From NCBI GenBank assembly GCA_035771165.1, contig JAWNZC010000232.1:2718001-2782000 (forward strand): 64,000 nt of DNA, read 5' to 3'. Origin of the DNA: Paragorgia papillata (Eukaryota; Cnidaria; Anthozoa; Scleralcyonacea; Coralliidae). Below are positions 1 to 64,000 of this stretch, piece by piece (the first letter of the stretch is position 1; every line of letters starts with the position of its first letter). Made by a program: the position numbers and the translations under genes. Under the pieces are notes generated by a model. It had not been told where the DNA came from and searched no databases. It saw only the letters and a list, made by a program, of their open reading frames with translations.

Positions 1-167
1 ATAGGGTATCCTCTTGGTAGGATACGTTACAATTTTTGTCATTCTAAGTCTAGAACATAGGGTTATATTTTTTTGGTCGAACAAAAAGCATGTTTTCGGT
101 TTTTGTTATCTGAATGAACAAGGCACTGTTGATTAATTGTTATTGAATAATTAATTAATTAGTTAGA

Positions 168-273
168 TTGATTGATCAATTATTGATTGATCGATTTATT
201 GATTGATTGACTAATTGTTTAATTAATTGATTGTTCGAATGAATGAATGAATGAATGATTGATTGATGGACTA

Positions 274-370
<97 letters not shown>

Positions 371-376
371 GTTTTA
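168..376. repeat. (GATT)n microsatellite
   Basis: Near-perfect GATT tetranucleotide repeat, most regular from 275 to 370, with a short GAAT interruption near 240-255. The flanks are AT-rich and hold no gene signal. Confidence 0.95.
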
Positions 377-390
377 TTCAATTTTACGCT

Positions 391-505
391 ATATATTTGC
401 AACGGTGGGAAAGTTGTGCAAATTTAACTACAAATTTGCTTTTTAAATTGACATGAGCAAATTCATTAGTAAAATTTCGCAAAGTTACAAAACAGCAAAT
501 TGTAA
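391..505 (+). repeat. Dispersed direct repeat, copy 1
   Basis: This stretch (TTGCAACGG..., ...GAGCAAATTCATTAGTAAAA...) recurs in the same orientation at 1010-1122 with a few substitutions. It is rich in GCAAATTT words. It has no coding content and the family is not recognised. Confidence 0.75.
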
Positions 506-1009
506 TTAGCACTTATAATAGCTAATAATGGTTGAATTGATTATACAGGCAGGTAATTACTCGTTTTTCTAATTTTTACTTCTTTCAGATAGGATCGAGA
601 TTGGTGAAAGACCTGCTCGTGTTATATGTAAAAAAAAATCACATAATTCAGTTAAATCTCTATTTAGCCGACGTTGCAATACGTTTAAATTTGGGATCTA
701 GTTTCAGTATCTGCTTACCGATGTTCACGCTTAAAAAAGCGCCATTAAACTGTGGTGAACTGTAGTGCATGCAAACAGGTTTTCGCTTGTATGAGAATGT
801 CCATCAATAGAGGTTCCTAACAAACAACTATACAAGAGATGCTCATGTTTTAATTGTTGACAAAATATTCTTATACAGGTGTATCGTTTTTATCTCAAAA
901 GAACGCGCTCAGCCTAATCAGATTCTGATCATTTACTAAGTTTGTCAAGCTTTGATCAAAACATCCTAAAAATTGTACTTTTATAGAAGACGGTCCAAAC
1001 TTCAATTTT
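506..1009. other. Intergenic stretch
   Basis: AT-rich sequence between the two copies of the dispersed repeat. A pyrimidine-rich tract ending in CAG (near 589) looks like a splice acceptor and is followed by about 58 open codons, but no family is recognised and no gene is called. Confidence 0.4.
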
Positions 1010-1122
1010 ACAATAAATTTGCAACGGCGTCAAAGTTGGCAAATTTAAAAACGAATTTGCATTAAAAATTGACGTGAGCAAATTCATTAGTAAAATTTTG
1101 CAAAGTTACAAATAGTAAAGTT
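1010..1122 (+). repeat. Dispersed direct repeat, copy 2
   Basis: Second copy of the 391-505 repeat. The following 1123-1360 holds many overlapping TTTGCAAATTT-like words and no gene. Confidence 0.75.
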
Positions 1123-1365
1123 GAATAAACTATTGTGCAAAGTCATGCAAATTTCTTTTCAAATTTGCTTTAAATTTACCCACGTAGGAAAATTTATTGC
1201 AAATTTGGTCACTAATTTGCAAATGCGCAAATTCATATGCAAAGTTGTTGCAAATTTATCGGAATGCAAATTCAAAACACGCAGTTAGCAAATTGCAAGC
1301 AAATTTAGTTGAACAAATTTGCAAGTTATTTGCAAATGTGCAAATTTATCGCAATTTAATTTTTT

Positions 1366-1915
1366 CGTCCAGCTTCGCGTGCAAAATCTCAGTATACTTC
1401 GCGTGCAAAATCTCAGTATACTTAGGAGGGGGGGGATCTCAGTATATTTAGCGTGCAAAATCTCAGTATACTTCGCGTGCAAAATCTCAGTATACCTAGC
1501 ATGCAAAATCTCAGTATACTTCGCGTGCAAAATCTCAGTATACTTCGCGTGCAAAATCTCAGTATACTTAGGGGGGGGGGGGGGGGGGGGGAAATCTCAG
1601 TATACTTAGCGTGCAAAATCTCAGTATACTTAGCGTGCAAAATCTCAGTATACTTCGCGTGCAAAATCTCAGTATACTTCGCGTGCAAAATCTCAGTATA
1701 CTTCGCGTGCAAAATCTCAGTACACTTCGCGTGCGAAATCTCAGTACACTTCGCGTGCGAAATCTCAGTATACTTACGGTGCGAAATCTCAGTATACTTT
1801 GCAAATATTTGAGGTATACTTCGCGTGCAAAATCTCAGTATACTTCGCGTGCGAAATCTCAGTATACTTACGGTGCAAAATCTCAGTATACTTTGCGAAT
1901 ATTTGAGGTATACTT
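1366..1915 (+). repeat. 24-bp minisatellite ending about 40 bp before a start codon
   Basis: Unit of 24 bp (CTTCGCGTGCAAAATCTCAG plus TATA), more than 18 copies, interrupted by two poly-G runs (about 1427-1435 and 1569-1591). Variants read TTAGCGTGC, TTACGGTGC and CCTAGCATGC. Because 24 is divisible by 3, several reading frames stay open on both strands; these are not genes. Many units contain TCGCGTG, matching the TNGCGTG core bound by AhR/ARNT-type factors and the RCGTG core of HIF sites. Confidence 0.9.
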
Positions 1916-1956
1916 CATGTAAATCAAAACAAATAAACACAAGAGTCAAAGACAAC

Positions 1957-2346
1957 ATGGCGGAATTGTTATTGTTTTGGTTTAAAGTATTTCTCATACG
2001 TGGTGTATGTTCTCGTGCCCTCTGTGACGATGAAGACGTTTTCGAATACCTTCAAGCTTTGAAGAGATTGTGCGAAGAAGCAGATAGGCTGTGGCTGTCA
2101 ATGGTCATTAATTTGATTGAGCACTTGCGTGGAAACTTCAAGACCACATTAAACGTTCTTGTTTACATTGTGACAAGCTGTATCGATTCTGGTGACCGTG
2201 AGCTAGCTGAAAGGCTGCAAACGCTATACAATGGCGTCCTTAACATATTTCAACATTATTCCTCTCTCCTTGAGAGACAGGAGCAATCAGATGAAGAAAG
2301 AGCATATCTGTCGAGTGGAGAGAACTGGTAGACGAGGGCGACCAAG
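1957..2346 (+). pseudogene. Exon 1 of an HTH/integrase-type gene (broken)
   Basis: The start codon at 1957 sits in a good Kozak context (acaacATGG) right after the minisatellite. It opens a 124-residue frame rich in helix-forming residues, ending at TAG 2329-2331. The exon itself appears to run to a donor CAAG|GTATGG at 2346/2347. In the +1 frame the last codons read VERTGRRGRPR, which joins exon 2 in phase (CGACCAAG + GTATGAC = RPRYD). I infer a one-base frameshift near the exon end. The joined RPRYDIT...HTH order is typical of metazoan genes that carry an HTH followed by an integrase-like core; no core domain was found downstream. Either a decayed copy or a frame error in the assembly. Confidence 0.5.
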
Positions 2347-2888
2347 GTATGGTCTTTTCTATGAAACTTAATAAACTTTATTAAACCTTAAAGACAAACC
2401 GGGTGTTTGACCTGTCTCCCTGCAACATTGATAGTAACATTGGAATTTCTCTTCATGATGCTTCCTCGCAAATTGCTCAAAAGTCCCATTTGAAATGTAG
2501 AACTTCACATGTGATGATATACTCAAAGTTGATTAATTAATCTACTCAAGTTGAACATCACACTGTGTGAATTTTGACATTTGTAGCATTCCACAATTTC
2601 TTTCGAACTGTGACCATTCCGGGCTGGTGGAAGGTGTACCTCTATATACTGTAGCCCTCTTTGCTCCACCAACCAACTCGATTTTATGATCAAATTTGGC
2701 AGCCAATTTCTGGCCAATTTACCAACAAGTCACGTTTCCCCCTACCAAATCTCCAAATTAATTACCAAACATTACAGTGTTCCTAAAAATGGGGGTGTTG
2801 CCAGATCGATCCAGTATGATCTAAGTCTAAAATTCATGGCAACATTCTGGGCAATCTTTGATAACTGTTCACCATTCGTTACATGTAG

Positions 2889-3180
2889 GTATGACATCAC
2901 CATGGTTCAATTGCAGCAGTTGCATAGTACTGGCATGACATGGTCAAGCACTGCTGAAATGCTTAGTGTTAACAGGACAACAAAATACAGAAGATGGAAA
3001 TTATTTGGAGTGAACACAGATGAGGCATACAGATTTTCGGACATACCAGATGCAGACCTGGATACTATACTTATTTCATTACTCCATCATAGTCCAAATG
3101 CTGGTGAAACATATGTGCAAGGGAGCCTTAGGGCAAGAGGGATAAAAATTCAGAGATGGTGATTACGGGAAAGGCTGCAG
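2889..3180 (+). pseudogene. Exon 2: HTH region of the same gene, nonsense mutation
   Basis: The acceptor is ACATGTAG|GTATGAC and the donor is CTGCAG|GTAATTTC. The exon encodes a helix-turn-helix-like segment (LSVNRTTKYRRWKLFGVN), then a DLDTILISLLHHSPNAGE segment and RARGIKIQRW. That order matches the resolvase-like HTH upstream of integrase cores in a widespread animal transposon-derived family. A TGA at 3160-3162 stands where the frame would continue with LRERLQ up to the donor. CGA (Arg) to TGA is the simplest explanation and is a typical CpG decay change. The intron between the two exons is 542 bp (2347-2888) and holds nothing else recognisable. Confidence 0.55.
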
Positions 3181-3260
3181 GTAATTTCTTTAGCAGTTGC
3201 CGAAGGATCAAAATATTAAAGCGCCACTGTGATGAAAAAATCGTCCATCTAATTTTGGTC

Positions 3261-3700
3261 TTAATAAAACATAATTTCAAAATAAACCATCAAGGTGTTT
3301 TTGGTTTCTCAATATCTTGACTTGTTCTCAAGATATTCACCTTTTCAAAACATGCAAATTAGCTGTCTTATGATGTCATTTACTCCCACATACTAAATGA
3401 GATTTACAAAATAATAAATATCTCCAAAAGTAACTGCCAGAATTTATTCAAACTTTTCACGAGTATATGTCAATGGAGTAAGTACATAATATATTTGTGC
3501 AAAGCTTGAATAAATTCTGCCTGTTTCTTCAGGAGATATTTATCATTAAATTTGTGAATCTCATTTTGTAAGCGTGAGTAAATGACATCACAAGGTGGCT
3601 AATTTGCATGTTTTAAAAAAGTGACTATCTCGAGAGCGAGACAAGATATTGAGAAACCAAAAATGCCTTGATTGTTTATTTTCAAATGATGTTTTATTAA
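3261..3700. mobile_element. Foldback MITE (about 215-bp arms)
   Basis: The left arm (3261-3470) is repeated as its reverse complement at 3490-3700, beginning TTAATAAAAC and ending GTTTTATTAA. Both arms contain TTTTGGTTTCTCAATATCTTG and CATGCAAATTAGC words. A non-duplicated GCGCCACTGTGATG segment lies just outside the left arm. No ORF; non-autonomous. Confidence 0.85.
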
Positions 3701-4777
3701 GGGGGGCAATATACCTGAATTAAGCAGCGAAGTTGATTATTGCATATGCGTCTCTTTTATAAGGAATGTTCATGTGGAGTGCTTAAGCATTGGCTTTCCA
3801 TCAATGGTCTGAATTATATCCACATTAACGCTGTGAGACGGAATGAGCATACTATGATGCCATGGCAATCATCTGATTGATGTCATAAATAAATCATCAT
3901 TTATATCCTGATCCATATATCCAATGAAGAATGAAAACTGTGCAGAGCACTATGTAAACAGTATATGAACAGTAACCAAAATAAGTCTAAACATAGTGGT
4001 AGACCTAATATGTTCACAAAATGTTACAATATTGTACAATATCATGGTGACTTTGCACAGTTAATTGATAGCAAAATAGCATTGTACAGTATAGGAATTC
4101 TATGTTGCCCCAATCTAGGTTGTCCATGCATGTATAATATCAGTCAATAAAATATTGACTATTGACACAGTCAACGCCAACTACGCCATGCGCAATTGCC
4201 CATGGCAGTAATTTCCCACTAAATAATAGAAAGTAGCCTGAGTTAACGCCTAGTGGGCATCTTGTTGTCTATGAAAAAGCTCGTTGTTTGAAATACTGCA
4301 GTATAATTGTCACCAAGGTAAAGTAATACAGTTAGTTCCCAGGTTTACAAGGTGGCACAGCCCCATCAGTACTGCTGGGGGTAATCTGGAGCAAAGACCT
4401 CTCTGGGGCTACTGCCGTAAACCCAAATCCGTATTCATCTAAGAAACTTCAGTGACCGGCACAGCTCGTAGAATTTGACGCTTAAAAAGAATTGTAAATT
4501 AGATAATGGCATAATAGTGCATGATGGCATGTAGTGCACTTGACTCTGCCTTCACAATTGCATGGCGACATATGATTAAAACAAGAAAAATAATTGGCAA
4601 ACACAAAGCAAGTGAATAGCGCAAAATAATCATGTGACATAGCACCACACCCCATTTGTGCATGCAATAGAACTATACCGCTACCAGCAGGTATTCTCCC
4701 TGTTAACTTTGACTAATTATAATCACATAATAAAATAAATACATGCAGTTTCAATTTAAAAATTGCAACATTAAAAA
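3701..4777. other. Intergenic, no gene seen
   Basis: AT-rich single-copy-looking sequence. Short protein-like frames occur on both strands around 4340-4440 next to weak splice signals, but nothing recognisable was found. Confidence 0.4.
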
Positions 4778-4782
4778 CAACC

Positions 4783-5076
4783 ATCACCACCATTGTCATT
4801 ATCGCCACCATTACCACCACCACCATCATCATCATCATCACCATCATTATCACCATTACCATCACCACCATCGTGACCACCACCATCATCATCACCACTA
4901 CCACCATTATCACCACTACTACCATCATCAACATCACCTCCATCATCACCATTCCCACCAACATCACCACCACCACCATCACCACCCCCATTGTCACCAT
5001 CATCACCACCATTATCATCACTACCACCATTATCACTACCACCATCACCACTACCACCATCACCATTACCATCACC
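4783..5076. repeat. CAC/CAT microsatellite
   Basis: Long run of mixed CAC, CAT and ACC triplets. It gives open His-rich or Val/Met-rich frames on both strands that are not genes. The stop codon of the minus-strand exon 5078-5212 directly abuts it. Confidence 0.95.
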
Positions 5077-5077
5077 A

Positions 5078-5212
5078 TTAATGTAAAACTGTCACAATTT
5101 TTCCACACAGCTCTGACCTTCCTTCACCAGCACCACGACAAGATTCACATTGGTTGTCTTCATTAAACTCATTTTTATTATAACCACAACCTTGGCATGG
5201 AGTACATTTGGA
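5078..5212 (-). CDS. Possible terminal exon, cysteine-rich
   Basis: On the minus strand a strong acceptor (T-run then CAG) at 5213-5215 is followed by exactly 44 open codons and TAA (5078-5080). The product has a CxxCxxC cluster (residues 3-9), CESC at 22-25 and a sixth Cys at 36. This spacing suggests an extracellular disulfide-rich tail or a zinc knuckle, but I recognise no family. Upstream exons would lie at higher coordinates; candidates are the weak minus-strand frames at 6300-6455 and 6557-6680. Confidence 0.35.
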   Translation of the reverse strand, partial: SKCTPCQGCGYNKNEFNEDNQCESCRGAGEGRSELCGKIVTVLH

Positions 5213-5280
5213 CTGAAAAAAAAACACATGATATGAGTTGTTACGTATACATGTACTGTACATTTGGTATGTTTGCTAGT

Positions 5281-5975
5281 CTCAGTAGCTTAATGGTTAG
5301 AGTGTCTCACTGGTCATCAGAAGGTTACAGGTTGTACACATATATAACCTTCACTCACCATCTGAGTTCTTGTAGCTCAATGGTTAGAGTGTCTCACTGG
5401 TCATCAGAAGGTTACAGGTTGTACACATATGTAACCTTCACTCACCATCTGGGTCCTTGTAGCTCAATGGTTAGAGTGTCTCACTGGTCATCAGAAGGTT
5501 ACAGGTTGTACATGTATATAACGTTCACTCACCATCTGAGTTCTTGTAGCTCAATGGTTAGAGTGTCTCACTGGTCATCAGAAGGTTACAGGTTGTACAC
5601 ATATATAACCTTCACTCACCATCTGAGTTCTCGTAGCTCAATGGTTGGAGTGTTTAACTGGTCATCAGAAGGTTGCAGGTTGTACACATGTGTAACCTTC
5701 ACTCACCATCTGAGTTCTTGTTAGCTCAATGGTTGGAGTGTTTAACTGGTCATCAGAAGGTTACAAGTTGTGCACATATGTAACCTTCACTCACCATCTG
5801 AGTTCTTGTTAACTCAATGGTTGGAGTGTTTAACTGGTCATTAGAAGGTTCCAGGTTGTACACATACAGTATGAAACCTTCACTCACCATCTGAGTTCTT
5901 GTTAGCTGAATGTTTAGAGTGTCTCACTGGTCATCAGAAGGTTGCAGGTTCAATCCCTGTCTCAGGACTTAGAAA
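5281..5975 (+). repeat. Tandem array of eight tRNA-like (SINE-head) units
   Basis: Eight units of 87-88 bp. Each starts with TAGCTCAATGGTTAGAGTG, a pol III A-box-like D-arm sequence, followed by TCTCACTGGTCATCAGAAGG in the anticodon-arm position. Only the last unit keeps a good B box, GGTTCAATCCC at 5947-5957; in the others it is replaced by GGTTGTACACAT. Aligned with a standard tRNA the anticodon position would read GGT, with one mismatch in the stem. There is no matching acceptor stem, so this is a tRNA-derived repeat and not a tRNA gene. Confidence 0.7.
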
Positions 5976-6117
5976 CATTTTCTCTGTACATGTACTGTAT
6001 TTGAGCTTGATGAATGTCTACCAAAGTTGTCGCTTTACCCATCCTCTGCCCAAACATGTTTTACACTGATGGAACCCTCCTCCATAACATGTACTGTATG
6101 GCATTAGTTGCATTCAG

Positions 6118-6252
6118 AAAGAGGGAAAGTGGGAGGGAGGGAGTGAGGGAGGGAGTGAGGGAAGGTGGGAGGGATGGAAGGAGGGAGGGAGGGAGGGAGA
6201 GAAGGAGGAAAGGAGGGAAGGCGGGGCAGGGAGGAAGGAAGGAAGGCAGGCT
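6118..6252. repeat. GGGA-rich microsatellite
   Basis: Degenerate GAGG/GGGA purine repeat. The open frames across it on both strands are artefacts. Confidence 0.9.
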
Positions 6253-6299
6253 GCAGGCAAACAAGCTAAGCTAGCTAGTGGGTTATATAATATAGGCGG

Positions 6300-6455
6300 G
6301 AAACACGCTATATACCTTGACGGATGCAGTATGTGGCACTTCAACTCGAGTATCACCCCCAGAAAATGTTTTTGATAGTTGAACCATGACATTCCATGGG
6401 CCAGGAGCAGGGCCATTGTGCGGTCCACCAACAATTTGGCGTAAATAAAAAATAA
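6300..6455 (-). other. Weak minus-strand exon-like frame (IVGG...PW)
   Basis: The minus strand reads IVGG, then eight residues, then PWNVMVQL, continuing to ASVK before a donor-like AAG|GTATAT near 6317. IVGG followed eight residues later by P-W/Y-x-V is the mature N-terminus pattern of S1 (trypsin-like) proteases. No acceptor lies immediately upstream and no HCGG or catalytic motif follows, so this may be chance. Confidence 0.15.
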
Positions 6456-6556
6456 ACAAAATCTCAAAAGAGGATCTTCTAGATTTGTTTACTGGATATC
6501 AAAAAAAATAACTGAAATTTTTTGCTCTATTAAAGTTGTGTTGTTTGGGTTTCAGG

Positions 6557-6680
6557 TTAACAGCACAGGCAAACAATGTGTGAAATATACTCAGGGGTGG
6601 AGTGTAATTCTTGGTCAAATGATGAGGCGCAATACCGACCTGTGTATGGCTCAACTTGCCACCTGGAATGTTGATCGAGA
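6557..6680 (-). other. Weak minus-strand exon-like frame (PYTGRYC)
   Basis: An acceptor-like CATTCCAG precedes a frame reading VEPYTGRYCASSF...HIVCLCC and then a stop. The opposite strand is also open here for about 60 codons after a TTTCAG. Neither frame is recognised with confidence. Confidence 0.2.
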
Positions 6681-6740
6681 TTCAGTAAAGGTTGATAACT
6701 TGTACTGTTTAATATAATGATATTTATTAGTAAGGATAGC

Positions 6741-7190
6741 CAAGTCATCACAACCATCATCATCACCACAACTACCATCACCACCATCCTTATCGCCATT
6801 ACAACTACCAACACTACCACAATCATCTACCATCAACATTTCTTCACTGCTATCATCACCATCACAACTACCATCATCATCACAATCACCACCACCACCA
6901 CCACAACTACCATCACAACTATCACCACCATCACATAACAACTATCATCATCATCACCATGACCCATCACCACCATCATCATCACCCATCACCACCATCC
7001 TTGTCACCATAACTACAACCACCACCACCACTATCACGACCACTATCACCATCACCACCACCATAAACATCACTATCACCATTACCTCTATCATTAGAAT
7101 CACTATCATCATCATCACTACCATCATTACCACCATCACCACAACTACAAGCACTACCATTACCACCCCTATCACTACAATCACCATCAT
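6741..7190. repeat. CAC/CAT/AAC microsatellite
   Basis: A second long mixed CAC/CAT/ACT triplet block, resembling the 4783-5076 block. The following 7191-7371 has an open minus-strand frame next to an ATTTCAG acceptor, but no recognisable protein. Confidence 0.95.
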
Positions 7191-7371
7191 CAACCAACAG
7201 TTGGTAATCTGGAATAAAATCGTTTATTGTCGAAGGCTTTATATCATGTACGGTCATCTCTTTAGCTGGACTGCTACTTACTGCTGACATAGCAACAATT
7301 TGCTGCAACAAAGTCTTGCAAAGAGGCCTTCGCTTCCTTTGCAGCGATAGAAACAGCCCTGAAATATTGCA

Positions 7372-7450
7372 ATTATTAATTCTTTGAAAGTTTTCATGGC
7401 AATAAAGTAATATAGATAAGCTTTGTGGGAAACACCACGTAAAATATTTA
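7372..7450. mobile_element. Solo fragment of a Penelope-like terminal repeat
   Basis: This piece (TTGAAAGTTTTCATGGC..., GGGAAACACCACGTAAAATA...) matches the outer ends of the Penelope-like element at 43537-44605. It stops just before the position of the hammerhead core found there. 7451-7912 holds nothing recognisable. Confidence 0.7.
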
Positions 7451-7912
7451 TTACTCGGGCCTCGACTCGGGCTGTTTTTTGGGGGGTTTTCCCCAGAGCC
7501 CTCGTCTTAGCCTACTCCGCAGACATCTCAAATCAGAAAGCGCAGGCTCAAGTCAGGGCACATTTAACCACAGTCTCGATCAAGACAAACTGATTATAAA
7601 CAATTTATATGATAAATTTATTGAATTTTAATACTGAAAAGTATTACTCATGGTTCACAATCTGATAAGCTGCTGACTATTGGAAACTATCTGCAAGATG
7701 AGCGAGTCATAAACAACGTTGAAAACAGAATTGACAACTTGCAAAGGACGGGTATAAAATATGCTGTGTTGACATTCATTTTCGTGCTGAAGTTTACGCT
7801 AAATGGGAAAACTTTAAATGTATTGAGGTAATTTTAGTATTTGTAATTTGCCTGGATTATGTATTGTTGTGTTAATAAAGTTGTGCCAAATAAACTCTAT
7901 GTGATTCAACAG

Positions 7913-8264
7913 CTTCACTAGCTTTGATATAATCTCATTGAGTGTGTGCATTTGAAATAGTTCCTTGGTACCTTCGCTTGTTGTCGATCGTCTAGGTATT
8001 AAAATATAAAATATAGAGTCAATCATGGTATTATCTTACATATAATAATGCAATAAAGCATAATGTAATACACAAATGAAGCACTAAGTGTGTTATTGAG
8101 GACAGTACAGTAGATCAATGAAATTCACCTTTTACTTACTGGTATAACCACATCCTGTGGAATATAATTATAATATTGCTTCACTAGCTTATATAATTTC
8201 TTTGAGTGTGTGCATTTTAATAGTTCCTTGGTACATTCGCTTGTTGTTCATTGTCTAGGTAATA
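7913..8264. repeat. Two copies of a ~90-bp duplication
   Basis: The stretch at about 7913-8003 recurs in the same orientation at about 8176-8264, sharing GAGTGTGTGCATTT and TAGTTCCTTGGTAC. On the minus strand both copies begin with the same acceptor-like ACCTAG, as if an exon had been duplicated. The first copy is open for about 55 codons and the second is frameshifted. Confidence 0.6.
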
Positions 8265-8309
8265 TACTGACTTACTTAGTACAGTAATGGCTTGCTGCTC
8301 AGTCTAACC

Positions 8310-8795
8310 TTAATCACTTATATCTATTCATTCTATTGTATTTGTTTACATGATTATCCTGAATTGTGAAATGGTTTAGATTCTAGAATTCCAGATAATC
8401 CTGAATATTAAAGAAAATGAAATCCAACCCTGACCCACAACTCTAAACCTGACCCTCAACCTAATGAGACAAACCCCGGTGACCCTAAATCTAACCACAA
8501 CCCCCCAAGGAGAAAGTCTCTCAGACCCTGGCTACAACAACCCTACTGGTTGTTTTTTTGTTATATGCTTTTTAGTTTAATCCCGCATGTGGGACAGAGA
8601 AGTCCCCTAGGCTTCAGGATAATCCTGAATTCTAGACACTTTAAATTGACAATTCAGGATAGTCCTGCACCATGCACATTCAGCCTCCAATCTGATCTTC
8701 CTCTGCCCACTCCCACCTCTTTGCTCATGCATTATAGAGACCTCTGCACTTTCCAGTAGCCCGAGTGAACACCTGACCCAGGTGCCTTGTTTTAT
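8310..8795 (+). repeat. Dispersed repeat, uninterrupted copy
   Basis: About 485 bp, including ATGATTATCCTGAATTGTG, GGGACAGAGAAGTCCCCTAG and CACCTGACCCAGG. A second copy is split across 33955-34142, 37022-37144 and 37428-37585. This copy therefore serves as the empty-site reference for the insertions there. Many internal AGGATAATCCTGAATT words are themselves near-palindromic. Confidence 0.85.
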
Positions 8796-8836
8796 ATACT
8801 GTTGTAAACTGGTTTTTTTTGGGTTTTGTTTTATAG

Positions 8837-8882
8837 AGTCCACATTAAAGAAAAAGAGAAGATTGTCCTGTTAATGTTACAG
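8837..8882 (+). pseudogene. Decayed duplicate of a micro-exon
   Basis: A T-rich tract and TATAG precede a 46-nt segment, followed by the donor ACAG|GTTAGTTAG. The segment and its donor resemble the 45-nt exon at 11816-11860. This copy is one base longer and its matching frame has a TAA, so it is probably a dead exon duplicate. Confidence 0.4.
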
Positions 8883-11815
8883 GTTAGTTAGAAATTTGTA
8901 TTACTGCTGTAATAGTTAATCTGAAAATGTTAAGAATCAGGCCTGCAATTTAAATTAAAAAGCACCGTGTAACCAATGCATGTTGCAATTTACAGTACAG
9001 GCCTTGCCCAGAGACATGCTTGATTGAGCACGCGTAACGTGCACATCAAAATATGTATGGTGTGCCTTTAATTGATCATGCATGTGCATTAAATAAATAC
9101 TGCATTCTAATTTGGCATTTCTTCAAATATTTAGTTCTTAAAATGTATTCCTCAACTTTAATACTTGTCTTCTATTTTTTATTTAAAACATAAACAACAT
9201 AAACATCCACTTGTTACGTCTTTGCTTGGTTACGTGTTTGTGAGTTGACTTTGACTGGTTTGTTTACCTTTTAAATTGCCCTTGTGTTGATACTGTCAGT
9301 CAAGTATAATCTCTCATTACATAAAGCCACAAACTGCTGTAAATATATAACTATAACTAAATTGGGAAAAGTCACTTTTCAAACCTAAACAAACTTACAA
9401 AAGAGTTTGCACTTTAAGCGTAGTTGACGTACAGCTGGTATTAAATAAACAATGAAGGATAAAAGTACGTACCTGTACTCCTGTAGTCTGCAAAGCAATG
9501 GAGAGTTTAATCTTCATGTTCTTCATACACCGAAGGACAAATGGCAAGAAAAGGTAAAGTACTTATTAAAACAATCACTCACAGAAAAAGACTTATCAGT
9601 CATTAAACTATAATGTAAGATCACCATAATAATTATGAAGAAATACAAAATGTAAAGTGGTGAGGGCAGTATAGAGACTATACTAACAAAATCAATTCCA
9701 CCATTTGCCAGAGCTCTCACACGCCAAGCATAAAGTTAGCTCTCTAATAAAATGGCACGTGGCTGTCACAGCAGCACCATAGTTATATATATGACACATG
9801 TCTGGCTCAGATTTAGTACACAAATGAAATCGAGTGCATTGAGTCTCCGAGGAGTTCTTTTTATAGAGTGAGTATGTTTTACTCTGGGCAAGGCCTGGCA
9901 CTTTTACTGTTGTGGTGGCCTTTAGTATTTTACTACCACTGGCTAACACCAGATGATTTTACTCTGGCTAACACCAGATGAAAAAGTCTACTAGTAGTGA
10001 AAGGGTTAAAGTCATACTTTTTTTATCTGGTCCCTGTGTTATCAAGTCAACCTAACCTTGTTCTGGAGTTTGGTTTTTAGCTCCTTTGAATTTACCAATA
10101 CAGCACAAATCAGGGTACAAGATAAGGTCTCTTGGCCTCTCAGACAAATTGACAAGTCAGAGCAAAAGGACCGGTCAACCAGATACCCTTAAAAATGTCC
10201 CCTATAGCATCTGTACGGTAGATGTAAACTAAAGTACTACTAAATGTAATGAAACTAGTTTAAAAACGATTAAGGGAACTTTTTAAAGGTTAAATTCATT
10301 AAAAATAATGTCTTTAATGGTTTATCTTTAATTTGTAGACCTTCTCTGTTTACGTTCTGTAATGACATATCAAGTGGATCAGTGCTATCCAAAAAAACAT
10401 TCGGTTCCTGACATTTGCAAAATCTCAATATTATACAGTGTAGTTGTTCTCACGCCCAGAAAATAATAAAGCTCGGTCTACAGTATCTTTCAAAGATGCT
10501 TTGGCTGACTCAATAATTATATTCAAATGTTTTTGAATTACAGTTTTTAATATATGGATTTCAAAACAACAGTTCTGTTTAAAAAGTATTTGTTTTGAAG
10601 CTGGTTTTACATGTACTACATTCAGAATTTGCTGTATTCTGTTTTGGTCTTGACAGGGGGTCCTAAGAAGGGCATCTTGTCCTGAATGTGGTGGAGTGAG
10701 GTTCGATCATCCTAAAAGGGGGCATGTGGTTCTGAAAGGGGGCATCTGATCCCATTTCTGACAAACACGATTACGTACATTTCATTCTAAGGCAATTGCA
10801 TGATACTTTCCAACTCTAACCACAATTTTAAGTGACTTACAGTACACATGACCGTATTTTATGTACTGTATAGTGAGTAGTGTGCTCCTACAATATAAAC
10901 TGAATTAATGGTTATTCCAAGACATGGCTTGTAAGGATGCATGCTATAATGAGTCTACACTGTAACATTTTTTGTTTTGAATTATCACATGTAGGATTTA
11001 ATCGAGGTGTGTGATAAATCGCACTTCTTGAGGAACCAAAATGTGCACCAAAGCATGCGATTGCACGCCATTCTTGGGATGTCCTTACTTGACCGTAATA
11101 GATTTTACATCTGGAATAATAAATTAATATATCTGTTGATTTGCGAAAATTATCCAGTCAGAACAATATTCAAAACTGTATTGCCTTTTAATAATTGAGT
11201 TTTTTAATGCAAAATATCATGAATCTGCTCATGAATGCATGATGCAATTTTTCACTGGAACAAAGATGTTCTGTCATGATAATTTAATTGAATTAGTCAT
11301 ACAACCAGTATCTGGTTGACTGTTTCAGTTTGGCAGTGCTAATGCATTTGTTGATCATTATTGATCATGACATTTTTGACAATGCTCTGGTACACACATA
11401 CTGTAGTTGCTACAGTACTTGCATTATAAGATTACCAAAGTCTTAAGCCCCATTTATGCTTTGAGAGACAAGTGTCATGTGAAGCGTACCACGACCAATA
11501 TGATGTGAATTTGTGCGTAAAGACATGTACCTCTTGCATGCTTACTGTATGTGCACGACCCGTGTCTTTCAAAGCATTAATTGGGCTTTAGTCCACATGG
11601 AGCTCTGTTTATTGCAAGTAATGTTTTTCATGCATCATGTTCTGGATGGAGCCACACAATATTCAAATAAATCAAGTTTTCAATACCAACTTCATTTATT
11701 ATATCTTTATTGTCATTTTGCTAAACCATTTTTAATTAATAACTGCTCTGCAATTTAAATTTACTTTTTCTCTTTCACCGTCCTCTTAAATTTAGAATTT
11801 TATTATCTTTCATAG
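8883..11815. other. Intronic or intergenic stretch with a TGGCTAAC repeat at 9920-10010
   Basis: Mostly unremarkable AT-rich DNA. At 9920-10010 there are two to three copies of a ~22-bp unit (TTTTACTCTGGCTAACACCAG). A related inverted copy lies at 39635-39725. A minus-strand donor TACAG|GTACGTAC at about 9474 follows a short open frame of unknown meaning. Confidence 0.5.
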
Positions 11816-11860
11816 AATCCAAATCAAAGAAAATTAAAAAGGTGTCAGTTGGTGCTTCAG
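11816..11860 (+). CDS. Micro-exon of the Myb/SANT-like gene
   Basis: A 45-nt exon between the acceptor TTTCATAG and the donor TTCAG|GTTAGTTAG. It encodes SKSKKIKKVSVGAS, a basic linker. It ends with one base of a Gly codon that is completed exactly by the first two bases of the exon at 15902, so phase is preserved over a 4-kb intron. Function alone cannot be told from this exon. Confidence 0.4.
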
Positions 11861-12353
11861 GTTAGTTAGAACGAAAAACTCATGCATTTATTTAATAAAA
11901 ATCCTAAAATTTGAGAGAAAAAACTCCAGGCCTGTGAGTTCTTGGAAATCAACAGCTCCTTGAAAGTTCGGATTTTCTTCTAGTTATTCTACAGATCAAT
12001 TAATTAACCATGCTAAAGTAATTGATTTCAAAATTCTGTTTATTGACTATTGACGATGTTGCATAGAACATGCCATATTTGTGCACATTTTGGGCCTTGA
12101 GTTTGTAAACCTGAAAATTTCTGGGAAGGTTTGAAACGGTTTGGAGGGATTGGAACTGGTGATTTCCTAGCTGAAATTTTGATACTAATAGGTTGATTTT
12201 ATAACTGACAACAGTTTATTAAAAGGCTGCCTATGCAGTACTTCTGATAGCATGAGAATATATTATTCATTATTGTGATACATCTAACTGTAAATTTTTG
12301 GAAAGTCCAAAGAGAAAGTATGTGTCTTTTATAGATGCACATTAATGCCATTA

Positions 12354-12999
12354 CGTACCGCCATTTGCACAGGGAGCCCATCTTGGCAGCGCGTGGGCAC
12401 CTGTGGCGGACTCGAAATACGCGCGGGGGACTGGTTTTTCGTTTTTTTAAATCCTTTGCCACAGTCCCCGCGCGTCTTTCAAGTCCGCCACAGAGTGCTC
12501 ACGCGCTGCCAATATGGGCTTTCTGTGCCATTTGCAGTTGAGCTTGCAAATTGCGTTAATTAAGACGGTGTTTCATCGTTTGAAACTCTGCGTTCGTTGG
12601 ACAGCAACGTAGTGTTGCCAAGGGCACAACGTGACGTTGCTATGGAGCTTTGACAGGGTTCAATTAATGATTCATTTGTTATTCAATTCGTGGCGAGTAT
12701 GGATATTATAAAAAAACGTCTAGTAAACGATTTAGACGGACATATAATGTTGGGAAAGCTCTATCAGATGACTTATGCAGAAGCATTATTGATAAGATAT
12801 TGGAAAACGGTGGAGAAAGAGCAACATCGTCACGAATAACAAATTAAACACTAATTGAAACCCTATCAAAGCTCCATCCCAACGTCGCGTTGTGCCCTTG
12901 GAAACAATACGTTTGAGGTCCAATGAACGCAGAGTTTCAAACGATGAAACAACGTCTTAATTTAGCAAGCTGCAAGCTCAACTGCAAATGACGGTATAG
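12354..12999. mobile_element. Foldback element with a second element nested in its left arm
   Basis: The arms (left 12354-12690, right about 12835-12999) are inverted copies sharing AAACTCTGCGTTC and AAGGGCACAACG. The left arm is interrupted by the 158-bp hairpin element at 12369-12526. No ORF. Confidence 0.85.
12369..12526. mobile_element. 158-bp hairpin MITE with 9-bp target duplication
   Basis: Terminal inverted repeats of about 60 bp begin ACAGGGAGCCCAT and end ATGGGCTTTCTGT, with a TTGGCAGCGCGTG core. The flanking 9-mers GCCATTTGC (12360-12368 and 12527-12535) are identical. The uninterrupted opposite arm of the host foldback shows the empty site. A 9-bp duplication fits Mutator-like elements. 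Confidence 0.8.
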
Positions 13000-13404
13000 T
13001 TTCCCCATTTCGTAATGAAACGAAGTTGAAATTTTGTAAATATCCTTCGGATAACACTCTGATTAGAAAAACACCCTATATAGCGCTCTTTTTTATTGGG
13101 AGCCTGGAAATGGCCGTTGGAACAATTCAAAATCACGCCGGGCTAGTAGTCCTCCAAAAACCATCATTGCTATATATTAAACATAACTGGTATTGAAAGT
13201 TTAAAACTGAAATAATAAATCAAATACCTGCAGCCGTTAACGAGATATAGCCGTTTCAAATTCAAATTTCCCACCATTTTGTAAAGTTTAATGTTTAATA
13301 TCTTTTGATCGGATTAGATTTTTATTTCAGTTTTAAACTTTCTATGTTTACAACACTTGTAGTCATATAATAAACTACTTATTGACCTCGCTTGTTCGGT
13401 CTGA

Positions 13405-13497
13405 ACTAGTGAAATATCGGACCTTCCTGCACGGATCTCGCTTCGCTGCGCCAAGGCTCAGTCCGTACTAAAAACGTCGGTCCGATATTTCACTAGT
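13405..13497. repeat. Hairpin repeat
   Basis: ACTAGTGAAATATCGGACC at the left is matched by its reverse complement at the right, around a GC-rich centre (GCTTCGCTGCGCCAAGG). It belongs to the same general type as the hairpins at 20684, 32512, 38318 and 60406. Confidence 0.75.
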
Positions 13498-13556
13498 ACA
13501 TACCTCGCGCTCGGTCAGTAACTAGTAAATATATAATATATAATGCAGAAGTTACT

Positions 13557-14100
13557 CTGACAGAAAGTTTTAGAAACTTTCAGACAGAGTAACTTCTCGG
13601 TTTTTGAGCGTACGTTATAAAAGTAAAGCATGTTCTTGAGGAAATGAGGGGGACAAATTTCCGAAGAGGGGGACATTTCCTAGGAAATTTGGCCCGGGGG
13701 TACAAATTCTGGGGGGAACAAATTTCCTGTGACACCGGCACAATTTCTGTGTCCGAGCACCGCTGCGCCGCTCCGATCTTGGAGGAGGTACATAATGTAT
13801 CGGATAGCTATATTGGTGCCGTTCCAGCTCCAGTGTGAATGGAGTTCAAAATCGTTTCGGACCTAAACTAATATAATAAAGCAACGTACAGCATTATTAT
13901 TCACCGGTGTCACAGGAAATTTGTCGCCCCAAAAATTTGTTCCCCCCAAAAATTTGTTCCCCCCTCCCAGGGTGGGAAAATTTCTTCGGAAATGTGTCCC
14001 CCCTTCAATAACTCGCTTTACTTTATCTTAAAACGTACGCCGTAAGATCAGAAACCGAGAAGGTACTTCTGAAAGCAAGTTTCTAAAACTTTCTGTCAGT
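13557..14100. mobile_element. Foldback element (about 190-bp arms)
   Basis: It starts CTGACAGAAAGTTTTAGAAAC and ends with the reverse complement. The arms contain G-rich GGGGGACAAATTTCC words and CCTGTGACACCGG. The first 50 bp of the left arm also form their own hairpin. A third arm of the family lies at 15398-15587. Confidence 0.85.
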
Positions 14101-14700
14101 ATTTGCCGTCAATTCCGTCTAAGGATGTACACCGTTGACAAAAAACATTACCTACGCCAACGCCAAAAATACAAAGGCCAACGTTTAGCAGGAGCATTTG
14201 ACAGGTTTCTATTTATCTCAACCAATCACGTTTGTCCAGTCTTACGGTGATGTGTGGGGTTGATTTATTTATTCATTTATTTACTTATTTATTTATTTAC
14301 TAGTTTTGCCAATGACAATACACAACAATAATAACAATTACAAAGACAGGAACTGACCAGAGACTAGTCTCCAATAACGGGGTCCCATTTTTGAATCGAT
14401 TTGAATACAAATAAAAGAGAACTACGGTGAAAATTTCTCGCCAAAACTTACAGGGCCGAACTGCCAGAAAAAAGCGTATTGACCGCTCGGTCAATATCGT
14501 AAAATCCCGACCGCTTGGGAACCATTCAGCATGCGCCGTTTTGCATACGGACCGGAGAACAAACCCAGCCATATAATACATTTAGTAGACCTCGACGACC
14601 TCGCACTCGGTTGATAAGTCTTTAATATATATTTAGTACATAATGCATTATTAAAGACATACCAAAGTCAAGTGTCAACAAAGCGAAATCGATCTTCTTT
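14101..14700. other. Spacer between two elements
   Basis: Contains a short ATTT microsatellite (14262-14300). A minus-strand frame of about 93 codons over 14300-14581 has no recognisable domain and was not called. Confidence 0.4.
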
Positions 14701-15312
14701 AGGCCACGCTTTTTTTATTTGTTGGATTACGGATTTTGCTCACCAATATTAAAGGGCGAGAGGGCAAAAAAGAAGAAAAAAAGAAAGAAAGATTTGTCCA
14801 ATATCTATACATAGACTATAAATACCACAGTGACATGTACGTCCAAAGTCAAAGAGTATATGATTATAAAACAAATACTGTAAAACAAATTCAACAGGTA
14901 TAATATTGCATGCAGCATTGAAATGAATTTGAAACTCCATCAATGTATTAAAATCTACTATACTGTCTTTTCATAATACTGGTCTTTAACACTGTATGTC
15001 AACAGCGAAGTTAACATCGCCTCCTTTGTCCATGTTTCCACTGCATGTTTCACGCGCACGGTCATGTGACGTGGCCATGCGTGAAGGATTAGCCTGCATG
15101 TTAGCCTGACTTTATTCCCGCACGTTGTTCTTCATTTTATATTTTTTGTGCGTTTTGCTCGGAAAAAAATACTAATATTTTCTAAAATATGGTCGGATGA
15201 GAAAAAAAAACAACACACAAAAACTGATGGGCGGCATTTTAATTTTTTTTCTGGTTTTTAAAAATAGAAGGTCGGGAAATCCGTAATCCAACAAAAAAAA
15301 AAGTGTGGCCTT
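14701..15312. mobile_element. TIR MITE, 612 bp
   Basis: The left end AGGCCACGCTTTTTTT, followed by GTTGGATTACGGATTT, is mirrored at the right end (AAATCCGTAATCCAAC..., GTGTGGCCTT). The terminal repeat is about 36 bp. There is no ORF of note, and no convincing target duplication could be read. Confidence 0.8.
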
Positions 15313-15397
15313 ATCATGCTTTCCTCCCGAAGATAATCTGAATTTTTTATTCAATTTTGAGTCCTAAATACTGCTAGAAAGTTGTAGAATCTTGGTT

Positions 15398-15587
15398 TCG
15401 GAGGTACTTCTCGGTTTCTAAGCGTACCACGTACGTTATAGGATAAAATCGTGTTCTTGTCTTTTTGAGGGGGGGGGGGGGCAAATTTCCGAATGGGGGG
15501 ACAAAATTCCTGGAAAATATGTCCGGGGGGCAACCGGGCGGGGGGGAATTTTTGTGCGGGACAAATTTCCTGTGACACTGGAACTGG
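15398..15587. mobile_element. Single arm of the 13557-14100 foldback family
   Basis: Shares CTTCTCGGTTTCTAAGCG, G-rich tracts with ACAAATTTCC, and TTCCTGTGACACTGG with the foldback at 13557-14100, but has no partner arm. 15588-15901 is otherwise featureless apart from the splice acceptor that begins the next exon. Confidence 0.7.
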
Positions 15588-15901
15588 AAGAACAATTCGT
15601 GCCGAGTCTATTCACACTATACCGAATAGATTTACGTTGCGGCCCGAAAACCTATCCGGTATAGTGTGAATGTCTGCGTGCAGTCCCAGACTTCCAATGC
15701 CAGATTAATTATTTGCAAGTCGCAGCATATTTTTTTTGCAACTTAAGTTGCGTGAAAAAAAAAAGATATGTGACAAAACGTTCAAGGCAGACGAAGGGCT
15801 TTAATCGAAACGCCTGTATTTCTTTGTTGACAGTTTACCCTCTTTTAGCTTTGCGGTATAGTGTATCTGGTGTTAATTTCTGTTAATTATTTGTGGTACA
15901 G

Positions 15902-16149
15902 GTATAAAAAAGAAGAGATCAAATTCAGTCAGAGTTAAATGGACCGATCCTGAGCTGAGAGCCGTTCGCGGTTTTTTTGCAGTTAATTTATTGGAGAAGG
16001 AAGTACCAGGCAAAGGCGAATGTGAACGCTTTTTAGCCGAAAATCAACAACTGGTTGGCCACAGAACATGGTCAACTGTCAAGGATTGCGTAAGAAACCT
16101 TATTCTCAGATTAAACAGAGAAGCAACAGCCGAAGTTAACCGTAATTGA
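15902..16149 (+). CDS. Last exon of a Myb/SANT-like gene
   Basis: The acceptor GTGGTACAG is at 15893-15901 and the frame is open to TGA 16147-16149. It encodes IKKKRSN, then VKWTDPELRAVRGFF, VPGKGECERFL, HRTWSTVKDCVRN and a short basic tail. The W-T-x-x-E-x-x-A-V start, the central VPGK-x-x-C and the R-x-W-x-x-V-K end match the C-terminal module of a large family of uncharacterised cnidarian and fish proteins, probably DNA-binding (SANT-like). The N-terminus is supplied by upstream exons, of which only 11816-11860 is suggested here. The frame is intact. Confidence 0.5.
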
Positions 16150-16280
16150 GTGACCTCGTTTATGAGGATAATCATAAAGAGGAAGATTAACTAAACTGAA
16201 ATACGCGACCAAGTTTCTTTGACAAGTTCCTTGTTTCGTATATAGTTTCGAATACCTGTTTTCCCAGACAATTTTCTTTA

Positions 16281-16477
16281 AAGCCGTGTTTACACTGCAA
16301 GCCTTGGCCTAACTTTGGCATACTTTTGGCAGTGTAAACACGTCCTGGGCTGCTGGTCAAAATATCTGGGCCTGCTTCTTTTGTTGGCCTATGCTTTGGT
16401 CTTGGCCAGGCTGTGCCAGTGTAAACACGACACATTTACCCCGGGCCAGGCCATGGCTTGCAGTGAAAACACGGCTT
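16281..16477. mobile_element. TIR MITE, 197 bp
   Basis: AAGCCGTGTTTACACTGCAA at the left is matched by TTGCAGTGAAAACACGGCTT at the right, next to TTAA-like flanks (TTTAAAGCC and GGCTTAAG). Internal GGCCAGGC words repeat. 16478-16865 has no feature. Confidence 0.8.
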
Positions 16478-16865
16478 AAGAGGTTTTATTTTCTGGTGTG
16501 TATGGCTGGAAATGTTTTTGGTGGGGAAAATACCCAGTTGTTATTGATAGATGCATTTCATACTAAACGAAATAAAATGACGGTGGACGTTCGTGACGTA
16601 CTGCGTATTTTTTTTAATTTTCCTTGATGGCTTTGAAAAGGTTGTCAAAGAAAATATTATCAGTTAATTTGTGCAGACACACGAACAAATAAAGCTTGTT
16701 AAGAAAAATGTAGTCGTGTATTCGGATTCTGATATCCTTTGCAAAACTTGTTCAAAACTAAAATAGGTTATCCACTACTGTTTCATTTTTCTGCAGTTTA
16801 CCACCTCCAGAGTAATATTTGAATACTTGAAAATAGCATTTAACTGCTTGCCACAAAACATGTTT

Positions 16866-16944
16866 CATTCGTTCGTTCGTTCGTTCGTTCGTTCGTTCGT
16901 TCGTTCGTTCGTTCGTTCGTTCGTTCGTTCGTTCGTTTGTTTGT

Positions 16945-16995
<51 letters not shown>

Positions 16996-16996
16996 T
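16866..16996. repeat. (GTTC)n followed by (ATTT)n
   Basis: Two adjacent tetranucleotide runs. They create an artefactual Ser/Val/Arg/Phe frame. Confidence 0.95.
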
Positions 16997-17859
16997 GTTT
17001 TGGTCCAAGATTCTGTTATGTTTTCAGACCCTTTTCCGGCAGAATAACCACACAAAAACGTAACAATCTATTTCTGTCAAGTTTTAGATAAAAGAAAATT
17101 CGGTAAAATTGATACGCTTGCAGGCGTCTTCTCTTATGGCGGACGGGTGCTCTGGGAAAACTGGTTCTACCTGCTGATTCTTCTTTTCTTTTTTGTTCTG
17201 GATAATGGGTTGATTCGTGGTACCTGTGAATCTTCTGTCATCGGTTGGGGTTTTTATGGTGCATATGTCTATACCAATAGAAGGACATCGGTTTCATTAC
17301 TACCCCCATTCCACGGGCCATTTGAAGCTATATCACTAGCGTAGGAATGGCTTTTTTGCTCTGTGACATGATGGTAGCGAGTTCGATGATGACAGGGAGG
17401 CGATGTCTTTTGCAACCAAATCGCTAGAGCCAAATCGTTTTCTGCACATGTTCTCAGTGTGTCTATATGTTTGACCATCCACTTCTAAACGGTCAAAAAG
17501 CTACATTGGTTTTGTCAACGAGCCGTGTTCCTTTGTCGCTGACGACCACGTGAGCTTTACTCTTATTAATGATAGAATGCCTACTGACGTGGGTGTTGGC
17601 CAAACAAATCTTTAAGCACAACTTAGGCAATATCACCACATGCAATGTCAGGGGCGGATTTAGCGTTAGTCAAATAAGTCATACGACTAAGGTAAAAAAA
17701 ATCCGCAAGATCAAATAATTATCATATCGTTCTTCGCTCAGTCTCGAGATCGCCGAGATAATCGACTAAGTGAGACCGCCGACCGGCATGTTAACCCGCT
17801 TCGCGCGGTTTACTTTGTTCTTTCTCGACGGATTTGGGGCTATTGTCTCAGCCGCTGTG
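16997..17859. other. Unassigned stretch
   Basis: A 65-codon frame at 17147-17344 has a hydrophobic run (FYLLILLFFFVLDNG) but starts with GTG and no family is recognised. The rest has no supported feature. Confidence 0.35.
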
Positions 17860-18018
17860 ATTGGTTGAATTTATAAATTAGCCTTTATAGCGATCTGTGA
17901 TTGGTTTGCCGGGTGTTCGCCGGATTTATTTGTCTTTCTCGACGGATTTAGACCCCTTGTATCACCCTTTCTGATTGACTTAATTTTTCAATAGCTCTTT
18001 ATGTAGAGCACGGATTGG
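17860..18018 (-). promoter_or_regulatory. Cluster of inverted CCAAT boxes
   Basis: ATTGG occurs at 17860, 17900 and 18014, with a near match (ATTGA) at 17973. The surrounding sequence is repeated (TTTCTCGACGGATTT). These are inverted CCAAT boxes, the NF-Y site, 120-275 bp upstream of the start codon at 18134. A promoter role is inferred. Confidence 0.35.
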
Positions 18019-18133
18019 TTTAGCGGCGTTATACTTTGTAGTTCTCGACTGATTTGTGGACTGATCAGTGGCGATTCTGACTAACTACTGCTAGTCTGGT
18101 CGTAAGGCACAAGCGCATTCTTTCGTTTCGAAC

Positions 18134-18385
18134 ATGGCTTTGCCTAATACAAACGTAATAGATCTTGATGTATTCGCTTTGAAGGACGACGAGATTGTGT
18201 TGCGAGAGATTTATAAAACGGGAAGTTTAATACCGTCGACTCGAGGGTCAACAAGCGAAGGATGCTTTGCGCAAAACCGACCATTTTACCAAGATTGGTA
18301 AGACGCTTCAAAGGAATTTTGGCACTGAGATATACGTGGTAATATACGCCAACAAGGACAAGAAGAAACCTCGTTATGCTTTCAA
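18134..18385 (+). pseudogene. First coding exon of an unknown gene, one frameshift
   Basis: The start codon is in good context (gaacATGGC) and opens MALPNTNVIDLDVFALKDDE. The donor TTTCAA|GTAAGC lies at 18385/18386. The first frame runs to TAG-free codon 55 and then meets TAA. From about 18237 the protein-like reading switches frame to RLEGQQAKDALRKTDHFTK and on to KKKPRYAFK right up to the donor. The two halves look like one exon broken by a small indel near 18230-18245. No family is recognised; an assembly error is an alternative. Confidence 0.4.
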
Positions 18386-20683
18386 GTAAGCAGATTTTTC
18401 TCCCTTAATTATTTTCTAGTTATTTATAAATATTAAATACGACAATAACAACCTTCGCCACGATTGAGACCACATGGCATGTCTTGAAATGAAAGGTGAC
18501 CTTTATTATTGTTAGAATCTTATTTATTAATATACTTCTAGCTGTTCTTTCTTTCCTAGTCTTAATATCTACGTGTTTGTAGCGCAAGTAGCTCAAATTC
18601 ATGCAGAGTTTTCCCTTCTAAATTCTTGTATTTGTTAATGGCTTGAAAACTTAATTGAAACATGTCATCACCTTATTTATATTAATGTGCTTTTGAGACT
18701 AGTATTGTAGCAAAGAGTAGCAAAGAATTGAAATACAAGCTAAAGGATTTTGTCAAGATTGGATAATGTAGACTACTTCATAAATTCATAAAATAGATAG
18801 TGAGTTCTGGCAATCATAATCAATGTTATTTTATGCGAGAGCCCATAGTTAGGACCTGTTTGGTTTTCAAGGTTGGGTTACCCCTACCCTGGGTCAAAGT
18901 TACCACCCTGCTACTTGGGTCAACTCAACTCCATTAGATGTGGTTACCAAGTACTAATGACAAGAAGCCTGGTACAAGTAAAAAGTTGTCCTGGGTAGGC
19001 GAGTTTAATAACCCTACCAAGTTAGTTGACCCAAATTAGTTGACTAGATGAAAATATATAGTCCAACAAATCCAAAACAGTCAATACTTACTTATTTTCT
19101 GCAGTTTCTGCCATATCAATGCTTGCCGTTGTCACACAACGCCAATTTAACTAAAATGGCGTCGCTGGAGAACGTACCGGCGACGTTGCAAGGTGAACAT
19201 TAAACCCGTCCCAGTCCTTTTGGGGTTGTTGGCGTAGCCGTCGTCAAAGACGTCGCGATTGCCAAACTCTCTAATGTTGATTACCAGGGGACACTTGTGA
19301 GTCCTAGCCAACAAAATTTAGGTCGCAACCTTGATCGGAGGGGGAAGGGGAGGGCACATTTTAAAGATAAATCGCGTGCGCACAGAAGTCACTTGACATA
19401 CGCTGTGTCCCAATGTAATTATTCCACGATTGTAGGTCTACAAAGCTGTAACTATAACTGAGGAAAATCTCACGATTATTTGCTTCCTGACTAAATCTAG
19501 TTTAACCCCTCTGAGTTTGTTTAATATGCTACGCATCATACCTCCACCACTCCTTTAATTTTCCTAATCTTTCCAATGACTGCACGTTATTGCAGCTCTG
19601 GTGATTTAGGATTAGTTCCCATAATGACTGAGGGTTGGGTCATTGAGTTATCAATATAAGAATTCATCATTTCACTTACGTTACTATACTATACTATACT
19701 TGAGTATAATGTATATGTTCTTTGCGCGTTCGTAGCGGTCGGTCGTGACCGGTAAACCGCAGATGACTTCCACTGACTTTGAGTTCTGCGAGTTCTATGT
19801 CATTATAGCAATTTTCCTTGCACCTGCCATATGCTGCGAGTCGATCTCGGCTTGAGTTGGTTCACCTGAGCTTCTGGTCCCCTGGATACTAGCCTAATTA
19901 TATTTATAGGCAGGGTACCTATATAATTTCTAGAGATATCAATCGAACTTGATGATAAGTGGTAGTTTAACGCGAGTTTGCTCGCAGTTTGACTTTTATA
20001 GAGATATTTTTTTTAATTTCACTTGTTCTTTGCTTTGTTGTGCAACCAAAACATCTGTATTGTGCTTAATTTATTGTGCTTGTTTGACGCTTTTTTCGGC
20101 ACCTCGTTTAGATAGCGCTTTCAAAAACTTGGTTACCTCTGCTATAATTTCTTTATTTCTATTTCTTTTTACTTATCTTTAACACTATCCACTTTAGCTT
20201 CGATCTCAAACTTTTTTACTTAATAGTAAGCAAAATTGATTAAAAGATATATGCTGTTACAGTAAGAAAGCTATAGGAACTATATATTAGACCATGTTTA
20301 TACATAAGATCGACACATCAGACCAGCATAATTGAATTGAAATTGTTTGATTGTTTATATCGACCGGGGTAAAACACTTTGCAAACATTTTGAGCTCATG
20401 CCATGTACGTGCGCATGTGAACATGGTGAACATGTGAGGTATGTGTTTTGCTTTTATTAAGTTAAAGACCTGTCTGAATGTAATTCGTTGTGTTGTCATG
20501 AACAAAATCACGTACCGATTCATATCGTTTAGGTTCAACACTTTTTCATGCCGCCCTGACGTAAACATTCATTATCAACAACACCGCAACCTAAACAAAA
20601 TCATGCCAGTCTAACTTCGTGCTGGTCTCGTAATGTAAACAGGGTCTTATAGATAAAATATTAGAAATTTTCAAGCCAACAGT
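18386..20683. other. No supported gene
   Basis: Contains GGGTTACC/GGTCAAC-rich words near 18880-19030 and a short ACTAT run near 19682. Protein-like minus-strand codons around 19740-19860 lack clear splice sites. Confidence 0.4.
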
Positions 20684-20838
20684 AATTAACAAATAGAACA
20701 GCTTTTTCCGTGCTTCACTCAGTAATACAGCACAGCATGAAGGAAGAGACGCGAGCACGAGTGTAGTTGAATGCTCTCGGTACTTCCTAAGTGCTGTATG
20801 GATAAAGAGCACGGATAAAGCTGTTCTAATTGTTTTAT
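20684..20838. repeat. Hairpin repeat
   Basis: AATAGAACAGCTTTTTCCGTGC on the left pairs with GCACGGATAAAGCTGTTCTAAT on the right, with TACAGCAC also paired inside. 20839-22040 is without a supported feature. Confidence 0.75.
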
Positions 20839-22040
20839 TATATAGAAAGAAAAAACTATAACGCATGAAACATTTTTTACTGTCGATAACAATGAGACTT
20901 TACAGATGATGTATTTGAAATTCTCCCAACTGTGTCTATGCTGGCGCCAAAGCACGTCATCAAACCGTGCTCCGTTCTCTGAGGGAGTACATTTTTCTGC
21001 TGATCTCTATATAACTGGATTGCTGCTCATCCTTTATGGTCTGCAGCAAGAAACATCTTGAAACCACTGGCGGCCAAATTAGTACTCCAGGTCCAGTGTA
21101 CCTTGCAGGCTTAGGAGTAGTAAGAGTTTACCTGAGGAGTCGAAAAGGTAGAAGTTAGATGGGATGACTCTCTGGGACCTTTTCCGAAGGCTGCGCCAAG
21201 TGCCATATTGAACTTTACTGCCATCCCACAAGCTTTGGAAATGGCTGTCGGAGGCGACGTGGGGGAGAAAACCCCACCGGAGATTCCACATTTTTGAGGT
21301 TAGGGTTAGTGGTTCCTGTAGGGGGTTGGGGGATAGACTTTCACTAAATTCCATACTTTACACGACTACATCTTCGGGAAAAGTCCTAGAGAATCATTGC
21401 ATCTAACCTCTTCCAGTCGATAAAGCCGTAAAACAGTTGTCGGATGCCAATTTACTGTTACTACTTTAATACGATTGAAAAACAGAAGGAAAATACAAGA
21501 AAATACAGTTCAAGATTACCATCTACATACTTCAGGCCTTGTAAACACTTATGCCTTAATACCAATGGTATATAAATAGTTTTATAATGAAGTTATTGAC
21601 TGTTTTTGGTTATCTATACGAATTTTGTAATATAGGCAATTAGTTTATCGATTACCGATCAGAGTAAACAAAATACGAAATAACACGTTTTACTGCTTAA
21701 TACCAACAAATGCATAAAATAATCTTGTAAACATTTTACAATGTTCTTTGTTTGATACCAATGGCAGAAATATGTTTAATGGTCTCTTTTCGTCTCTTTT
21801 CGTGCTACGAAAACATAAAAAGTTTCCGTGGCGGGCATCTTAATTGGTACACCAAATTCGTCATCTCCGCTGGCTTCGTTTTTGGGGCTGGATGCAATCG
21901 AGTTACATAGAGATCAGTGACTGTCAATCAGAGCGTGCGTATCGAGTTGACTATATAATAAACGCATAAACTAGCTTCCTTCATATCAAATGACTCATCC
22001 GTATTGCATAACGAAACTCTTTTTTAGTAATATTTTGTAG

Positions 22041-22441
22041 TAATACCATGATCGCCTCGGATTCTTTTGTTCTCCGAGGGAATGTAAACCTCGTATTTCC
22101 CTCATCGCTCATGCAAGAGGGAAATTTATGCTTTGTCTTCTAATTTTCCCGTGCATGTTGATGAGAGAAAATTAGAATACAAAGAAATCCTTTGTCATCT
22201 TCTAATTTTCCCGTGGATGTTGATGAGGGAAAATTAGAAGAGAAAGAAATCTTTTGTCTTCTTCTAAATTTCCCTCTTGCATATATTTTCCCTCATCAAC
22301 ATGCACGGGAAAATTAGATGCAACTTCTAGGATCAACCGTGTAAATTTCCTGTCGGTAAGATTCTCAAAGTTTTCCTCGGCGATCATAATATTACAAACT
22401 AATAACATGACTTTTCGGGAAATTAGCGATTAAATTTCCCT
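22041..22441 (+). repeat. 400-bp dispersed repeat, copy 1
   Basis: Co-linear with 38471-38870 at over 90 percent identity by eye. It is built from inverted modules of TTCTAATTTTCCCGTGCATG and its complement. Both copies keep an open minus-strand frame of about 68 codons (22202-22408 here). Confidence 0.9.
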
Positions 22442-23174
22442 CAAGTCATGTTATTACTTATAATAATAATGACGACTAAAAAGGCTTTGTTTGTTTAAAA
22501 TAGAACAACTCTATTTGATACTACGAATTACCAGACGATGGAGTAAGACTCCGAAACGTCGTTATTAAAGGTAGTTATTTTGTTTTAAAGAAACACAAAG
22601 CCTTTTTGGTGATTATTATTTTGGAATATTACTAAAAATGATGTACGTTACTATCCATTTTCAAGAAATATTTTTTGTATTAAATTTTCTTAGGACGAAA
22701 CGTGATTTAGAAAGCAAAATAAATATGCAATTTGTGACGCAATGAGTGGTTAGATTGTACAACACATATACTAATTTGTTGAAGAAAAGAATTAGAATTT
22801 CGGTTAAAACAACGACTTTTGGATGTGTTATTAGACAACGTATGTAGGCGGGTTATTGTAACCATATGTTGTTTGTTAAAATTAGCAAGTTGCACTTGTA
22901 ATTGTTTACTTGATGTCAGTAAACTTCTCAATATGCGTTGTGCAGGCTTCACGAATCTTACTTTTTTGCAAGTTGAATATGTAAGTTGTTTAACGAGTAT
23001 ATCAGAATATTTTAATGACGTAATTCAAAAGAAGTTTGTATGATTTTTCCCTGCTTCAGGTATAAAGTACTTACGCTATCTAAATGTACTTCACCGATGC
23101 TGTCCCACATGCGGTTGTCGCCGACAATCGCATGTGTATAAGTAATTGATGAAATTCATTCAGATTGTTCCAAG
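22442..23174. other. AT-rich stretch with a hammerhead-like relic at 22530-22565
   Basis: CAGACGATGGAGTAAGACTCC followed by GAAACGTC has a hammerhead-type stem II (GGAGT/ACTCC) and GAAA. The CUGANGA core, however, is altered (U to A) and stem I is poor. The rest has no gene. Confidence 0.35.
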
Positions 23175-23217
23175 CTACACTGATGAGCTGTTGTACAGCG
23201 AAACACCGTGTCTGTAG
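23175..23217 (+). ncRNA. Hammerhead ribozyme (type I), perfect core
   Basis: Order of parts: stem I CTACA (23175-23179) pairs with TGTAG (23213-23217). The core CTGATGA is at 23180-23186. Stem II is GCTG/CAGC with loop TTGTA. The core GAAA is at 23200-23203. A tiny stem III (ACAC/GTGT) has a one-base loop, and the cleavage-site C is at 23212. All invariant hammerhead bases are present. Penelope-like elements are known to carry such minimal ribozymes in their terminal repeats, and two lie within 20 kb, so this is probably the end of a lost element. Catalysis is predicted, not shown. Confidence 0.85.
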
Positions 23218-23219
23218 AT

Positions 23220-23285
23220 TGAACTATATATATATATATTTATATTTATATATATTTATATTTATATATATTTATATATATTTAA
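23220..23285. repeat. TATATT-rich microsatellite
   Basis: Alternating TATA and TATTTATA motifs directly after the ribozyme. Confidence 0.9.
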
Positions 23286-23473
23286 GAAATAGAAAATGGC
23301 CGCCCGTGTTTATATAGCCTGATGTAAACACGAGAGTGAGTTGGGAGAATTTGGAAGTTTATGTGAACCCGAGCCATAGGCGAGGGTTTAGATAAGTACT
23401 TTCGAATTCTCCCAAACTCACTCGAGTGTTTGCATCAGGTTATATAACCACAGCGCATCCATTTTCTATTTTT
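23286..23473. mobile_element. Foldback MITE
   Basis: AATAGAAAATGG with GTTTATATAGCCTGATG on the left matches the inverted right arm (CATCAGGTTATATAAC..., CCATTTTCTATT). A partial third copy of the TAGCCTGAT segment follows near 23525. Confidence 0.8.
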
Positions 23474-23578
23474 TTTATGAAATAAGACTAAGAAATGTGC
23501 CATGACGTCACAACCGTGTTTACATAGCCTGATATAAACACAGTAATTGACCAATCACAGCGTGCGTAAGATGCAACC

Positions 23579-23579
<1 letters not shown>

Positions 23580-23637
<58 letters not shown>
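23580..23637. repeat. (TA)n microsatellite
   Basis: Pure TA run of about 28 units. It is followed by a hairpin-type repeat (23638-23790, AAGTATTTGCCTGAGG against CCGAGGGCAAATACTT). Confidence 0.95.
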
Positions 23638-23638
<1 letters not shown>

Positions 23639-23820
23639 TGTATGCATTGAACCGAGTGCGAGGTCTGTACAGAAAAGTATTTGCCTGAGGTTTTCGTACA
23701 GACAGATTGACGAAGAAGCGAGGTTTGTGCGATAAAACCGAGGGCAAATACTTTCCAGTACAGACCGAGCAAACGAAATTAATAAAGAATTTATTATATG
23801 GCTATTGGTTCATTTTATTT

Positions 23821-24134
23821 TTAAAGGTGCATTCCACTCCGTTCTGCGCATGATCCGCCATCTTGTTTTTGTTAGCCTCGAAGATAATTACAGGAAGTAC
23901 TCTGCTCATTGTAAACCGTTGGGAGCAATATGGCAGAAAACCAAGCGTTTCGGCGAGGATATCTCTTCGGATTTCTTCTGTTTCTTCTAAAAATATTTTG
24001 TTTCGAGTACAAGTAAGAAAGAAGAAGCAAGAAAAGCGTACAATCTTGAATAAGGTATCAGTATTTCCCCCCGTAAATATAGATGTAAATATTAGTTTCG
24101 TACGTGAGCAGAACGCAGTGTAATGCATCTTTAA
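23821..24134. mobile_element. TIR MITE with TTAA ends, 314 bp
   Basis: TTAAAGGTGCATTCCACTCC at the left is mirrored at the right (the reverse complement starts TTAAAGATGCATTACACTGC). The terminal repeat is about 32 bp. TTAA borders are typical of piggyBac- or Kolobok-related elements. 24135-24400 contains only a short duplicated TTGTTTCTATAA segment. Confidence 0.85.
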
Positions 24135-24404
24135 GTTCCGAGTGTTGTTTTTGTCTTAATAATCATACCTATTATAGGTTTTCGTGTCGCTTCTTGGCCT
24201 TCTTGTTTACACCAGTTTGGCTTTTATTTGTCGTGTTTTTAGATAAACAGCTTTATCCTCTAAGGAGAAAAATGTTTCCTTGTGGCGAGAAACAAGCAGA
24301 AAACCGCCGTTTCAATCGAGTCGATTTAGCTTAATTGCGATCATCAAGCGTGAGTGGGCCGCTTGTTTCTATAAGAGAGTGAGTGGGTCGGTTGTTTCTA
24401 TAAC

Positions 24405-25141
24405 TTATAGACTATAAGGCTTGTATTTTCCTTTCTATAAGGCTTGTATTTTCCGTTTTGAAAGTCGAAAGTAACATCTAAAACGTTTACCACATGTAAA
24501 TTTGTCTGGGCTGTTATTTTGAGGTCGAGCTGTTCGAAAATTTTGTGTAGATCTTTTCTTGACTTGTCTGCCGATCTCGCGGTTTTGTTCTTTAAAATGG
24601 CCAATCCGTCATTTCTATATAGGCCGATATTTTCTTTGCCCAACTTTTTTCCAAGGCTGTTCAAAATAAAAAGGCCAACCAGTTCGCAAATTTCGGCGCC
24701 GTCATAGCTACCATGGTGACACAAGATAAATCTGTAATTTCATCGCTGTCTATATTTGTCAAATTTCTGGCCCAAGATAATGCTTGGTCCAGTAGGTTTT
24801 CAGATATTGATGGATAGAAATCGACAATATCAAATGAAATAAAAGTGTGTCTATTTTTTTCGTTGATATTATTAAACCATTCGATTACATTTTGTGTGTT
24901 TCTCCATTGATTTGCTTTCGAAATTCTTCTCAATTGGGTATTTATTCTGTCAAGAATTACTTTACTGAGTTTTCCAGATCAGATTCGCTGTTTGTTTTCG
25001 AAATTACCTTTATGGTCTGTAAGTGAAATAAATGCTTCGTGTTTTTTTGTCTGTTCAATTCTGTCACTAATTTTTAGTTTGTTTGAAATGTTTGTTAATT
25101 CTTCATCAATCTGTGTTATTGTGTCCTCTGTTATTGTGGCC
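24405..25141 (-). pseudogene. Penelope-like reverse transcriptase fragment
   Basis: The minus strand reads, in order, ATITEDTITQIDEEL; a disrupted segment near 24970-24985 (TGA and a small deletion); the RT A-motif FISFDIVDFYPSISENLL; a stretch disturbed near 24720; then GLYRNDGLAILKN, KSRKDLHKIFEQL and LDVTFDFQNGKYKPYRK. The catalytic YRDD box is YRND, so the second metal-binding Asp position is compromised. Penelope-like elements prime reverse transcription at nicked DNA with a GIY-YIG nuclease. This copy lacks the nuclease end. It abuts a second copy in the opposite orientation at 25142. Confidence 0.8.
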
Positions 25142-26358
25142 TTTTTATTTTAAACAGCCTTGGAAAAAAGTTTGGCAAAGAAAATGTCGGCCTATATAGA
25201 GATATGACGGATTGGCCATTTTAAAGAACAAAACCGCGAGATTGGCAGACAAATCAAGAAAAGATCTACACAAAATTTTCGAACAACTCGGCCTCAAAAT
25301 AGCAGCCCAGACAAATTTACATGTGGTAAACTTTTTAGATGTTACTTTTGACCTTCAAAACAGAAAATACAAGCCTTATAGAAAGCCCAATGACGATCCA
25401 TTGTATGTAAACAAGCAATCAAACCACCCACCTAGCATTTTAAAACAGCTAACAACATTAATCGGCAAACGCATTTCCTTTCTCTCATCGTACAACACAA
25501 CATTTAAGGAATGCGCACCAATTTACCAAAATGCATTTAGACACAGTAATTTCAATCAGAAATTGAATTACACACAGCAAAACCCACAACCACGCAAAAA
25601 CCGACATCGCAATATCATTTGGTTCAATCCACCATACAACAAAAACGTAAGATCAAACATAGGACGCAGCTTTCTCAACCTAATTGACAAACATTTCCCA
25701 CCAGAAAACAAACTCCATAAAATTTTCAACAGAAATACAGTGAAAGTCAGTTACAGTTGCATGAACAACGCCAAGTCCACAATCATGAAGCACAAAAGTT
25801 AACGCACACCTACTTAAAAAAAATCGGGTATAAAATGAAAACACAGCCAGTTGCAACTGCAGGGATAAAAACAAGTGCCCACTTCATGGACAGTGCCTGA
25901 CTAATAGCATAGTATACGAAGCAGCTGTTTCCACAAGCGACATAAATAACACCAAACACTACATTGGCATGACAGCAAACAATTTCAAAGAGCGATACAG
26001 AAATCACACTAAATCTTTCCAAAACAAAAAATATTCAAACGAACCCGAAGTTTCGAAACACATCTGGGATTTAAAAGAAAAGAAACAAAATTTCAACATA
26101 ACCTGGTCTATTTTAAAACGCGCGCCTTCCTACTCTGGAGGACCAGGCAGATGCAATTTATGTTTGGAAGAGAAACTTTGTATCATGAAAGCAGACAAAC
26201 ACTTTTTACTCAATAAAAGATCAGAAATAATTTCGACATGCAGGCATAAAAATAAATTTAATATCAACAATCTAAACAACAATCAAAAACAAGGAAAGGA
26301 GTGTGAGAAATCCACCACCCACATGCACGCCCACCTTTCAACCAAAACCATTTGAGGG
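25142..26358 (+). pseudogene. Penelope-like element, RT end plus GIY-YIG endonuclease
   Basis: It begins in the RT domain at the same point that the minus copy covers at 24675 (inverted duplicate). A 2-base insertion breaks GLYRD|D. The frame 25216-25803 then reads through KSRKDLHKIFEQL, LDVTFDLQNRKYKPYRK and KQLTTLIGKRISFLSS to a stop at 25801. After a frame change, CPLHGQCLTNSIVYEAAV (near 25875) leads to the GIY-YIG motif HYIGMTANNFKERYRNH, followed by SKHIWDLK and GRCNLCLEEK, and ends at 26355. At least two lesions separate RT and nuclease, so the copy is dead as a single protein. It is followed by a hammerhead at 26473. Confidence 0.85.
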
Positions 26359-26472
26359 CACACGCCCACCTTTCCACCAAAACCATTTGAGGGATGCATT
26401 CATCGTGTCACCGCCCACACACCTACCTTTTGACCAAAACCATTTAAGCGGCCCACGAATCGAAACTACTCA

Positions 26473-26513
26473 GTCGCCTGAAGAACGCCCCGCGTGAAAC
26501 TGACAGTTGCGAC
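26473..26513 (+). ncRNA. Hammerhead ribozyme downstream of the Penelope-like ORF
   Basis: Stem I is GTCGC (26473-26477) with GCGAC (26509-26513). The core CTGAAGA is at 26478-26484. Stem II is ACGC/GCGT with loop CCC. The core GAAA is at 26496-26499. Stem III is ACTG/CAGT with a single A loop, and the cleavage-site base T is at 26508. The orientation matches the ORF that ends 115 bp upstream, as expected for the terminal repeat of a Penelope-like element. Confidence 0.85.
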
Positions 26514-26765
26514 ACTCAACATTTTGAGGTAAGCCCACTTAAACTATACTATATATATATATACCACTTATATGTACATTATGAGACTCCAACTTCATCA
26601 AAGTAATCAGTGCCAATAAATTATAGACCAATACCCATTTATAAATCACTTTGCAAGCGCTTAATAATGTTACTTTACTTTGTCAACATCATGCTAATAA
26701 ACTCTAAACTTAAGTCTGGGAAGCCACACATGCAGAGTTGCCTGCGGAGGAGGCTACGCCAGGCA

Positions 26766-28053
26766 CAACCTCGTACCCAGGGTCTTATCTCCGCTCCCCC
26801 GCCCTCGCCCACCGCTGCGAAAAGACCCTGGTCCAGGCTGGTCACGTGCCGCCCAAAATATGGGCAGTACAAAATAAATTTAGTGTGGGTAGGGTGGTAC
26901 AAAAAACTTTCTCGACTTACCGACCGGAGTAGTGTTTACACAAAACGCAAAACATCTGGCCAGATGAAATGTCACGACTCACGAAAGGTGCACAACGGCT
27001 TGGAGAAGCAATCCGAAACGAGATATAATTTAATAAGAATGCCAAAGTCTCAAAGATCAATATTTTGCTGGCTTTGTAGCGCTGGCGACATGTGTTATTG
27101 ATGGGAGAATATTCGTTTTAAGCATTCGAATCGCGGGGCTTTTAACTGGACGTATTCACTTAAATATAACGGCAGCTTTCACGTGTGGTATTCAACAACG
27201 TACAGGTGAACCATACGTATTTTATTATTTATATTGAGAGTTAGAAACAGTCTTCCATTTCATTATCCACTGTGAGGTTTACTGTGCTGCGTTGTTTTGA
27301 CCAGTTCTCATGCGGACAAAATTATCGTCAGTCATCCACGAACAGATAAGTGATAAATATATTTGATATAAAATGCCAATTTCAAGTTCATTTTAAAAAG
27401 GTTAGTCGATATCCGTACCTATTATATTTTAAACAATTGGCGAGGGACTATAATTTAATACGACGTGCGTGTTATTATTAATAGTCCGAAAAGCGGCGGG
27501 TAAATGGTTTCAAGTATTTTACTATTTTAGTACTGTTTATTTTTGTTTGTTTGTCGTTGATTAATACTAGCTATTGTTCGATATTTTAATACACTTTGCC
27601 GAATGGATGAGCGGCAACAGTTTTCGTAGTGGCGTATTCGTATTTCATGATCAAGCGACGAAAGATCAAATTTGCGGAGTAACTGGAGTTTATATAAATA
27701 GAAAAATGATAATAAGATATCGATTAATCGACTATATATTGTATAATTTAAGCACCCAGGTTGACGATTATTAAACGAATGGGAACATCTTAAACTTTCT
27801 TCATTGTAAACTTAAATAAACACAGCGATTTATTATAAACTAAAAACAATAGCCGTCAAAACAACTTTTTTAAATTTTAAAATCGCATCACCGGTTTAAC
27901 CATTCATTTCAAAATCAAGCATTGATATTTGCAGGGGACCCTCCCACAGTCGAAAATTTTGATAGACGACACGTGACCAGCCTGGACCAGGGTCTTTTCG
28001 CAGCGGTGGGCGGTGGGCGGGGGAGCGGAGATAAGACCCTGGGTACGAGGTTG
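26766..28053. mobile_element. Mutator-like TIR element, 1288 bp, 9-bp target duplication
   Basis: It begins CAACCTCGTACCCAGGGTC and ends with the inverse (GACCCTGGGTACGAGGTTG). The terminal repeats extend about 85 bp inwards to GGCTGGTCACGTG. The flanking 9-mers are CGCCAGGCA (26757-26765) and CGCCAGGCC (28054-28062). Long terminal repeats and a 9-bp duplication fit the Mutator superfamily. No transposase is visible; a 66-codon frame at 27574-27774 is not recognised. It is a non-autonomous relative of the element at 34143. Confidence 0.8.
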
Positions 28054-28374
28054 CGCCAGGCCGATATATTTTTTTTTTCACCCACACAAAATTGCAAAAT
28101 ACCTCCCATATATGGATTATAGTGTTCGATCACTTCGAAAATTCATCGGCAGTGATGTTCCTATTCTGTGGTTGTATCAAGCACATCACTGATCAACCAT
28201 ATAGGCAACTTACTTGGAATACCTACCAACAATTTCGTCAAAAGCAAAGCTGGCCGAAGCTGTTGCATTCCAAGTGGCAACCGAACAACCGAAGACGATA
28301 TACAGTTTATTTTTCTCATGGCTAGCAGGTCTCTACATTCTATAACTTTTTACTAGTATTCCGTCGGTACAGAG

Positions 28375-28674
28375 ATGAGGATCAAAACGCTAACATTCTG
28401 GATCTTTATATTGGCACTGTATACACATTCTGATGCCTTTGGTCGAGCAAGTAGCAATTGCGATGTTCATAGGTTTTCCACATGGCTTCAGCAATACTAA
28501 CAATTGTTCAACAAGACGCGTGCTCAGGCGTTCACTCGGGCTATTGATTACTTTGCAAAATTGTAGTAGGCGACTGAGCGCACGAAGGTGCCAAAGAAAA
28601 ATGGAACTGAAGTGGGGGATCTTGACGAAGAACTTGTTAGGGGGATTACTCATGGATCTTTCAAAACATATTAG
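28375..28674 (+). pseudogene. Broken frame resembling a secreted protein
   Basis: ATG at 28375 opens a typical signal-peptide-like N-terminus (MRIK, then LTFWIFILALY, then SDAFG). The same frame continues with protein-like codons (RAQAFTRAIDYFAKL, KNGTEVGDLDEELVRG) past stops at 28498-28500 and 28564-28569, to a stop at 28672. No family is recognised. It may be a dead exon or chance. Confidence 0.2.
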
Positions 28675-31259
28675 AAACTTGGTTGGTTGGCTTACATCCA
28701 GAGGGGATTACAATTTCATGGTATTTTCTGTTAACAAACAAATTAGCCTGAATTGCTGTCCTACTTTTCCAGTGATTGGAGGGGGGGAGGGTGGGCAGGG
28801 GAGCTAACCCCCCCCCCCCTTTTTTGTGGAGGGGCCTGACCCCCCATTTTAATAACTGGCTATACTAATATTAAACCACAAACTTATGATCAGCAAACCA
28901 TAAACGCTAACTCTAAACATGCCTAAATCTAACCCAAATCAATCTGAAAAAAAACCCAACATAATAAACCGTTGTCATTGAAATTGTCATTGAAGGTTTT
29001 GTCCATTATATTAATGAAGAAAATCACGCCTCAGAATGCAGGAAATGGCATTTCCAGGACTCTAGATTTCAAAATTTTTCTGATACTTTCCTGATCCTCG
29101 TGAAATAGCAGGCTGGTAGTAGTTTAGTGGCTACTAAATCTCATTTTATACCCAGAATTTCAGGGCTACAGAAAAGAATGTGAGTGCAGGATGCCTGCAG
29201 GGATAATGTAAATAAAAATGCAAAATCTTAGGGCACGGGTGTAAAAGATGTCCCAGGTGCTTGACAAGTACCCAGCATTTTATTTTACTGGGGCACCATA
29301 TCAATGTGGATGTCTCTACAGTTTGCTCTAAGGGTCTGTAAGGGGCAGCTGGGGCACTGAAGATTGTTGTGCAACACATCTCAAGGGCATTGAAGTTTGT
29401 AATGAAACATATCTCAGTTGCCCCGGGGTGCCCCATTGCCTAACTATCTACACTGGCCTGAGTGCTGGGCATCATTGCCGAGTGCTGGGCACTGCCATCC
29501 ACAATGAGCAGAACCTAGCCTCCTCTGCAGGCAACTCTCTGGCTACTCAGAATTGTGACTTTTAATCTGTACGGGAAATGTTTTAGTCGAGATCAGAACT
29601 GGGGCTTTTCAACTGCGCAGGCAATGTTTTGGTCGAGATCGATCGTGATCTTTATGTTGACAAAATTGTCAGCACCCTTTATTCTAATTCTATCAACACA
29701 ATGTGATTAGGATACATATTAGTAATTATCCACCTCCTGGGATGTCCTAGCTAAAAGGGCAGGCTTGAATTGGACTGATACATTTATTGAAAAAAAACCC
29801 CAGTAGATAACCAATAATCAATTATGAGTGAGTTTTAGCATTTGATAGAACAATTTGCAAATACGATGAAGTGAAAATATGATTAGTATAAGTTATAAAG
29901 GGCTTTACATCACTATATTACTAATAATATAGATTTTCTCACCCATAGACTTGGTAGTGATTTTCTCTATTTTGCCTCAACGGACGACATATTTGCAGGA
30001 GTCGATCACTGACGGACAAATTATGTCTCAATGGACGAGTTGAATGAGAATTTACGAGCAACAGTATTGATAAATAAAATACGAGGAAACCTGAACATTG
30101 ACGAAATCGTCGAAATACAAGAATTATAAACGCTATATGACCGACAATATCGAAGAATACGTGTAGATCGGCTGCACTCACTGTACTCAGTAAGCTTGCT
30201 CAGCTATAAATGAGCACAGAATAGTGCTAAAAATTAATATACTGCACTGTTTATAAGTCCAGAGAAACTATTGTACTGTTTCTTGTCCCCTGTCTTTGCA
30301 AGTTGTGAGTTGTCCGTCACAGATTCGTGTTCCAAAATTGCGTTAAACCTCGGCGTCTGTGCATTTATATTAATGTAGATGCGTGTGAGCGTATTTTCGA
30401 TCAAAACAGAACTTCTAGGCCAATTTACTGATTGGATTGGTCACTAAAGCACATCAACATCAAAGAATACTTCTTGCATTTGAGCAAAGAAAACCAGTTT
30501 CGCAAAGCAGTTTTGCATATAGCTCGGCGAGAGGTACGAGCACAGAAAACTTTAAAATGAAAATGAATGATGCAAAATTCTTGCAAAGCCTGACGGGAGG
30601 TATGAGTCATAATCTCAAAATCGTGCCAACAGATTAAGACTCGGCCTACCACAGGTAGCCCGAGTAATGATCTGGCTCACGACTGTCTGTGAATTGGCCT
30701 GAACTCAGGAAACCTATTAGTAAACCTCACGAAAACTATTAGTTACTATTGCAAACAAAATCCACGATGTGAGAAGTCCAAGGGCGTAGTTAAGGGAGGG
30801 GGGAAGCACCCCGCAATGTTGGCTTTGTCGGCACAAGTCAACCAGTTGTCGGCAAATTGAGGTTGGGACAGATCGATGGGTCGAGACCTTGTGGGAGAAA
30901 TAACTCCGACAAAATCTCGGGCAAATTATAAAATACTGACAAAAATATCTAAACGAAGTGTTGAGAAAATTAGAAAATGGCGGCAGAACTCGCCAAACGT
31001 CGTTGCAAGATTGCCGAAGAAAGTTTGACAGTTTAGCGCTTTACCGCATCATTACCTGTCTCCCATTAACCTGGAAGTGCTAGCTTGTGCGGGATTTAAT
31101 GAATAATCTAATTTTGAGGTTTTCCTTCTTGAGCGTTGATTGATATGTTAATATAATATCTGATTTCAAATGTAAATAAATACCGTACATAGACAGTGGA
31201 GAATCATTGATTCAACAAAGCAAGAATACGCGACATATTCGGCTAACTTAAAACACAGT
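28675..31259. other. No supported gene
   Basis: G- and C-homopolymer tracts near 28780 and 28807, GGGGCACC/TGCCC-rich words at 29240-29430, then AT-rich DNA. A short plus-strand frame from 30030 (MDELNENLRATVLINKIRG) is interrupted by TAA and is unassigned. Confidence 0.4.
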
Positions 31260-31790
31260 TAGTGGAGGGGGATGGTTTGGAAGCTCCATTGTCTTTCAAG
31301 ATTATGCATTGGTCATGTTGATGAACACAATAGTTCAGGTTGGAGGAAGGCAATTGGTTGGAGAAAGGAAATTCTATGGACACGTGACGACGAAGGACTT
31401 CCCCTCTCTCCTCCGCAGAGGTTAAATTTCGGAGATTGGAGGTTTCGGGGGTCGTCGGAGATGCTCGGAGTCGTCAGCTGGACATAAGTAGTGCGGGCGC
31501 ACCCCCTTATGTCCAGCCGACAATTTCGACGCATCTCCGACGATCCCCGACATAGCCGATCTCCGAAAGAACCTCTGCGGAGGAGAGAGGGACTTCACAA
31601 CGAACAAAGAACTTACAACACGTGACGACGAAGGACTGCACTAATTAAACCTGAACGTTGCTATTGGATGACTGCCTCATTATACAGAAAATACAATACG
31701 TTCAGTGACCGTGAAATTAGACAAATTGAAGAAAAGCATGGAACGATGACTTTTGCCGAGTTTCCAAACCACCCCTTTCCACTAGCTTTG
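31260..31790. mobile_element. TIR element containing a foldback
   Basis: AGTGGAGGGGGATGGTTTGG at the left has an inverted, slightly diverged match near 31765-31790. Inside, 31396-31487 and 31500-31596 are inverted arms (CTCTCTCCTCCGCAGAGG, TCGTCGGAGATGC, CTGGACATAAG). The inner foldback is bordered by a 19-bp direct repeat (31381-31399 and 31619-31637). Confidence 0.65.
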
Positions 31791-31852
31791 CTTAAAACTC
31801 GACACGCACGCCATATTTACACAATGTAAATCTAATACAATATTGGAAAACC

Positions 31853-32114
31853 ATGGACAATACCCAGCGAAAACGCAAATGAAAGAGAACAAAACTAACA
31901 TGTCTGGTTTGCAAGCAGTCGTTTGATGACGATTACCGACAAGAACCCGACAAAATTTACCACGAATTTCTACGGATGGAAATTTGTCGCGTACGAAGTG
32001 GCTGGTTCTCCAGCGAACCCATTCGTATCAGCAGCACTTGCAACTTGTGAGAACTTAAAAGAAACATTGTTCGCCTATATTTATGAAATACTAAATATGA
32101 GTATAAAAAGGTAA
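31853..32114 (+). pseudogene. Zinc-finger N-terminal exon, frameshifted
   Basis: ATG at 31853 opens MDNTQRKRK, a stop, then LTCLVCKQSFDDDYR. After a frame change the reading continues as YGWKFVAYEVAGSPANPF and then VSAALATCENLK. The C-x2-C pair with a later G-x-P-x-N-P-F segment resembles the N-terminal finger of ZMYM1-like/hAT-derived animal proteins. At least one stop and one frameshift make it non-functional as read. Confidence 0.4.
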
Positions 32115-32511
32115 AACCGAACAAATTTAATCTGTCCATTCTAATACTAGAAATTGGAATATAAATACTAGAAATTGCTATATCTTAGGTTAATAAATTG
32201 CTGCTCTTATAATAAACATATATATTTATATATGTTCTCTAATTATTTACGATGCGATCACATATACAGCATATCTTTCCAATTTGAGAAATAAATTAAT
32301 TGTCAAAACAACTCGGAATACACTGTCATAAATTAAGAATTAACCAAAAAGGGAAATATGGCGCGTTCAGACCACGCCCAAGCCACGCCCTTTTGTCGGC
32401 AAAATATAGGCATGCATCCCCCCCAAAATAGAACTCTCGCTCCGCTCCTGGTGAGAACACAAGGAACATTCATGAAGATGATAGACTTTGAGGAAACAGT
32501 TTGTTGACGTA

Positions 32512-32656
32512 ATATATCATACACGAGGAGGAGTGTTTTATCAGGATATCCAAACACCGAGACGTTTGTTGAAAACCGAGGCAAAGCCGAGGTTTTTGAA
32601 CAAACTTCGAGGTGTTTGGATATCCTGATGAAACACTCCTCCGAGTGTATGATATA
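32512..32656. repeat. Long hairpin repeat
   Basis: Arms of about 70 bp (CATACACGAGGAGGAGTG, ATCAGGATATCCAAACACC) are nearly perfect inverted copies around a CCGAGGCAAAGCCGAGG centre. It would form a stable cruciform. 32115-32511 and 32657-33129 have no supported gene. Confidence 0.85.
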
Positions 32657-33129
32657 GCATCTCAAACAAATCAGTATTTTAAGAGAAAATCAAGATGAAA
32701 GTTTGCTTAATTTATGTAATTTCTTCCTCCGATATCCAAACCACCGACACGGTACTGATTTCCTTTGTGTTTTCTCATGAATTATTAATGAGTTTGAGAT
32801 AGTAACGTAACCGTATCTTTATATTTTTGCATTATTATTTATGTGCTTTATTACTAAACGAGTTTTATATTTGTCATGCTGAGCATAGGAAGCTTGTAGA
32901 CACATGTATGTTCTATGTACCCTATGTAAATTTGTGTTTTTACAGACTGTTGCTTGTCTTTGAGTTTGAGACAATGGACAGTAGTCTTATTGATCCGTTC
33001 GGATTTATATTCAATGTTGTAAATGCTTTGAACCTTTGAGTATGTAATTTTGTCACATATCTTGGTGTTCATCTTGATATCAATTTTGATGCATAGATTG
33101 AGTAAAAAGATATTCATAGAAACAACTTT

Positions 33130-33853
33130 GGACCAGTCATGTTCCTCATATATACATACAGTAATACGTTAATGACATATCGGCCATTATAACATCAGCA
33201 GCCAAGTGTGTGTTATATGCTGATAGTACCAAAATCTATAGAGAAATTAGAGTGTCTGACATTCACCTACAGTACCAGTGCTGCAGGGTCAAAGAGTCTT
33301 CTCAACATGCTCTAAAGCAAAAACATGGAATCAGGATTCATGTTGTATGAAGATATTTGTGGCTTTATTTTACTGGTCACCTATTGCATATTTGCTAGTG
33401 CATGAGTGCATCTGTCGACAATGGCTAAAATCAGTAAGGTTGAAAGACTACAATGTAGGGCAACTAAATATATTTTAAGTTTTAGAACTGACAGGATGAT
33501 TTATCATACAATCTGAATGATCATCTGAAAACAGTTAATCTACTACTAGACCATTATCATACTGGCATGACTTGAAAGATCTTACATGTATATATTTTAA
33601 ATGCTATACAGGTCACTACAATATTCCTATTAATAGTTTTGTGCAACTCAATAATTCAGTCAGAAGCACTAGAAACAGTCCAGAACTAGATGTACTAGTT
33701 TCTAAGTGCCGTACTAAACTTTTTAAGCTAGTTAATACTTGTATATTTAAACTTTGGAGCAGTCTACCTTGCTCAATACCAGATTCTACCTCAGTTAATC
33801 AGTTTAAAACTCAACTTTCTAATCACTACATTAATTCTGTAATTATTAGTTAA
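33130..33853 (+). pseudogene. 5'-truncated LINE reverse transcriptase remnant
   Basis: Across several frames one reads GPVMFLIY (33130-33153), then VLYADSTKIYREI with the catalytic YADD altered to YADS (33216-33227), then KISKVERLQCRATKYILSF, LSYWHDLKDLTCIYFKC and the C-terminal FKLWSSLPCSIPDS, ending at TAG/TAA near 33853. The order matches the RT thumb and tail of jockey/CR1-type non-LTR elements. Frameshifts and the altered catalytic Asp mark it as dead. Confidence 0.65.
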
Positions 33854-33954
33854 TGCTTACGACGTCAATAACTTTTTTTTGGAAATCAATGTTTTTTAAA
33901 ATGTTCTTCATCCCGACCTGTAACGTACTCTCTTCTAAACAGCTTACTGCTACT

Positions 33955-34142
33955 GACCTTAATCACTTATATCTATTGTATTTGGTTATATGATTATCCT
34001 GAATTGTGAAATGGTCTATAGAATTCAGGATAATCCCGAATATTAAAGAAAATGAAACCCGAACCTCTAAACCTGACCCTAACCCTAACGACAACCCCCG
34101 GAAATAGTTCTACCAAAGGGAGAAAGTTCCGCCTCTCAGACC
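33955..34142 (+). repeat. Dispersed repeat copy 2, first segment
   Basis: Matches 8310-8530 (CTTAATCACTTATATCTATT, ATGATTATCCTGAATTGTG). It is interrupted at CTCTCAGACC by the element 34143-37021 and resumes at 37022. Confidence 0.85.
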
Positions 34143-35144
34143 CAACTTGCGGCTGGTCACGTGCCGCCTAAACGAATTTTAAATCATGGGAGGGGTGGTA
34201 AGCTTTAGTAAGCTGCACACTCAATGACAATGCTACAACACAAGTCCAGTTTTAATGCGTGTGTCATCGGCTTTCCCGAGGGTGGGGGGGGGGGGGGGAC
34301 CCCTGACTGTACCTAGGGAATTTAATGACTTTCTGGGAGCTTTGGATCAAACTTTTGCCCGTGGTGTAAGGCAAATATAGGAGCTTTTGCCCCAATACCA
34401 AGGGGAAATGAGGGGGGTTTTACGTACAAGATGTACACAGAACAAGTTTTTTTTTTAGTCTGATTTTGCAAAACTTCGCTAATTTAACAGCAATTTGCTC
34501 TAAACTTTTTTTTCAAACATTATGGATGCTCGAAAGTGATCGTGAAGGTTTCGTACAATTCCGGATTTCCTGTTTTTAGCGATAACGTTCCGATATGTTC
34601 CCGATATGACCACGCGCTTCGAAGTGCCGGAAGTGGATTGAAAATGGCGGCTTTGAAATAAAATGTTGCGAAGGTATTAAAGTTATTATTAAATGACTTG
34701 TATATATATTAAACGGTATTTCACTGTTGCAGCTATTTAATAAACAATAGCCATATTTAACTAGTCATTGTTAGTAGGTGTTTGCATACGACTTGCTTCT
34801 GTGTTTATGAATATCAATTTTGCTGACTCATCCGTGGTTTGACCACTCATTTTGTGAAATGTGAATGCTGCCAGCTCAACACTCCATTTAGACTTTCCCA
34901 AAGTCCTTCCCAGTCTTTTTTTCGCGGTTTGCTTACCCCGCTGGAAAGGACTTTTCCCACTTGCAACGCGCCAAATCTACCGGTGGATTTTTGACCGGAG
35001 TGTACCTGGGGGTGTGTCATTAACTCCTTAATCTAGCCAATAAGAAGCACATCTTAAAAATACATTTATAATTAGTCTAAATTTAATCACTTTAATGTGA
35101 CGTGACATTTAATATGTTTGGATAGAAAGATCACAGCTAGAAAT

Positions 35145-35622
35145 ATGGTTGTACTGGAAGACGCGATTAGTTATGGGCTTGCGATGTTAGGATATAAAGA
35201 GATGAGAGGTCGACAACACGAAGTAGTCGAAGCTTACACACTTGGAAAAGATGTATTCTTAAGTTCGCCGACTGGTTCAGGGAAAAGTTTATGTTTTGAA
35301 ATCGCACCGTACGTGCTCGATTGCATGAAGCGAGGCTTTATACATGTCGACGAAGAACCCATCAAAACAGTTTGCCTCGTTGTTGCGCCTCTAATATCTT
35401 TAATGAAAGACCAAGTGGCAGCAGTACGAGAATAACATGTGGCAGCGATATGTGTTGGCCCGGAATGTAGTTCTACAGATATCGAAGATGTCAAGAACGG
35501 CAAGTATAATCTGTTATTTGCCAGTCCGGAAGCGATACTTCAGATACACAGAAATATATTCAGAAGTCAGTTGAAACACTGGAGCTGTATTTGTGGATGA
35601 AAGTCACTGCATTGCAAAGTGG
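35145..35622 (+). pseudogene. RecQ-type DNA helicase N-terminal fragment
   Basis: RecQ helicases unwind 3' to 5' DNA in repair and replication. The frame reads GYKEMRGRQHEVVEA (Q-motif region), SSPTGSGKSLCFE (Walker A), VVAPLISLMKDQV (motif Ia), then TAA at 35433-35435, then on in the same frame through KYNLLFASPEAI to a second stop near 35600. In the next frame VFVDESHCIAKW supplies the DEAH-type motif II at 35587-35622. So one nonsense change and one frameshift separate motifs I and II. The segment stops at AAGTG|GTAAGA, which looks like an exon donor, and motifs III-VI are absent. It lies within the TIR element 34256-36169. Confidence 0.75.
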
Positions 35623-35624
35623 TA

Positions 35625-35861
35625 AGAACGGCAAACAACGTTGGTTAGAGCAGTATCACTACAGAAACGCCTTATTAGTTCAATTATTAGTTCGATGTTT
35701 GCGCAAACGTTCGTCTTTTCCTTTCCAACGAAAAGTCGTCGTCGCTTATCTGGGTCGTTTACATCTTTACCACATTGCAAACACAGCCCGTCCTTCGAAG
35801 TGGGAGAAAGTATTACTCTTTGAAATGTCTTAGTTGGCGTAAGAACTGTTGAATTAGCCAT
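35625..35861 (-). pseudogene. N-terminal exon with a Cys-rich finger (fragment)
   Basis: On the minus strand ATG (35859-35861) opens MANSTVLTPTKTF, then KDGLCLQCGKDVNDPDKR, RRLFVGKEKTNVC and ALTNVVCRS. The CLQCGK...C...C spacing suggests a treble-clef or zinc-knuckle domain found at the start of many uncharacterised cnidarian proteins. The sequence changes abruptly after CRS, exactly where the plus-strand RecQ exon ends. The two fragments are therefore fused tail to tail. Confidence 0.4.
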
Positions 35862-36260
35862 GAAAACATTGCCTACTAGCGCTAAGCGCAATACGAGATG
35901 AAATTGACAAGGTGAAGCAGAGTCCGAGGTGTGAAACTGACATCCGACCCCAATAATTATAATTAATTTTCTCGCCAGAATTGGTAATCAGATTTAATAA
36001 CAAGTCGAGCTCGCGCCTACGGCGCTCGTAGAGATCGACTTGTGGCAAGTCTACACTCCATTATTAATGAAACTAATGGTGAGAGGACGGTGGGGGTGGG
36101 GGCTTTCTAAAATGTTGTTTCCCAAAGTGTAGGGGAATATTTTCCCCTGGGAAGCCGATGACACGCGCATAATACTCATATTCTAAAATCTGATATTAGA
36201 TTTAGGCGAACTATAAAGTTTACTAAAAAGAATGAAAAACGCGATTCAACAACTGTATTT

Positions 36261-36481
36261 ACCTGAGTTTCTGTTCATGACAAATGCGCGTGAAAGGACA
36301 GTCGGCTTGATGTTGTATAGTTGTATAAATCTCTCCTGAATCGCTTCTTTCGGCACTTTTCGCCGCGATTATCCGGGCATTGGCGGAAATGTCAATGCAT
36401 TTTTTGATGCGAGAGAAAGCGGTTTGGCTCTCGCAAACCAACGTCTTGAACTTTGGGAAATTTTGTAATCTTCTTTCACAT
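36261..36481 (-). other. Minus-strand exon-like open frame
   Basis: An open frame (FKTLVCESQTAFSRIKKC, IDISANARIIAAKSAER) ends at a good donor CTCAG|GTAAATAC. Further protein-like codons (SVDDVKSLKNFYNKANFELL) lie just upstream at 36490-36610 in another frame. No family is assigned. It sits between the inner element's right end and the outer element's right terminal repeat. Confidence 0.3.
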
Positions 36482-37021
36482 GGCCTTTAGATTAAACGAG
36501 GAAGAGCACTCGTCGGAAGGAAGTCTTTTGCCGTAAGGCATTTCTGCCGAATAAAGCAGTTCAAAATTTGCCTTGTTGTAGAAATTCTTAAGGGACTTCA
36601 CATCATCAACACTGCGACAAAGTCGACATGTATTCGACGGTATGTGCATTAGTCGATTGGTATGTCTTCTTCAGGCTTTCTTTAACTTTTGGATGCGACA
36701 TGATCTTTTGTTCTTCGACGACGTACACCAAAGAAAGCGAGATATGTTTTGTCAACACCGAGTACCTTTGTTTTTTGTTGTTTTCATTTCAACAGATAAT
36801 TTGCGATCAGACAGTCTGGCGCCAGACAACGACGCCAGACGTAATATATTATTTGTATAAACAAAACGGTGAAGCGGTTGTAATTGTGCCTTTGTCACTC
36901 CTCCCTGAGTATTTTTTAAATCGTTAATTGAAACACCCCCCCCCCCCCCCCCCAATTTTTAGGGGGTCAATTTCGCAGCGGTGGGCGGAGCAGCGGAGAT
37001 AAGAACTTGGGTACGAGGTTG

Positions 37022-37144
37022 CTCTCAGATCCTGACTACAAAACGCCTACTATTTTTTTTTGTTATATACTTTTTAGTTGAACAACCCGCATGATGTGGG
37101 ACAGAGAAGTCCCCTAGGCCTCAGGATAATTCTAGACACTTTAA
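37022..37144 (+). repeat. Dispersed repeat copy 2, second segment
   Basis: Resumes the 8310-8795 family (GGGACAGAGAAGTCCCCTAG) after the 34143-37021 insertion. It is interrupted again at ACTTTAA by two MITEs and concludes at 37428-37585. Confidence 0.85.
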
Positions 37145-37313
37145 GCCTGGTTTCCATATAGTCGTAAGAGCCGGCTGCATGGCTGCGGCAAGGGGCAATG
37201 GTCCAATCACATACAGCTTTTTATTGCTGGCTAATTCAACACTGTCTATGATTGGACCATCGCCTCTTGCCGCAGCCATGCCGCCGGCTCTTACGGCTAT
37301 ATGGAAACCAGCC
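37145..37313. mobile_element. TIR MITE (GCCTGGTTTCCAT family)
   Basis: GCCTGGTTTCCATATAG at the left and its inverse at the right. The arms continue through GAGCCGGCTGCATGGCTGCG and an ATGGTCCAATCA segment. It is bordered by TTTAA copies. Confidence 0.85.
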
Positions 37314-37319
37314 TTTAAA

Positions 37320-37427
37320 GCCCCGTTTACACTAGAGCAAAACATCCTGATTCACATTGTTTTTTATTCCCATGAGGATGAAAAATAATGTGAATCAGGA
37401 TACTTTTGTTCTAGTGTAAACGGGGTC
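37320..37427. mobile_element. TIR MITE (GCCCCGTTTACACT family)
   Basis: GCCCCGTTTACACTAGAGC at the left and its inverse at the right, with inner paired ATCCTGATTCACATT. It lies directly beside the previous MITE. Both are inserted at the same TTTAA of the host repeat. Confidence 0.85.
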
Positions 37428-37585
37428 TAAATTGACAATTCAGGATAATCCTGTTCACAAATGTGAGGTATGCACCACATTTAGCCTTCGATCTGATCTT
37501 CCTCGGCTCTCACGCGTGAGCGTTATAGAGACCTCCGCACTTTCCAGTAGCCCGAGTGCACACCTGACCCAGGCGTCTTGTTTAT
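37428..37585 (+). repeat. Dispersed repeat copy 2, last segment
   Basis: Matches 8645-8795 (ATTGACAATTCAGGATAATC, CTTTCCAGTAGCCCGAGTG, CACCTGACCCAGGCG). 37586-38317 has no supported gene; it contains a GGGCTAGCCCG palindromic motif near 37670. Confidence 0.85.
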
Positions 37586-38317
37586 TAAGGGGGAGATTAC
37601 ATGGACCGGGTTAGCCCGCTTTACATATCAAACGCATGTTGTTTTAACATTTCGACTACATGGCAAGCGGGCTAGCCCGACCAAGCCTTTCGTTTCCGCC
37701 ATTGAGCTTGGCCGCGTAGTCGGTTTGGGTTCTTGGGAAGACTGGGGAGAGGCTGGAAACGAGAAGGCCTAGCAACATTCGCAAAAAGGCCCTGCCCAGA
37801 ATCGTTTAGGCCCTTCGAGTTTTCCTGGGAACTAGTAAATCTACCGTAAACAATACTGAGTGACAGTATAAAAGCATAAGAATGTCTGCGAAGATTTTAC
37901 CAAAGATCTTGGCCATCGAAAGAAGGATATATGGAATATATTCCAATTGGAGCCCGGAATGAAAATGTAACTGTGTAACTTTCAACTTTTGGCGGCTGCA
38001 GAAGGAAAGCTAGTGATAAGAAAGCTAGGCCAGTGAACCTTCGTCGATCCGAGCTGAGTAGGCTTGTATAATTTTATGCAAATGGAAATAGTAAATGTCG
38101 GGAAACACTTAGGACGCCACAACATCACAATTCTTCCTCACTGATAAACAACTGAGCTGTAAAGTGAAAGTGTTTACGAATTTTGGTAGGCCTTCCCCAG
38201 CGGGTCCGTTCGGATCACTTCCGAAACGTGTCAGACCATTTTATTTATCTCTGGGAAAGCCCTCGGACAGGAACGAATTAAAAAGCGTTTTATTTGTGTA
38301 GGTAATAGCAAGGTTTA

Positions 38318-38452
38318 GAGTGCAATTTGGAAAAAAACATGCACGAGTGAGTTTTACAAAGACTATCAAAATTGCCCGAGTCCGAAGGACGAGTGCTATT
38401 TGAGGTCTTTGAAAAACTCATGAGTGCGTGTTTTTATAAATTGTACGAGAAA
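38318..38452. repeat. Hairpin repeat
   Basis: GTGCAATTTGG...CATGCACGAGTGAGTTTTAC on the left is inverted on the right (AAAAACTCATGAGTGCGTG, AAATTGTACGAG) around CCGAGTCCGAAGGACGAG. Confidence 0.75.
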
Positions 38453-38470
38453 GCATGCTATTACTTATTA

Positions 38471-38870
38471 TAATACCATGATCGCCTTGGATTCTTTTGT
38501 TCTCCGAGGGAATGTAAACCTTGTATTTCCCTCATCGCTCATGCAAGAGGGAAATTTACCCTTTGTCTTCTAATTTTCCCGTGCATGTTGATGAGGGAAA
38601 ATTAGAAGACAAAGAAATCCTTTGTCTTCTTCTAATTTTCCCGTGTATGTTGATGAGGGAAAATTAGAAGACAAAGAAATCTTTTGTCTTCTTCTAAATT
38701 TCCCGCTTGCATATATTTTCTCTCGTCAACATGCACGGGAAAATTAGATGCAACTTCTCTGATCAACCGTGTAAATTTTCTGTCGGTAAGATTCTCAAAG
38801 TTTTCCTTGGGGATCATAATATTACAAAATAATAACATGACTTTTCGGGAAATTAGCGATTAAATTTCCC
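38471..38870 (+). repeat. 400-bp dispersed repeat, copy 2
   Basis: Co-linear with 22041-22441. It extends slightly further on the right into an inverted GGGGAAATTTAATCGCTAAT. The 68-codon minus-strand frame is at 38632-38838. 38871-39208 is AT-rich without a gene. Confidence 0.9.
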
Positions 38871-39208
38871 CTTTGCCTCGGGCCTCACAAATCTTCCCTC
38901 GGCGGCGGGGAAATTTAATCGCTAATTTAATAGCATAAAGATAATCTTTCTAATCAAAATGCTTTGTTCAAATAACATACATGAAAAATAACAAATAACA
39001 GTAAGAGCTTTTTTTCTAGTTAAAAATTATTTTTGTACAAATTAAAAAAACAAAACAAATTTGCACTGTATTTCCTTTTTTCAACACTGCATTTCCTCAA
39101 AACTGCACTGCTCTCAACGAATCAGAATTGAGAAATTTTTTCATGTATATTATTAATGTCGGAATCGAACTGCGAAAATTATTTTTAACAAAATTAAACG
39201 GTTTGTTC

Positions 39209-39439
39209 TTAAGCCCTAATCAAACGAGAACGCAAGTCTTCGCAAGTTGGCAGTCACGCTATCTCAACCAGCCGCTCTGAATAATTTCCTGAAAATATCA
39301 TGTACCGTGACAAAGTTAAAACTTGTTTAAAACACTCATGAAACCTTTATTTTGTTAATTTGTGTGTTCGAACGACCGCCACAGATATTCTGACTGCCAA
39401 CTTGCGATGACTTGCGTTCTCGTTTGATTAGGACTTTAA
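39209..39439. mobile_element. TIR MITE with TTAA ends, 231 bp
   Basis: TTAAGCCCTAATCAAACGAG at the left and its inverse (CTCGTTTGATTAGGACTTTAA) at the right. The arms of about 46 bp contain ACGCAAGTC and GCAAGTTGGCAGTCA. Confidence 0.85.
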
Positions 39440-39634
39440 GTCGTCCCGAGTGAAGTCCTCTGGTTTTACTTGAAAAATTCGCAACTATTATTGGCTTGTG
39501 TTTATCGCAAAATCAAATACAACATTGTATTCTACAAATTAATAGCTTTTTAACGATAAATTCTGACAAATCGAGAGCGCTTTACCGAAATGACCCTGCA
39601 AACCTTAACCGAAGACCTTAAAGAAATAGGTTTT

Positions 39635-39915
39635 AACCCTTTGAGGCCTTGACCTCTGAATAAAATCGTCTGGCGTTAGCCAGAATAAAATACTAAAGAC
39701 TCGTCTTCAGGCTTCAAAGTGTTAATCCGTTCCATATTATATAGAGAATAATACGACACGAGAAATAAATTTCATATTTCCAAACATCCATGTATTGTTC
39801 TGTTTATTATATAAAAAATGGTCCTATTGCCTTGCAAAAACAGCAATAAACTATAATAGCGATAAACGATAATCGTCACATGTGCGATTATTATAAATAA
39901 TCGCACATGTGAGAT
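39635..39915. repeat. TGGCTAAC repeat (inverted copy) and a perfect palindrome
   Basis: 39635-39725 is an inverted relative of 9920-10010. At about 39875-39913, TCACATGTGCGATTATTATA is followed by its reverse complement, forming a near-perfect palindrome. Confidence 0.65.
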
Positions 39916-40100
39916 TATCACTTTTATTAGTGGCGAAAAAATCAATAAAACACTCTATTTTATATAATAAAACACAATAATTCATTTTTAATTAAGGCTA
40001 GTTAGTATAAATACACAGGTAATTCTAGAAAATCGCGTGCGCTGATTCGTCGAGCTACTTCGGATTAATTCTCGATAATCACCTACAGCGTTTATTCAAC

Positions 40101-40181
40101 ATGACAGCCAGCCAAGTTGTCAATGCGACAGACGGGGAAATTAACAATTTTAAAGAAAATGTTGTTTCTAAAAGTACGAAA
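40101..40181 (+). pseudogene. Short remnant, possibly the start of a KIAA1958/Crypton-like protein
   Basis: ATG at 40101 opens MTASQVVNATDGEINNFKEN, followed by VVSKSTKM. This resembles the N-terminal start of KIAA1958-like recombinase-derived proteins (compare the C-terminal domain at 62445). It is embedded in hairpin-type repeat sequence that takes over at about 40182. Weak call. Confidence 0.2.
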
Positions 40182-40561
40182 ATGTGTATTTATACTAAAA
40201 CAATTATTCGCCTCAGGCTCAGTGAATATCGGTGAATAATAACCTAGACTTCGTCTCGCCACCGTGTAATATCCCCTTTATAAAATCCATATCTTTGAGC
40301 AACCGTGTAATGTTCTATTTAGTATATGGACAATGAAATTATGCGTGGAAGTGATGTTGATAAACTGGGTTTAATGCGAAAACTACAACCGCTTGACCTA
40401 AAACTTTTAGAAAATCAGATGAAAAATACAACAACTTCTCCGAATACGTCATTTTACGTGAAAAACTGAATTAAGACAAGTTACTGGGTCAAATTTACTT
40501 GATTCGAAACTTACGGCAAAAGGCGTAAATTTTGACTTGTCGATATATCACTCGCGAGCGT

Positions 40562-40562
<1 letters not shown>

Positions 40563-40610
<48 letters not shown>
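40563..40610. repeat. (TA)n microsatellite
   Basis: About 24 TA units, flanked by hairpin-type repeat sequence up to 40740. Confidence 0.95.
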
Positions 40611-40794
40611 GAGAAATACGCCACTTGGTTCTCGGATGTAGTAAAATATGGATTCTACGAGTGTTTTAGTTGCTAGTAAAATACTCTTTTCCATATAATA
40701 AACACCGATATTGACCTCGCCTTCGGCGAATGATTGTTAAATAGTGCATTTTTATTCATACACTCACACAACGTATATACTTATCAACCTTAAT

Positions 40795-40931
40795 TCAAAA
40801 TTTCGTTTCCTTCATGTTTTCATCTGCAATAACACTTTCAAGCAGAGGCGTTTTACTCTTATCTTTTGAAATGGCTTGCTTTGCATCTTTGTAAAGAAGC
40901 CATGACAACATGTAAAACAATGTTCCAAGTC
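40795..40931 (-). CDS. SLCO/OATP-family transporter, last coding exon
   Basis: The acceptor TTTTGTCTGCAG is followed by 137 nt, with stop TGA at 40795-40797. It encodes the twelfth membrane segment (LGTLFYMLSWLLYK) and a charged cytoplasmic tail (DAKQAISKDKSK...ADENMKETKF). The phase (GA + CTT...) joins exactly with the G that ends the exon at 41756-41970. SLCO proteins are twelve-helix plasma-membrane carriers of large organic anions. The frame is intact, with no sign of decay. Upstream exons were not found between 41971 and the end of the window. Confidence 0.8.
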
Positions 40932-40974
40932 CTGCAGACAAAAATAAAAATAAAAAACAATTAGCTATTACTAC

Positions 40975-41735
40975 TCTAACACGAACGCGATCTCGAATAC
41001 GATCTTGAACACGAACTTGAACGCGAACTTGAACACAAACTCAAACACGATCTTGAACACGAAATTGAACACGAACACAAACTCAAAATCGAACACGAAC
41101 TCGAACACGAACTCGAAACCGAACACGAACTTGAACCTTGAACACGAACTTGAACACGAACTTTAACACGAACACAAACTTGAACACAAACACGAACGTG
41201 AACACGAACTTGAGCTGGAACACAAACTCAAAATCGAACACGAACTTGAACACAAACTCAAAATCGAACTTGAACACGGACCTGGACACGAACTTGAACT
41301 CGAACACAAACTCAAAATCGAACACGAACTTGAACACAAACACGAACTCAAAATCGAACTTGAACTCGAACCTGAACACCAGCTTGAACTCTATCACGAA
41401 CTTGAACACGACCACGAACTTGAAAACGAACACGAACACGAACTTGAACACGCACCTGAACACGAACTTGAATTCGAAGACAAACTCAAAATCGAACACG
41501 AACTTGAACACGAACACAAACTCAAAATCGAACTTGAACTCGAACACAAACTCAAAATCGAACACGAACTTGAACACGAACTTGAACACAAACTTGAACT
41601 TGAACACGAACTTGAACACGCACCTGAACACGAACGTGAATTCGAAGACAAACTCAAAATCGAACACGAACTTGAACACAAACTCAAAATCGAACACGAA
41701 CTTGAACACGGACTCAAACACAAACTCGAAGCGAA
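40975..41735. repeat. Hexamer-based minisatellite inside the last SLCO intron
   Basis: A run of GAACTT, GAACAC, AAACTC and GAACTC hexamers fills most of the 824-bp intron between the two SLCO exons. Both strands stay open for over 200 codons purely because of the period of six. Confidence 0.95.
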
Positions 41736-41755
41736 AGTCTCTAAATTTCACGTAC

Positions 41756-41970
41756 CTGTCAGTATGCCAGTAATTGTTGTAAGCATTTTCATTTGTTCAT
41801 CCGTATCGTAAACCAAACAATAACCAATCTTATCACAAACATTTTGCCAAATAACGCAATTTAAATCCACAACATGACCAAACAGTACTGGACCAGGAAT
41901 ATGAGTAAGCACTTTTGACGAAAAATACTGTAAGCCAAAAGCAAATGAAATATCTTCCGAACGTAGACAC
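41756..41970 (-). CDS. SLCO/OATP-family transporter, penultimate coding exon
   Basis: The acceptor GGATTATTTCAG is at 41971 and the donor GACAG|GTACGTG at 41756/41755. The 215-nt exon encodes CLRSEDISFAFGLQYF, IPGPVLFGHVVDLNCVIWQ, NVC and GYCLVYDTDE. The IPGPxxFGxxxDxxCxxWQ...C...GxCxxYD signature, between membrane helices 11 and 12, is diagnostic of the SLCO family. Cysteines 36, 45 and 51 of the exon correspond to conserved positions. Exon phases agree with the last exon, supporting a real, spliced gene on the minus strand. Confidence 0.85.
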
Positions 41971-42036
41971 CTGAAATAATCCCCAAAATATTATAGTTCA
42001 ACTGTAAATTATTCAATCAGAGTTTAGTCTAGGTTA

Positions 42037-43536
42037 TTAAAGTGCCCCTAACCTCGAGAGTTTTTATTGTCTTACTTGTTAGAACTTTTAAAATGATAAA
42101 GTAACTTATTTGGAAGATTTTCGCTTTGTTTTGGAGATATTTCATTTTGTTTGATATGCAAATGTCTGGAATTTACGTCACACATGAATAATGACTTATC
42201 AGAGAATGTTATGTATCTTTGCCTTCATCAAATAAAAACACTAAAGTATCAATAACACGTGTGCGTGTTTCTCCCACAACACCAAACTTCTCGATTTTAA
42301 AGGATTTCGTTCGAGAATGAAAGAGCAAACTTCTTCGATAAGTCATTATGCATGTGTGACGTAAATTCCGGACATTTGCATATCAAACAAAATGAAATAT
42401 CTCCAAAACAGAGCGAAAATCTTCCAAAGAAGTTACTTTATCACTTTAATCCTTCTCGTCCGGCCCGATAGTCATCCGCTACCAGTGACGGATCATTTTG
42501 ATCATTTTGTGAACCTGCGAGGTTTTGACCACAATTACCCCCCTAGGGCTTAAAATGATCCTGAATGAACCCTTTATAACGATATGCCATGAAGTATTAC
42601 CTGAGCTCTGGCCTGAATTCCCGGATGTTAAAATCCCGTGAGCAACAATGAGCATCGTGGCATATCGACAAGAAGAAAACGGCTTTTATTTGTCAATATA
42701 TAAGCGAAACCAACGAAAATTTAGGCTCTAACAACTCCGAAAGTAAGTATAAGCATTTGTTTGTTGTAATTATTTCGTAGATTAGCAATAATTTGCTAAA
42801 ATTTGACGAAAACCATCTCGGCCGATAGACAATTATCGAACAAAATTTGCCGAGAGTTGTCGGCTAGTTGTCGGCGACTTGTCGGCGAGTTGTCGGCGTT
42901 GTAATGGCAAACAGGAGTAAATATCACTCAAAATAACTTAAAATCTGAATAGCCGACTTAAAAACGAACTTACAGATGTATTATGGTCGTATGTTCTTGT
43001 ATAATTCTGCTTTAATTTGTAAATTTCAAAATAAGTTGTATGATCGCGCGCGGGCGCACCATGGGGGGTCTCAATGGAAAATCATTAAAAATCAATATAA
43101 TATTTGCTTTTCATTGTATTGCTTTAATTTTTTCAATTTGAATTTGTGAAATGCTGCTTTTCATTTTACATGATCCAAAGTTTGGTGTAAAGTCATTTCT
43201 CGTTAAATATTTAACATTTTGTTGGATTATAATAATATTTTTAATAATAGTAATTAGCATAAATTAGCATAATTTGCAAAATGGGATGTCTGACAAGACC
43301 CGAAAACCTAAAATTTGAATAGTAGAGGTAAAAACGATTCAAATGATATATTGTGGTATTATTTTTGTGTTATTATGCCATGTTAATTAACAAATTGCCA
43401 AGACGACCTGCTGTGACTGGTTTTCGATCTCAAAAACAAAGCGAAAAATCGAAAATCTTCCAAAGAAGTTACTTTATCATTTTAAAAGTTCTTCCAAATA
43501 AGACAATAAAAACTGTCGAGGTTAGGGGCACTTTAA
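42037..43536. mobile_element. TTAA-bounded foldback MITE split by an insertion
   Basis: Left TTAAAGTGCCCCTAACCTCG and right CGAGGTTAGGGGCACTTTAA. The arms share TTTTATTGTCTTA, AATGATAAAGTAACTT and CATTTGCATATCAAAC (the last paired within 42150-42390). The right arm is interrupted by about 1.0 kb (42448-43449) flanked by a repeated 33-bp piece of the arm (42414-42447 and 43450-43482). The insert holds AGTTGTCGGCG repeats (42850-42900) and no gene. Confidence 0.75.
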
Positions 43537-43676
43537 AAAGTATTATAGATAAGTTTTGTGGAACACCACGTAAAATATTTCTTTGCTAAGCTTTCGGCCT
43601 GTTGGCTTAGGCCTTCATCAGAGCATTAACAACAAGCTGTTGGCTCACGTCATTTATAAACTAAGCAACTGATCAA
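43537..43676 (-). mobile_element. Terminal repeat of Penelope-like element 2 (ORF side)
   Basis: Nearly identical, in inverted orientation, to 44478-44605, with GGAACACCACGTAAAATATT, GCTAAGC and TCATTTATAAACTAAGCAA blocks. It contains the minus-strand hammerhead at 43583-43626. Inverted terminal repeats are known for Penelope-like elements. Confidence 0.8.
43583..43626 (-). ncRNA. Hammerhead motif in the terminal repeat (minus)
   Basis: Minus-strand order: TGCT of stem I, CTGATGA, stem II GGCCT/AGGCC, GAAA, a one-pair stem III (A-GC-T), a cleavage-site T, then AGCA closing stem I. The core bases are intact. Stem III is extremely short, as in other Penelope-type hammerheads. Confidence 0.65.
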
Positions 43677-43877
43677 TTAAAGCACGTAAGAATTCAATGG
43701 CGTATCACGTTAATTTTATTAATTAAAAAACTAAATCAAGAATGTTCTCCGAATAGGGCACACCAGGTGCTGTTTAATGGCTGTCGCTTTTGAGAAATAG
43801 TGTGATGTTTTGCAATCTCGACTCGATTCTCCTGTTCTCCGCGTGAAGTATTGCTTGTCGCTGGCTAAGAGTGACGA

Positions 43878-44474
43878 CTATTCCCACTTAACACGATGGT
43901 CATACTTCCAAGCGTGTTTGGCAACAGCAGACTTATCATGTTGGGCTTTTATGCAACATGTCTTGCTCTTTGCAACATCTCGTGCTCTTTCAGGCGAGTT
44001 GAAAGATTCCTTCCCGTTTCCCCGATGTAAACCAAGCCAAGATAAGCTATCCACGTCATCTTTATGTGTGAAAAGTACCTTGAACAATTTGTGTTGGCTA
44101 CTGTGAAATACCTTCATACCAGCACGATTTAGAATCCTCTCAATCTTGTGAGATGCTGGTCCGATGTACGGAAGAGAAAATGAAGGTGGTTCTTGCTGGG
44201 GCTGAGTACTCAGCTCCGGATGTACCGAACGTGTCATAGAAGCTTGAATCATCTTCTCAGGAAAACCACTGTTAGTTAAAACCAACTTCAGGTTATCTAA
44301 TTCATCCTGAAGATGTTCTTCGTCACAAATTGTTCGCGCTCGATGAACGAGAGTTTTGCACTCAGACGATTTGATGCTTGGATGGTGGAATGAAGTGTAG
44401 TTAAGGTATCTGTCAGTGTGTGTTGGTTTTCGATAAACAGTATGACTTAAAGTCCCATCTTTGCTTAGTCCCAT
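43878..44474 (-). pseudogene. Penelope-like element 2, C-terminal RT and GIY-YIG remnant
   Basis: The minus strand reads YRKPTHTDRYLNYTSFHHPS, then LVHRARTICDEEHLQDEL, LVLTNSGFPEKMIQ, YIGPASHKIERIL, FKVLFTHKDDVDSL, and later CCIKAQHDKSAVAKHAW. The GIY-YIG nuclease start is in another frame (LVYIGETGRNLSTRLKEHE, about 43965-44025), so two frameshifts interrupt the nuclease. The catalytic core of RT is absent (5' truncation). Terminal repeats flank it on both sides. Confidence 0.8.
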
Positions 44475-44477
44475 CTA

Positions 44478-44605
44478 TGATCAATTGCTTAGTTTATAAA
44501 TGACATGAGCCAACGGCTTATTGTTATTGCTCTGATGAAGGTCTGAGTCAACAGACCGAAAGCTTAGCAAAGAAACATTTTACGTGGTGTTTCCACAAAT
44601 CTTAT
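44478..44605 (+). mobile_element. Terminal repeat of Penelope-like element 2 (inverted partner)
   Basis: The reverse complement of 43537-43676 with few differences. It continues outward (CTGAAAACTTTCAAAGAATT) into sequence also found at 7372-7400. Confidence 0.8.
44527..44570 (+). ncRNA. Hammerhead motif in the terminal repeat (plus)
   Basis: Stem I is TTGCT with AGCAA. The core CTGATGA is at 44532-44538. Stem II is GGTCT/AGACC. The core GAAA is at 44558-44561, with a one-pair stem III and a cleavage-site T at 44565. Stem II differs from the 43583 copy by a compensated pair (GGTCT/AGACC against GGCCT/AGGCC), which supports selection on pairing. Confidence 0.7.
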
Positions 44606-45362
44606 TATTACATTATCGCCCTGAAAACTTTCAAAGAATTAAACATTCGCAATGCTGCTTTAAATTCTCGGTTGACTGATCAGTGTATTTTATGGAGTAC
44701 TTAATGTATTTTAAATATATCTTATCAAATCATTAATAATGTATAAGGAACTAATTCAAAATAAATGATGTTTAATTAATATTTGTTAATACTGTTAAAA
44801 CATTGATTAATAAAACATCAATATTTTATTAAAATTATAATACAATAGTGACTCAAATTCAGCTTTTTCTGACTTAAGGTGATCTTATCTAACCTTTCCT
44901 ACGACTCTTAAACAAAGCGTTCCTCATTTACATTTAGAATTTGATAACTTACTCGCCTTCAGCTCGCCATTGGAAATGCCCATAAAGATCAGCCGTTCAT
45001 ATTTTAATTACTACATAGAACCCCATGTTTATTATTTATACTTTTAAATGAGGCTTAAGGTTACGTTACACCATAGAAATTTAAGAATACCAAAAAAAAT
45101 ATTTTTTTCGTAATTAGCTGCCTTAAGCGAAATGCTGAAAGGTTTTGAAAAGTTTATTTCGTTAATTAAGCAAAATTCATTAAGATATTTAGCGATGAAA
45201 ATTGCAAGCAGCTCTGTTTTCCCGCGAAATTTAAATGTTCCAAGGCTTGTTTCTTCAGCTTTAAAATTCAGCTAAACTGCCGTATTCAAAGACTATTGTT
45301 GAACACGGGTTTTGGCCGATTTTTTTCAAATTTTCACAATGTATCGGAGACAATAAGAGCTT
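44606..45362. other. No supported gene
   Basis: AT-rich. A strong minus-strand donor (GGCGA|GTAAGTT near 44959) follows short open codons but cannot be tied to a protein. Confidence 0.4.
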
Positions 45363-45515
45363 CAAAAGTGTGTGCGGTAGCTATACGATTTTTTTTTCAT
45401 TTCTGAGTAATCGACTACGATTCATGGTATGCACGCAACTTAACTGAGGTTGCAAAAGAATGCCTTGTATCTCGAAAATAACAAAACAAACCCATAGCTA
45501 CCGCACACACTTTTG
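45363..45515. repeat. Inverted repeat (22-bp arms)
   Basis: CAAAAGTGTGTGCGGTAGCT at the left and its inverse at the right, 110 bp apart; probably a short MITE. 45516-45814 has no feature. Confidence 0.7.
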
Positions 45516-45814
45516 TAGAACAGCAAGTTGAGTTGCAATTAAAACTATTTTTACATGATTTGATTGAAACTGTAGTTCAATCAACAAAAGTCACGCCGCA
45601 AAGCGAATGCGTTTTCAGAATTTTGTTAAAACAAAACAAGTTTAAATACTCTTCAAAATTGTAAATCAACTGTCCAATTCTACAATCATTTTGCTATGAA
45701 CTGTAAAAATTTGAATGTGATTGCTTTTAAACTCAACGCGCAGTTGCACTTTTCCCAAAGCACTACTCCAAGGTGTTACGTAACCTTGATGTAATTTAGG
45801 CGAGGTAAAATGCT

Positions 45815-45936
45815 AGTCAGCGGTCATTATAATATGTGAGGATTATCTGATCAGCGCTCATCAAAGTCTTGTCAGCGTGGTCTGAGCTTGACTGGTTTTG
45901 CGCGCGCTATCTATTTAGTAGATATTTGGTCAGTGG
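45815..45936 (+). repeat. 114-bp tandem repeat, first unit
   Basis: Unit with CAGCGCTCATCAAAGTCTTG and TGAGCTTGACTGGTTTTGCG. The array continues at 47612-47960. The two parts are separated by the 45937-47611 insertion. Confidence 0.85.
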
Positions 45937-46085
45937 CAGGGCTCAAAATAACGTTTCATGTTACGCCGGTCATGGTGACCGGTCAGTTCCAATTGTGACC
46001 TTTCAAAGGCGATTTTTTGACCGGTCAAATTTCACGACGCCTCCCCCCCCTAAAAAAAAATAACCCCCAAAAAAAACAACCCCGC

Positions 46086-46450
46086 AACACAACACAATCA
46101 CAACACAACACAACACAACACAACACAACACAACACAACACAACACAACACAACACAACACAACACAACACAACACAACACAACACAACACAACACAACA
46201 CAACACAACACAACACAACACAACACAACACAACACAACACAACACAACACAACACAACACAACACAACACAACACAACACAACACAACACAATCACAAT
46301 CACAACACAATCACAAACACAACACAACACAACACAACACAACACAACACAACACAACACAACACAACACAACACAACACAACACAACACAACACAACAC
46401 AACACAACACAACACAACACAACACAACACAACACAACACAACACAACAA
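46086..46450. repeat. (AACAC)n microsatellite
   Basis: About 70 copies of a pentamer, with CAATCACA interruptions near 46292-46320, inside the TIR element. It gives artefactual Cys/Val/Leu or His/Asn/Thr/Gln frames. Confidence 0.97.
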
Positions 46451-46566
46451 ACATAGTTCACTTCAATATATATCAGTTAGGAAATTTTGTTTACATATAT
46501 GAATATACATACAATCAAATGCCATTTGCAAAAGGCAACTAAGTACTCTATTGATTCAGTTTGATA

Positions 46567-47274
46567 TTAAAACAACGTTATTTCATAAATGCGAGGATCA
46601 TCGCCCATCATCTTGGCTCTTTCTTGTGAACTTCTGCCTTCCGCCTTCAAATGCAAGTTCATTGCTGCTTTGTGGGGTTCACCGCGAGCGTGATCTACGG
46701 CGTTGCTGAGCTGCGTATTGGTGGAGCCAGTAAACGCCCAAACATAAGAAAAATTTCTCATTCCTTTGATTTTCTCTGCATACGTTTTACACACTGAACA
46801 ACAAAGGCTAGTAACGGAACCTGCTTTGTTGGAGTTAATCATCAACCAATCACTTGCCATGTATTGAGCAAGGTTAGTTGACTTCCAGTTATTGGCAGTT
46901 GAAGCTAACAAGTTTCTTGGTTTCTTGGACGAAGTGTCCTTTGGATTTTCGCTGGCTCTCTTCGTTGAAGGGTTTCTTTCGTTCTCTTTCTGGAAGGAAG
47001 GTTCCTTCTCGTTCACTTTCTTGGCAAAAAACGAAGACAAAGTAGCCTGTTTTGCTGACTTTGATGTACATGGCGCCGACGTAGCGGTAGGTGTCGCGCT
47101 TTCCTCATGTTTTCGTTTCTTTGAGCACTTCTCACATTTGCTAACTAAATAGCTTTCTTCACAGTAACCCGGCGTTATATCAGAACAAGCAATGGCGCAA
47201 ATATTACATATTGGAATATTGCATCCAATACATCGATATTTGATATCTTTCCAATGACAAACGTCGCACTCCAT
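46567..47274 (-). CDS. Zinc-finger protein with PIP box and TTF-like finger
   Basis: Intact 235-codon frame from ATG 47272-47274 (aaaATGGAG) to TAA 46567-46569. Residues 1-50 hold a Cys-rich finger: C3-x2-C6, C15-x2-C18, C23-x2-C26, C30, C38, C47-x2-C50. Residues 76-83 (QATLSSFF, then AKK) match the PCNA-interacting consensus Q-x-x-h-x-x-a-a exactly. A Lys/Ser/Glu-rich linker follows. Residues 137-205 hold ASDWLMIN, C159-x2-C162 and H195-x5-H201 with KGMRNFSYVWAFTGS, resembling the TTF-type finger at the start of ZNF862-like, hAT-derived proteins. The DDE catalytic region is missing. Likely nuclear, DNA-binding and recruited to PCNA; role unknown. It lies inside the TIR element 45937-47611. 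Confidence 0.75.
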   Translation of the reverse strand: MECDVCHWKDIKYRCIGCNIPICNICAIACSDITPGYCEESYLVSKCEKCSKKRKHEESATPTATSAPCTSKSAKQATLSSFFAKKVNEKEPSFQKENERNPSTKRASENPKDTSSKKPRNLLASTANNWKSTNLAQYMASDWLMINSNKAGSVTSLCCSVCKTYAEKIKGMRNFSYVWAFTGSTNTQLSNAVDHARGEPHKAAMNLHLKAEGRSSQERAKMMGDDPRIYEITLF

Positions 47275-47611
47275 TTTAAAGGTATTTGACACAACTACTG
47301 CATATACGGGCCTGCATTCAAGGATGTTTTGACGCGATTGTTTACATTACGATTTTTTGACAGTTTCCCGCCAAAAATGTAAATTCGAATAAAAAGTTCA
47401 ATAACCAAGAAAATTCTCACAAATTAACAAAATATGAAACGGGTCTACAACAGCACAACAACAATATTTTAAGTTCCTTCAAATGGAAGTTAATAAAATT
47501 AATTGCCAGTAATATGACAGGTCAAAATGACCGGCGTTATACAAATTTGACCGGTCACATTAAAATTTTGGCCGGTATTTGACCGGTGACCGGCCGTTAT
47601 TTTGAGCCCTG

Positions 47612-47960
47612 AGTGGTCACTCATTTATAATATGTGGGGATTATCTCAGCGCTCATCAAAGTCTTGTCAGCGTGGTCTGAGCTTGACTGGTTTTGCGCGC
47701 GCTATCTATTTATTACATATGTGGTCAGTGGTCACTCATTCTAATTTGTGGGGATTATCTCAGCGCTCATCAAAGTCTTGTCAGCGTGGTCTGAGCTTGA
47801 CAGGTTTTGCGCGCGCTATCTATTTATTACATATTTGGTCATAGGTCACTCATTATAATTTGTGGGGATTATCTCAGCGCTCATCAAAGTCTTGTCAGCG
47901 TGGTCTGAGCTTGATTGGTTTTGCGCGCTATCTATTTAGTAGCGCTGTGTGGTATGGTAA
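47612..47960 (+). repeat. 114-bp tandem repeat, remaining three units
   Basis: Three units at a 114-bp spacing (GTCTTGTCAG at 47661, 47775 and 47889). The last runs to the CSDE1-like exon. Confidence 0.9.
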
Positions 47961-47966
47961 ATTTAC

Positions 47967-48063
47967 CTCCAATCTCGAGGTCATTCAGGTTTCCTTTGTA
48001 TTGACTATAGTGGAAAAACACTCCAAGCTCTTGGTCAGCACACTCGATAAAACCATATGTTTG
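47967..48063 (-). CDS. CSDE1-like cold-shock-domain exon
   Basis: Minus strand: the acceptor TTTTGTCTGTAG is at 48064 and the donor TTGGAG|GTAAAT at 47967/47966. The 97-nt exon encodes QTYGFIECADQELGVFFHY, then SQYKGNLNDLEIG. YGFI...FFHYSQY.GNL.DL..G is the RNA-binding core of a cold-shock domain and best fits the first domain of CSDE1 (UNR), an RNA-binding translation and mRNA-stability regulator. The frame is intact. Flanking exons were not found: upstream ones may lie beyond the satellite at 48978-60268, and downstream ones were not recognised. A single-exon duplicate cannot be excluded. Confidence 0.65.
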
Positions 48064-48166
48064 CTACAGACAAAAAAAAACAACAATGGCAAATTAGTTA
48101 ACCCATTCTTGCTTAGGATGTCCAGGGGTCTCCTCTTTGATGGGTAAAATCACTAGCCAATGCAAC

Positions 48167-48486
48167 TTACAGTCCAAATGGAAATACCTTCCCACTTCTT
48201 CTTCTGTAGTTCATTGCATATTACTGTATTTCTGTAGCCGCTACCGAAGCCTGAGAAATTTTGTTGTTAAAAACTGTACAAAAATAGTATGATTTAGCTT
48301 TCAATGGCATTTATTCATAATGCAATGGATGTTTATCCCAAATCGATACCAACAGAATATACATCACGAATTGGCGACTTTTATCACTAGACTTTCCTCA
48401 CGCTTCAGTAGCAGCTACAGAAATAGAGTAATACACAACCTACTACAGAAGCGGAAGTGGGAAGGTATTTTCATTTTGACTGTAAA
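48167..48486. mobile_element. Foldback MITE, 320 bp
   Basis: TTACAGTCCAAATGGAAATA and CCTTCCCACTTC at the left are inverted at the right. The arms are about 85 bp and share TATTACTGTATTTCTGTAGC. It lies just upstream of the CSDE1-like exon, probably in its intron. 48487-48977 contains C-rich tracts and no gene. Confidence 0.85.
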
Positions 48487-48977
48487 TGAACCAATTTTTT
48501 AATTTTAATTCGGGCCGTCGAGAGCTGGGGTGGGCCCTGGGTCAAACATTGGAGCCAGGCCCCCCAGTTAAATCAATGTTTTAATACCATCATTATTGAG
48601 TATTCTAAACAACAATCTTTGTATCAGAAATAAAATAACATTTGAAAATTAGTAGTAATATAAGTCCTTGCAACTTGAATTTTTCTTGTCTACTCTTTGC
48701 CAGAAATCTGTAAGTTTTTTACCTCTATTTATATACAGCGATAATAAATTTCTTAAAATGTTACGGGGCCCTATTTCTCCAGGCCTCAGGGTAATTACCC
48801 CACTTACCCCCCCACCCCCCCCCCCCCTTATCGATGCTATTGGTTTTAATAACAGTGCTATTTTTTAAACTGACTACTCACACAAAGTTTTTCAATCAAT
48901 CCAGTTTCCCTTGACCTACAATTAAATATAAAAGAAAGTAATTTATTTCATTTGTTTTTGCTGCATTTTTCATACGC

Positions 48978-51900
48978 ATGGCATATAATGACGAAAGCAC
49001 CGCATATAATGATGAAAGCACTGCATATAATGATGAAAGCACTGCATATAATGACGAAAGCACTGCATATAATGATGAAAGCACCGCATATAATGATGAA
49101 AGCACCGCATATAATGATGAAAGCACTGCAGATAATGATGAAAGCACTGCATATAATGACGAAAGCACCGCATATAATGATGAAAGTACTGCATATAATG
49201 ACGAAAGCACCGCATATAATGTTGAAAGCACTGCAGAAATGATGAAAGCACTGCATATAATGAAGAAAGCACAGCATATAATGATGAAAGCACTGCATAT
49301 AATGATGAAAGCATTGCATATAATGATGAAAGCACTGCATATAATGATGAAAGCACTGCAGATAATGATGAAAGCACTGCATATAATGACGAAAGCACTG
49401 CATATAATGATGAAAGCACTGCATATAATGATGAAAGCACTGCATATAATGACGAAAGCACTGCATATAATGATGAAAGCACTGCATATAATGACGAAAG
49501 CACTGCAGATAATGATGAAAGCACTGCATATAATGACGAAAGCACCGCATATAATGATGAAAGTACTGCATATAATGACGAAAGCACTGCATATAATGAA
49601 GAAAGCACTGCATATAATGATGAAAGCACTGCATATAATGATGAAAGCACTGCATATAATGACGAAAGCACTGCATATAATGATGAAAGCACTGCATATA
49701 ATGATGAAAGCACTGCATATAATGGTGAAAGCACCGCATATAATGATGAAAGCACCGCATATAATGATGAAAGCACTGCATATAATGATGAAAGCACGGG
49801 CATATAATGATGAAAGCACTGCATATAATGATAAAAGCACTGAATATAATGATGAAAGCACCGCATATAATGATGAAAGCACTGCATTTAGTGATGAAAG
49901 CACCGCAATATAATGATGAAAGCACTGCATATAATGACGAAAGCACTGCATATAATGATGAAAGCACTGCATATAATGATGAAAGCACTGCATATAATGA
50001 CGAAAGCACCGCATATAATGATGAAAGCACTGCAGATAATGATGAAAGCACTGCATATAATGAAGAAAGCACTGCATATAATGATGAAAGCAATGCACAT
50101 AATGATGAAAGCACTGCATATAATGACGAAAGCACTGCTATAATGATGAAAGCACTGCATATAATGATGAAAGCACTGCATATAATGATGAAGGCACCGC
50201 ATATAATGATGAAAGCACCGCATATAATGATGAAAGCACTGCATATAATGATTAAAGCAGTGCATATAGTGACGAAAGCAGCGCATATAATGATGGAAGC
50301 ACTGCAGATAATGATGAAAGCACTGCATATAATGACGAAAGCACTGCAGATAATGATGAAAGCACTGCATATAATGAAGAAAGCACTGCATATAATGATG
50401 AAAGCACCGCATATAATGATGAAAGCACAGCATATAATGATGAAAGCACTGCAGATAATGATGAAAGCACTGCATATAATGACGAAAGCACCGCATATAA
50501 TGATGAAAGTACTGCATATAATGACGAAAGCACCGCATATAATGATGAAAGCACTGCAGATAATGATGAAAGCACTGCATATAATGAAGAAAGCACTGCA
50601 TATAATGATGAAAGCACTGCATATAATGACGAAAGCACTGCATATAATGATGAAAGCACTGCATATAATGATGAAAGCACTGCATATAATGGTGAAAGCA
50701 CCGCATATAATGATGTAAGCACCGCATATAATGATGAAAGCACTGCATATAATGATGAAAGCACGGGCATATAATGATGAAAGCACTGCATATAATGATA
50801 AAAGCACTGAATATAATGATGAAAGCACCGCATATAATGATGAAAGCACTGCATATAGTGATGAAAGCACCGCATATAATGATGAAAGCACTGCATATAA
50901 TGACGAAAGCACTGCATATAATGATGAAAGCACTGCATATAATGATGAAAGCACTGCATATATAATGACGAACGCACCGCATATAATGATGAAAGCACTG
51001 CATATAATGACGAAAGCACTGCTATAATGATGAAAGCACTGCATATAATGATGAAAGCACTGCATATAATGATGAAAGCACTGCATATAATGATGAAAGC
51101 ACTGCATATAATGATGAAAGCACTGCATATAATGACGAAAGCACTGCATATAATGATGAAAGCACCGGATGATGAAAGCACTGCATATAATGACGAAAGC
51201 ACCGCATATAATGATGAAAGTACTGCATATAATGACGAAAGCACCGCATATAATGATGAAAGCACTGCATATAATGTTGAAAGCACCGCATATAATGATG
51301 AAAGCACTGCAGATAATGATGAAAGCACTGCATATAATGACGAAAGTAGCGCATATAATGATGAAAGCACTGCAGATAATGATGAAAGCACTGCATATAA
51401 TGATGAAAGCACCGCATATAATGATGAAAGCACAGCATATAATGACGAAAGCACTGCATATAATGATGAAAGCACTGCATATAATGACGAAAGCACTGCA
51501 TATAATGATGAAAGCACTGCAGATAATGATGAAAGCACTGCATATAATGAAGAAAGCACTGCATATAATGATGAAAGCACTGCATATAATGACGAAAGCA
51601 CTGCATATAATGATGAAAGCACTGCATATAATGATGAAAGCACTGCATATAATGGTGAAAGCACCGCATATAATGATGTAAGCACCGCATATAATGATGA
51701 AAGCACTGCATATAATGATGAAAGCACGGGCATATAATGATGAAAGCACTGCATATAATGATAAAAGCACTGAATATAATGATGAAAGCACCGCATATAA
51801 TGATGAAAGCACTGCATATAGTGATGAAAGCACCGCATATAATGATGAAAGCACTGCATATAATGACGAAAGCACTGCATATAATGATGAAAGCACTGCA

Positions 51901-54900
51901 TATAATGATGAAAGCACTGCATATAATGACGAACGCACCGCATATAATGATGAAAGCACTGCATATAATGACGAAAGCACTGCTATAATGATGAAAGCAC
52001 TGCATATAATGATGAAAGCACTGCATATAATGATGAAAGCACTGCATATAATGATGAAAGCACTGCATATAATGATGAAAGCACTGCATATAATGACGAA
52101 CGCACCGCATATAATGATGAAAGCACTGCATATAATGACGAAAGCACTGCTATAATGATGAAAGCACTGCATATAATGATGAAAGCACTGCATATAATGA
52201 TGAAAGCACTGCATATAATGATGAAAGCACTGCATATAATGATGAAAGCACTGCATATAATGACGAAAGCACTGCATATAATGATGAAAGCACCGGATGA
52301 TGAAAGCACTGCATATAATGACGAAAGCACCGCATATAATGATGAAAGCACTGCATATAATGACGAAAGCACCGCATATAATGATGAAAGCACTGCAGAT
52401 AATGATGAAAGCACTGCATTATAATGATGAAAGCACCGCATATAATGATGAAAGCACAGCATATAATGACGAAAGCACTGCATATAATGATGAAAGCACT
52501 GCATATAATGACGAAAGCACTGCATATAATGATGAAAGCACTGCAGATAATGATGAAAGCACTGCATATAATGAAGAAAGCACTGCATATAATGATGAAA
52601 GCACTGCATATAATGACGAAAGCACTGCATATAATGATGAAAGCACTGCATATAATGATGAAAGCACTGCATATAATGGTGAAAGCACCGCATATAATGA
52701 TGTAAGCACCGCATATAATGATGAAAGCACTGCATATAATGATGAAAGCACGGGCATATAATGATGAAAGCACTGCATATAATGATAAAAGCACTGAATA
52801 TAATGATGAAAGCACCGCATATAATGATGAAAGCACTGCATATAGTGATGAAAGCACCGCATATAATGATGAAAGCACTGCATATAATGACGAAAGCACT
52901 GCATATAATGATGAAAGCACTGCATATAATGATGAAAGCACTGCATATAATGACGAACGCACCGCATATAATGATGAAAGCACTGCATATAATGACGAAA
53001 GCACTGCTATAATGATGAAAGCACTGCATATAATGATGAAAGCACTGCATATAATGATGAAAGCACTGCATATAATGATGAAAGCACTGCATATAATGAT
53101 GAAAGCACTGCATATAATGACGAAAGCACTGCATATAATGATGAAAGCACCGGATGATGAAAGCACTGCATATAATGACGAAAGCACCGCATATAATGAT
53201 GAAAGTACTGCATATAATGACGAAAGCACCGCATATAATGATGAAAGCACTGCATATAATGTTGAAAGCACCGCATATAATGATGAAAGCACTGCAGATA
53301 ATGATGAAAGCACTGCATATAATGACGAAAGTAGCGCATATAATGATGAAAGCACTGCAGATAATGATGAAAGCACTGCATATAATGATGAAAGCACCGC
53401 ATATAATGATGAAAGCACAGCATATAATGACGAAAGCACTGCATATAATGATGAAAGCACTGCATATAATGACGAAAGCACTGCATATAATGATGAAAGC
53501 ACTGCATATAATGATGAAAGCACCGCATATAATGGTGAAAGCACCGCATATAATGATGAAAGCACCGCATATAATGATGAAAGCACTGCATATAATGATG
53601 AAAGCACGGGCATATAATGATGAAAGCACTGCATATAATGATAAAAGCACTGAATATAATGATGAAAGCACCGCATATAATGATGAAAGCACTGCATATA
53701 GTGATGAAAGCACCGCATATAATGATGAAAGCACTGCATATAATGACGAAAGCACTGCATATAATGATGAAAGCACTGCATATAATGATGAAAGCACTGC
53801 ATATAATGACGAACGCACCGCATATAATGATGAAAGCACTGCATATAATGACGAAAGCACTGCTATAATGATGAAAGCACTGCATATAATGATGAAAGCA
53901 CTGCATATAATGATGAAAGCACTGCATATAATGATGAAAGCACTGCATATAATGATGAAAGCACTGCATATAATGACGAAAGCACTGCATATAATGATGA
54001 AAGCACCGGATGATGAAAGCACTGCATATAATGACGAAAGCACCGCATATAATGATGAAAGTACTGCATATAATGACGAAAGCACCGCATATAATGATGA
54101 AAGCACTGCATATAATGTTGAAAGCACCGCATATAATGATGAAAGCACTGCAGATAATGATGAAAGCACTGCATATAATGACGAAAGTAGCGCATATAAT
54201 GATGAAAGCACTGCAGATAATGATGAAAGCACTGCATATAATGATGAAAGCACCGCATATAATGATGAAAGCACAGCATATAATGACGAAAGCACTGCAT
54301 ATAATGATGAAAGCACTGCATATAATGACGAAAGCACTGCATATAATGATGAAAGCACTGCAGATAATGATGAAAGCACTGCATATAATGAAGAAAGCAC
54401 TGCATATAATGATGAAAGCACTGCATATAATGACGAAAGCACTGCATATAATGATGAAAGCACCGCATATAATGATGAAAGCACTGCATATAATGTTGAA
54501 AGCACCGCATATAATGATGAAAGCACTGCAGATAATGATGAAAGCACTGCATATAATGACGAAAGTAGCGCATATAATGATGAAAGCACTGCAGATAATG
54601 ATGAAAGCACTGCATATAATGATGAAAGCACCGCATATAATGATGAAAGCACAGCATATAATGACGAAAGCACTGCATATAATGATGAAAGCACTGCATA
54701 TAATGACGAAAGCACTGCATATAATGATGAAAGCACTGCAGATAATGATGAAAGCACTGCATATAATGAAGAAAGCACTGCATATAATGATGAAAGCACT
54801 GCATATAATGACGAAAGCACTGCATATAATGATGAAAGCACTGCATATAATGATGAAAGCACTGCATATAATGGTGAAAGCACCGCATATAATGATGTAA

Positions 54901-57900
54901 GCACCGCATATAATGATGAAAGCACTGCATATAATGATGAAAGCACGGGCATATAATGATGAAAGCACTGCATATAATGATAAAAGCACTGAATATAATG
55001 ATGAAAGCACCGCATATAATGATGAAAGCACTGCATATAGTGATGAAAGCACCGCATATAATGATGAAAGCACTGCATATAATGACGAAAGCACTGCATA
55101 TAATGATGAAAGCACTGCATATAATGATGAAAGCACCGCATATAATGATGAAAGCACCGCATATAATGATGAAAGCACTGCAGATAATGATGAAAGCACT
55201 GCATATAATGACGAAAGCACCGCATATAATGATGAAAGTACTGCATATAATGACGAAAGCACCGCATATAATGTTGAAAGCACTGCAGAAATGATGAAAG
55301 CACTGCATATAATGAAGAAAGCACAGCATATAATGATGAAAGCACTGCATATAATGATGAAAGCATTGCATATAATGATGAAAGCACTGCATATAATGAT
55401 GAAAGCACTGCAGATAATGATGAAAGCACTGCATATAATGACGAAAGCACTGCATATAATGATGAAAGCACTGCATATAATGATGAAAGCACTGCATATA
55501 ATGACGAAAGCACTGCATATAATGATGAAAGCACTGCATATAATGACGAAAGCACTGCAGATAATGATGAAAGCACTGCATATAATGACGAAAGCACCGC
55601 ATATAATGATGAAAGTACTGCATATAATGACGAAAGCACTGCATATAATGAAGAAAGCACTGCATATAATGATGAAAGCACTGCATATAATGATGAAAGC
55701 ACTGCATATAATGACGAAAGCACTGTATATAATGATGAAAGCACTGCATATAATGATGAAAGCACTGCATATAATGGTGAAAGCACCGCATATAATGATG
55801 AAAGCACCGCATATAATGATGAAAGCACTGCATATAATGATGAAAGCACGGGCATATAATGATGAAAGCACTGCATATAATGATAAAAGCACTGAATATA
55901 ATGATGAAAGCACCGCATATAATGATGAAAGCACTGCATTTAGTGATGAAAGCACCGCATATAATGATGAAAGCACTGCATATAATGACGAACGCACTGC
56001 ATATAATGATGAAAGCACTGCATATAATGATTAAAGCAGTGCATATAGTGACGAAAGCAGCGCATATAATGATGGAAGCACTGCAGATAATGATGAAAGC
56101 ACTGCATATAATGACGAAAGCACTGCAGATAATGATGAAAGCACTGCATATAATGAAGAAAGCACTGCATATAATGATGAAAGCACCGCATATAATGATG
56201 AAAGCACAGCATATAATGATGAAAGCACTGCAGATAATGATGAAAGCACTGCATATAATGACGAAAGCACCGCATATAATGATGAAAGTACTGCATATAA
56301 TGACGAAAGCACCGCATATAATGTTGAAAGCACTGCAGAAATGATGAAAGCACTGCATATAATGAAGAAAGCACAGCATATAATGATGAAAGCACTGCAT
56401 ATAATGATGAAAGCATTGCATATAATGATGAAAGCACTGCATATAATGATGAAAGCACTGCAGATAATGATGAAAGCACTGCATATAATGACGAAAGCAC
56501 TGCATATAATGATGAAAGCACTGCATATAATGATGAAAGCACTGCATATAATGACGAAAGCACTGCATATAATGATGAAAGCACTGCATATAATGACGAA
56601 AGCACTGCAGATAATGATGAAAGCACTGCATATAATGACGAAAGCACCGCATATAATGATGAAAGTACTGCATATAATGACGAAAGCACTGCATATAATG
56701 AAGAAAGCACTGCATATAATGATGAAAGCACTGCATATAATGATGAAAGCACTGCATATAATGACGAAAGCACTGTATATAATGATGAAAGCACTGCATA
56801 TAATGATGAAAGCACTGCATATAATGGTGAAAGCACCGCATATAATGATGAAAGCACCGCATATAATGATGAAAGCACTGCATATAATGATGAAAGCACG
56901 GGCATATAATGATGAAAGCACTGCATATAATGATAAAAGCACTGAATATAATGATGAAAGCACCGCATATAATGATGAAAGCACTGCATTTAGTGATGAA
57001 AGCACCGCATATAATGATGAAAGCACTGCATATAATGACGAAAGCACTGCATATAATGATGAAAGCACTGCATATAATGATGAAAGCACTGCATATAATG
57101 ACGAAAGCACCGCATATAATGATGAAAGCACTGCAGATAATGATGAAAGCACTGCATATAATGAAGAAAGCACTGCATATAATGATGAAAGCAATGCACA
57201 TAATGATGAAAGCACTGCATATAATGACGAAAGCACTGCTATAATGATGAAAGCACTGCATATAATGATGAAAGCACTGCATATAATGATGAAAGCACCG
57301 CATATAATGATGAAAGCACCGCATATAATGATGAAAGCACTGCATATAATGATTAAAGCAGTGCATATAGTGACGAAAGCAGCGCATATAATGATGGAAG
57401 CACTGCAGATAATGATGAAAGCACTGCATATAATGACGAAAGCACTGCAGATAATGATGAAAGCACTGCATATAATGAAGAAAGCACTGCATATAATGAT
57501 GAAAGCACCGCATATAATGATGAAAGCACAGCATATAATGATGAAAGCACTGCAGATAATGATGAAAGCACTGCATATAATGACGAAAGCACCGCATATA
57601 ATGATGAAAGTACTGCATATAATGACGAAAGCACCGCATATAATGATGAAAGCACTGCAGATAATGATGAAAGCACTGCATATAATGAAGAAAGCACTGC
57701 ATATAATGATGAAAGCACTGCATATAATGATGAAAGCACTGCATATAATGACGAAAGCACTGCATATAATGATGAAAGCACTGCATATAATGATGAAAGC
57801 ACTGCATATAATGGTGAAAGCACCGCATATAATGATGTAAGCACCGCATATAATGATGAAAGCACTGCATATAATGATGAAAGCACGGGCATATAATGAT

Positions 57901-60268
57901 GAAAGCACTGCATATAATGATAAAAGCACTGAATATAATGATGAAAGCACCGCATATAATGATGAAAGCACTGCATATAGTGATGAAAGCACCGCATATA
58001 ATGATGAAAGCACTGCATATAATGACGAAAGCACTGCATATAATGATGAAAGCACTGCATATAATGATGAAAGCACTGCATATAATGACGAACGCACCGC
58101 ATATAATGATGAAAGCACTGCATATAATGACGAAAGCACTGCTATAATGATGAAAGCACTGCATATAATGATGAAAGCACTGCATATAATGATGAAAGCA
58201 CTGCATATAATGATGAAAGCACTGCATATAATGATGAAAGCACTGCATATAATGACGAAAGCACTGCATATAATGATGAAAGCACCGGATGATGAAAGCA
58301 CTGCATATAATGACGAAAGCACCGCATATAATGATGAAAGTACTGCATATAATGACGAAAGCACCGCATATAATGATGAAAGCACTGCATATAATGTTGA
58401 AAGCACCGCATATAATGATGAAAGCACTGCAGATAATGATGAAAGCACTGCATATAATGACGAAAGTAGCGCATATAATGATGAAAGCACTGCAGATAAT
58501 GATGAAAGCACTGCATATAATGATGAAAGCACCGCATATAATGATGAAAGCACAGCATATAATGACGAAAGCATATAATGATGAAAGCACTGCATATAAT
58601 GACGAAAGCACTGCATATAATGATGAAAGCACTGCATATAATGATGAAAGCACTGCATATATAATGGTGAAAGCACCGCATATAATGATGAAAGCACCGC
58701 ATATAATGATGAAAGCACTGCATATAATGATGAAAGCACGGCATATAATGATGAAAGCACTGCATGTAATGATGAAAGCACTGCATATAATGATGAAAGC
58801 ACTGAAAGCACTGAATATAATGATGAAAGCACCGCATATATAATGATGAAAGCACTGCATATAATGATGAAAGCACTGCATATAATGACGAAAGCACCGC
58901 ATATAATGATGAAAGCACTGCAGATAATGATGAAAGCACTGCATATAATGAAGAAAGCACTGCATATAATGATGAAAGCAATGCACATAATGATGAAAGC
59001 ACTGCATATAATGACGAAAGCACTGCTATAATGATGAAAGCACTGCATATAATGATGAAAGCACTGCATATAATGATGAAAGCACCGCATATAATGATGA
59101 AAGCACCGCATATAATGATGAAAGCACTGCATATAATGATTAAAGCAGTGCATATAGTGACGAAAGCACCACATATAATGATGAAAGCACTGCATATAAT
59201 GATGAAAGCACTGCATATAATGATGAAAGCATTGCACATAATGATGAAAGCACCGCATATAATGATGAAAGCACTGCATATAATGATGAAAGCACTGCAT
59301 ATAATGATGAAAGCACTGCATATAATGATGAAAGCACCGCATATAATGATGAAAGCACTGCATGTAATGATGAAAGCACTGCATATAGTGACGAAAGCAC
59401 TGCATATAATGATAAAATCACTGAATATAATGATGAAAGCACCGCATATAATGATGAAAGCACTGCATTTAGTGATGAAAGCACCGCATATAATGATGAA
59501 AGCACTGCATATAATGACGAAAGCACTGCATATAATGATGAAAGCACTGCATATAATGATGAAAGCACTGCATATAATGACGAAAGCACCGCATATAATG
59601 ATGAAAGCACTGCAGATAATGATGAAAGCACTGCATATAATGAAGAAAGCACTGCATATAATGATGAAAGCAATGCATATAATGATGAAAGCACTGCATA
59701 TAATGACGAAAGCACTGCTATAATGATGAAAGCACTGCATATAATGATGAAAGCACTGCATATAATGATGAAAGCACCGCATATAATGATGAAAGCACCG
59801 CATATAATGATGAAAGCACTGCATATAATGATTAAAGCACTGCATATAGTGACGAAAGCACCACATATAATGATGAAAGCACTGCATATAATGATGAAAG
59901 CACTGCATATAATGATGAAAGCATTGCACATAATGATGAAAGCACCGCATATAATGATGAAAGCACTGCATATAATGATGAAAGCACTGCATATAATGAT
60001 GAAAGCACTGCATATAATGATGAAAGCACCGCATATAATGATGAAAGCACTGCATGTAATGATGAAAGCACTGCATATAGTGACGAAAGCACTGCATATA
60101 ATGATGAAAGCACTGCATATAATGACGAAAGCACTGCACATAATGATGAAAGCACTGTATATAATGATGAAAGCACTGCATATAATGACGAAAGCACCGC
60201 ATATAATGATGAAAGCACTGCATATAATGATGAAATCACTGCATATAATGATGAAAGCACTGCATATA
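48978..60268. repeat. 11.3-kb satellite of a 21-bp unit with higher-order structure
   Basis: About 530 copies of CATATAATGATGAAAGCACT plus G. Common variants are GACG for GATG, ACCG for ACTG, and CAGATAATG. Five of six frames lack stops because the unit is seven codons and only one frame contains TAA/TGA, so frames over 1700 codons arise by chance. A rare marker with an extra G (CACGGGCATATAATG) recurs nine times (ending 49800, 50767, 51730, 52754, 53610, 54949, 55852, 56902 and 57889). This shows a higher-order repeat of about 0.86-1.34 kb. The array ends abruptly at both sides. Confidence 0.97.
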
Positions 60269-60405
60269 CAGTGGCGTTCAAAAGTTTTGTAACACCTTGT
60301 TGGACTGAAATGCGTGTAGTGTGCGTGCACATGCAACATACATACATGCACCACAGGCAAAGCTTTCGTGTATAATCACTACACGCAAAGCTTCGTGTAT
60401 AATTA
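60269..60405. repeat. Start of a 27-bp palindromic minisatellite
   Basis: After the satellite, CACTACACGCAAAGCTTCG units appear (about 60352-60400). They are the same as those at 61325-61445. Confidence 0.6.
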
Positions 60406-60512
60406 ACAGTTATACCATGAGCTCGAGTCGTATATGAGCTCATAGCCAACGAGGCGCTTCGCCGAGTTGGCTATTCATAGTTCATATACGACGAGAGCGA
60501 ATGGTATAACTG
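60406..60512. repeat. Hairpin repeat
   Basis: ACAGTTATACCATGAGCTCG at the left is inverted at the right (GAATGGTATAACTGT) around GGCGCTTCGCCG. 60513-61324 has no recognisable gene. Confidence 0.85.
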
Positions 60513-61324
60513 TTTTATTATATAGCCAAGCACTGTACAAGAGACAAAATTACAGCCAAATGTTTGAAACGACAAACTTCCGGCATAGGCAACAGGCAAC
60601 TAATACTTCCGCCATGCTTAATGATGCATTCACAATTCACACAGAGTTTCTCGCTGAGCTGTTCGGCAACTGCTTTGAAATGTTGCATAAATGTTGCTCG
60701 AGAGGCAACAAATGTGTTAAGCAGATCAACAAAAAAGATTAAAAGGTACCTTTATGATGTCAAAAGGTGGGTCAGTTGTTTATATTAGCGTTGCTGTCGT
60801 GAAAAAGGTTTTGATTTCATGCAAAAATGAAACTGAAACACCTTCGGCTGTGAAACTAAATTACTTTATAGTTGGTTGTTTTTGAAAAAGAACATGCTTT
60901 TTACTACTCCAAATGTTTATCTAAATAAAAAAAGTCTCCTTACTGGTGATCTCCTACGAAATGTGTGTTGTAAGCTTGATTTTAACCGTGTGTTTCTTTG
61001 TTTGGCAACAAATTAATATCAACCGCTAATTTAGTCGTATTTCAGAAGTAAAAAGACGTAATTTTTAGGTGAATTTTACCATTTGACATGCTAAATTGTG
61101 TATTTGTTAATGTATTTTTACACAATGTTGTTTTTTTTATACATTGATTTGAGGGTGTTGATGTTTTTCTGTGTAAAAATCCGTTAATTTCAACTCTTTT
61201 CGGCAGTTTAAAAAAACATGCCACCATCTTGTTTTTCCTCTACTTAAGTAGGATATGAGCTGATAGCCTAGTAGTAGGGAACCAATCAGATTACGCAAAA
61301 GCTCATATCCGATAGCATGCTATA

Positions 61325-61445
61325 TAATAATAACTATATACATGCAAGCTTCGTGTATAATAACTACACACAAGCTTCGTGTATAATAACTACACGCAAT
61401 GCTTCCTGCATAATACAGTAACTACACGCAAAGCTTCATGTATAA
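61325..61445. repeat. 27-bp minisatellite, left part
   Basis: Units ACTACACGCAAAGCTTCGTG plus TATAATA, four to five copies, each itself partly palindromic (CACGAAGCTTCGTG-like). The array continues at 62173-62225 after the MITE. Confidence 0.85.
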
Positions 61446-62172
61446 TGCACCTATCAATGTTAAGCCCGAGGAGGGGCAGGCCGGGCAGATGTGGGGGATT
61501 TGATTTTCCTGAAGAATTTTTGGGCAAAATCCCCACCCTGGAGCTCAAAATATAGGTCAAACTAGATCAAATCCCCCCGCCTCGGGTGGCATTTTATCCA
61601 CTGATATTAAATAACAGTGGTTTCAAAGTTGTGGATTTTTACAAAAAGCAATTATATTCCAACACTATACTCTCTATCAAAAAGCAAAAGAAAGGCAACT
61701 ATTTAGCCCAAACAAAGGCATCAATTCAAATACAGTGAATTTAGAAATAGCTTATGGTTATAAACACATTTTTGACAAATACAAATCATCAATCTTTGTT
61801 TCGTTCAACAGTGGTTCAACGAAAACGACAGCTTACCTTCAGAAATGGTCTCCTCGTGGTTTGTTCCAAGATGGCCACCCCGCAATCTCATTTCCAGATC
61901 CTGCGCTCCTTTTGGCAACCAGCACTAGGCCCGGTATTAAAGGCCTGGTATTAAAGGCCCAGTAAAGGCCTGGTAAGCCCCGGTGCCAAATTAACTGCCC
62001 GATATTAGTTCAATAGTTCTCAGTTCTTCTCACCAAAAATACAAATGTCCCCACTCCGGAGTCTAGAATTTTAATCAAATTCCTGAGTGTGGGGAAGACA
62101 ATGAAGTTCAAATCCCCCACATCTGCCCGGCCTCCCCCCCCCCCCCCCTCGGGCTTAACATTGATAGGTGCA
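61446..62172. mobile_element. TIR MITE, 727 bp
   Basis: TGCACCTATCAATGTTAAGC at the left and its inverse at the right. Terminal repeats of about 57 bp include GGCAGATGTGGGGGATTT. It is inserted in the 27-bp minisatellite. A 76-codon frame inside (61735-61965) is not recognised. Confidence 0.9.
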
Positions 62173-62225
62173 TAATAACTACACAAAACTTTGTGTATGA
62201 TCAATACATAACTACACATACTTTT
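62173..62225. repeat. 27-bp minisatellite, right part
   Basis: Two degenerate units (TAACTACACAAAACTTTGTG) continue the array that is split by the MITE. Confidence 0.7.
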
Positions 62226-62280
62226 GCTTGTAGATGAGTGTACGATAATATTTCACTGAAATATTTGGTAAAAGCATAAG

Positions 62281-62390
62281 CCTAGTTTTCATATGATCGC
62301 TACGATCGCTCAAAAAACACTCAGCGATCGCAGCGATCAATGCAATCAACATGCACGATCGCCGAGATAGAAGCAGCTTGGTTTTATATT
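62281..62390. mobile_element. Half of a GCCTGGTTTCCAT-type MITE
   Basis: AGCCTAGTTTTCATATGATC followed by repeated CGATCGC words resembles the left end of the 37145-37313 type. No right end was found. Confidence 0.45.
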
Positions 62391-62444
62391 ACCATCTATT
62401 TCGGTAAATGAGACCGAGAAAATCTAGGTAAACTTACCAAACAG

Positions 62445-63154
62445 ATGCTGGTCCTTCGCTTAACAACACAAGGACGCCGATACTACGAGTTCCGTCGCGA
62501 AGCGTTAATTTCAACCAAAAACCACCAAGGCGGTCTGAACGACAACACTGACGAAGCTGAGGGCAAAATTTTTGAAGTTCCCAATTCACCTCGTTGTCCA
62601 GTTAAAACCATAGAAAACTTCATGAATCACCTTAATCCAAATCACGACGCTTTGTTTCAGCGGCCAAGAGAAATTTGTGCCAAGTTTCAAGTGGACAGTG
62701 ATGAAATTTGATTCTATAATTCCCCCCTTGGTACAAACACGCTCGGAAATCTACTCAAGACCATGTCGAAAGCCGTCGGAATAATCCCTCACCTAACAAA
62801 TCATTGCATTCGAGCTACGTCTGTCACAGTTTTGTCCGACCACGACATAGAGGCTAGACACATCAAGGCTGTCACTCATCACAAATCTGATCTCGCCATT
62901 CAGTCGTACAGCTCGAGGGCTTCTTTCCAGCAGAAGGAAAACATGTCGAATATTCTAAGTCGCTTCGTCTCGGGCGAGAGTAATCCTTCCATTCAGTCTA
63001 GTCGCTGCAGCTCGCTTACAGCAAGTCAGACCTTATGCAATCATCACCTGATGTCCAGCTTCGCAATGAAAACCAAGCCACAAATATCCAGATGCAAGCT
63101 CCCCAATCGTTCAATTTCCATGGCTGCACAGTGTCAATCTTTAACAACAACTAG
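62445..63154 (+). pseudogene. KIAA1958/Crypton-type tyrosine recombinase domain, near intact
   Basis: The frame opens at ATG 62445 and reads TTQGRRYYEFRREALISTKN, CPVKTIENFMNHLNP and ALFQRPRE. A TGA at 62709-62711 stands where Trp would precede [15 protein letters not shown]. The same frame then continues with [19 protein letters not shown], the catalytic H-x-x-R; a second His in [11 protein letters not shown]; and the nucleophile Tyr in QSYSSR. From about 63008 the conserved tail shifts frame ([29 protein letters not shown]) and ends at TAG 63152-63154. Two point lesions only. The N-terminal half is missing. Crypton recombinases cut and rejoin DNA through a Tyr-phosphate intermediate. Confidence 0.8.
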
Positions 63155-63212
63155 TACATCAGTCAAGCATGATCGTTTCCACTTTCCTGTTGAACTTTTG
63201 TTCCCTTGGTAG

Positions 63213-64000
63213 TCGTTTCTTTTATAACTTTTAAGAAGAAATTCTTTCTTACGAATGTTTTATGGACATTTTAACACCAAACGGTTTGCTTCTGACAGTT
63301 GATCCTTCGAGTATTAATACATCATTTTCACGTGCTTACATGTCATGTGATGTCGCGTGAGTTCGCGCGTGCGTATAAAATTGAATTAAATTATTTTAAA
63401 AATTACACGGTGTATGGATTATTTTCTGGAAATTAATATATCTAGGTACAGGGTGTATACTAAATGAATTAGACAACTCGTCCTCGTTGTCTAATTGTTA
63501 AAAGGTAAAGCTTTTTCCTGTCTAGTCCTTCGGTCTAGAAAAAAAATGACTTAAACACGGAGCGAGCGCATAAGTACTGGCTGAGGTACTCAGCCAATCC
63601 TGGCCAAACGCATCTGATTGGTCCACACAGCTAAAATTACTTCCGGCCCTACCGAGGAACTTTGGCAGAAGAGTGAAGACTGAAGAGTGGAGCTTTTGTG
63701 AGACGTTTTGTTTACTGTTTTTAAATTAAACTTGCCGCTTTCCAAACGTCGAATTTGTCTTTTTCAAGTGTAACACATCATTTTGAGTAGAAAGATGGGA
63801 AAATTACGCAACAAAAATAATGCGTATATTAAGCTATGCTATCGAAAACAATTAGGACAGCAATGGGCACAGACAATGTACAGTGGCGGATCAAGCTTGC
63901 GTGGGGCCCCTGTCACAAACATTACTTGGCCGATTAATGCCCCCCCCCCCCCAAAAAAAAAAAGACTATGCACGGGAAGATATCAGAGAAATTTTATAAC
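63213..64000. other. 3' end of window; possible short exon at 63795
   Basis: ATG at 63795 (aagATGGG) opens MGKLRNKNNAYIKLCYRKQL and on, but runs into a GTGGCGGATC-type repeat and a poly-C/poly-A tract near 63940. No family is recognised. A CTCGTCCTCG hairpin-type repeat lies at 63475-63560. Confidence 0.3.

Follow-up and report, generated by a model that had tools for sequence, protein, structure and literature searches.

A 1.7-kb transposon-like element lies in the 64,000-nucleotide stretch of Paragorgia papillata DNA that was analysed here (the window), and it raises the question of why a mobile element should encode a small zinc-finger protein with a PCNA-interacting (PIP) box-like motif and no catalytic domain. 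A previous sequence-only reading suggested that the protein could be a domesticated or cargo factor. Our results favour a different origin, to which we assign a rough probability of 0.94: a non-autonomous hAT5-like copy that arose by internal deletion, was mobilised in trans and carries a neutrally drifting transposase stub.

The element is 1,675 bp long (45937-47611) and has perfect 17-bp inverted repeats at its ends, with AGTGG on both sides. The sequence CAGGGCTCAAAATAACG begins at 45937 and its exact reverse complement ends at 47611 (17/17 bases), each occurring once in the window. This confirms the proposed 1.7-kb terminal inverted repeat (TIR) element with a 5-bp duplication. Palindromic TGACCGGTCA motifs are clustered near both element ends. 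The left cluster has full copies at 45976-45985 and 46018-46027 and a CCGGTCA at 45966, while the right cluster has a full copy at 47548-47557, TGACCGGT at 47580-47587 and partial copies at 47529 and 47588. These subterminal repeats are likely transposase binding sites. The positions of all features are collected in Table 1.

Table 1. Features of the element, its encoded protein and its insertion site (positions in the window)
Feature	Position	Strand	Remark
Interrupted target, a copy of the 114-bp tandem repeat	45816..45936	+	
Target site duplication, left copy	45932..45936	.	AGTGG
17-bp terminal inverted repeat	45937..45953	+	element 3' end in coding orientation
Subterminal TGACCGGTCA repeats, left cluster	45966..46027	.	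putative transposase binding sites
(CAACA)n tract	46085..46453	+	inside the element, between the frame and the far end
235-codon frame	46567..47274	-	
Deletion junction	46591..46595	-	about 2.17 kb of transposase gene missing
zf-C17orf113-type zinc finger, residues 156-209	46648..46809	-	
PIP-box-like motif QATLSSFF, residues 76-83	47026..47049	-	in a low-confidence linker
N-terminal cysteine module, residues 1-50	47125..47274	-	
Subterminal TGACCGGTCA repeats, right cluster	47529..47593	.	putative binding sites
17-bp terminal inverted repeat	47595..47611	-	element 5' end in coding orientation
Target site duplication, right copy	47612..47616	.	AGTGG
More copies of the 114-bp tandem repeat	47612..47938	+	source of the empty site

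The insertion interrupted a copy of a 114-bp tandem repeat, for which at least 167 matches to 45816-45936 were found in the genome. When the flanks were joined with a single AGTGG, they agreed with two neighbouring repeat copies at 95.0% (47672-47790) and 94.2% over 120 columns. The neighbouring repeat had been said to give an exact empty site; the site is real and by eye the bases across its junction are the same, but over its full length the repeat copy shows 95% identity rather than 100%. Elsewhere in the window, 48981-60268 is an 11.3-kb array of the 21-bp satellite GCATATAATGATGAAAGCACT (about 538 copies). The plus-strand open frame at 62712-63212 may belong to a Crypton-type tyrosine recombinase, which its translation resembles by eye, and the frames at 25200-26355 (plus) and 43878-44474 (minus) resemble, also by eye, Penelope-like reverse-transcriptase and GIY-YIG parts.

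The frame is intact and the QATLSSFF motif is present in its product, as had been read. A TTF-like finger had also been named; a finger match was obtained, but to zf-C17orf113, the nearest Pfam model (25.2 bits, under the 29.5-bit cut-off), and there was no TTF model among the three families at E≤10. The zf-C17orf113 model matches 28 of the 29 scanned relatives at E≤0.01, and the finger is probably a DNA-binding domain. The N-terminal cysteine module is found in close relatives; its weak Pfam likenesses, one to a B-box-like finger and one to a HIT finger, score under the cut-off. In the predicted structure of the 235-aa protein, residues 1-30 are fairly confident and residues 121-220, which hold the finger domain, are very confident (block means of pLDDT 96-98). 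The PIP-like motif, which matches Qxx[LIM]xx[FY][FY], falls in a low-confidence stretch with a short helical turn at 79-81, which we take for an accessible position. A PDB sequence search with this protein gave no match at E≤10, and the best fold match of its model in PDB had an E of only 0.63. A scan of viral contigs with A1 gave 7 pattern matches, none of which was confirmed.

The relatives of the protein indicate what it is a part of. A search of about 5.8 billion proteins with the window protein found 12 relatives, and 10 of them were aligned. Seven of these (P0002-P0006, P0008 and P0009) continue past the window stop in one common downstream sequence, P0007 and P0010 run on differently, and P0001 stops earlier. 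When the search was repeated with a longer query, 38 proteins were obtained, and a further search with the 849-aa relative P0017 yielded 97; both counts include the queries or parts of them. The names ZNF862-like or KIAA1586-like were borne by records from Hydra, Hydractinia, Paramuricea, Gigantopelta, Lineus, Branchiostoma and Nymphon. The closest named source was Dendronephthya gigantea, with an uncharacterised protein, which would suggest a cnidarian host, perhaps an octocoral. Only residues 1-226 of P0017 match the window (E≤1e-3). In the coding direction, none of the 42 listed alignments extends past 46576, and most of the long ones stop at 46600-46618, where the relatives continue. The window element therefore has no catalytic domain, as had been stated, and it is on this account a non-autonomous derivative.

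The longer relatives have the hAT fold and the C-terminal dimerisation region of the hAT superfamily. Dimer_Tnp_hAT matches 19 of 29 relatives at E≤0.01; P0017 scores just above the cut-off (21.5 against 21.4 bits). The model of P0017 (mean pLDDT 78.3) gave only six PDB matches at E≤0.001, all of them Hermes transposase chains, the best with an E of 9.3e-08, a probability of 1.00 and a TM-score of 0.57 on the target. The dimerisation match and the Hermes-like model of this relative bear out the proposal of a hAT-type system. The same genome also contains a 3,962-bp relative (L034), which matches P0017 at 95.8% over 848 residues and has two mismatches in each TIR and a 5-bp duplication, GAAGG.

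Searches for other copies with the same TIRs and for a full-length relative had been proposed as checks; such copies and longer relatives were found in the source genome (617.9 Mb, 473 contigs), where the 235-aa protein had 81 matches. Three long copies of 4.3 kb (L006, L007 and L008), at two insertion sites, are 96-98% identical to the window element in the first 234 bases and 97.5-97.8% in the ORF region. Beyond the ORF region they have about 2.17 kb of further transposase gene, followed by the 3' part of the window element. Read base by base, the window sequence jumps within codon 228 to the stretch behind the gene in the long copies, so the frame consists of hAT transposase codons 1-227 and then of 8 codons and a stop that are not transposase. 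Since the longer copies carry the same 5' half together with the rest of the hAT transposase, the catalytic part was deleted from the window copy. This junction was seen in every one of the 17 short copies examined.

In the window's subfamily, no plainly intact element is present among the three long copies. A frameshift near residue 228 is common to the two that occupy one insertion site, and in the third the frame stays open for 528 aa before a break or an intron. The target duplication is 6 bp at one site (the copy on contig C337) and 5 bp at the other. Near their 5' ends, the long copies also have about 755 bp at element position 232-234 that is absent from the window and short copies. This extra stretch may be an intron or a nested insertion, and its presence in all three long copies indicates that they are sisters of the true parent and not the parent itself.

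The short form is present at many sites. The coding-side end of the element matches at least 41 places in the genome, counting the window's own, with 40 of 411 first-look candidates scored in this search. Many of the matches listed are confined to the first 180-234 bases, so there are further derivatives. Among the fetched short copies, 16 have both ends; their TIRs are identical or have one mismatch, and the duplication is 5 bp in 13 and 6 bp in 3. Two pairs share a site, which gives 11 of 14 sites with 5 bp and 3 of 14 with 6 bp; L042, in which one end was seen, brings the number of sites to 15. One of the copies (L002, contig C206) is flanked by the same sequence as the window copy, and it is probably the other allele or a duplicated segment. 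The common junction, together with separate duplications at many sites, indicates that transposition spread a single deletion product. The ends shared with a longer coding element, the loss of internal coding sequence and its own insertion duplications make the element an internal-deletion derivative of a hAT element.

Conservation of the PIP-box-like motif was evaluated in two sets. Alignment A2 has 32 rows, of which one is the window protein and 31 are relatives, hand-chosen from 47 and mostly closer ones, so that its figures describe the near clade. All 30 rows that have a residue at the Q position have Q there, and L or I is likewise found in 30 of 30, while the first aromatic is F or Y in 25 of 30 and the second position is F in 23 of 30 and L in 6. 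The entropies of the Q, L, F and F anchors are 0, 0.65, 1.50 and 0.92 bits, respectively; the 37 other linker columns average 2.63 bits, and the most conserved among them is K73 (0.85 bits). The wider set comprised 134 sequences (133 fetched and the window's), 102 of them with the finger and 86 with at least 25 residues before it. The strict motif Qxx[LIM]xx[FY][FY] was found in 26 of these 86, against a mean of 0.2 and a maximum of 2 in 300 shuffles; a repeat with 500 shuffles gave a mean of 0.13 and a maximum of 2. After removal of near-duplicates, it was present in 20 of 61. The form with any residue at Q occurred in 41 of 86 (shuffle mean 2.98, maximum 9). With 26 of 86 against at most 2, a chance match was rejected, and the motif that had been singled out in the window is more than a chance string. 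Four relatives (P0029, P0031, P0032 and P0034) are without the cysteine module yet have the motif near their start, and the P0017-like loci of the same genome (L034, L035, L036, L037 and L039) have QSTLSSFF.

From its sequence, the PIP-like motif of the window protein may bind PCNA. The alternative that it does not bind PCNA but serves another role, in nuclear import or in dimerisation for instance, is a serious one, which we place somewhat below even odds. The motif lies in a Lys/Arg-containing linker, its strict form is missing from 60 of the 86 sequences, FF is replaced by FL in several close relatives, the motif reads QATLSSFL in one of the window subfamily's three long copies, and K73 is more conserved than the two aromatic anchors. 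On the other hand, the conservation in the linker is concentrated on the PIP anchors, and the enrichment also holds for the form with any residue at Q.

Whether the short frame is maintained was addressed with 15 independent copies; L002 and L019 were dropped from the 17 as they occupy the same sites as L001 and L010. Private changes per kb were 4.48 in the 5' flank (21 in 4,688 bases), 4.27 in the ORF (43 in 10,065) and 4.22 in the 3' flank (9 in 2,131), and the mean pairwise divergence was 1.40, 1.50 and 1.39%, respectively. Among the private ORF changes, the ratio of nonsynonymous to synonymous was 36:7 against an expected 32.2:10.8 (p=0.22), in a test built on 43 changes, which would miss weak constraint. 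The whole frame is kept in 3 of the 15 copies (L001, L003 and L004). A 30-bp ORF deletion is common to six sites (L009, L010, L011, L015, L016 and L017). In five of these the first stop falls at codon 127 or 128, so transposition seems to have continued in copies whose frame was dead. The short copies thus decay neutrally, with the ORF diverging as fast as its flanks. Neutral decay of the copies is one half of a condition, the other being a lack of PCNA binding, that the sequence-only reading had itself set for its refutation. The combination of purifying selection and lost mobility, by which a domesticated transposase is recognised, was not seen among the short copies.

A second short family of about 0.79 kb was found in the same genome, which has only the cysteine module and the motif QAQLSSFF, with about 92 encoded residues before its copies diverge. 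Its members (L045, L046 and L048-L067) have at least 26 places at 84% identity or more. Their TIR, CAGGCCTCGAAATAA, differs by eye from that of the window element in 2 of the first 15 bases. Both ends are present in 12 of 20 fetched copies, and in these the 8-bp duplication is exact in 8 and imperfect in 4 (by eye). Seven of the 12 two-ended copies have CTGTAGGC on their left, and this shared flank suggests that the copies multiplied inside another repeat. Its ends and relatives point to a hAT family. In the neutrality test of this family, for which 20 copies were used and same-site copies were kept in, private changes per kb were 8.82, 9.30 and 8.26, the nonsynonymous to synonymous ratio was 35:16 against an expected 37.1:13.9 (p=0.53), and no stops were found among the private changes, with 2.2 expected. 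The second family looks neutral as well. As no selection was seen, we read the retention of the same module in the two short families as a coincidence of 5'-end retention. A transposase-like cysteine module also heads frames of 443 and 455 aa at L043 and L044, with a very different remainder, and by eye no PIP motif was seen beside it.

These data bear on a possible repressor function, by which an expressed stub would compete with the full-length transposase for the element ends or for PCNA. Drosophila offers a precedent in the KP element, an internally deleted copy that is reported to act as a repressor (PMC12393704); the stub keeps a confidently modelled finger domain and the PIP motif, and the second short family keeps just the cysteine module and the PIP motif. 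However, neither family shows a sign of selection for the protein, and the frame is lost in 12 of the 15 independent copies of the window's family, which makes this explanation improbable. A host gene that recruited the 235-aa protein as a PCNA-tethered factor, or a cargo gene, has next to no probability left and was rejected, because the frame, intact and with recognisable parts in the window copy, lies between TIRs and target duplications in many transposed copies with a common deletion junction, decays neutrally, ends in 8 codons of DNA from behind the gene of the long copies, and has longer transposase counterparts in the same genome.

By the length of its duplications, the element fits the hAT5 type. 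The duplication is 5 bp in AGTGG of the window, in 13 of 16 short copies and in L034 (GAAGG). PMC9004415 and PMC12730594 describe 5-bp duplications of hAT5 in place of the usual 8 of the superfamily; PMC9004415 calls them unusual and places hAT5 in some invertebrates and fish, and Kapitonov & Jurka 2007 is cited for the group in PMC12730594. The element resembles hAT5 in its animal hAT-type transposase, short TIRs and mostly 5-bp duplications, but 6-bp duplications occur in 3 of 16 short copies and in the long copy on C337. A similar case is the Ds-del of maize, a non-autonomous element produced by a simple internal deletion of the autonomous hAT element Ac, as described in PMC3260210; its duplications are 8 bp, whereas here they are 5-6 bp, in an animal genome, with one deletion form at 15 sites or more. 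KP, too, has lost internal sequence and yet codes for a shortened protein (PMC12393704), but it is a P element with a reported repressor activity, whereas no function or selection was found here. ZNF862, C17orf113 and KIAA1586-like proteins share the finger model, and several relatives bear the ZNF862-like or KIAA1586-like name; these names, however, annotate whole proteins, and the window protein is a truncated transposon product.

Our preferred reading, a stub left by internal deletion, builds on the observed anatomy, common junction, insertion duplications, longer relatives and neutral decay. A parent element of 4.3 kb would have encoded a transposase of about 800-850 residues, with the cysteine module, the PIP-box-like motif, the C17orf113-type finger, a Hermes-like core and the hAT dimerisation region in this order. 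A single deletion removed about 2.17 kb of coding sequence and retained both TIRs and the subterminal TGACCGGTCA repeats. The full-length transposase would then have moved the short form in trans to at least 15 sites, the 114-bp repeat included, and the 235-codon frame is the leftover N-terminus of the transposase, now drifting neutrally. In the full-length enzyme, the PIP motif might dock to PCNA at replicating or repairing DNA.

Contacts of this kind are known for other mobile elements. PMC5371812 reports that a two-hybrid screen gave pogo as a partner of PCNA, with a PIP box that pogo has in common with Tigger and Lemi1; it further describes a PIP box of LINE-1 ORF2p that is required for transposition and clamp contacts for bacterial transposons such as Tn7, and for hAT elements it mentions only a putative PIP motif in Ac. 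Among the titles and opening abstract lines of the open-licence PMC papers covered, none dealt with a PIP box of hAT5 or ZNF862-type transposases, which does not prove that there is no such study. The motif described here resembles those of pogo, Tigger, Lemi1 and Ac as a PCNA-type motif in a DNA transposase (PMC5371812), but it is a conservation island in one hAT clade, N-terminal to a C17orf113-type finger. We tentatively suggest, as a possibility that we hold to be rather unlikely as it stands, that the transposases of an animal hAT5-like (C17orf113/ZNF862-type) clade have in their N-terminal PIP box a conserved and functional tether to PCNA, which couples transposition to replicating or repairing DNA, in likeness to the clamp contacts of Tn7 and LINE-1, and that short derivatives with the cysteine module and PIP motif, of which this genome has two separate families, could compete for PCNA as selfish inhibitors.

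The stub itself matters little, being the outcome of a textbook route to non-autonomous elements; the by-product of its analysis is the conserved PIP-like motif in its relatives. A hAT clade with such a motif would make it possible to ask whether eukaryotic cut-and-paste elements use PCNA to choose the time and place of their insertion.
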